Of a stretch of 33,301 nucleotides of DNA, positions 1 through 33,301 are shown one piece after another (within the stretch, counting starts at the first letter, position 1; each line of letters begins with the position of its first letter). Origin of the DNA: Bacteroidaceae bacterium (GTDB lineage Bacteria; Bacteroidota; Bacteroidia; Bacteroidales; Bacteroidaceae); contig JAFXVU010000197.1 of NCBI GenBank assembly GCA_017534705.1, positions 1 to 33,301 on the forward strand. Direction: 5' to 3'. A program made the translations under genes and the position numbers. The notes below the pieces were generated by a model. The model searched no databases, was not told the DNA's origin, and saw only the letters and a program-made list of their open reading frames with translations.

Positions 1-133
1 TGAAATAGACAAAAAGGTTGATGGCTGGCATGATAATGCTCACTATCCAAAGATATATACTTGCCTTGTATTCCAACCACAGATAGATTAATCCTACCAG
101 GGTTCCAAATACTTCCAAGTAACTCCAGTCCAT
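1..133 (-). CDS. pnuT: PnuC/PnuT-family vitamin transporter, N-terminal fragment (cut by window edge)
   Basis: Only the first 44 codons are in the window. The gene starts at the ATG at 131-133 and runs off the left edge. The peptide begins MDWSYLEVFGTLVGLIYLWL, followed by EYKASIYLW and IIMPAINLFVYF. This is the typical start of Bacteroidetes PnuC-family inner-membrane transporters, with one hydrophobic helix and the start of a second. It lies 15 bases after the stop of the TonB-dependent receptor and so belongs to the same TPP-riboswitch-controlled transcript. In Bacteroidetes, TPP-regulated PnuC homologues are known as PnuT and are predicted thiamin transporters. That context favours thiamin over nicotinamide riboside as substrate. 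The substrate is inferred from regulation, and the missing C-terminus cannot be checked. Confidence 0.85.
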   Translation of the reverse strand, partial: MDWSYLEVFGTLVGLIYLWLEYKASIYLWIVSIIMPAINLFVYF

Positions 134-148
134 GAACTCATTCAACTA

Positions 149-2425
149 TTAGAAATTCAGCGACACATGAACCAAGAAGTGAATAGGTGCCTGGCAAGAA
201 TAGGTGGACCAAGACCAGAAACCAGCATCGCCATCATGGAAAGCCTTTACCTTACCGCCATCCTGCTTGAAGTACATAGAGCAACTACCATTACTCTCGT
301 ATTTCTCATCGAAGAGATTATAAACGGTGGCACCCACAGTGATTCTTTTCACTCCCTTCAACTTGAAACTATATGAAAGGTCAAGGTTGCTCACAAAATA
401 GGCATCTATCATGGCGCTGATATTCTCTCCTGTAGCCTCATCCACATAAGACTGGAAATTGGAATTGGTCATATACTGTTTGCTGACATATTGGCTCATC
501 AGCGATGCTTTCCATCCCTTGTACTCATAACTGAAGATGTTGTTGAGAATGAAATCGGGAGAATAGGCAAGGTGGGTAGAGCCCACATTTACCGGTGTCT
601 CGTTCCAATTCTCATCCACTACATTCAAACTCATATTCTTTGCACGGTTTTTACTGAGGGTGGCATTCAGGCTCCATACAAATCCGTCAAAGGGGCGTAC
701 CTGCAATTCAGCTTCAAGCCCCATGCGGTAACTGTCCTTGATGTTGCGAGCTATCATCTCGCCATTTGAGTCCTGAGCACCAGTCAGCACAAACTGGTTA
801 TCATAGTCCATATGGTAGAAATTGAGTCCGAAATCCACATATCGGGAATTGAACTTATAGCCCACCTCTAGGTCATTCAGACGTTCTGACTCAGGCATAA
901 CCTCTTGCGATTCAGCCATCTGGTCCTCAAAGTCGTTTCGGGTTGGTTCCTTATGCGCTATACCGTAAGAGGCATAGACCTGGTGACCACCACCTATCTG
1001 ATAGGAAAGGCCGAACTTAGGGTTGAAGAAATCATAGGTAGCATCAATGGCAAAGGGACGCTGGTCATGGTTGTCATCAAATTCTTGTGAACTTCCCGTC
1101 ATCTTGTAGTTGACGTGACGGTACTGTAAATCAACATACCCTACAAGACCTTTGTAAATCTTGTAGTCCACCTTACCGTAGATATTACCATCTATTTTCT
1201 TGCCATTGTTATCATAATAGGTATGATCGGGGTTGATACCTCCCTTGAATTCACGTACCCATTGCAATGTGCCATAGTGGTCAGCATCGTGTTTGTTCCA
1301 AGCACCCCCAAGGTTGGCATTTAACCTACCGTTGCTGTAGTTGACAGATGCCACAGCACCATAAAAATCCCCGTCAATATTCTTCCGTCGTACAAGGTCA
1401 GTCTTTGAACCATTTTCTGAATCAAGCAAGTATTTGTACAGTTTCTGGCTTTCCTTGTATTGCTCGTAATATCCATAATTGTTGGTGTAGTGAAGGCCGA
1501 CATTAAATTGAAACGCTTCTGATAGGGATTGGTTCCAAAGCAATTGATAATGTTGTTGGTGGAAATAGTCGATTTGATTGTCATAATAGGCTGTTTTTCC
1601 ATCAGCGGAAGTGTAAGTGCCAGAAGGATTGTAGCGTCGGCCGAAGGTTTTCCATTGTTCCTTAGAAGAATAGTCCCATGCATGATAGGTGCGTTCTGTG
1701 CCATTGGTGGTGATGAACTTCAGCAAGGTGTTGCGCGAAAAGTAGCCTGCTTGAATAAAGTAGGAATTGAGGTCTGCTGAAGCGCGGTCGATATACCCAT
1801 CACTGCCAATATTGGAGAGGCGACCTTCCATAAACCAATGGTTACCCAGCAAACCTGAGCCGAAGTTCAAGGTTTCTTTATGTGTTCCGTAAGAACCGCC
1901 AGAAGCATCTACACTGAAAAAAGGTGTATATGAGAAGTTTCGTGTCTGCATGTTGATGGATGCGCCAAAAGCACCAGCTCCGTTGGTAGATGTTCCCACT
2001 CCTCGCTGCACCTGGATGTTCTCTACTGAGGACGTGAAATCGGGTACATCCACAAAATACAAATATTGCGATTCTGAGTCATTGAGAGGAATGCCATTGG
2101 ATGTGATATTGATTCGAGTGGGGTCGGTTCCTCGGATACGGATTCCTGTATAACCTATACCCGTACCTGCGTCGCTACTGGTCACCACCGAGGGAGTGAA
2201 CTGCAAAAGTGAGGGGATGTCCTTACCGAAATTGGTTTCTTTCAGTTCTTCCTGACTGATATCACGAAACGCAACGGGCGTTGTCTTGGTGGCTCTTGTT
2301 GCCACCACCTCTACACCTTGAAGATTGATGAGTCTCAGACTGTCGTTTTTTTGTTGTGCATCGGTTTTTACCGCCACCGACATGGCAACGGCAGTACATA
2401 CTGCCATGAAAAATACTCTTCTCAT
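149..2425 (-). CDS. TonB-dependent outer membrane receptor, predicted thiamin uptake
   Basis: This 758-residue outer-membrane receptor probably imports thiamin or a thiamin precursor using TonB energy. It starts with a signal peptide (MRRVFFMAVCTAVAMSVAV) that ends DAQ, giving a predicted mature N-terminal Gln. Next comes a TonB-box-like stretch near residues 30-45 (GVEVVATRATKT). The plug domain covers roughly 50-160 and carries IRIRGTDPTRINITSNGIPL and the segment ENIQVQRGVGTSTNGAGAFG. A 22-strand-type barrel fills the rest and ends in an aromatic-terminal strand (VHVSLNF). There is no SusD partner and no N-terminal carboxypeptidase-like extension, so it is a classical vitamin or siderophore-type receptor rather than a SusC. 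The thiamin assignment rests on the TPP riboswitch just upstream and the PnuT-like gene just downstream. The receptor class is secure; the substrate is inference. Confidence 0.9.
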   Translation of the reverse strand: MRRVFFMAVCTAVAMSVAVKTDAQQKNDSLRLINLQGVEVVATRATKTTPVAFRDISQEELKETNFGKDIPSLLQFTPSVVTSSDAGTGIGYTGIRIRGTDPTRINITSNGIPLNDSESQYLYFVDVPDFTSSVENIQVQRGVGTSTNGAGAFGASINMQTRNFSYTPFFSVDASGGSYGTHKETLNFGSGLLGNHWFMEGRLSNIGSDGYIDRASADLNSYFIQAGYFSRNTLLKFITTNGTERTYHAWDYSSKEQWKTFGRRYNPSGTYTSADGKTAYYDNQIDYFHQQHYQLLWNQSLSEAFQFNVGLHYTNNYGYYEQYKESQKLYKYLLDSENGSKTDLVRRKNIDGDFYGAVASVNYSNGRLNANLGGAWNKHDADHYGTLQWVREFKGGINPDHTYYDNNGKKIDGNIYGKVDYKIYKGLVGYVDLQYRHVNYKMTGSSQEFDDNHDQRPFAIDATYDFFNPKFGLSYQIGGGHQVYASYGIAHKEPTRNDFEDQMAESQEVMPESERLNDLEVGYKFNSRYVDFGLNFYHMDYDNQFVLTGAQDSNGEMIARNIKDSYRMGLEAELQVRPFDGFVWSLNATLSKNRAKNMSLNVVDENWNETPVNVGSTHLAYSPDFILNNIFSYEYKGWKASLMSQYVSKQYMTNSNFQSYVDEATGENISAMIDAYFVSNLDLSYSFKLKGVKRITVGATVYNLFDEKYESNGSCSMYFKQDGGKVKAFHDGDAGFWSWSTYSCQAPIHFLVHVSLNF

Positions 2426-2501
2426 TGTTGAAAAAATTAATAAAAGAAACAGGAGAAGTGGAAATGTTCTTTTAGAGCAAAGGACGACTTACGTCCTGCA
2501 T

Positions 2502-2593
2502 TTATCCAAACTAATCCCTACGCGGGCATTATCCCGATCAGGTCAATGGGTATAATCTCAGCCAATCACAAAATAGGCACCCCTCCTTGATAA
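2502..2593 (-). promoter_or_regulatory. TPP (thiamin pyrophosphate) riboswitch, THI element
   Basis: On the minus strand the conserved aptamer pieces appear in order: GGGGTGCC, GGCTGAGATTATACCCA, GACCTGATC, and GGATAATGCC followed by CGCGTAGGGA. These match the THI-box core. The ends TTATC and GATAA can close helix P1 (2589-2593 with 2502-2506). The aptamer begins a few bases after a canonical promoter and lies about 75 bases before the receptor start codon. A six-base-pair hairpin follows (2481-2486 with 2492-2497) and may be part of the expression platform. There is no long U-run, so translational or non-canonical control is more likely than simple intrinsic termination. High TPP is expected to repress the operon. 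Confidence 0.95.
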
Positions 2594-2601
2594 TTGCGCT
2601 G

Positions 2602-2633
2602 CAAAATTAAAAAAAAACAACCATACACACAAA
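2602..2633 (-). promoter_or_regulatory. Bacteroidetes sigma-ABfr-type promoter for the thiamin operon
   Basis: Reading the minus strand, TTTG at 2630-2633 is followed by 20 bases and then TAATTTTG at 2602-2609. This matches the Bacteroidetes consensus of a -33 TTTG and a -7 TAnnTTTG. The expected transcription start is near 2597, just before the TPP aptamer. Confidence 0.8.
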
Positions 2634-2767
2634 CTATCAACATGTTTTTTGAATCCACATCCAATTTCATCACCCGTTCAGCACGAATAAACACCATAAC
2701 ATTGAAGCACTTCATGCCTTAAGGCTACACAAAAGCCATCATACTCATGAAAAAAATCCCGAGAATC

Positions 2768-2799
2768 TTGGATTATATCAAACGAAAATTGTAATTTCG
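2768..2799 (+). promoter_or_regulatory. Promoter for the DivIC-like gene
   Basis: TTGG at 2768-2771, a 20-base spacer and TAATTTCG at 2792-2799 form a slightly degenerate Bacteroidetes promoter. It sits about 30 bases before the start codon at 2828. Confidence 0.6.
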
Positions 2800-2827
2800 C
2801 ACATTCAAACTAAGTATATGTGAGAAT

Positions 2828-3139
2828 ATGAAGCATGCAATAAGACATTACTTTCTCAAATTCAAGTACCCACTGGCTATTCTGGTCTTCGCTGTAGCCG
2901 TCATTTTCGTGGGTGAGGGAAGTCTCATCAACCGTAGCAAACAGAAAAAGGAAATACAAGCTTTGCAGGCGGAAATCGACAAATACCAAAAGAAATTCGA
3001 TGAAGACAAAGCCAAGCTCGACCGATTGAAAAACGACCCTGAAGCCATCAAGGAAGTGGCGAGAGAACAATATTACATGAAAACAGAAAACGAAGACATC
3101 TTTGTCATCGAAGACCAAAAAATTGAAGACCAGGAATAA
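2828..3139 (+). CDS. FtsB/DivIC-family septum formation initiator
   Basis: This 103-residue bitopic membrane protein is of the FtsB/DivIC family, which bridges early and late divisome proteins at the septum. A short basic N-terminus (MKHAIRHYFLKFKY) precedes one transmembrane helix at about residues 14-29. A heptad-rich coiled coil runs from about 36 to 72 (INRSKQKKEIQALQAEIDKY and onward). The short conserved tail AREQYYMKTENEDIF follows, corresponding to the FtsB/DivIC motif after the coil. Length and order match the family. The next gene starts four bases after the stop, so the two are almost certainly co-transcribed and perhaps translationally coupled. A symbol is not assigned because FtsB and DivIC/FtsL-like proteins are hard to tell apart by eye. 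Confidence 0.85.
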   Translation: MKHAIRHYFLKFKYPLAILVFAVAVIFVGEGSLINRSKQKKEIQALQAEIDKYQKKFDEDKAKLDRLKNDPEAIKEVAREQYYMKTENEDIFVIEDQKIEDQE

Positions 3140-3143
3140 GGAT

Positions 3144-3518
3144 ATGGGCTGGAGGAAAACACTGACAATGCTCACACTGGTTGGGGAGACAATGGTGCTG
3201 ATAGGTGCTGTGATATGGTCATGGCTACCTGATTTGGCTGTATACGTGTTTGTCGGTGGAACTTGCTTGTTTCTCGCAGGAAGAATGCTGAATCCTGTCC
3301 AGTCCGACGACATCACCATCAGGCGTCTGCAAACACAACAGAAGGTAGGGGCGCTGATTCTACTGCTCGCAGCCATTACAATGGTCATCACCCCCACATG
3401 GTTTTTGGGATACTATCTCACCAAATCTGCATGGCTAATTCCCTTCCTCGTTTTTGTCATCATTGAGGTATACACCACCTTCAGGCTGTCTTCCCTCAAC
3501 AATAATCAACAAAAATAG
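3144..3518 (+). CDS. Conserved small integral membrane protein, four predicted helices
   Basis: I do not recognise a named family. The 124-residue protein from the ATG at 3144 begins MGWRKTLTMLTLVGETMVLI. It has four hydrophobic segments at about 8-26, 31-48, 66-84 and 97-112. A short polar loop at about 50-65 (PVQSDDITIRRLQTQQK) lies between helices two and three, and the C-terminus is polar (SSLNNNQQK). The frame is open further upstream to 3102, but that would overlap the DivIC-like gene; the ATG at 3144 lies four bases after its stop and has an AAGGAT-like ribosome site. Tight linkage to a divisome gene suggests a cell-envelope or division-related role, but that is only guilt by association. 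Confidence 0.75.
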   Translation: MGWRKTLTMLTLVGETMVLIGAVIWSWLPDLAVYVFVGGTCLFLAGRMLNPVQSDDITIRRLQTQQKVGALILLLAAITMVITPTWFLGYYLTKSAWLIPFLVFVIIEVYTTFRLSSLNNNQQK

Positions 3519-3536
3519 CATTTTCAGACCATATTA

Positions 3537-3569
3537 TTTGCTCTGCTAACGAAAAATGTTGTAATTTTG
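3537..3569 (+). promoter_or_regulatory. Promoter for the purB cluster
   Basis: TTTG at 3537-3540, a 21-base spacer and TAATTTTG at 3562-3569 give an excellent match to the Bacteroidetes consensus. The predicted start near 3576 leaves a leader of about 225 bases before purB, which is unusually long. Confidence 0.75.
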
Positions 3570-3575
3570 CACCCG

Positions 3576-3800
3576 AAAAAAGTAACACCCCCTTCCAACG
3601 CATCATTTTAGGATCACGAACAAGGATGCAAGACAAACGAAAAGCAATTCACACACAACAACATCCATCACAAAACTCATTCGAAAGAAATAACCCCTCT
3701 TTTTCATCCTGTCAGTAGAGCTGACAACCAATATGCTCTTCATACTATCTATAAGTTGGTGAAACTTATCCTGTTCAAATAACACAAGATTATCAGAAAA
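3576..3800 (+). other. Long untranslated leader of purB with two small hairpins
   Basis: Between the predicted transcription start and the purB ATG I see no plus-strand gene. Two perfect short inverted repeats are visible: TGTCAG/CTGACA at 3710-3715 and 3721-3726 (five-base loop), and ATAAGTT/AACTTAT at 3751-3757 and 3763-3769 (five-base loop). Neither is followed by a U-run. No known purine or PRPP riboswitch core was recognised. Confidence 0.45.
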
Positions 3801-5147
3801 ATGGATTTAAACATTCTTACTGCCATCTCTCCCATTGACGGACGCTACAGAAGCAAAACGGAGAAATTAGCCGATTTTTTTTCGGAATTTGCATTGATAA
3901 AATACAGAGTAAAAGTTGAAATCGAGTATTTCATTACGCTATGCGAAATACCACTGCCCCAACTCCAAAACTTTGACAAGGCACTCTTCGACAAACTAAG
4001 AGGCATCTACAAGAATTTCACCCTCAGTGACGCTGAAAGAGTTAAAGAAATAGAGAAAACCACCAATCACGACGTGAAAGCCGTGGAGTATTTTATCAAG
4101 GAACAGCTTGACAAAATCGGTGATTTTTCTGAATATAAGGAGTTTGTACACTTCGGCCTCACAAGCCAGGACATCAACAACACCAGCGTTCCTCTCTCAC
4201 TGAAAGACGCACTCAACCAGGTTTATTATCCAGCCCTGGAAGAACTCATCGACCAACTCAAAGCCTATGCAGAAGAGTGGGAAAACATTCCAATGCTCGC
4301 AAAGACACACGGACAGCCTGCAAGCCCCACGAGGCTAGGCAAAGAGGTGATGGTCTATGTCTATAGACTCTCCGAACAGTACAACATCCTCAAAAACTGC
4401 AAGATTTCAGCTAAATTCGGAGGAGCTACCGGCAACTTCAATGCCCACCATGTCGCTTATCCCCAATACGATTGGAAAACTTTCGCCAACCGATTCGTGG
4501 CCGAGAAACTCGGACTACAAAGGGAAGAATGGACCACACAAATCAGCAACTACGACAATCTATCGGCCTTGTTCGACGCAATGCGGAGAATCAACACCAT
4601 CATCATAGACTTGGACCGCGACTTCTGGATGTACGTGTCGATGGAATACTTCAAACAGAAAATCAAGGCAGGAGAGGTTGGTTCAAGCGCGATGCCACAC
4701 AAAGTCAACCCCATCGATTTCGAGAATTCCGAAGGCAACCTCGGAATAGCCAATGCCATTCTCTCACACTTAAGCACCAAACTGCCAGTATCAAGACTGC
4801 AAAGAGACCTCACAGACTCTACCGTTCTGAGGAACATAGGTGTGCCCATGGGACACGCACTCATCGCAATCGCTTCCACACTCAAGGGGCTGCGTAAACT
4901 ACTGCTCAACGTCGATGCGATTAACCAAGACCTCGACAACACTTGGGCTGTGTGCGCGGAAGGAATACAAACCGTCTTACGGCGTGAAGCATACCCCAAC
5001 CCCTACGAAGCGCTTAAGGCTCTCACACGCACCAACGCTACAATCAACGAGCAGAGCATCAAGGACTTCATTAATAAACTCGATGTGGAAGAAAGAGTGA
5101 AAGAAGAGCTGAGGAAAATCACTCCACATTCCTACACGGGGCTCTAA
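3801..5147 (+). CDS. purB: Adenylosuccinate lyase
   Basis: This 448-residue cytosolic enzyme catalyses two steps: SAICAR to AICAR plus fumarate in purine synthesis, and adenylosuccinate to AMP plus fumarate. It opens with LTAISPIDGRYRSKT, the usual start of the E. coli-type PurB subgroup. The fumarase/aspartase superfamily regions are all present: HFGLTSQDINNTS at 117-129, the AKTHGQPASPT histidine loop around His170, and the signature loop GSSAMPHKVNPIDFEN at 294-309 with the catalytic serine (Ser295 or Ser296). Length is normal for this type (about 450). It follows a long leader and is followed 69 bases later by a pseudouridine synthase in the same direction. No promoter-like box is visible in that gap, so the genes probably share a transcript. 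Confidence 0.97.
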   Translation: MDLNILTAISPIDGRYRSKTEKLADFFSEFALIKYRVKVEIEYFITLCEIPLPQLQNFDKALFDKLRGIYKNFTLSDAERVKEIEKTTNHDVKAVEYFIKEQLDKIGDFSEYKEFVHFGLTSQDINNTSVPLSLKDALNQVYYPALEELIDQLKAYAEEWENIPMLAKTHGQPASPTRLGKEVMVYVYRLSEQYNILKNCKISAKFGGATGNFNAHHVAYPQYDWKTFANRFVAEKLGLQREEWTTQISNYDNLSALFDAMRRINTIIIDLDRDFWMYVSMEYFKQKIKAGEVGSSAMPHKVNPIDFENSEGNLGIANAILSHLSTKLPVSRLQRDLTDSTVLRNIGVPMGHALIAIASTLKGLRKLLLNVDAINQDLDNTWAVCAEGIQTVLRREAYPNPYEALKALTRTNATINEQSIKDFINKLDVEERVKEELRKITPHSYTGL

Positions 5148-5216
5148 AAAGATAACCCAGCACAATTTACCCCTAATATATTCAGTATAAACATCATTTA
5201 AGAAAAAAGAACCACT

Positions 5217-6626
5217 ATGAACGAGAATGATTCTTTTAAGGAGGATTCCTACATGGACTCCGACCAAGACAACAGCACAAGAAACAAAGAGAATGCGGAG
5301 AGCCGTGAAGGTTATCGCGCATACAATCGTGACAACAACTACCAACAGCGCGGGACACACCCACGCGGACAAGGACAAGGTCCAAGGCAGCAACGCCCAC
5401 GATTCAACCGCTCAGAACGCGCCTACAGCAGTGACAATGGAGGGAACAGAGGATTCCGACCACAGGGCTACAACTATTCCAATACCAACGACTACCATAG
5501 AAACCAGCAGTACGGACAGCAAAGACCTCAATACAACAATAACAGGCAGCAAGATGGTGGCTATGAAGGTCAAAGACCTGCCTTCAGCCGAAACCACACG
5601 ACCTACACACATGGCTACCGTCCCAACCAGCAAGGCGGCTACAGACAACAGAACAACAACGAGGGCAACTACAGACAAGGTGGTTACAATCCACAGCGCA
5701 ACAACCGATACAATGGCGGTCAGCAGTATGGCAATGGAGAATACAACCAGCAACGCCCACGCTACAACAACCAGAACCAGCAGGGTGGAGGTTACAACCA
5801 AAGACCTACACAGCAAAAAAACAAACAGCGCAAACAAGGATACGACCCAAATGCCAAATACAGTCTCAAGAAGAGAATAGAATATAAGGAATATATCGAG
5901 GACCCAGACGCACCAATACGCTTGAACAAGTTCCTTGCAAACGCAGGCGTATGCTCAAGGCGTGAAGCTGATGATTTCATCCAAGCCGGTGTGGTCAAAG
6001 TGAATGGCGAAATCGTTTCTGAATTGGGAACAAAAATCAATCGCACAGACGTCGTGCATTTCCACGACCAACTTGTGACCATTGAGAAGAAAGTCTATGT
6101 GCTCCTCAACAAGCCCAAAGACTATGTGACCTCTAGCGATGACCCACAAGCTAGGAAAACAGTAATGGACCTGGTGAAGAACTGCTGCCGCGAAAGAATC
6201 TATCCAGTGGGAAGACTCGACCGTAACACAACGGGAGTGCTGCTCTTCACCAACGACGGTGACCTCGCCTCCAAACTCACTCACCCCAAATTCCTGAAGA
6301 AAAAAATCTACCACGTCTACCTCGACAAGAATGTCGCAGCATCCGACTTGAAGAGAATCGCTGAGGGAGTTGAACTGGAAGACGGAGAGATTCATGCTGA
6401 CGCCATCAGCTATGCATCCGACACCGACAAGAGTCAAGTAGGCATCGAAATTCACTCAGGAAAGAACAGAATCGTAAGAAGAATCTTCGAGCACCTGGGA
6501 TACAGGGTGATGAAACTCGACAGGGTGATGTTCGCAGGACTCACCAAGAAAGGGCTCAAAAGAGGCGATTGGAGATACCTCACAGAACAAGAGGTGGCCA
6601 TGCTTCATATCGGGTCTTTTGAATAA
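5217..6626 (+). CDS. RsuA/RluB-family pseudouridine synthase with a long low-complexity N-terminal extension
   Basis: The C-terminal half is a standard rRNA pseudouridine synthase. An S4 RNA-binding domain spans about 234-285 (IRLNKFLANAGVCSRREADD). The catalytic domain spans about 292-465, with the motif GRLDRNTTG at 332-340, where Asp335 is the catalytic aspartate. HSGKNRIVRRIFEHLGY at 413-429 is also typical. The substrate is probably 23S rRNA, as for RluB, but RsuA and RluE-like roles cannot be excluded. The unusual part is residues about 20-215: almost entirely Asn, Gln, Gly, Tyr and Arg, with repeats such as YNQQRPRYNN, GGYRQQNNN and NRYNGGQQYGNG, then a basic segment (KNKQRKQGYDPNAKYSLKKR). 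The extension looks disordered and RNA-binding. The same frame is open without a break, and the ATG at 5217 follows AAGAAAAAAGAACC. Confidence 0.92.
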   Translation: MNENDSFKEDSYMDSDQDNSTRNKENAESREGYRAYNRDNNYQQRGTHPRGQGQGPRQQRPRFNRSERAYSSDNGGNRGFRPQGYNYSNTNDYHRNQQYGQQRPQYNNNRQQDGGYEGQRPAFSRNHTTYTHGYRPNQQGGYRQQNNNEGNYRQGGYNPQRNNRYNGGQQYGNGEYNQQRPRYNNQNQQGGGYNQRPTQQKNKQRKQGYDPNAKYSLKKRIEYKEYIEDPDAPIRLNKFLANAGVCSRREADDFIQAGVVKVNGEIVSELGTKINRTDVVHFHDQLVTIEKKVYVLLNKPKDYVTSSDDPQARKTVMDLVKNCCRERIYPVGRLDRNTTGVLLFTNDGDLASKLTHPKFLKKKIYHVYLDKNVAASDLKRIAEGVELEDGEIHADAISYASDTDKSQVGIEIHSGKNRIVRRIFEHLGYRVMKLDRVMFAGLTKKGLKRGDWRYLTEQEVAMLHIGSFE

Positions 6627-6679
6627 TGACAGACTTGCATCTATTAATTAATAGACAATACAACAAGAATTTATCTTAA

Positions 6680-8083
6680 ATGGAAACTATTCGTAGGACA
6701 AAAATCGTAGACCTGCTGAAAAGAACCGATTACGGTTCAAAGGTCAACGTAAAAGGATGGGTGAGAAGCAAACGAAGCAGTAAGACCGTGAATTTCATTG
6801 CACTCAATGACGGTTCTATCATCAAAAACGTGCAAATCGTGGCCGACGGAGAGAAATTTGATCCTGAGACCATCAAGCTAATCACCACAGGGGCATGCAT
6901 CAACGTCAACGGACTACTCGTGGAAAGCCCTGGCGCAGGACAGAATGTGGAAATACAGGCTGAGGAAATTGAAATCTACGGCACTTGTCCACAAGACTAT
7001 CCTATGCAAAAGAAAGGACAAAGCTTCGAATACATGAGGCAGCATGCCCACTTGCGATTGCGCACCAATACATTCGGAGCTGTATTCCGTATACGGCACA
7101 ACATGGCCATCGCTATCCACAAGTTCTTCCATGACAAAGGGTTCTTCTATTTTCACTCACCTATCATCACTGCTAGCGACTGCGAAGGAGCTGGTGAGAT
7201 GTTCCAAGTGACAACAAAGAACCTTTATGACCTCAAAAAAGACGAAGAAGGACGCATCATCTACGACGACGACTTCTTCGGAAAGATGACAAGTCTGACG
7301 GTCTCTGGACAACTTGAAGGTGAGCTCGGAGCCACAGCTCTCGGGCAAATCTATACTTTCGGCCCTACATTCAGGGCAGAGAACTCCAACACACCCCGAC
7401 ACCTTGCAGAGTTCTGGATGATTGAGCCAGAAGTGGCTTTCATCGACATGAACGACCTGATGGATTTGGAAGAGGAATTTATCAAATACTGTGTGAAATG
7501 GGCTCTCGACAACTGCCAAGACGACTTGGAATTCCTCAACAAGATGATTGACAAGACGCTCATTGAACGACTCCAGTCTGTCATCTCAACAGAGTTCGTC
7601 CGTCTCTCTTATACTGAAGGAGTGAAAATTTTGGAAGATGCCGCCGCCCACGGTCACAAGTTTGAATTCCCCGTCAAATGGGGAATGGACCTAGCCAGCG
7701 AGCATGAGAGATACCTGGTGGAGGAGCATTTCAAGAAGCCAGTCATACTCAACGACTACCCGAAGGAAATCAAGGCCTTCTACATGAAGCAGAATGAAGA
7801 CGGCAAGACTGTTCAAGGCACCGATGTCTTGTTCCCACAAATCGGAGAAATCATCGGAGGAAGCGTTCGTGAGGAGAGCTACGACAAGCTCATCAACAGA
7901 ATCAATGAACTCAACATACCGATGAAAGACATGTGGTGGTATCTCGACACACGTAAGTTCGGAACCTGTCCACACGGTGGATTCGGACTGGGATTTGAGC
8001 GACTCATACTCTTTGTCACAGGTATGCAGAACATACGCGACGTCATCCCATTCCCCCGTACACCAAGAACAGCCGAGTTCTAA
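6680..8083 (+). CDS. asnS: Asparaginyl-tRNA synthetase
   Basis: This 467-residue class II synthetase charges tRNA-Asn. The N-terminal OB-fold anticodon-binding domain spans about 20-105 ([20 protein letters not shown]). The catalytic core carries class II motif 2 around 229-251 ([20 protein letters not shown]) and motif 3 near 433-449 ([16 protein letters not shown]). The sequence ends with [16 protein letters not shown], the standard AsnRS C-terminus. Length matches bacterial AsnRS (about 465). It lies 53 bases after the pseudouridine synthase, with a perfect 16-base palindrome in the gap, and is followed by a strong terminator, so it is probably the last gene of the purB transcript. A separate promoter is not obvious. 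Confidence 0.97.
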
Positions 8084-8148
8084 CCATCCACCAGCCTTAG
8101 CCACACAGTGCACACATCGTATTTTCACTGTTAATGAGGCTCTATCTC

Positions 8149-8184
8149 ACGTCACGACATCCTTGGATATCGTGACGTTTTTAT
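8149..8184 (+). terminator. Strong intrinsic terminator after asnS
   Basis: The arms ACGTCACGACATCC (8149-8162) and GGATATCGTGACGT (8165-8178) form a 14-base-pair stem with one A-C mismatch and a two-base loop. The stem is followed by TTTTTATTT. It lies 65 bases after the asnS stop. Confidence 0.88.
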
Positions 8185-8287
8185 TTGCAAAGCATATTAA
8201 GACACAACGGACATGTCGGATTTATCAAGCAATCATCGTCTTTAATAGAAAAACATCGCATTTTATATAATAATTTTGTGGTTTTTT

Positions 8288-8318
8288 ATTGTTATTATTT
8301 TGAAATTATATAACTTTG
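8288..8318 (+). promoter_or_regulatory. Promoter for the 897-residue secreted protein gene
   Basis: TAACTTTG at 8311-8318 matches the Bacteroidetes -7 box, with a weak -33 (ATTG at 8288-8291) 19 bases upstream. The leader to the ATG at 8437 is about 110 bases. A second TAATTTTG box at 8271-8278 could be an alternative start. Confidence 0.55.
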
Positions 8319-8436
8319 CACAGAATATGGGTAATTGGCTGAGAAAATTAGACAAAGGACCCAATCGCACTGTCAATACAACAAAAGGCAGCCATTAAAT
8401 TAAGAGAAATGTTAAATTAATAAATAATACAAACAA

Positions 8437-11130
8437 ATGAAAAAAAGTACTTTTTTGTTTTCATTGTTGCTAAGCGTTGCCACATTAGGTCTTCATGCGC
8501 AGAAGCCTGAATCTGGAACTTACACCATCAGTAATGTTTCCTATTCTGAGGTTACCTTAGCCGACAATCAATTCCTTGGCATAGGAGCGAAGAACGATGA
8601 CGGTACTTACCAGACTTATTCTCTGCAAATGAATCAGCCGGGCACCACAACCGTGTTTGATGTTTATGCCAAACTCGACGAGCTTCTTGCATCTCTTAAG
8701 CAAAACGTCAAAGAGAATTTCCACATTGGTGATGAAATGACACGACTCACTGCTCCCGACATGGCAACTTTAGTGCAACTCGTCAGTGAGGGATACACAA
8801 AAATCAACGTGGAGCCCACCAACACCACTGACGCAGAAGGCAATGCCATCGTAAGATTCAAGGTTGGCGTTCCTACATTCCCCAATTTTATGGACAATGC
8901 GTTCATGACCTTGGTTGAGGCTCAAGGAGCTAGAAGAAGCGGTTTTATCTGGGAATATGCACTCGATGTCCTTGCTGAAGAATATGCCAGTGACCCTGCC
9001 GGACTCTTTATTGTGCAAACAGCTAAAAGATCTTTAGCGCCCATCACATACAGAGCCTATCAAATCAACAACAACGCCCCCGCTGACAGAATACCCGCCA
9101 AATGCAGGTATTACTATATTTGTGCTACCAACAATGGTTCTGTATCCTTCATCAGGGAGTCTTTAGTGAACAACACCAACTACAACACAACACTGTGGAC
9201 TCTCGCTGGTGAAAGTCAGCCTGAAAATGTTGTAAGCGGAGAATACTACATCAAAAATGTGGGCAACGGCAAATACATCAACTATGATGGCACACAAGTT
9301 GCTCAGCCAGACCTCAGCATCCTCAGCCTCAACAATAAAGGAAATGCTGTTTCAAACCTTGAAGTGGGCAGAATCAGAGAGGGCGAAAACATCTACCAAA
9401 TTGACGAACTCAACGTCAACGGCAAGAGTATTTTCGATTACCTCATTAACACCATCAGTCCTGATGAAACTACCATCAAGAACTACACAAAGAGCGAGAT
9501 AAGGTCCAAAAAGGGATTCTACAATGAGGCTTTAGCAAGTGGACAGAATTTCTTCCCCAACTTTGGCTATATCAGAGATTACGAAACTGTGATGATAGCC
9601 GATTGGTACATCAAGAAATTCGGCAAATTGAAGATGCAGGACAATGGAGACGGAACAGTGTCGTTCTTCGTTGATTTACCCCCCATGCCTTACACAGCCA
9701 CATACCTCGAGACATATTTCGGCAGTGCCAGTCTTTGGGAAATACTGAAAAGTTCAGCACTTGTGGAAATCACCGACAACGATGAACATGAATTCGCTGC
9801 CAATCAGCTCGACAAACTGACCCCAGGTAGCCGCTATTACATCATAGCCAACGACGACAATGAGTTTGATTTTGTCTCCGCTACCGATTTCATTTCTGCC
9901 GGTGACAAGGCTAAATGGTCACTTGGTTCGACAGAGGAATTGGTTGCGCTCGGTGGTTACTACAGAGTAGAGAATGCCACAACAGGCAATGTACTGGAGC
10001 TTTGGGGTAATGACGCTTCCACTATAGAAGTATCCTCTGACGACGAAGAGTGCGTAACAAACGCAAGCACCGTCTTCAGCCTCGAACTCAACAACAATGT
10101 CACTGACTATGAGATTATGGGCATGACCAGCCAAGGTGTTGACTTCATGGGTGATTTAGGTGACATGTTGAACGCTCTCGCTCAAAGAGCAGGTCTTGGA
10201 GAATTCCCAAGGATTCACATCAAACCTGTTGGAGATGAGCCTAACAACTATGTGGCTTATTTCGATATGCCTAAGATGACTGACCGCCAGTTCCTCGCTG
10301 TGCTCGCTCTCGTACTCAACGACGTGAAAGATCCTGCCGCCACTGAATTGTTCTTCTCGAACGTTCAGCCAAACAAACGTTACAGTATAGCACAGGTTCC
10401 TGGCAGCACTAAAGTCATTGCAGTGGAAGGCGACCAACCTAACGATTACAACGTATGGAAACTGAGGGAAATCAACAACAATGATGAGTACTTCGCTCTC
10501 AATTTCCCAACCAAGGTTTCGTCTACCGAAGATGGCATCACATACTACTACTGCACACTCAATACAGATTTCGCATACACCATTCCTGAAACAAGTCAGA
10601 TTGTAGGTGCATATGTGGTACCAACAGTCACCAAGGGTATCGCTCATCCTGAATTCATTGGTGGACATGGCATTCAAATACCAGCGAACACACCAGTGAT
10701 TCTCGAAAGCCTCTCTACAGAGGTGACGGAAAACCGCATTGACATCATTCCAGAAGTGACTGATGCCATCGAAATCCCCAACAACTACCTCATCGGTACA
10801 TTGCTTGCTGAACCTATCGAGGCTAACGGACGCAGTCGCGAAAACATCCGCGTGTTTAACATCAGCAGCAAGGGTGTTGTGGGATTCTACAAATACACAG
10901 GTGACACACTCGTGAAGAACAAGGGTTACCTTGACCTCAGCACTGTTACTGATGAACTCGTGAACACTTACACCATGAGTTTCGATGAAATGGGTCCAAC
11001 TGCTATTGACGACATTGATGTTGAGCAGTCCAATGGAAGTGGCGAGATTTACGACATTCAAGGCCGTAAGGTGAACAAACCGAGCAAAGGCCTCTACATT
11101 ATCAACGGCAAGAAAGTTCTTGTTAGATAG
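8437..11130 (+). CDS. Large secreted protein of unknown function with three degenerate tandem modules and a C-terminal sorting-like motif
   Basis: I do not recognise a characterised family. The 897-residue product begins with a signal peptide (MKKSTFLFSLLLSVATLGLHAQ) cleaved probably before Gln22. Three diverged modules follow at about 26-260, 267-500 and 506-681. Each opens with a (S/G)GxYxIxNV-type strand (SGTYTISNV, SGEYYIKNV, GGYYRVENA), has a helical middle, then a strand pair ending in a Val/Phe-rich 'FxVxxPxxP'-like segment. Each then has an RYYI-like strand (CRYYYICATNNG, SRYYIIANDDNE, KRYSIAQVPGST) and a W(T/S/K)L segment. A beta-rich region at about 690-850 includes IPANTPVILES. The end, IYDIQGRKVNKPSKGLYIIN then GKKVLVR, resembles a short type-A T9SS sorting signal. 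There are no enzymatic motifs. It is probably surface-exposed or released, perhaps binding carbohydrate or protein. A 54-codon gene follows 56 bases later. Confidence 0.85.
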   Translation: MKKSTFLFSLLLSVATLGLHAQKPESGTYTISNVSYSEVTLADNQFLGIGAKNDDGTYQTYSLQMNQPGTTTVFDVYAKLDELLASLKQNVKENFHIGDEMTRLTAPDMATLVQLVSEGYTKINVEPTNTTDAEGNAIVRFKVGVPTFPNFMDNAFMTLVEAQGARRSGFIWEYALDVLAEEYASDPAGLFIVQTAKRSLAPITYRAYQINNNAPADRIPAKCRYYYICATNNGSVSFIRESLVNNTNYNTTLWTLAGESQPENVVSGEYYIKNVGNGKYINYDGTQVAQPDLSILSLNNKGNAVSNLEVGRIREGENIYQIDELNVNGKSIFDYLINTISPDETTIKNYTKSEIRSKKGFYNEALASGQNFFPNFGYIRDYETVMIADWYIKKFGKLKMQDNGDGTVSFFVDLPPMPYTATYLETYFGSASLWEILKSSALVEITDNDEHEFAANQLDKLTPGSRYYIIANDDNEFDFVSATDFISAGDKAKWSLGSTEELVALGGYYRVENATTGNVLELWGNDASTIEVSSDDEECVTNASTVFSLELNNNVTDYEIMGMTSQGVDFMGDLGDMLNALAQRAGLGEFPRIHIKPVGDEPNNYVAYFDMPKMTDRQFLAVLALVLNDVKDPAATELFFSNVQPNKRYSIAQVPGSTKVIAVEGDQPNDYNVWKLREINNNDEYFALNFPTKVSSTEDGITYYYCTLNTDFAYTIPETSQIVGAYVVPTVTKGIAHPEFIGGHGIQIPANTPVILESLSTEVTENRIDIIPEVTDAIEIPNNYLIGTLLAEPIEANGRSRENIRVFNISSKGVVGFYKYTGDTLVKNKGYLDLSTVTDELVNTYTMSFDEMGPTAIDDIDVEQSNGSGEIYDIQGRKVNKPSKGLYIINGKKVLVR
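8512..9216 (+). repeat. Protein-level tandem module 1 of the 897-residue secreted protein
   Basis: It encodes residues about 26-260. Landmarks shared with the other copies are SGTYTISNV at the start, VFDVYAKLDELLASL in the helical part, CRYYYICATNNG near the end and LWTLAGES at the boundary. Similarity is visible in protein only; the DNA has diverged. Boundaries are approximate. Confidence 0.55.
9235..9936 (+). repeat. Protein-level tandem module 2 of the 897-residue secreted protein
   Basis: It encodes residues about 267-500. Landmarks are SGEYYIKNVGNGKYI, SIFDYLINTI, SFFVDLPPMPY, SRYYIIANDDNE and KWSLGSTEE, in the same order as in module 1. Boundaries are approximate. Confidence 0.6.
9952..10479 (+). 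repeat. Protein-level tandem module 3 (shorter) of the 897-residue secreted protein
   Basis: It encodes residues about 506-681. Landmarks are GGYYRVENATTGNVL, LGDMLNALAQRAG, VAYFDMPKM, KRYSIAQVPGST and VWKLREINN. It is about 55 residues shorter than the other two copies, mainly in the middle. Confidence 0.55.
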
Positions 11131-11186
11131 GCGTTCTTAGCCAATAGTTTTTATCAACCAGTATTAATTATTGCACGTAAACTGAA

Positions 11187-11351
11187 ATGGATATGAAAAA
11201 ACAATATGAGACACCTTGGTTCGATGTCGAAGATATCGTGACAGAGAAGAGCATTCTTTTGCCTGCTTCGCTACCTACAGATGATGATGAGGAAGTGCCT
11301 GACATGTACGGTAACACACGTGAGGAGAAAACATGGGGTAACCTATGGTAA
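11187..11351 (+). CDS. Small acidic Bacteroidota mini-protein, 54 residues, unknown function
   Basis: The short frame reads MDMKKQYETPWFDVEDIVTE, then KSILLPASLP, an acidic patch TDDDEEVPDMYGN and the end TREEKTWGNLW. An in-frame ATG at 11193 would give MKKQYETPWFDVEDI, which looks like the more natural start and would make 52 residues. The pattern resembles a loose class of very short Bacteroidota proteins: MKK followed by Y-(E/Q)-x-P, a hydrophobic-acidic stretch, a polar acidic tail and a C-terminal Trp. I recall these as common but not functionally characterised. It has no transmembrane helix or classical signal peptide. It lies 56 bases after the large secreted protein and just before a terminator, so the two are probably co-transcribed. 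Reality is supported by position, start context and composition, not by length. Confidence 0.65.
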   Translation: MDMKKQYETPWFDVEDIVTEKSILLPASLPTDDDEEVPDMYGNTREEKTWGNLW

Positions 11352-11388
11352 CAAGCCTTGATTTATCATAACAACGATAATAAAAAGA

Positions 11389-11425
11389 AAGGGATGCCCC
11401 ATGACGGAGCATCCCTTCCTTTTTG
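11389..11425. terminator. Bidirectional terminator between convergent genes
   Basis: AAGGGATGC (11389-11397) pairs with GCATCCCTT (11409-11417). The plus strand continues CCTTTTT and the minus strand continues TCTTTTTATT. It can therefore end both the secreted-protein/mini-protein transcript and the minus-strand lipoprotein transcript. Confidence 0.85.
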
Positions 11426-11487
11426 ACTGTCCAAACGTATGAAAACGAGCGTCAGGTCATTGTATCACGTCATCGCATGAACATTCA

Positions 11488-11991
11488 TCACTTTGCTTGC
11501 TTATGATAAGCGTCTGCTGTCTGAAGCCATCGTTTTGATTCTTCCTTAGCACCTATAGATGCAAATAACGACGAGATATTTCTGGACAACCCTTCTGCTT
11601 TCTTAAAATCAGACTTACCATTGAAAGCAATAGCCTGCAATTGCTCCTGAAGCTTGGCTATTTCCATCAGCGCTTCTTTCTTGGCTGACTCTGGAGCATC
11701 TGAGAAATCGCGCAAATCAGATTCCACACCTTTGAATTTAGGCTCATTTGGCCCTTCGGAAGGATTGGCTTTAGCAGAATGGGAATCGGCCGTCCCACTA
11801 GATTCCATACCCGTATTATCAGCATCGATACTGCGAACTTCAACCCTATCACTTGAATCCGCATCAATAGGATATTCCACTTCTTCCTGTGGTTCTCCTG
11901 TCAGGAATCCAGCAGGCTTAGTCTTATCTTTGCACGACAGGGTAAGAAGCATGAAAGCAATTGCCGGGGTCAAATATCTCAATCTTCTCAT
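11488..11991 (-). CDS. Small predicted lipoprotein, unknown function
   Basis: I do not recognise a family. The start chosen is the ATG at 11989-11991, which places a lipoprotein signal at the N-terminus (MRRLRYLTPAIAFMLLTLSC, Cys20 followed by KDKTKP). The frame is open upstream to 12054, but that would put extra polar and hydrophobic residues before the signal. The mature protein is about 148 residues. A Ser/Asp/Glu-rich, probably disordered segment lies at about 35-95 (VEYPIDADSSDRVEV and onward). A helical C-terminal region of about 60 residues follows (ESAKKEALMEIAKLQEQLQA, then KGLSRN-like and AYHKQAK). The lipobox (TLSC) is relaxed but acceptable for Bacteroidota. It lies downstream of tRNA-Val, which has its own terminator between them. 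Confidence 0.75.
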   Translation of the reverse strand: MRRLRYLTPAIAFMLLTLSCKDKTKPAGFLTGEPQEEVEYPIDADSSDRVEVRSIDADNTGMESSGTADSHSAKANPSEGPNEPKFKGVESDLRDFSDAPESAKKEALMEIAKLQEQLQAIAFNGKSDFKKAEGLSRNISSLFASIGAKEESKRWLQTADAYHKQAK

Positions 11992-12097
11992 ATACAGATA
12001 ACAATTAAGCGGTAAAACATAACTAAACGGAATAGGGCGTCGTATTCCCGCCAATGTCCGCCACTACTATTGAAAGATGGTTGAAACATTATCAATC

Positions 12098-12123
12098 AAA
12101 AAAAGGGAAGCTTAACGCTTCCC
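12098..12123 (-). terminator. Terminator after tRNA-Val
   Basis: GGGAAGC (12105-12111) and GCTTCCC (12117-12123) form a seven-base-pair stem with a TTAAC-type loop. Read on the minus strand it is followed by seven Ts (12098-12104). It lies just after the 3' end of the tRNA. Confidence 0.8.
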
Positions 12124-12130
12124 TCTTTTG

Positions 12131-12205
12131 TGGGCGCTGACGGATTCGAACCGCCGACCCTCTGCTTGTAAGGCAGACGCTCTGAACCAGCTGAGCTAAG
12201 CGCCC
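12131..12205 (-). tRNA. tRNA-Val (anticodon TAC)
   Basis: The 75-base gene reads on the minus strand from GGGCGCTTAGCTCAGCTGG to the matching 3' acceptor arm AGCGCCC plus discriminator A. The anticodon stem TCTGC/GCAGA encloses the loop CTTACAA, so the anticodon is TAC (valine). The T-arm contains GGTTCGAATCC. The acceptor stem has seven perfect pairs. The 3' CCA is not encoded. Confidence 0.96.
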
Positions 12206-12219
12206 TTTAAAAACCGATG

Positions 12220-12250
12220 CAAAGTTACAACTTTTTATCCAATACGCCAA
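12220..12250 (-). promoter_or_regulatory. Promoter for tRNA-Val
   Basis: On the minus strand TAACTTTG at 12220-12227 is a good -7 box. A weak TTGG lies at 12247-12250, 19 bases upstream. The predicted start lies about 10 bases before the tRNA. Confidence 0.6.
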
Positions 12251-12335
12251 CTCATCGTTCCATTTTTTCAAAAAAAGAATCGCATTTATTGATTATGACA
12301 CCAATATACGGAGATTTAACTGTTTTGAATGCACT

Positions 12336-12377
12336 AAAAAAGCAAGACGTCCGACCTTACATCAAGATCAGACGTCT
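12336..12377 (-). terminator. Intrinsic terminator downstream of the xylanase gene
   Basis: On the minus strand AGACGTCTGA (12368-12377) pairs with TCGGACGTCT (12345-12354) with one G-T wobble, followed by TTGCTTTTTT (12336-12341 are the T-run). It lies about 65 bases after the xylanase stop. Confidence 0.75.
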
Positions 12378-12440
12378 CGTGAAATTACGGTCCATTTCCT
12401 CGTCCTTTGAGAGGGGAAATGTGGTTATCCATCGTTTTAA

Positions 12441-15128
12441 CTACTTAACCAATATTTTCTTGCCATTTCGAATCACAATGCCTCGGTAACTGTCATCGAC
12501 TTTCACGCCCATCAAGTTGTATGTTGCACCTTGCGAACGTTCATCTCCGTCGTCAGCCACACCATCAATGGCATTGGGAACTGTGCAAATCAGTTCGAGT
12601 TTGTCGATATTGCAATTGGCACCAGTGATACTGATACGCAAGATATGCTCACCAGCCTCAAGTTCACGACTTAGAGTGCCTTTGACCACCCTATATGTAT
12701 CCCAGTTGCTATTGCCTGTCTGGGGCACACTTACACGGGCCAATGTGGTCACGGTGCCACCTTCAACCAAACCAATAGTGAAACCTGACCCCGTCACACC
12801 AGATGATACGGTAGCCTCGTAAGAATACCGACCCGCCTCTGTTACATTGATAGAGTATTCCAGCCACTCACCGACAGCCGTATAGCCTATCACATAACCA
12901 CTGCCTGACTTGACGATATCAACACCTTCATTGTCTGTACGGTACTTATTGCTCTCCTCGTCTTTGGCGTCCTGGTCATGGAAAGTGAATCCCTCACCTC
13001 CCCGGTCGAAGTCCTCGGCCTCGAATATACCAGGGATATTAATCGTACCCTTGTGTCCCGTACGTTTGTTGTTGACCACCAAGTTGTAGGATGCGATTTT
13101 GGAGGAATGTCCTTCAGCGTCGAATGCCTCGGCTGTAAAGCGGTAAGTACCTTTGGCTGTCGGGCGATAAGTGTATTCGTATGGCTCAGCACCCAAAGTG
13201 CGTTGGAGGATATTGTCGAGATAAAGCTTCACCTCAGTAATGTTGCTGTTAGGAGACGATGCGTCAACTTTAATAATAGTATTGGTGTTGATGGTCGATG
13301 GTGCCGGGTCGGCCGAGATAGCAATCTTCATGCTTTCATCTACATCAACATGCTTGAATTCGATTTTGTCGATATTGCAGTTGCCTCCAGTGATATTCAG
13401 TCTGATAATCTGAGTACCCTCTTCTAATGGCACAAGCAAACGACCATGGATTGTCCGGTAGTTGTCCCAGTTGTTTTCACGCACACATGGTACCGGCAGG
13501 GTTGGAGTGAGTTCGGTAAATCCGTTTTCACCACTGAGCGAAAGACTAATCGAGGAGTTGGTGGCACCGGAAGACACAGTGGCATCGTATGAATAGATAC
13601 CAGCTTCTTTGACATTGACTGTATATTCCAACCATTCGCCAGTCACAGTGTAACCAATAGCATATCCTCCATTGCCGGTAACAATATCAACACCACCGAT
13701 GTCTCTACGATACGACGTTCCTCCCTGTGAGTCTGAGTCTGAGTCGTGGAAGGACATACCTTCGGCACCTGAGTCGAAATTCTCTGCTTGAACAGTTCCT
13801 GGAAGGTCGATAGCTTCCTTATAGGGCGAACGGGGTTTGTAAGCAGTGAAACCAGAAAGACGCTCATAGGTTGTTCCGTCAGTGGCGGTCACCACAGCTT
13901 TCAGGTTGAATTTACCCATAGTGGTTGGAGTGTATTCTGTCTCGTATGGTGCCTCTGTCATAGTAGTCACCAACTTGTTGTTGACATAAAGGTCGATATG
14001 GTCAATGGTCTTTGTTTTCAGACGAGCATTAACGGTAATAGGAACTGGTTCATTATATGTTACACTGAGTGATGCTGGCTTCACATAAACAGAAGCCTCT
14101 TTCTTCATGCCAGGGAACGGACTTTTTGCATTCTTTGCCGCATCACTCGCCATATACTCACGCAACCAGGCCATGGCGGGACGGTCTTTGCCGTCACGGA
14201 TGATACCAGAGTTACCATCTGTTGTCCAGGTACGACCGTAGATATAGCCCCAAAGCGTGATGCCCGCGCAGTAATCAGCCTCCCACATATATGGAATCTG
14301 CTCCTTGAAGCGTTGCAACTGAAGGTTATCGTCAGAGGTGCCAATGTCATATTCTGTACTGTACATCGGTATCTTGAGTGCATTCTGAATCTCGCGCATC
14401 GCCGACTTGAAATCGTTGACATTCATGTCGGTGAGGTCATGGCTCTGGCATCCATAAGCATCAATTGGAGCGCCTGCGTCACGCAATGTGCGAACAAGGT
14501 CGATAAACTGGGAACGCTGCCATTGGAATGTATTATAGTCATTATAGATAAGAATGGCATCGGGCCAGCGTTCATGAGCCATCTCGAAAGCCTTGATAAT
14601 CCAATCGTAACCAGTACGTCCATCACCACCAAGAGCAGCCTTGTAGGGGGCTGGCTGATGACCAGCGACAGCCTCGTTGACCACATCTATCATCTCCATA
14701 TTGGGATAGTGCTTCTTCAGGGCGTCCATCCATTCCACAATAGCCTTGTACTGCTCGCTTGTGGAAAGATTGTCCATCCATCCGGGATACTGGGCGCCCC
14801 AGATCAAGCAATGGAACTTGAAAGGGAAACCATGCTGACGGGCATAGTTGTAGGCTCTGTCACTACCATCAAAGTTAAAACTACCACGACGCGAACCTTC
14901 TATCGACGACCACTTTGATTCGTTTTCGCAGGTAATCTGGTTCCAAAGCGTGTAATACTTTTCATTACCATAATCCACATTATAACTTGTCGTGATATTT
15001 CCCAAAAACTTATCGGGATTCGATGAAAGTTGCGCACAAGCTTTCCCAGACGACAAAACACCTGTGGCAGTAAGTGCTAAAGTCAAAAGATTTCCGCGTA
15101 ATGCGGAGATGTGAAAATTTCTCATCAT
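12441..15128 (-). CDS. Secreted modular GH10 endo-1,4-beta-xylanase with two Ig-like/CBM6-like pairs
   Basis: This 895-residue enzyme should cut the backbone of xylan outside the cell or at the surface. The signal peptide ends ACAQ at residue 33. The GH10 catalytic domain spans about 35-335. It carries the acid/base region MIDVVNEAVAG (Glu152) and the nucleophile region YSTEYDIGT (Glu259), plus GITLWGYIYGRTW. An Ig-like linker domain (about 350-432) and a CBM6-like module (about 440-592) follow. A second Ig-like domain (about 600-690) and a second CBM6-like module (about 698-848) complete the tandem. Both CBM copies share AE(N/D)FD, GVDIV, GEWLEY and GxCNIDK-type segments. The C-terminus NLMGVKVDDSYRGIVIRNG then KKILVK is a sorting-like motif. 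No SusCD pair or other xylan gene lies beside it, so it is a free-standing locus. The CBM6 assignment is from sequence pattern. Confidence 0.93.
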   Translation of the reverse strand: MMRNFHISALRGNLLTLALTATGVLSSGKACAQLSSNPDKFLGNITTSYNVDYGNEKYYTLWNQITCENESKWSSIEGSRRGSFNFDGSDRAYNYARQHGFPFKFHCLIWGAQYPGWMDNLSTSEQYKAIVEWMDALKKHYPNMEMIDVVNEAVAGHQPAPYKAALGGDGRTGYDWIIKAFEMAHERWPDAILIYNDYNTFQWQRSQFIDLVRTLRDAGAPIDAYGCQSHDLTDMNVNDFKSAMREIQNALKIPMYSTEYDIGTSDDNLQLQRFKEQIPYMWEADYCAGITLWGYIYGRTWTTDGNSGIIRDGKDRPAMAWLREYMASDAAKNAKSPFPGMKKEASVYVKPASLSVTYNEPVPITVNARLKTKTIDHIDLYVNNKLVTTMTEAPYETEYTPTTMGKFNLKAVVTATDGTTYERLSGFTAYKPRSPYKEAIDLPGTVQAENFDSGAEGMSFHDSDSDSQGGTSYRRDIGGVDIVTGNGGYAIGYTVTGEWLEYTVNVKEAGIYSYDATVSSGATNSSISLSLSGENGFTELTPTLPVPCVRENNWDNYRTIHGRLLVPLEEGTQIIRLNITGGNCNIDKIEFKHVDVDESMKIAISADPAPSTINTNTIIKVDASSPNSNITEVKLYLDNILQRTLGAEPYEYTYRPTAKGTYRFTAEAFDAEGHSSKIASYNLVVNNKRTGHKGTINIPGIFEAEDFDRGGEGFTFHDQDAKDEESNKYRTDNEGVDIVKSGSGYVIGYTAVGEWLEYSINVTEAGRYSYEATVSSGVTGSGFTIGLVEGGTVTTLARVSVPQTGNSNWDTYRVVKGTLSRELEAGEHILRISITGANCNIDKLELICTVPNAIDGVADDGDERSQGATYNLMGVKVDDSYRGIVIRNGKKILVK
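12585..13037 (-). repeat. CBM6-like module, copy 2 of the xylanase
   Basis: It encodes residues about 698-848 (AEDFDRGGEGFTFHDQDAKD at the start, GEWLEYSINVTEAG in the middle, GANCNIDKLELI at the end). Together with the preceding Ig-like domain it is an internal duplication of the copy 1 unit. Confidence 0.8.
13353..13811 (-). repeat. CBM6-like module, copy 1 of the xylanase
   Basis: It encodes residues about 440-592 (AENFDSGAEGMSFHDSDSDS at the start, GEWLEYTVNVKEAG in the middle, GGNCNIDKIEFKH at the end). It is clearly homologous to copy 2. Confidence 0.8.
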
Positions 15129-15178
15129 ATATGATTGGTTTAGGAAGAATTATTGAATTGTATAAAATATCTCATTAG

Positions 15179-15208
15179 CAAAGTTATTCAAAAACAATGA
15201 TAGACAAG
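15179..15208 (-). promoter_or_regulatory. Probable promoter for the xylanase gene
   Basis: On the minus strand TAACTTTG at 15179-15186 is a perfect -7 box about 50 bases before the start codon. The -33 region is weak (CTTG at 15205-15208, 18-base spacer). Confidence 0.55.
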
Positions 15209-15282
15209 CGAAATGGACATTAAATATCGATTTAGGGTTACCATAACATAAAAACGTGTTTCATCAGTAATTGAAAAAAGAC

Positions 15283-15317
15283 AAAAAGGGACCTTGCCGA
15301 ATACAACAAGGTCCCTT
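15283..15317 (-). terminator. Intrinsic terminator after mdh
   Basis: AAGGGACCTTG (15286-15296) and CAAGGTCCCTT (15307-15317) form a perfect 11-base-pair stem with a 10-base loop. On the minus strand the stem runs into five Ts. It lies just after the mdh stop. Confidence 0.88.
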
Positions 15318-15337
15318 CTATCATCTTGACTCAAATA

Positions 15338-16336
15338 TTACAAGTTCGGGTTGATGGCATTCCACTCTGAAATGGGAGGAACGATATTGAGAGTTACAAG
15401 CTCATCACGCATCTTGCAAAGGTGTTCATAAGAAGCATCGAGCTTGGCAAGTTCCTCTGGAGTACCCTTCGGCATCTTGTATGTGCAGCCGTCTGTACCC
15501 AATGTAGTGTCCATAGCCATCATAATGTGGTTGTACTTTTCATTCGACACATAAGTACCTGCTGGCCAACGGAAAGCTTCGCCACCCATGACGGCACGAA
15601 TCATTTCAACAGAGCAGTATGCTGGACTCTGCCATGAACTGCGTCCGCGCAGCTCGATAATCTTAGCACCACCCTTGGTCACATCGACTTTCAACTGCTC
15701 CCAATCTTCCTGAGTGCATGCAGGAGTACCTATAAGTTCAGTCAGCGGTTTGCCTGCCACCTTAACGGCCGAACCAAACACTGCCATCTGCTCACCATGA
15801 CCTCCATAAGTGGCACATCCAGTCACCTCGTACTGTTTCACACCGAACTTCTTGGCTATAGCACTCTGCAAACGGGTGGAGTCAAGAGCGGCAAGAGTGG
15901 TCACCTGACCTGGTTTCAAACCAGAATACAACAGAGTCACCAAACCAGTGAGGTCTGCAGGGTTGAAGATGATGACAACATGTTTCACGTCTGGACAATA
16001 GGCCTTAATGTTCTTTCCCAGTTCTTCTGCAATCTTGCAGTTGCCTGCCAACAAATCTTCACGGGTCATACCAGCCTTACGTGGAGCACCACCCGACGAT
16101 ATGATGTACTTGGCGTCCTTGAATGCCTCTGCCACATCTGTTGTTGCAGTCAAGTTGACACCATCATAACCACAATGGAACATTTCTTCCATCACTCCTT
16201 CCATGCCAGGTGCATAGACATCATAGAGACATACATTTGGCGTCAGCTTCATTGTCAAAGCTGTCTGAACCATAGTTGAGCCGATGGCGCCACCGGCTCC
16301 GACAATAACGAGTTTCTCGTCTGTTAGGAATCCCAT
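15338..16336 (-). CDS. mdh: Malate dehydrogenase (NAD-dependent), Bacteroidota long form
   Basis: This 332-residue enzyme interconverts malate and oxaloacetate. In anaerobic Bacteroidota it works mainly in the reductive branch toward fumarate and succinate. It begins MGFLTDEKLVIVGAGGAIGS, which contains the Rossmann glycine-rich loop. SSGGAPRKAGMTREDLLAGN is the mobile substrate loop with the arginines. IIFNPADLTGL and LDSTRLQSAIAKKFGV are characteristic. GCATYGGHGEQMAVFG carries the catalytic histidine. The sequence is the divergent MDH type typical of Bacteroidota, rather than the E. coli type. It has its own terminator, and it is divergent from the aminopeptidase gene, with a probable -7 box (TATCTTTG, minus) at 16470-16477. 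Confidence 0.93.
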   Translation of the reverse strand: MGFLTDEKLVIVGAGGAIGSTMVQTALTMKLTPNVCLYDVYAPGMEGVMEEMFHCGYDGVNLTATTDVAEAFKDAKYIISSGGAPRKAGMTREDLLAGNCKIAEELGKNIKAYCPDVKHVVIIFNPADLTGLVTLLYSGLKPGQVTTLAALDSTRLQSAIAKKFGVKQYEVTGCATYGGHGEQMAVFGSAVKVAGKPLTELIGTPACTQEDWEQLKVDVTKGGAKIIELRGRSSWQSPAYCSVEMIRAVMGGEAFRWPAGTYVSNEKYNHIMMAMDTTLGTDGCTYKMPKGTPEELAKLDASYEHLCKMRDELVTLNIVPPISEWNAINPNL

Positions 16337-16469
16337 AATTCGTTTATTTTAATGTTAGATAATATATGTTCAGCATTTCTGCCACAAATGGGAGGAATCT
16401 CGACCGGTAGAAAGTACAGAATCAGTCTATAACTAACAACAATCTTAAGCTTTCCTCTCTTTGATATTG

Positions 16470-16477
16470 CAAAGATA
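16470..16477 (-). promoter_or_regulatory. Candidate -7 box for mdh
   Basis: TATCTTTG on the minus strand fits TAnnTTTG. No good -33 TTTG lies 19-21 bases upstream (one lies 11 bases upstream), so confidence is modest. The implied leader is about 130 bases. Confidence 0.4.
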
Positions 16478-16531
16478 ACATATTTGTTCAAACATTTCTC
16501 GATATTCGGCAAAAATCGTGCAAAAAAATAC

Positions 16532-16539
16532 TAACTTTG
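16532..16539 (+). promoter_or_regulatory. Candidate -7 box for the aminopeptidase P gene
   Basis: TAACTTTG lies about 25 bases before the ATG at 16564. It shows that the TTG at 16537 cannot be the real start codon, because that codon is inside the promoter. No clear -33 box is visible. Confidence 0.5.
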
Positions 16540-16563
16540 CGTCAGAAACAAAAAAACAATGAC

Positions 16564-18333
16564 ATGAATGACACAATGAAGCATGTTGACGCACTGCGTC
16601 AATTGATGAAAGCATACAATATCGACGCTTTCATCACGCCTAGCACAGACCCTCATTCCGGGGAGTATGTACCTTCAAGATGGTATTCCAGAGAATGGAT
16701 TTCCGGCTTCAACGGCTCCGCCGGCACAGCCGTCGTCACTCAACACGACGCAGCCTTATGGACAGACTCACGCTATTTCCTACAAGCTACTGACCAAATC
16801 AGAGGTACAGAATTCACACTGCAAAAAGACAAAATAGAGGGAACACCTTCTGTCAGCGAGTGGATTGGACAACGAATAGCCAAAGGAGGGTGTATTGGCG
16901 TTGACGGATGGACCAATACAGTGGAATCTGTGCTGACCCTTGAAAAGGAACTGGCAGAGTACGGACTGACCATTCGTACTGACATTGACCCATACGATAC
17001 GATATGGACCGACCGGCCATCGCTACCCAAGGAAAAAGTGTTCATACAACCTCTGGAGTTTGCAGGAGAAAGCACCTCGAGCAAGGTGGAAAGAATACGC
17101 GATGCATACCACAAGAACAAGGCCGATGGTCTATTGGTCTCCATGCTCGATGAAGTGGCATGGACACTCAACTTACGTGGCAATGATATCGAGTACAACC
17201 CTGTGTTCGTAAGTTACCTGCTCATCTGCGACAACAGCGTCACACTCTATACAAAAAAAGACAAACTCAACCAAGAGGTCCTTGACTACCTGAACGCTGA
17301 AAACGTGATCATCAAGGATTACGATGATATAGGTTCCGACCTCAAGCGTTTAGAAAAGAAGATACAGATAGAACCCGCCAAGACCAATTTTGGAATCTTC
17401 TCCTGTATTGCCAACCCCGTGCTGGCCGACTGCCCTGTCTCCACGATGAAAATCATGAAGAACCCGACAGAAATCAAAGGTTACCACAGCGCCATGCTTA
17501 AAGACGGCATCGCAATGGTGAAATGGATGAGATGGGCACTCCAAGCCGTAAAAGAAGGAGGACAAACAGAATTGAGTTTGGAAGCAAAACTCACGTCATT
17601 CAGGGCTGAGCAACCTTTATATCGGGGACCTAGTTTCGCCACCATCATGGGGTATGCCGCTCATGGTGCCATCGTACACTATGAACCCACCCCTGAGACC
17701 GACATTCCCGTTTTACCCAAAGGACTGCTTCTCTGCGACTCTGGCGGACAATACCAGGACGGCACCACCGACATCACTCGTACGCTTCCTTTAGGGCCAC
17801 TCACTGAGCAGGAAAGGCGCGACTACACGCTTGTACTCAGAGGATTCATCAACCTCGCCAGAGTTCACTTCCCCAAGGGTACCTACGGAAGTCAACTCGA
17901 CTGCCTCGCTCGTGCACCTATGTGGGAATATGGCATCAACTACTTACATGGAACAGGACATGGTGTCGGGTCATTCATGAACGTACATGAAGGTCCCCAT
18001 CAATTCCGCATGAACTACATGCCTACCCCATTACTGCCCACCATGACCATCACAGATGAGCCTGGCATCTATATGACAGACCGTCATGGCGTCAGACACG
18101 AGAATACCATGCTCGTGGTGGAAGACCAAGAAGGAGTGACATTTGGGCCCTATTACAAATTTGAGCAACTCACGCTCTGCCCCATTATCACCAGTCCAAT
18201 TATGGTCGACATGCTACAAGATGACGAAATGAAGTGGTTTAACGAATACCAACAGATGGTATACGACAAACTGTCACCCCATCTTGACCAAGAAACCTCA
18301 GAATGGCTTTACGAAGTGACAAGACCCATCTGA
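16564..18333 (+). CDS. pepP: Xaa-Pro aminopeptidase (M24B, aminopeptidase P family)
   Basis: This 589-residue cytosolic metallopeptidase removes N-terminal residues before proline. The ATG at 16564 is chosen because the open frame upstream to 16537 runs into a promoter box. The protein is the long three-domain form related to eukaryotic XPNPEP1. Two creatinase-like N-terminal domains span about 5-305 (PSTDPHSGEYVPSRWYSR near the start). The C-terminal pita-bread domain follows. The five metal ligands can be read: Asp392 and Asp403 in LLCDSGGQYQDGTTDITRT, His466 in HGTGHGVGSF, Glu499 in TDEPGIYM and Glu513 in HENTMLVVE. There is no signal peptide. A gamma-carbonic-anhydrase-like gene follows 44 bases later in the same direction. 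The symbol is by function; the long form is distinct from E. coli PepP. Confidence 0.93.
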   Translation: MNDTMKHVDALRQLMKAYNIDAFITPSTDPHSGEYVPSRWYSREWISGFNGSAGTAVVTQHDAALWTDSRYFLQATDQIRGTEFTLQKDKIEGTPSVSEWIGQRIAKGGCIGVDGWTNTVESVLTLEKELAEYGLTIRTDIDPYDTIWTDRPSLPKEKVFIQPLEFAGESTSSKVERIRDAYHKNKADGLLVSMLDEVAWTLNLRGNDIEYNPVFVSYLLICDNSVTLYTKKDKLNQEVLDYLNAENVIIKDYDDIGSDLKRLEKKIQIEPAKTNFGIFSCIANPVLADCPVSTMKIMKNPTEIKGYHSAMLKDGIAMVKWMRWALQAVKEGGQTELSLEAKLTSFRAEQPLYRGPSFATIMGYAAHGAIVHYEPTPETDIPVLPKGLLLCDSGGQYQDGTTDITRTLPLGPLTEQERRDYTLVLRGFINLARVHFPKGTYGSQLDCLARAPMWEYGINYLHGTGHGVGSFMNVHEGPHQFRMNYMPTPLLPTMTITDEPGIYMTDRHGVRHENTMLVVEDQEGVTFGPYYKFEQLTLCPIITSPIMVDMLQDDEMKWFNEYQQMVYDKLSPHLDQETSEWLYEVTRPI

Positions 18334-18377
18334 GTTCAAGACACGACAGATTTACATGAATAGAAAATCAGATAAAC

Positions 18378-18959
18378 ATGGCAATCATTAAAAAAGTACT
18401 GGACTTGGAGCCTAAGTTCGGCAAAAACTGTTATTTTTCAGAGAATGCGGTCATCGTAGGGGATGTGACGATGGGCGATGACTGCACAGTATGGTTCAAC
18501 GCTGTGGTCCGTGGCGATGTAGACTATATTAAGATAGGCAACCGAGTGAACATACAGGACAACAGTTGCCTCCATACACTATATAAGAAAGCAGGCATTG
18601 ATATTGAGGATGATGTGACCATCGGACACAGTGTCACTTTACATGGGTGCACCATCAAACGGTCTGCACTTATCGGCATGGGAGCCACCGTGCTCGACAA
18701 TGCTGTCGTTGGCGAAGGTGCTATCATCGCGGCTGGTGCGCTTGTACTCAAAAACACCATTATCGGCGATGGTGAACTCTGGGGAGGAGTACCTGCCAAG
18801 TTCATCAAAAAAGTGGATCCTGAGCAAGCTAAAGAACTCAACCAAGGGATAGCCAAACATTACATCATGTATGCAGACTGGTTCCGTCAAGCGGATAAGA
18901 ATCCCGACAACACTATCATCTGCAACACCTCTGAAGAATACTACGATAAGAAGAAATAA
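18378..18959 (+). CDS. Gamma-class carbonic anhydrase-like hexapeptide-repeat protein (YrdA/CaiE type)
   Basis: This 193-residue left-handed beta-helix protein has hexapeptide repeats from about 10 to 140. Examples are NAVIVGDVTMGDDCTVWFNA, and VGEGAIIAAGALVLKNTIIG. Candidate metal ligands His66, His84 and His89 are present (CLHTL, TIGHSVTLHGCTI). Arg46, Asp48 and Gln60 match catalytic-site positions of gamma carbonic anhydrases. The 18-residue spacing between the first two histidines is the short-loop CamH/YrdA type, without the long acidic loop of archaeal Cam. It may hydrate CO2, or be one of the many homologues with little or no activity. It follows the aminopeptidase gene closely (44 bases), and an inverted repeat follows its stop. 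Confidence 0.85.
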   Translation: MAIIKKVLDLEPKFGKNCYFSENAVIVGDVTMGDDCTVWFNAVVRGDVDYIKIGNRVNIQDNSCLHTLYKKAGIDIEDDVTIGHSVTLHGCTIKRSALIGMGATVLDNAVVGEGAIIAAGALVLKNTIIGDGELWGGVPAKFIKKVDPEQAKELNQGIAKHYIMYADWFRQADKNPDNTIICNTSEEYYDKKK

Positions 18960-18989
18960 ACGAGAACCCTCGACCTTTATAACTACATT

Positions 18990-19052
18990 TTATTCGGACG
19001 AATAAGACAATTCAGACCTTTCGGACTAATCAGATGCGTCCGAAAGGTCTGA
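18990..19052. repeat. Intergenic hairpin cluster with an imperfect direct repeat
   Basis: A smaller hairpin TTATTCG/CGAATAA (18990-18996 and 18999-19005) precedes the large one. TTCGGACGAATAAGA (18993-19007) and TTCGGACTAATCAGA (19020-19034) are direct repeats differing at two positions. Shared TTCGGAC words link all arms. Confidence 0.5.
19012..19052. terminator. Large perfect inverted repeat between convergent genes, possible bidirectional terminator
   Basis: TCAGACCTTTCGGAC (19012-19026) and GTCCGAAAGGTCTGA (19038-19052) are exact reverse complements with an 11-base loop. Neither side has a good T-run. The position between a plus-strand and a minus-strand gene suits a terminator, but the unusual sequence may instead be a dispersed intergenic repeat. 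Confidence 0.55.
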
Positions 19053-19078
19053 TGAGTAATTCTTGTCAGCCTGGAAAA

Positions 19079-20308
19079 CTATCGTTCTCCAAAAATATCC
19101 TTGAATACGATGTCAGCGCAACCTGCATTCTTGGCAATATAGTCGCCTGCTATTTTCCCACTTTCCTGCAAAAAAGAGCCATCAGTGAGGAAACGGTCCA
19201 TCGTGGCATTATAACTCTGGTCATCTGTAATCTCAATACACCCGCCAAGTTTCAGCAAAGCCTGTGCTTCACGAAACTTCTTGTTATTCGGGCCTATCAT
19301 CACTGGCACTCCATAAACTGCAGCCTCGGGCACGTTGTGGATACCCACACCAAAACCGCCACCCACGTAGGCAATCTGACCATAACGATAGATGGAAGAC
19401 AAAAGGCCAAAGCAATTGACAATCAAACAATCCACATTCTGCACATTAGCCTCAGTGGCATCTGTGTAACGCAAGAATGGACGTCTCAACTTACCCTCAA
19501 TCTCCTGAAGATGACTCTCAGATATCACATGAGGTGCTATCACAAGTTTGAGTTCAGGATGCGCATTGAAGTATGGAATAATCAAGTCTTCATCAGGTTG
19601 CCATGAACTGCCGGCGACAAGCACGTATTTTGCCTGACCTCCCTGCACGAACTTCTCCACAAGGGGTAGTTCCTTGGCCTGACGACGGATATCAAGCACA
19701 CGGTCGAAACGCGTGTCGCCTGCTATCGTCACATTGTCCTTGATGTCCACACTTGCAAGCAGGCGTTTCGATTCCTCATTCTGAACATAGAAATGGCTGA
19801 CATAACGAAGGGTGTGGGCAGTGCCAAACCAACGAAAGAAATGTTGGGATGGACGGAAGATGCTAGAAACGCTATAGACTGGTATGTTCTTCTTTCTCAA
19901 ATGCCTGAAATAATTCTCCCAGAACTCATATTTGATGAAAATCGCCATTTCCGGGTGGGCGAACTTCACAAAAACGCGTGCATTATCCCAAGTGTCAAAT
20001 GGCAAATAGCACACACAGTCAGCACCTTCATAATCCTTACGAACCTCATAACCTGAGGGAGAGAAGAACGAAAGCAGAATCTTGTACTCAGGATGAGTGC
20101 GACGAAGGCGTTCCATCAAAGGACGTCCCTGTTCGAACTCTCCCAATGAGGCGGCATGAAACCACACCACCCTGTCTTCCGGTCCAATCTTGGACTTGAG
20201 AGTGTTGAAGGTGGAGAAATGTCCTTTTACAAGCTTCCGCACCTTTTTATTGAAAATCGCCGTTATATAAGCACAAACGGCAAAAACATACATTGCAAAA
20301 CTATACAC
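19079..20308 (-). CDS. waaA: 3-deoxy-D-manno-octulosonic acid transferase (Kdo transferase, GT30)
   Basis: This 409-residue membrane-associated enzyme adds Kdo from CMP-Kdo to lipid A precursor. A GTG start at 20306-20308 is chosen because the resulting MYSFAMYVFAVCAYITAIFN aligns with the usual Bacteroidota N-terminus. An ATG five codons later is possible (404 residues). An N-terminal membrane segment at about 3-19 is followed by WFHAASLGEFEQGRPLMERL, in which Glu57 is the expected catalytic base. ILLSFFSPSGYEVRKDY, FIKYEFWENYF, VAGSSWQPDED, and AYVGGGFGVGIHNVPEAAVYG are all typical. Its start is 13 bases after the stop of gltX, so the two form an operon. Confidence 0.93.
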   Translation of the reverse strand: MYSFAMYVFAVCAYITAIFNKKVRKLVKGHFSTFNTLKSKIGPEDRVVWFHAASLGEFEQGRPLMERLRRTHPEYKILLSFFSPSGYEVRKDYEGADCVCYLPFDTWDNARVFVKFAHPEMAIFIKYEFWENYFRHLRKKNIPVYSVSSIFRPSQHFFRWFGTAHTLRYVSHFYVQNEESKRLLASVDIKDNVTIAGDTRFDRVLDIRRQAKELPLVEKFVQGGQAKYVLVAGSSWQPDEDLIIPYFNAHPELKLVIAPHVISESHLQEIEGKLRRPFLRYTDATEANVQNVDCLIVNCFGLLSSIYRYGQIAYVGGGFGVGIHNVPEAAVYGVPVMIGPNNKKFREAQALLKLGGCIEITDDQSYNATMDRFLTDGSFLQESGKIAGDYIAKNAGCADIVFKDIFGER

Positions 20309-20321
20309 TGTAATGGACAGA

Positions 20322-21839
20322 TTATTTTAACACCTCTATTGCTCTGCGCATTCTACGCAATGTCTCTTCCTTGCCCAAGAACGAGGATATATCAAACATG
20401 TGGGGTCCCTTGCCCTCGCCCACCAATGTCAGGCGCCAGGCATTCATCACATTACCCATTCCCAGTTCATTGTCTTCAATCCACTTGGTGACAACCTCCT
20501 CCTGATGAGCGAGAGAGAAGTCATCAAGGCCCTCAAGCAAGGCTGCAAGGTCACTCATCACTTGAGCGGAATCCTCTTTCCAGCGTTTTTTCACTGTTTT
20601 CTCATCGTATGTTTCTGGGGCAATAAAGAAGAACGAACAGAGGTCCCAAAGTTCTTTCACAAAATCCACACGGTTCTTCATCATCTCAACCACCTTCTCC
20701 ACTCGTTCTATCGTCTCGTCAACGCCATGCTCTCGAACTATGGGCATGAACTGCTCTGCCAGACGGCGATTATCGGACAGCTGAATATACTCGTGATTGA
20801 ACCAACGGCATTTCACAAAGTCAAACCGTGCACCGGCCTTGCTGCACTTGCCAAGGTCAAACAAACGGATTAATTCGTCCATTGACATCAACTCCTCATC
20901 ATTGCCGGGATTCCACCCCAACAAGGCAAGGAAATTGACCACCGCCTCTGGCAAATAACCGCTCTCACGGTAGCCAGATGAGACCTCACCGCTCTTAGGG
21001 TCGTGCCACTCCAAAGGAAATACGGGAAATCCGAGTTTATCACCATCACGCTTCGAAAGCTTACCATTGCCAGTAGGCTTCAACAACAAAGGAAGATGAG
21101 CGAAACGGGGCATGGTATCTGTCCATCCAAAGGCCTCGTAAAGAAGCACATGCAAAGGAGCGGACGGCAACCATTCCTCTCCGCGAATAACATGGCTGAC
21201 TTCCATCAGATGGTCGTCGACGATATTGGCAAGATGGTAAGTGGGAAGTTGGTCGGCGCTTTTGTAAAGAACCTTGTCGTCAAGAATAGACGAGTTGATA
21301 ACCACGTCACCCCGTATCATGTCATCAACATGAACATCATGACCTGGTTCAATTTTAAAACGAACCACATATTGATGGCCATCTGCAATCAAACGTTCCA
21401 CCTCATTGGATGGAAGTGTCAAAGAATTGCGCATCAAGCCTCGAGTGGAAGCATCATACTGGAAATTAGCAATCTCCTCACGCTTCTTCGACAATTCCTC
21501 AGGAGTGTCAAAGGCTATGTACGCCTTATCGGAAACCAACAACTGATCCACATATTTCTTGTAGATGTCGCGACGCTCCGACTGGCGGTATGGGCCAAAA
21601 TCTCCGCCATAACTCACACCTTCATCAAACTTGATGCCGAGCCATTTAAAAGATTCTATAATATATTCCTCCGCCCCAGGGACAAAACGTGTGGAGTCGG
21701 TGTCTTCAATACGGAAAATCAAGTCACCCCCATGCTGACGGGCGAACAGGTAATTGTACAAAGCAGTCCTCACTCCTCCTATATGAAGAGGTCCCGTAGG
21801 ACTCGGGGCAAAACGCACCCTGACTTTTCTTTCTGCCAT
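20322..21839 (-). CDS. gltX: Glutamyl-tRNA synthetase
   Basis: This 505-residue class I synthetase charges tRNA-Glu. The ATG at 21837-21839 is chosen; the frame is open upstream to 21875 but through a hairpin and its T-run, not coding-like sequence. It opens [20 protein letters not shown], with the HIGH-like motif HIGG at about 19-22. The segment [14 protein letters not shown] follows. The KMSKS-like motif is KLSKRDGD. The protein ends MRRAIEVLK. Length is normal for the Bacteroidota type (about 505). It heads the gltX-waaA pair. A strong hairpin with a T-run lies 17-51 bases before the start codon, with a competing hairpin overlapping it, suggesting leader control or terminator read-through. 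Confidence 0.95.
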
Positions 21840-21855
21840 TATTACGAATACATAT

Positions 21856-21890
21856 AAAAAAAGCGTCACGAACAAAACTTTTCATGACGC
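21856..21890 (-). terminator. Intrinsic terminator hairpin in front of gltX, downstream of the GH127-type gene
   Basis: On the minus strand GCGTCATGAA (21881-21890) pairs with TTCGTGACGC (21863-21872), with one G-T wobble and an eight-base loop, and is followed by seven Ts (21856-21862). It could end the GH127/146 transcript (stop at 21950). It also lies inside the leader implied by the promoter at 21906-21937, so it could act as an attenuator for gltX. Confidence 0.8.
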
Positions 21891-21899
21891 AAAAGTTTT
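21874..21899 (-). promoter_or_regulatory. Competing anti-terminator-like inverted repeat before gltX
   Basis: On the minus strand AAAACTTTT (21891-21899) and AAAAGTTTT (21874-21882) are exact reverse complements around GCGTCATG. The pairing uses bases of the terminator stem and loop, so the two structures cannot form together. Confidence 0.45.
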
Positions 21900-21905
21900 C
21901 AGTTG

Positions 21906-21937
21906 CAAAATTAGAAAAAAAAATGCTTATAACGAAA
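21906..21937 (-). promoter_or_regulatory. Probable promoter for gltX-waaA
   Basis: On the minus strand TTTC (21934-21937), a 20-base spacer and TAATTTTG (21906-21913) match the Bacteroidetes promoter with one mismatch. The start would be near 21900, about 60 bases before the gltX ATG and immediately before the alternative hairpins. Confidence 0.6.
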
Positions 21938-21949
21938 GAATCACACCTT

Positions 21950-24900
21950 TTATTTCGACTTTAGGTATTTCTTACCATTCTTTATATATAGTCCAAGGGG
22001 AGAATCGCTTGTGATATCCGACTCACTAACCTTGATTCCTTGAATGGTATAAACGCCAGAAAGCAGAGATTTATCGTCAAAAGTAACAGCATCAACAGAC
22101 GACACCATATCGATATAATCTGTAACCGAAGGATAAAAGCCAATATCATGTATGACGACAGTGGAGTTGGTTGCTGTCAAACCGAAGATGGTTGCACCAA
22201 TGCAAATATCAGGACGGTCACCTGTAAGATTATCAGCAAGTCCTGTCTTTGTCATATCCCATGCTATCACCACATCCGAGCCAAGTGCCTTGCCTACATA
22301 GGAAGGCGCAACACTACTTCCACGATTCACTCCGTTCAACCACCACAAATACGATGCATTGGCATCACTGCTCAATCCTGTTCCCCTCACGATCAAAAAC
22401 TTGTCATTCTTTCCGATAGTGTACTGCTTGTCGGTATAGTTGAGGGTAAGACACACATTATTAGCCCCTGTGGTGTTGCTGACGACTATGGTATTATCCT
22501 CGCTATTATATTTGATGTTACTCCTTTTCAATCGGTTGGTGTCACCAGTTGACCATTCGGAGGCAGTGAACTTATAGGCGTGGTTATCGTAGCCATGCAA
22601 CAAACGCACATAATACCAACCTGGACAAACTGTGCTGGAGGATGCCTGTAGTTTCACTACAAACTTGGTTTTCACATTACCCTTCTCGTCGTAAATCAAC
22701 TCGTCAGGCAATGGATACTCCACATTATAGAAACCGTTATCATCTGCTCCAGCTGCATTGTTCACAATCTCGATGTTGGCCAATGCCACTCCGTCCACAT
22801 ACAATGTACCTTTCCTGCCACTGTCAGCAGTGGTGAAACGGCACATAACACTCAGGCTGTCCTTCAACTGCATTGGATTAGAGAGTGTATACTGGATATA
22901 ACCATTCCTTTGGACGTCACGGTAATACTCATCCCTGAACATGCCAGTAGAGGAGCCCTGGCTATACGAGGCGTCATGCCCTGCCTCACTCTGTTGCTCG
23001 CCTGTGCCCACGAAGTCGATGGTCCTGTCCTGTAAGTCTTTTTCTAACGCATCTTGACGAGCCATATCACTGTTGGCAAAGGCCTCTTCTGTCTGCTGAT
23101 ACCAATAACATTGGTAACGAGCGTGGTGGATGCTGTAGAAAGGGACTAAGTTCAACTGAGTCCATTTTTCCACCCCTTCTCGCGAAGCATTACTAACATC
23201 AATTGAAAACAACAACTTACTTAAATCCAATTCCTTAATGCGATTCAGCACCTGTTGACGCTCCCCTAAGAGCAATGGAGCGCTCGACAAAGAAAGAGGC
23301 TTGCCCATAGAACCAGGAGCATGGTCCATTCTGCCCTCGCCGGCATACTCATTCTGCAATTTCTCGTAAATCAAACCGCTTCCATCATTATTCCTTACCG
23401 CTGTTGTCTGGGCCGCAAGCAAAATCGGGCCATATTCAAATGCCACATAATCATTATAATGAGGACAACTTTCCACCCGCAATTCCATAGGCAGATTCAC
23501 TTCTATGACATCGCCCTCTTTCCATTTCCTGTTTATTCCCGCATAGGATGCTGTACCTTTCATGACCGCGACATTCACGCTTGCTCCGTTAACAGAGATG
23601 CTATAGTCCTCTGTGACCCACCAAGGATGACGGATGGCAATGGTATATTCGCCGGACTTACCTACTGTCAGGCGCGTTTTCTGCTCGTAAGGATAGTTCG
23701 TTTCTTGTTTGATGGAGAAATCATCATTATTCAACTCGCTGGCAGTAAACAGGTTGACATACAATGTGGTCGTTCCGTCATGTGTGTAGATGAAGTGTCC
23801 ATACTTGCTGTGATTTTCCATGCCTGTCCCCACACAGCACCACATTCCCTGGTTTACTTGAGAATAGATTCGATAACTTTGGGGACGAAGTGAGGTAAAA
23901 TACACATATCCACCCGTCTTAGGATCCTGGGTGGAAAGGATATGGTTCCACATCGCATACTCGTAGAAATCAGCATATTTCGCATTGTGGGTATAATCGA
24001 AAAGCATCTCAGAAAGTTTCGACATATTATTGGTATTGCAACTCTCTGGACCGTCTGTATTTGTGATATACTGAGAAGCATTGCTCGGAGCGAGGAAATG
24101 CTCAGAAACACTATTTCCACCAATACAAACGGTTCGGTTGGTTGCCACATCATCCCAGAAATTCCGAGCGGCAATCCTATACGAGCCAGCGCTGGCACTG
24201 GTCTCACCTATCCGCTGGAATCCAATGAACTTAGGGACCTGAGTGTTGGCATGCTGACCATTGAGGAAAGAGGTGTTATAGCGATTCTCCGCCCCTTGCA
24301 TACCATCAATTTCATACTGATGGCTGTATTTTTTCGCCACATTCAGGTATTTGGCATCTCCAAAAATCTGATAAGCGTCAAGCATTGACTCGTTCATGCC
24401 GCCATGCTCCCATCCTAGCACATTCTGCATGTCTTGAGTAGAAAGTTTGCTCACCACATTCACACTCCAGTCGGCCAGTTTATGGAAACACTCCTTGGCA
24501 ACTTCACTGCCGGCGTAAACCCACGCATCGCGGAGGCCAGCCAATACCTTGTGCTGGCAATAAAAAGGCACCCAGCCCCCGTAATTGCGGAATTCTGTCA
24601 GATTATTCTTATAGAGCCCTGTCCAAACTTGGTTGATGGGTTGTCCTCCAATAAAGCCATACAATCCCTGGGTGTTATCGTCGTAGGCATCCTGGCAGTC
24701 TTTCATCACCTCCAAGCAGTAATCAAGACGTTCCTTGATTTTCGATTTCATCACGTCATCATGACAAGCGGCATAAGCAAGTGAAAGGGCGGTGATATAA
24801 TGACCGCCTACATGTCCCTCTAGCGACCAATTGCTCAACCCCCAGTTGCTGAAAGAAGGATATTTGTTGACCCATCCATAATACTTGCTGCCTGATTTCG

Positions 24901-25129
24901 ACGACAAGCCTGACTGACGGACAAAAGGTGTGAGCAAACGATTGGCGTCATACTGCAGAAGTACTTCGATGTTTTTATCCATGGCAGTCTTGAACGGCCC
25001 GTCGAGTAAAGTCACCTCGTCAAGGTCGAAATGCTGGGGATAAAGCTGGCTCTGCGATTTGGCAGAATTTGACAGGGCCAGCAGCGACACTGCCAGCAAT
25101 AAACGATAAACCATACTATTGCGTTTCAT
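21950..25129 (-). CDS. Secreted GH127/GH146-type beta-L-arabinofuranosidase (DUF1680 family)
   Basis: The ATG at 25127-25129 is chosen; the frame extends three codons upstream to a TTG. The 1059-residue protein has a signal peptide ending near NSAKSQ. The catalytic (alpha/alpha)6-barrel region spans about 35-560, starting QHFDLDEVTLLDGPFKTAMD. Known GH127 enzymes use a zinc-bound cysteine. The equivalent residues seem present: Glu362 and Cys364 (GPESCNT), and the pair Cys431-Cys432 (MWCCVGTGMENHSKYG), with Cys431 the likely nucleophile. Glu343 (GGNSVSEHF) is a candidate acid/base. A beta-rich domain near 700-830 (DUF6805-like by eye) and a further C-terminal domain follow. The end (GVYTIQGIKV, then GLYIKNGKKYLKSK) is a sorting-like motif. 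It should release L-arabinofuranose from plant polysaccharide or glycoprotein. It lies 44 bases after the 366-residue secreted protein gene. Confidence 0.87.
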   Translation of the reverse strand: MKRNSMVYRLLLAVSLLALSNSAKSQSQLYPQHFDLDEVTLLDGPFKTAMDKNIEVLLQYDANRLLTPFVRQSGLSSKSGSKYYGWVNKYPSFSNWGLSNWSLEGHVGGHYITALSLAYAACHDDVMKSKIKERLDYCLEVMKDCQDAYDDNTQGLYGFIGGQPINQVWTGLYKNNLTEFRNYGGWVPFYCQHKVLAGLRDAWVYAGSEVAKECFHKLADWSVNVVSKLSTQDMQNVLGWEHGGMNESMLDAYQIFGDAKYLNVAKKYSHQYEIDGMQGAENRYNTSFLNGQHANTQVPKFIGFQRIGETSASAGSYRIAARNFWDDVATNRTVCIGGNSVSEHFLAPSNASQYITNTDGPESCNTNNMSKLSEMLFDYTHNAKYADFYEYAMWNHILSTQDPKTGGYVYFTSLRPQSYRIYSQVNQGMWCCVGTGMENHSKYGHFIYTHDGTTTLYVNLFTASELNNDDFSIKQETNYPYEQKTRLTVGKSGEYTIAIRHPWWVTEDYSISVNGASVNVAVMKGTASYAGINRKWKEGDVIEVNLPMELRVESCPHYNDYVAFEYGPILLAAQTTAVRNNDGSGLIYEKLQNEYAGEGRMDHAPGSMGKPLSLSSAPLLLGERQQVLNRIKELDLSKLLFSIDVSNASREGVEKWTQLNLVPFYSIHHARYQCYWYQQTEEAFANSDMARQDALEKDLQDRTIDFVGTGEQQSEAGHDASYSQGSSTGMFRDEYYRDVQRNGYIQYTLSNPMQLKDSLSVMCRFTTADSGRKGTLYVDGVALANIEIVNNAAGADDNGFYNVEYPLPDELIYDEKGNVKTKFVVKLQASSSTVCPGWYYVRLLHGYDNHAYKFTASEWSTGDTNRLKRSNIKYNSEDNTIVVSNTTGANNVCLTLNYTDKQYTIGKNDKFLIVRGTGLSSDANASYLWWLNGVNRGSSVAPSYVGKALGSDVVIAWDMTKTGLADNLTGDRPDICIGATIFGLTATNSTVVIHDIGFYPSVTDYIDMVSSVDAVTFDDKSLLSGVYTIQGIKVSESDITSDSPLGLYIKNGKKYLKSK

Positions 25130-25173
25130 AATCGTCAAGTTAATTAAAAGTTTTTATAATCGTTGCTAAAGCG

Positions 25174-26274
25174 TTATTTATTAAACAGTTTCTTAATCTC
25201 CTCCAGTGCCTTGGCTGGAAGAACCTGGATATTATGCTTACTCTCAAGTTCTTGTATTGCAGCCCACGACATCTTCACCTTATTGGCCTTCTTCTTCTCC
25301 TTCAGTTCCTGCTTATCCACATACTCTCGGTCAATGGAGTAAGATTCCAACCAGATACGGATGTGTTCGTCTTTTTTGTAGATGTTATCGTATTTGACAT
25401 AATCATCATGCCACTGGCTCATGATGAAATCCTCCACACCATACCGGCCTTCATCGTCAATGCGGTAAACCATGTAGAAGTTGTCATCCACATTTCTCTT
25501 CGGATATTTCTCGGCTTTCGGTTCCTTACCTTTCTTAGCTTTGGCTTCAGCTTTCTCTTGTTTCAAGAGGTTCTTGTAGGCGTCTTCATCCAAAGAGACA
25601 CGCCGTAAGTGGTCTTTCATATCAAACGTTTCATAGCCAATGATTTTGCCATTATACACATATCGGTTACGGCTCTCGCTTTCACGCTCTTTCGTCAGCG
25701 GGGTCTTTTTTGATGAGTTGATATTTGGCAACTCACCTTTACCGTCGATGACACTGCCAGCCACTCCGTCAAGAAGGGTTTTGAGAAGACCCATCTCCGC
25801 CTTTGAGATGTGAGTGTGGCTGGCTGTGATAGTTTTCTTCTTGACATTGTATATGTTGTCGATGACTCCGAATCGGCAATAAGTCATCGTGTCATCACTC
25901 ATGTAAATCATCCGGTAATAAGTCTGAACATAGATATAGTCCTTGGGCTTCACTACAATCTCGCCAAGCCCGTAGTCACTATCCTCCAGGGGGATTTGTA
26001 CTGTACCCTCACCTTTCACATATACCGTCTTAGACTTGAAAGCCACATGCGAGATGGTGATGCTTTGGTTGAATTTCACGCCTTCGAGCACACCGTCCAT
26101 ACCAGTAGTACCGATAATAACGCTGTCCTCACCGATAATATGGGCATAAGGCACAGGGGTGCCTTCCGTATCAACTATCAGAACTTTCTGAGCTGACAAA
26201 CTCAAAAAACCGCCCATGAAAAGAACAAAAAACAACCTGATTATCCTAATCGCTTCCGGTTTCTTCTTTATCAT
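25174..26274 (-). CDS. Secreted protein with N-terminal carboxypeptidase-regulatory-like domain, unknown function
   Basis: The 366-residue protein begins with a basic N-terminus and a signal peptide (IIRLFFVLFMGGFLSLSAQ) ending before or at Gln29. Residues about 30-107 look like a CarboxypepD_reg-like Ig-type domain (VLIVDTEGTPVPYAHIIGED, ending GLGEIVVKP), as seen at the start of many Bacteroidota envelope proteins. The rest is not recognised. It includes DYIYVQTYYRMIYMSDDTMT and a Lys/Glu-rich patch at about 236-262 (KQEKAEAKAKKGKEPKAEKY). A mixed helical C-terminus ends ALEEIKKLFNK. It is too short for a TonB-dependent receptor, with no barrel or plug. It is the first gene of an operon with the GH127/146 enzyme, led by a canonical promoter. 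A role in the same glycan process is only inferred. Confidence 0.8.
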   Translation of the reverse strand: MIKKKPEAIRIIRLFFVLFMGGFLSLSAQKVLIVDTEGTPVPYAHIIGEDSVIIGTTGMDGVLEGVKFNQSITISHVAFKSKTVYVKGEGTVQIPLEDSDYGLGEIVVKPKDYIYVQTYYRMIYMSDDTMTYCRFGVIDNIYNVKKKTITASHTHISKAEMGLLKTLLDGVAGSVIDGKGELPNINSSKKTPLTKERESESRNRYVYNGKIIGYETFDMKDHLRRVSLDEDAYKNLLKQEKAEAKAKKGKEPKAEKYPKRNVDDNFYMVYRIDDEGRYGVEDFIMSQWHDDYVKYDNIYKKDEHIRIWLESYSIDREYVDKQELKEKKKANKVKMSWAAIQELESKHNIQVLPAKALEEIKKLFNK

Positions 26275-26305
26275 TTTCTTGAATGACTTTGATTAATCAA
26301 TTATG

Positions 26306-26337
26306 CAAATTTAAAGTTTATTTACCATATGAGCAAA
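26306..26337 (-). promoter_or_regulatory. Promoter for the secreted protein/GH127 operon
   Basis: On the minus strand TTTG (26334-26337), a 20-base spacer and TAAATTTG (26306-26313) match the Bacteroidetes consensus perfectly. The start codon lies about 30 bases downstream. Confidence 0.75.
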
Positions 26338-26409
26338 CCCATTCATAGTTTTTCTCGGATTTGTAATATTTTCCTATCAACGACTATGGGAAATGTCTCA
26401 GAAGATAAG

Positions 26410-26417
26410 TAACTTTG
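26410..26417 (+). promoter_or_regulatory. Candidate -7 box for the GT-C-like membrane protein gene
   Basis: TAACTTTG lies 16 bases before the ATG at 26434. The -33 region (ATGG at 26386-26389, 20-base spacer) is poor. Confidence 0.5.
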
Positions 26418-26433
26418 CATAAAATTTCAAAGA

Positions 26434-27948
26434 ATGACGGGTAAAAAAGACAAATCTTCAAATGTTTTTTTAGCAGTAATATATTCCATCATATTATCTG
26501 CACTCCTGCTTAGTGTGCTGTCGTTCACCACTTCACCTCTTTATCATGAGCCCTTGTCTGGTGACTCCGCCATCTTTTGGACAATAGGCAGGTTCTGGAT
26601 GGAAGGGCATCTCCCTTATGTGGAGCTATGGGATCTCAAAGGCCCGTTCATCTTCCTTTGCAATGGCATAGGATACCTCATCACACATTCCATCTCAGGG
26701 CTTTTCATCCTTCAAATACTCTTCAATGCCATTTCTTTCTACTTGACTTTCAAAACCCTTAGAACGGAATACAACACGAAGTGGGCTATGTGGCTTACTG
26801 CCATCATTGCCTTGGGATATGGCGCATTGCTATTCGGAGGCAACAGGGTGGAGGAATATGTGCTTCCTTTCATCACATTGGCGGTTTTCTACATCTACAA
26901 ATGGACCAAGGAACACGAAAAAGGAAAGACTGACCATAATCCCCTGCACGCCTCTGTTTATGGTATGGTGTTGGGACTGAGCCTGATGACACGACTCACA
27001 AACGCCATAGGCATTTGCGGAGCAGTAGCAGTCATCATCGTCACACTCATCATCAAACGAAGATGGGCTAACCTCGGGAAAAATGCGTTATATTTCATCG
27101 CTGGCACAGCCATCACCACCCTACCCTTTATCATCTACTTTTATCTCAACGACGCGCTCTATGAGATGTGGTACGGCACAGTCCTCTACAACCTCGAATA
27201 CACCGACTCTTCCATCTTCCACATCAACTCTTTCTACGGACTTCGGAAAATCCTCACCCGTACAGCAAACTGCTATGGTCTAATTATCATCGGCATCATG
27301 ATGCTAATGGTAAAAGATGAGAATGCCAAGAAGAAGGTCGGAACCACAGCCACTATTTGGATTATAATGGGCGTGCTTACCCTTTTGTGGTTCCTCAAAA
27401 GCTTCGGATATGGATACTATATGATCATCTCAATACCCTATGCCGCTGTCGTCTTCAACGAACTGAAAACTATATGCAGCAAAGATTGCTTGATGACACG
27501 GAAGAAGCTTTTCAACACCATTCTGGTCGCATACACACTGCTCGCTGTGACAAGCTTTGCTTACGCTGTATACGCCATGAAGCGAATGTATCTTTTCAAC
27601 TACTATCTCCCAATCTTCCGACAGTCAGCAGCTCTCCTGCCCGATGACTACAAAGACTCATTCATTGCCTATAACCTCAATGCCGACATCTACCAATACG
27701 AAGATATTTGCCCCGCATACCCTTATTTCGCACTTCAACAATATGAAATCGGTAGAGGTCAGTCCCTTGGACCAAGGGTAATGGAACAATTCAGTAGCTG
27801 CAATGCGAAGTACATTATCACAGCGAATGGCAAATTGTTAATCGACAACATCTTACAACAAAACTACATCTTAATTGAAAAGAACGAATGGTACTCGCTC
27901 TACGTACGCAAAGACATTCTGCCAAAAATTAAAGGAATGTCAGAATAA
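26434..27948 (+). CDS. Polytopic membrane protein resembling GT-C glycosyltransferases (ArnT/PMT-like)
   Basis: The 504-residue protein has about 11-13 hydrophobic helices between residues 10 and 385, then a soluble C-terminal part of about 115 residues. The first periplasmic loop contains LSGDSAIFWTIGRFWMEG (Asp44) and LPYVELWDLKGPFIFLCNGI. This matches the GDSAxF...G..PY.D..D.KGP pattern of Bacteroidota family proteins annotated as dolichyl-phosphate-mannose-protein mannosyltransferase-like or GT-C glycosyltransferases. Such enzymes transfer sugars from polyprenyl-phosphate donors on the periplasmic side of the inner membrane. The donor and acceptor cannot be told. It starts from its own candidate promoter and is followed by a 14-base palindrome before the psd promoter. 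Confidence 0.75.
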   Translation: MTGKKDKSSNVFLAVIYSIILSALLLSVLSFTTSPLYHEPLSGDSAIFWTIGRFWMEGHLPYVELWDLKGPFIFLCNGIGYLITHSISGLFILQILFNAISFYLTFKTLRTEYNTKWAMWLTAIIALGYGALLFGGNRVEEYVLPFITLAVFYIYKWTKEHEKGKTDHNPLHASVYGMVLGLSLMTRLTNAIGICGAVAVIIVTLIIKRRWANLGKNALYFIAGTAITTLPFIIYFYLNDALYEMWYGTVLYNLEYTDSSIFHINSFYGLRKILTRTANCYGLIIIGIMMLMVKDENAKKKVGTTATIWIIMGVLTLLWFLKSFGYGYYMIISIPYAAVVFNELKTICSKDCLMTRKKLFNTILVAYTLLAVTSFAYAVYAMKRMYLFNYYLPIFRQSAALLPDDYKDSFIAYNLNADIYQYEDICPAYPYFALQQYEIGRGQSLGPRVMEQFSSCNAKYIITANGKLLIDNILQQNYILIEKNEWYSLYVRKDILPKIKGMSE

Positions 27949-28032
27949 CGAGTTCTGGTCATATGACCAAGAGTGGAACAACCCACAATAGACGGCTAAG
28001 AGTAACAAAAAAAGACAAAAATCCATTTTTTC

Positions 28033-28063
28033 TTTGAAATATAAAGAATATGAACTAACTTTG
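28033..28063 (+). promoter_or_regulatory. Promoter for psd-pssA
   Basis: TTTG (28033-28036), a 19-base spacer and TAACTTTG (28056-28063) match the Bacteroidetes consensus. The leader to the psd ATG at 28160 is about 90 bases. Confidence 0.75.
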
Positions 28064-28159
28064 CAGTTACGACCAACTATCCGACGCCAAAAGTACTGGC
28101 TAAACACAAAGACTACCAACAACGAAAATCCGAGACTATAGTCTCTACCAAGCAATAAA

Positions 28160-28867
28160 ATGACACCAATAAATAAAATCATTCACAACAAGCGCAGGAA
28201 CAAGATTCGCATACACCACGAGGGTGTGCGCCCGCTGATTCTTGGAGGCGTGGTATTGTTAGTGATAGCTTTCATTTTGTTCCGGCTTTTAGGAAGCCAT
28301 CCTATCACTTATATTGTCATAGGAGCTTTGGCTGTGGTTTACGGCATCATGGTAAACTTCTTCCGTTGCCCGATACGTATGTACCTCGGTCCAACGGTCA
28401 ATTCTGTCGTCGCCCCTGCTGACGGCAAGGTTGTTGTTGTGGAAGAAGTAGAGGAGGACGAGTATTTCCACGACAAGCGGTTGATGGTATCTATCTTCAT
28501 GAGCTTATGGAATGTCCATGCCAATTGGATTCCATGCGATGGGTCTATCATCAAGGTGGAACATCATGACGGAAACTTCAGGGCGGCTTACCTGCCTAAG
28601 GCAAGTACAGAGAACGAACGTTCAACCATCGTCATCCGCACCCAAAACGGACAGGACATCCTTGTCAGGCAGATAGCTGGAGCTGTGGCACGACGCATTG
28701 TGACATATGCTGAGCCCAATACAGAATGCTTTATCGATGAGCATCTTGGATTCATCAAATTCGGTTCAAGAGTTGACGTCTACCTTCCACTCGACACAGA
28801 AATACTCGTGAAAGTCGGACAAAGCACCGTTGGAGACGAGACCCTTATCGCAAAGCTGAAAGACTGA
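28160..28867 (+). CDS. psd: Phosphatidylserine decarboxylase, short proenzyme type
   Basis: This 235-residue inner-membrane enzyme decarboxylates phosphatidylserine to phosphatidylethanolamine. It is the short Psd type found in Bacteroidota and archaea-like lineages. Two hydrophobic segments lie at about 25-44 and 50-67. [15 protein letters not shown] (Asp88) and [14 protein letters not shown] (His120) are conserved active-site regions. The self-cleavage motif is FGSR at 201-204, so Gly202-Ser203 should split to give the alpha chain with a pyruvoyl group from Ser203. The remaining C-terminus [20 protein letters not shown] fits. It is followed 54 bases later by pssA, which makes its substrate. 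Confidence 0.94.
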
Positions 28868-28921
28868 CACAGAAAGTCGAGTTCACCCAATATTTACAAG
28901 AGTTCTTATCAAACAGAGACA

Positions 28922-29674
28922 ATGAGTTTCACTAAGCATATTCCCAACACCATTACTTGCTGCAACTTGATTTGCGGATGTATTGCCACAGGAGCGGCTT
29001 TCCACCATCTCTTTACTACCGCATTCATTTTCATTCTTCTCGGAGCGTTTTTCGATTTCTTCGACGGACTTTCCGCGCGCGCACTGGGGGTTTCAGGAGA
29101 CATGGGAGTGGAGCTTGACTCACTTGCCGACATGGTCACCTTCGGCGTGGCACCATCTGCCATGGTATTCACACTCTTCACGGTAGTTAGATACCCCGCT
29201 TTCATGTACACACCATTCTGGTTCAACCTTATGCCATACACGGCTTTTCTCATCGCAGCTTTCTCCGCGCTTAGGCTCGCAAAGTTCAACATTGATGAGA
29301 GGCAACACACAGGCTTCATAGGAATGCCCACACCAGCCAACGCCATTTTCTGGGGCGCATTGATTTCGAGCAGCGAGTCCTACCTCACTTCTCCACGTTT
29401 CAACGCACCTTTCCTTCTGGCTTTCGTCATCATGTTCTGTTGGTTGCTCATTTGCGAAATACCCATGTTTGCCTTGAAGTTCAAGACAATGGCCTGGAAA
29501 GACAACAAGCGGAAATACATCTTTCTTATCATCTGCGCACTTATCCTGGCATACTCATTCGCCACGGGAGTCATGCACAGCCAGATTTGGACGAATCTCA
29601 GCCAAGGCATTGCCACATGTATCATTGCCTATATCGTCATGTCTATCGGTTTATATATCACAGAGAAACACTAA
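28922..29674 (+). CDS. pssA: CDP-diacylglycerol-serine O-phosphatidyltransferase
   Basis: This 250-residue integral membrane enzyme makes phosphatidylserine from CDP-diacylglycerol and serine. It starts MSFTKHIPNTITCCNLICG, the usual PssA beginning. The CDP-alcohol phosphotransferase motif DG-x2-AR-x8-G-x3-D-x3-D is complete: Asp48, Gly49, Ala52, Arg53, Gly62, Asp66 and Asp70. Several transmembrane helices follow. It is the type II (Bacillus-like) PssA. With psd directly upstream, the pair supplies phosphatidylethanolamine. Confidence 0.95.
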   Translation: MSFTKHIPNTITCCNLICGCIATGAAFHHLFTTAFIFILLGAFFDFFDGLSARALGVSGDMGVELDSLADMVTFGVAPSAMVFTLFTVVRYPAFMYTPFWFNLMPYTAFLIAAFSALRLAKFNIDERQHTGFIGMPTPANAIFWGALISSSESYLTSPRFNAPFLLAFVIMFCWLLICEIPMFALKFKTMAWKDNKRKYIFLIICALILAYSFATGVMHSQIWTNLSQGIATCIIAYIVMSIGLYITEKH

Positions 29675-29759
29675 TCCCCTTAGAGTTCTGCCTTTATGTC
29701 AGTCTGATAGATTGGCACAGTTTTAGTTGTCTTTATTATAAAACCATACTTCAGAGGAC

Positions 29760-30026
29760 ATGATTATCATTTACATCATACTTGGCACCATACTCTTCTT
29801 CATCGCATTGGCGGCGGGAGGAATCATGATTATCCGCCACTACTTCAAGAATATATCCAAGAGGTTATTTGGTGACAATGAGAAAGGAAGCAAGGAAGAA
29901 TACACACGTTCAAAGCGTAGAAACGACAAGCGCTACCAGACAAATAATCCCCCACATCAGCAAGAGGGGAAAATATTCTCTGCCGATGAGGGGGAATATA
30001 TTGATTTCGAGGAAATCAAGGATTAG
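29760..30026 (+). CDS. DUF4834-like small membrane-anchored protein
   Basis: This 88-residue protein has one N-terminal transmembrane helix (about 2-24, IIIYIILGTILFFIALAAGG). A basic segment follows (RHYFKNISKRLFGD), then a polar linker rich in Lys, Arg, Asn and Gln. The short acidic conserved tail is IFSADEGEYIDFEEIKD. This layout matches the Bacteroidota DUF4834 family, which is often found beside phospholipid genes. Function is unknown. The ATG at 29760 follows AGAGGAC. It is 85 bases after pssA and ends only three bases before the stop of the convergent DUF2027-Smr gene. Confidence 0.8.
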   Translation: MIIIYIILGTILFFIALAAGGIMIIRHYFKNISKRLFGDNEKGSKEEYTRSKRRNDKRYQTNNPPHQQEGKIFSADEGEYIDFEEIKD

Positions 30027-30029
30027 AGG

Positions 30030-31268
30030 TCAATGGACAATCACCATGGTGGCACCAAAACCATACTCGCGGAATGAGGCGTCTTGATAAGTGCAGTTCT
30101 TGTACTTACTCTTCAGTTCTGTGATAATACTGTTACGCAAGATACCATCTCCCTTACCATGAATAAAGACAATCTTACGCCCCTTCTCTGTTTTATGAGC
30201 TTCCATAACCTTGCGGAAAACGTTCAGCTGATATTCCTTCATGTCGCCTGTAGACATTCCCGACACACTGTCGAGTAATTCATTGATATGCAAATCGACT
30301 TCCACAATCACCGATTTACCAATCTGCTTCACACGTTCGAAAACACTGGCAGGACTGGCTATCACATCAGCCTGAGTGGTACTCCTGCCCTGTGATGGTA
30401 AAACATTTCTCACTCGAGCATCAGCCGTGTGTGGGCGTTCCTCTCTCACTTCACTTTTTCCACCGCCATACATCGAACGCTTCATCTCTGCAGCATCAAT
30501 CACAAGCGGACGAGTCACCACATCGTCTTTCACTATTTCGTACAATAACGCTAATTCATCAAAGAACAAGCTTTCCTTGAACGAATGCAGTTTGAAGAAC
30601 TTTGTGCCGTCAATCCTCATAACCACACTCACTGGCTGTTTCATTCCAAAAGGTTTATCTTCCTTATAAGCCACCATCTGTATGGCCACTTTCTCCAAAG
30701 TATTCAGGTCTGTATGATGCAATTCCTCCACAAACACTTTTGTATTGGGTTCCACTATTCCCGAACTGCGGAGGTTCCATGATGCATTTTCCGCAGTGGA
30801 ATAGGTGTAGTAAATGAAATAGTTGCAATCATTCACAATGTAGCACTCAAAAGTGGTAGTGGAAATCTCCCGGGAATTGACAGGGACAAAAGCAAGAAAG
30901 GCATTGAGTTTATCCCCTTCCTTGCGCTCCTGTGGTTTGGGACGGAAAGTGATGGGTTTATCGGCAGGGTCTATCTCGACCTCGCTTTCTTGCTCATCGT
31001 TAATGGCCAAAGCCTTAGAGACACTTGCCACAGTAACAGCCTCTTTCTTAGTAACATTCTTCTGTTCTTGTTTCTCTGGGGCTTTAGTGACAGTATGCAC
31101 CTTGGCGATATTGTAATCATCGGTCACAATCACCACACATTCGTCTATGGGCATGGGGATATCGAAACCGTCCTCGTCTTCCACTAACACTACGTTACGT
31201 CCCTGAAAGCCTTTCACGATACCTCCTCCGCTTTCACTGAGAAACCTGACTTTATCTCCTATCTTCAT
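30030..31268 (-). CDS. DUF2027 protein with C-terminal Smr domain
   Basis: The 412-residue protein has a small N-terminal beta domain (about 1-48, MKIGDKVRFLSESGGGIVKG). A charged linker (about 50-110) follows, then a beta-rich DUF2027-type domain (about 115-275, FLAFVPVNSREISTTTFECY). A second linker leads to a Smr (small MutS-related) domain at about 318-412. The Smr domain shows VDLHINELLD and the HGKG loop (VFIHGKGDGILRNSI) and ends GFGATMVIVH. Smr domains are nicking endonucleases or RNA-cleaving/binding modules, for example in MutS2 and ribosome-rescue factors. A nucleic-acid role is likely but the target is not known. It is common in Bacteroidota. It lies 103 bases after the Nudix gene in the same direction, with an unusual ATAACG repeat in the gap. 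Confidence 0.88.
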   Translation of the reverse strand: MKIGDKVRFLSESGGGIVKGFQGRNVVLVEDEDGFDIPMPIDECVVIVTDDYNIAKVHTVTKAPEKQEQKNVTKKEAVTVASVSKALAINDEQESEVEIDPADKPITFRPKPQERKEGDKLNAFLAFVPVNSREISTTTFECYIVNDCNYFIYYTYSTAENASWNLRSSGIVEPNTKVFVEELHHTDLNTLEKVAIQMVAYKEDKPFGMKQPVSVVMRIDGTKFFKLHSFKESLFFDELALLYEIVKDDVVTRPLVIDAAEMKRSMYGGGKSEVREERPHTADARVRNVLPSQGRSTTQADVIASPASVFERVKQIGKSVIVEVDLHINELLDSVSGMSTGDMKEYQLNVFRKVMEAHKTEKGRKIVFIHGKGDGILRNSIITELKSKYKNCTYQDASFREYGFGATMVIVH

Positions 31269-31308
31269 ATTGATTCTTTGTTGTTTTCTTGTTCTTATTT
31301 CTCTAGTT

Positions 31309-31343
31309 ATAACGTTATTTCGTCATAACGATATAACGAAATA
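31309..31343. repeat. ATAACG repeat cluster with inverted repeats upstream of the DUF2027-Smr gene
   Basis: ATAACG occurs at 31309-31314, 31325-31330 and 31333-31338. The first copy is part of the perfect palindrome ATAACGTTAT (31309-31318). TATTTCGT (31316-31323) and ACGAAATA (31336-31343) are also exact reverse complements. It lies 41-75 bases before the start codon of the DUF2027-Smr gene and could be an operator or RNA structure. Confidence 0.45.
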
Positions 31344-31371
31344 GATTGATGAGACCAAAATGAGGAATGTG

Positions 31372-31872
31372 TCAGAAGCCCATTCGTCTGTATTCATACT
31401 CGAAATTGGGAGTGAACACGTCTTTACCGAAATTAAGTTCGATTTCCTCCTTCTTCCAGAATCGTCCGCCATTGAGTTCTTCACTCGGACTTATCTCATC
31501 ATCATAGATGGCCTTATACACAAACACCAGTTCTTTCTCACAATCGGATTCATACACATATTGGTCGATACGCTCCGATTGGAAATCCGTGATACCCAGT
31601 TCTTCTGATGCTTCACGGAGAAGAGCGTGCTCCACATGTTCTCCGAAATCCACATGCCCACCTACTGACGTATCCCACTTCCCGGGTTGGATGTCTTTCC
31701 AGATTGGACGACATTGCAGATAAAGTTCTCCTTTGCTGTTGAACACATGCAGATGCACCACCGGATGGAGCAGTTTGCTGCCATTGTGGCACTCGCCACG
31801 GGTCGCAGCATCAACCACATTACCCATCTCGTCAACAATGGGGAACAGTTCTTCTTGATTGTCTTTCATCAT
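31372..31872 (-). CDS. Nudix hydrolase (YfcD/IDI-like)
   Basis: This 166-residue protein carries a complete Nudix box, G-x5-E-x7-RE-U-x-EE-x-G-U, at residues 72-94. It reads from GGHVDFGEH to LLREASEELGI, with Gly72, Glu78, Arg86, Glu87, Glu90, Glu91 and Gly93. The overall pattern (FPIVDEMGNVVDAATRGECH, then LLHPVVHLHVFNSKGELYLQ, and GKWDTSVGGHVDFGE) is like the YfcD and isopentenyl-diphosphate-isomerase-like Nudix group. The substrate is unknown; a nucleoside diphosphate derivative is the usual guess. Two ATGs are adjacent at the start, and either may be used. It follows queA by 24 bases, so both share a transcript. Confidence 0.88.
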   Translation of the reverse strand: MMKDNQEELFPIVDEMGNVVDAATRGECHNGSKLLHPVVHLHVFNSKGELYLQCRPIWKDIQPGKWDTSVGGHVDFGEHVEHALLREASEELGITDFQSERIDQYVYESDCEKELVFVYKAIYDDEISPSEELNGGRFWKKEEIELNFGKDVFTPNFEYEYRRMGF

Positions 31873-31896
31873 TGTCTTTCTATGATTAATTATCGT

Positions 31897-33123
31897 TCAA
31901 GGAATCAGCAACGAAGAGTCGCCATAACTCAAAAAGCGGAAATCGTGGTCAAGGGCATAGTTGTATATCTTATGCCAGTCGCCATTCACAAAAGCCGACA
32001 CCAACAACAGTAAGGTGGACTGGGGTTGATGGAAATTCGTCACCATCATGCGCACAATCTTATAATCATACCCTGGGGCGATGATAATCTGAGTGCTTGT
32101 GTGCAAGGCATCCAACTCATTTTTTTCCATATAAGCATCGATATTACCCAGAGCTTGCATCACAGGAATTTCCTCTCCTTTGGCATAATCGTATGGCATC
32201 CACTGATCAATATGGAGTTCATCCTCCGACAAGTCGGGATTACCTTGTAGTTTTACTCCTATATAATAGAGGCTCTCAAGCGTCCGCACAGAGGTAGTGC
32301 CCACAGCTATAGCTCGTCCATCGTGTTCCAGCAGCCGCTGGATAGTCTGGCGTTTTACAACGATATATTCGGAATGCATCTCGTGGCCTTCGATTTCATC
32401 ACTCTTCACGGGTTTGAAAGTGCCCGCTCCCACATGAAGGGTAAGTTCCTCTCTAGTGATACCAGCTTCATCTATGGCTTTCAGAACCCTCTCTGTAAAA
32501 TGCAGTCCAGCCGTTGGAGCAGCCACCGACCCCTTTATCTTAGAGTAAACGGTCTGGTAAGTCCGTTTATCACTTTCCTCTGTCTTTCGGTTCAAATAAG
32601 GAGGTATGGGCAACTCACCTACAGCATCGAGAATCTCAGCAAACGACACATCGTCATCATCCCAAGTGAACGACACGTAATGACTGCCTCCATGATGTTC
32701 TTCGCCTTTCTCAGCAGTGAACGTCACCTCCTTACCACACACCGTCACTTTACGGCTCAACACACCTTGCTTCCATCTTTTCAAGTTTCCAATCAAGCAA
32801 ATCCACGTGCAGCCCTCCTTGGAGGCGAAGTTCTGCTGATAGTCAATCGGACTGGAAGGTTCCAGGCAGAAAATCTCTATCATAGAACCTGTATCCTTCC
32901 GGAAATGAAGGCGAGCCTGGATTACACGGGTGTTGTTGAACACCATCAAACTGTTCTGGGGCAGATACTTGGGTAATGATGTGAACACATCTTCCGAGAC
33001 CTCACCTTTGTTATAAATAAGCAATTTGCTACTGTCGCGTTCTGCCAAGGGAAACTTGGCGATGCGTTCATCAGGCAAATCGTAATTGTAGTCTTTTATC
33101 TGTATGTGTCTTGGGTCTTGCAT
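31897..33123 (-). CDS. queA: S-adenosylmethionine:tRNA ribosyltransferase-isomerase
   Basis: This 408-residue enzyme transfers and rearranges the ribosyl part of SAM onto preQ1 in tRNA, making epoxyqueuosine. It opens with IKDYNYDLPDERIAKFPLAE, then RDSSKLLIYNKGEV and LPQNSLMVFNNTRVIQARL. GSVAAPTAGLHFTERVL and LHVGAGTFKPV are hallmark QueA motifs. TNFHQPQSTLLLLVSAF near the C-terminus is also typical. It is about 50 residues longer than the E. coli enzyme (about 356), partly through the insertion around residues 95-160. The Bacteroidota form is usually of this longer size. It is the first gene of a minus-strand group with the Nudix and DUF2027-Smr genes. No clear promoter box is visible upstream. 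Confidence 0.95.
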   Translation of the reverse strand: MQDPRHIQIKDYNYDLPDERIAKFPLAERDSSKLLIYNKGEVSEDVFTSLPKYLPQNSLMVFNNTRVIQARLHFRKDTGSMIEIFCLEPSSPIDYQQNFASKEGCTWICLIGNLKRWKQGVLSRKVTVCGKEVTFTAEKGEEHHGGSHYVSFTWDDDDVSFAEILDAVGELPIPPYLNRKTEESDKRTYQTVYSKIKGSVAAPTAGLHFTERVLKAIDEAGITREELTLHVGAGTFKPVKSDEIEGHEMHSEYIVVKRQTIQRLLEHDGRAIAVGTTSVRTLESLYYIGVKLQGNPDLSEDELHIDQWMPYDYAKGEEIPVMQALGNIDAYMEKNELDALHTSTQIIIAPGYDYKIVRMMVTNFHQPQSTLLLLVSAFVNGDWHKIYNYALDHDFRFLSYGDSSLLIP

Positions 33124-33259
33124 CAGTGAAAAGTTTAAATAAAATGGTCTTTAAATCAGCACCTTAAGGATTCATTACCTATTAATGGCTGATAAATGGT
33201 TGTATGAATGAATTATAAGGGAAAACATCTGAGAATCAAATCCATTGAAATGTAAAGAA

Positions 33260-33279
33260 CCCAGCCTTAATAGGCCGGG
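33260..33279. terminator. Possible terminator hairpin at the right edge
   Basis: CCCAGCCT (33260-33267) and AGGCCGGG (33272-33279) form an eight-base-pair stem with one A-C mismatch and a four-base loop. Read on the minus strand the flank is TTCTTTACATTT, a poor T-run. It might end a minus-strand gene beyond the window. Between 33124 and 33301 I see no gene. Confidence 0.3.
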
Positions 33280-33301
33280 CTTAAGCAGAGTATGTTGGGA
33301 A

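Follow-up and report, generated by a model that had tools for sequence, protein, structure and literature searches.

The window, by which we mean the whole stretch of 33,301 nucleotides analysed, contains on the plus strand a mini-protein gene of 54 codons (11187–11351), recognised by its reading frame, its orthologues, a profile match and its dN/dS. The gene starts with an ATG at 11187, ends with the TAA stop at 11349–11351 and encodes a product of 54 residues, MDMKKQYETPWFDVEDIVTEKSILLPASLPTDDDEEVPDMYGNTREEKTWGNLW. The gap between it and the end of a large gene at 11130 is 56 nt, and a terminator-like hairpin (11382–11424) starts 30 nt beyond its stop. The original prediction had placed a frame behind the large gene and before a terminator, and these coordinates were borne out. 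The hairpin, scored on the minus strand, is listed without a strand; its stem lies between an A-run and a T-run and could be usable on both strands.

The large gene (8437–11130, plus strand) encodes a secreted protein of 897 residues with a putative signal peptide, a RicinB-lectin-like domain (PF14200, E 5e-6) and a tail similar to that of type A cargo of the type IX secretion system (T9SS). Its start, MKKSTFLFSLLLSVATLGLHAQ, is a typical signal-peptide-like stretch as judged by eye. The tail resembles a C-terminal domain (CTD) of T9SS cargo (11041–11127, plus strand; ..EIYDIQGRKVNKPSKGLYIINGKKVLVR); as KGLYIINGKKVLVR, it lines up with eight other tails, the D/E-like motifs (GxYxV and the near-terminal lysines) being assigned by eye. 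The protein ends in G-x-Y-I-(V/I)-N-G-K-K, which we read as the layout of D and E motifs described for type A CTDs (PMC10202324). It differs from type A cargo in that its tail has no significant match to PF18962 (14.1 bits, below the cut-off of 27), and TIGR04183 found no match in the protein. For an Ig-like fold of the CTD, AlphaFold gave a pLDDT of 37, too low for use. As would be the case for type A cargo, the genome of the window encodes the T9SS gene sprA (SprA_N, E 7.5e-223), in an open frame 2549 aa long.

Two other proteins of the window, a GH10/CBM6/CBM35 xylanase (12441–15128, minus strand) and a GH127 protein (21950–25138, minus strand), also have a CTD-like tail of this type, and no mini-gene was noticed behind either. 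Elsewhere in the window, a TPP riboswitch (2499–2594, minus strand) immediately precedes the gene for a TonB-dependent receptor (149–2425, minus strand), and this receptor is therefore likely a thiamine-related transporter.

The consensus of Bacteroides-type promoters is well established. A promoter of this type (8289–8318, plus strand; TTG, 19 nt, TAACTTTG) precedes the cargo gene, and its TAACTTTG is kept in four species. TAnnTTTG is absent from the 250 nt upstream of the mini-gene. From a promoter before the cargo gene, none before the mini-gene and a terminator after it, we infer a two-gene unit, in which the 897-residue gene and the mini-gene are probably transcribed together up to the hairpin at 11382–11424.

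A multi-copy family of mini-proteins

The 54-codon frame encodes a genuine protein. Conservation of the frame in close relatives, which the original prediction had proposed to check, was borne out: each of the four genomes of the genus has an orthologue in this position, with 94–100% amino acid identity; the genus members with visible titles are metagenome-assembled genomes (MAGs). The bias at synonymous sites, also proposed there, is clear: between the window and genome G001 there are 11.8 synonymous changes over 30 sites and 6.2 nonsynonymous changes over 132 sites, and the pairwise dN/dS of 0.07–0.17 within the genus indicates purifying selection. For five additional sets of orthologues, drawn from paralogous mini-genes, the values were 0.11–0.32. 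Neither range counts one pair that lacks nonsynonymous substitutions and two pairs whose synonymous sites are saturated. When the four genomes were searched at the DNA level, each yielded one full copy of this mini-gene, in the case of G002 as two overlapping pieces.

Paralogues were found with a profile (A2) built from eight sequences, the seeds being taken by their similarity to the mini-protein of the window (P0001) and not by their context. Within the taxonomic family of the window, this profile has matches at E ≤ 0.1 in 235 of 301 genomes, from 24 of the 30 genera sampled. The genome of the window has nine copies at E ≤ 1, and the highest number per genome is 29, in G180. A second profile (A4), at E ≤ 0.001, matches two of 296 genomes across the phylum and eight of 247 across the order, the window's own being included in both counts; the order-wide search revealed many copies in family f160. 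Thus, an unnamed multi-copy family of mini-proteins exists in T9SS-bearing Bacteroidales, mostly in the family of the window. Among the models of Pfam and NCBIfam none matches P0001, and no two of 25 members of the mini-protein family match the same model.

An origin of the mini-genes from phages or plasmids was considered and rejected: a degenerate DNA pattern for the mini-protein N-terminus was absent from viral contigs, plasmids gave no relevant match, and the PHROG matches to the family were one-member only.

The members share a common anatomy. In 48 copies, an N-terminus of the form K-x-Y-x-x-P is followed by an alternating hydrophobic/acidic stretch that ends in A-x-S, then by an acidic middle, rich in G, S and N and variable in length, and finally by a C-terminal W-G-N/D-L-W. 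The N-terminal Y..P is present in 47 of these copies, 45 have a W..W motif close to the C-end, and only six contain cysteine; the mini-protein of the window carries both family motifs, as Y-x-x-P and W-G-N/D-L-W. The class of MKK-Y-x-x-P mini-proteins to which the frame had been assigned therefore exists, as a multi-copy family. By eye, no hydrophobic signal stretch was evident in any of the 48 copies, so the mini-protein should remain in the cytoplasm. AlphaFold, with four near-identical sequences as input, returned no fold (pLDDT 60), and the combination of two short motifs with a variable acidic linker suggests a disordered adaptor with two binding ends.

Pairing with probable T9SS cargo genes and the conserved junction

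Of the mini-genes with enough upstream sequence to be scored (37 copies from genomes G000, that of the window, G180, G236 and G302), 33 directly follow a gene with a type-A-like tail (Y-D-x-x-G-R ... G-x-Y-I-V-N-G-K-K); three of these genomes belong to one genus or a close one, so that the copies are not independent. The family is thus not scattered, as had been supposed. The gap between cargo gene and mini-gene ranges from -4 to 251 nt, with a median of 39. Since the cargo bodies vary (RicinB-like, BspA LRR, NAGLU, BNR sialidase, dockerin and GEVED), the mini-protein tracks the tail more than one type of cargo. The pairing of CTD and mini-gene recurs with very divergent sequences in family f160 and in genome G091, in which the mini-gene at locus L222 lies behind a CTD that is, by eye, of textbook form.

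In addition, a search for sprA (PF14349) detected it in 22 of 23 genomes whose mini-protein matches are strong, versus five of 20 whose matches are weak or missing, a contrast whose Fisher P of 2e-6 is only indicative, given that the genomes were hand-picked and are related. The exception is G180, an 86%-complete MAG with 29 copies, in which no sprA was found. Within genomes, distances between mini-proteins correlate with those between the CTDs (r 0.46, P 0.005; r 0.52, P 0.0002), and the correlation with the preceding stretch of the cargo is about as strong (r 0.40 and 0.55).

In a sample of downstream regions, a mini-gene was found behind about five of 81 CTD tails in G000 and about 15 of 41 in G236; most CTD genes lack one, and the export of CTD proteins as a whole can therefore not depend on the mini-protein. 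A few mini-genes follow genes without a CTD, for example one pyruvate formate-lyase-like gene.

Some arrangements deserve separate mention. A branch of mini-proteins with the pattern MKEYQKPEF...SWSDEETDEAL...WE..FWE.RE includes L136 (G000:C130), behind a gene for a pyruvate formate-lyase-like glycyl radical enzyme; mini-genes of this branch have aligned neighbours in other members of the genus (L079, L081 and L082), instead of a CTD gene. Large CTD genes are clustered, with mini-genes in between, in G003:C8:7454-15947 and G000:C233:2975-6669. On G000:C233, a CTD gene apparently follows a mini-gene at a distance of about 130 nt.

The nucleotide sequence is unusually conserved at the junction of the two genes (11085–11264, plus strand), which comprises the last 15 codons of the cargo gene, the 56-nt gap and codons 1–27 of the mini-gene. 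These roughly 180 nt are near-identical in four species, whereas the flanks are mostly 72–84% identical, reaching 87% upstream in the comparison with G002. Runs identical in three species measure 83 nt and 63 nt in the junction, against 54 nt in the neighbouring tRNA gene. Among degenerate codons whose amino acid does not vary, 34 of 37 are identical in four species within the junction, compared with 128 of 413 in the remainder of the cargo gene (P about 1e-14). For codons 28–54 of the mini-gene, nine of 20 degenerate codons are identical, which does not differ from the background. A weaker conservation is seen at 8402–8550, covering the 5′ UTR and the signal-peptide codons of the 897-residue gene (over 150 nt, a fraction of 0.89 is identical in three species). 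RNA folding of 11080–11270 was no better than that of shuffled sequences for either strand, and Rfam gave no match at the junction.

Two technical causes of this conservation were discarded. Contigs 55 and 414 of G002 (loci L022 and L025) both break off inside the mini-gene and overlap exactly over 87 nt, which resembles a k-mer break at a stretch of shared identical sequence; an assembly artefact is rejected by the identity also found within single contigs of G001 and G003, and extra genomic copies are rejected by the single full copy per genome in the four genomes of the genus.

Similar tracts occur at other loci. Set C of the orthologues shows comparable conservation in the gap and at the start of the mini-gene, which is absent from sets A, B, D and E. 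Within one genome, L100 and L108, with unrelated cargo, share a similar tract that begins at the end of the CTD and reaches roughly codon 20 of the mini-gene, as do L120 and L126 between genomes. In the pairs L100/L101, L103/L106 and L110/L112 the identity extends through the entire mini-gene, and the pair L115 and L119 has no such near-identical tract. We read the tracts among paralogues as the result of recombination or gene conversion of a CTD–mini-gene module rather than of a universal RNA constraint; for the locus of the window, with a single copy per genome, either recombination or constraint may apply. The association with the T9SS, the multi-copy nature of the family and the conserved junction had all been overlooked in the first reading of this DNA.

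Candidate roles of the mini-protein

We propose that the mini-protein is a cytoplasmic accessory, co-transcribed with certain CTD-bearing T9SS cargos and serving their export or expression, a proposal for which the chances seem to us evenly balanced. Remaining in the cytoplasm, it would bind the cargo or the translation/export machinery of the cargo through one motif and a constant partner through the other, and would either escort the cargo or signal its synthesis as feedback. This role of escort or feedback, and the binding partners with it, are a guess that we hold to be rather doubtful. From the roles offered by the original prediction, that of a small partner fits best, that of a secreted peptide finds no support, no signal stretch being seen, and that of a precursor peptide gained no positive evidence.

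As a precursor, the mini-protein would consist of an N-terminal leader up to A-x-S and a variable C-terminal half with the Trp motif, processed or modified by a remote enzyme and exported. The conserved N-terminal half, the variable middle and the many copies would suit such a peptide, as would the DNA of L100 and L108, near-identical in the N-terminal half and different beyond it. The terminal W-G-N/D-L-W, however, is conserved as much as the supposed leader, and the placement behind CTD genes would be left without explanation. Moreover, no RiPP maturation enzyme, protease or transporter was recognised among the scanned genes, a part of the ORFs of the window that includes housekeeping genes, the TonB receptor, GH10 and GH127; the earlier remark that no modification enzyme lies nearby agrees with this, and a precursor peptide is unlikely. 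The near-identical tracts between paralogues with unrelated cargo, the copies behind genes without a CTD and the many CTD genes without a mini-gene would all be expected if the mini-gene were independent of the cargo and the modules were simply copied jointly by duplication or recombination. Yet the pairing holds in other families of the order despite very divergent sequences, and the mini-gene co-occurs with sprA, which makes a cargo-independent passenger improbable as well.

Should the junction act mainly as a 3′ regulatory RNA or an element of translation coupling, with the peptide secondary, the identity of some 180 nt at synonymous and intergenic positions, exceeding that of the nearby tRNA gene, would be accounted for. 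This is very unlikely to be the main function, since codons 28–54 evolve as protein, the structure does not exceed that of shuffles on either strand, Rfam is silent and other mini-genes lack a conserved junction. A small acidic gene behind a gene for a secreted protein also recalls immunity proteins or antitoxins; this role is hardly credible and was rejected on the content of the cargo, which comprises glycosidases and repeat adhesins and no recognisable toxins, and the mini-protein goes with the tail and not with one type of cargo. The accessory function thus remains our preferred reading.

Known systems offer partial parallels. Chaperones of type III secretion are folded proteins of about 100–150 aa that bind an N-terminal segment of their cargo. 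As in effector–chaperone pairs, a gene for a small acidic protein adjoins that of a secreted protein, with several pairs per genome; the mini-protein differs in its size of about 54 aa, its probable disorder and its tie to a type of C-terminal signal, and homology to these chaperones is not expected. RiPP precursors have a conserved leader and a variable following segment and occur in multiple copies. The mini-proteins resemble them in the conserved N-terminal half, the variable next segment and the many copies, and differ from them in the conserved C-end, in having no recognised maturase as neighbour and in their position behind CTD genes.

Prevotella-specific families of small proteins have been reported from a microbiome catalogue in a MetaRibo-Seq study (PMC7324362), and like the mini-proteins they are short, conserved and usually unannotated; no T9SS-linked family is mentioned in the passages covered. 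Such catalogues may contain members of the family with the T9SS link unremarked. A review of T9SS effectors from 2023 (PMC10202324) describes the system as needing only a CTD on cargo targeted to the periplasm and, in the passages covered, mentions no cargo-linked small protein. The open-licence literature, covered mostly by titles and abstracts, likewise gave no description of a T9SS-linked mini-protein. What appears new here is the family of mini-proteins linked to T9SS cargo, unannotated conserved families of small proteins as such being already known.

Taken as a whole, a cargo-linked cytoplasmic mini-protein for a subset of T9SS cargo, together with recombination that has homogenised the junction of CTD and mini-gene across loci and species, is a tentative and rather doubtful picture. 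If it is true, the cytoplasmic side of the T9SS has a component perhaps skipped by annotation for its shortness, and a cargo-linked layer of control or escort, which we have not found described for type IX secretion. The homogenised junction would be a module that joins an unchanged export tail and start of the mini-protein to cargo of different kinds, and would shuffle export tails among the surface adhesins and glycosidases of Prevotella-like bacteria of the gut and rumen.
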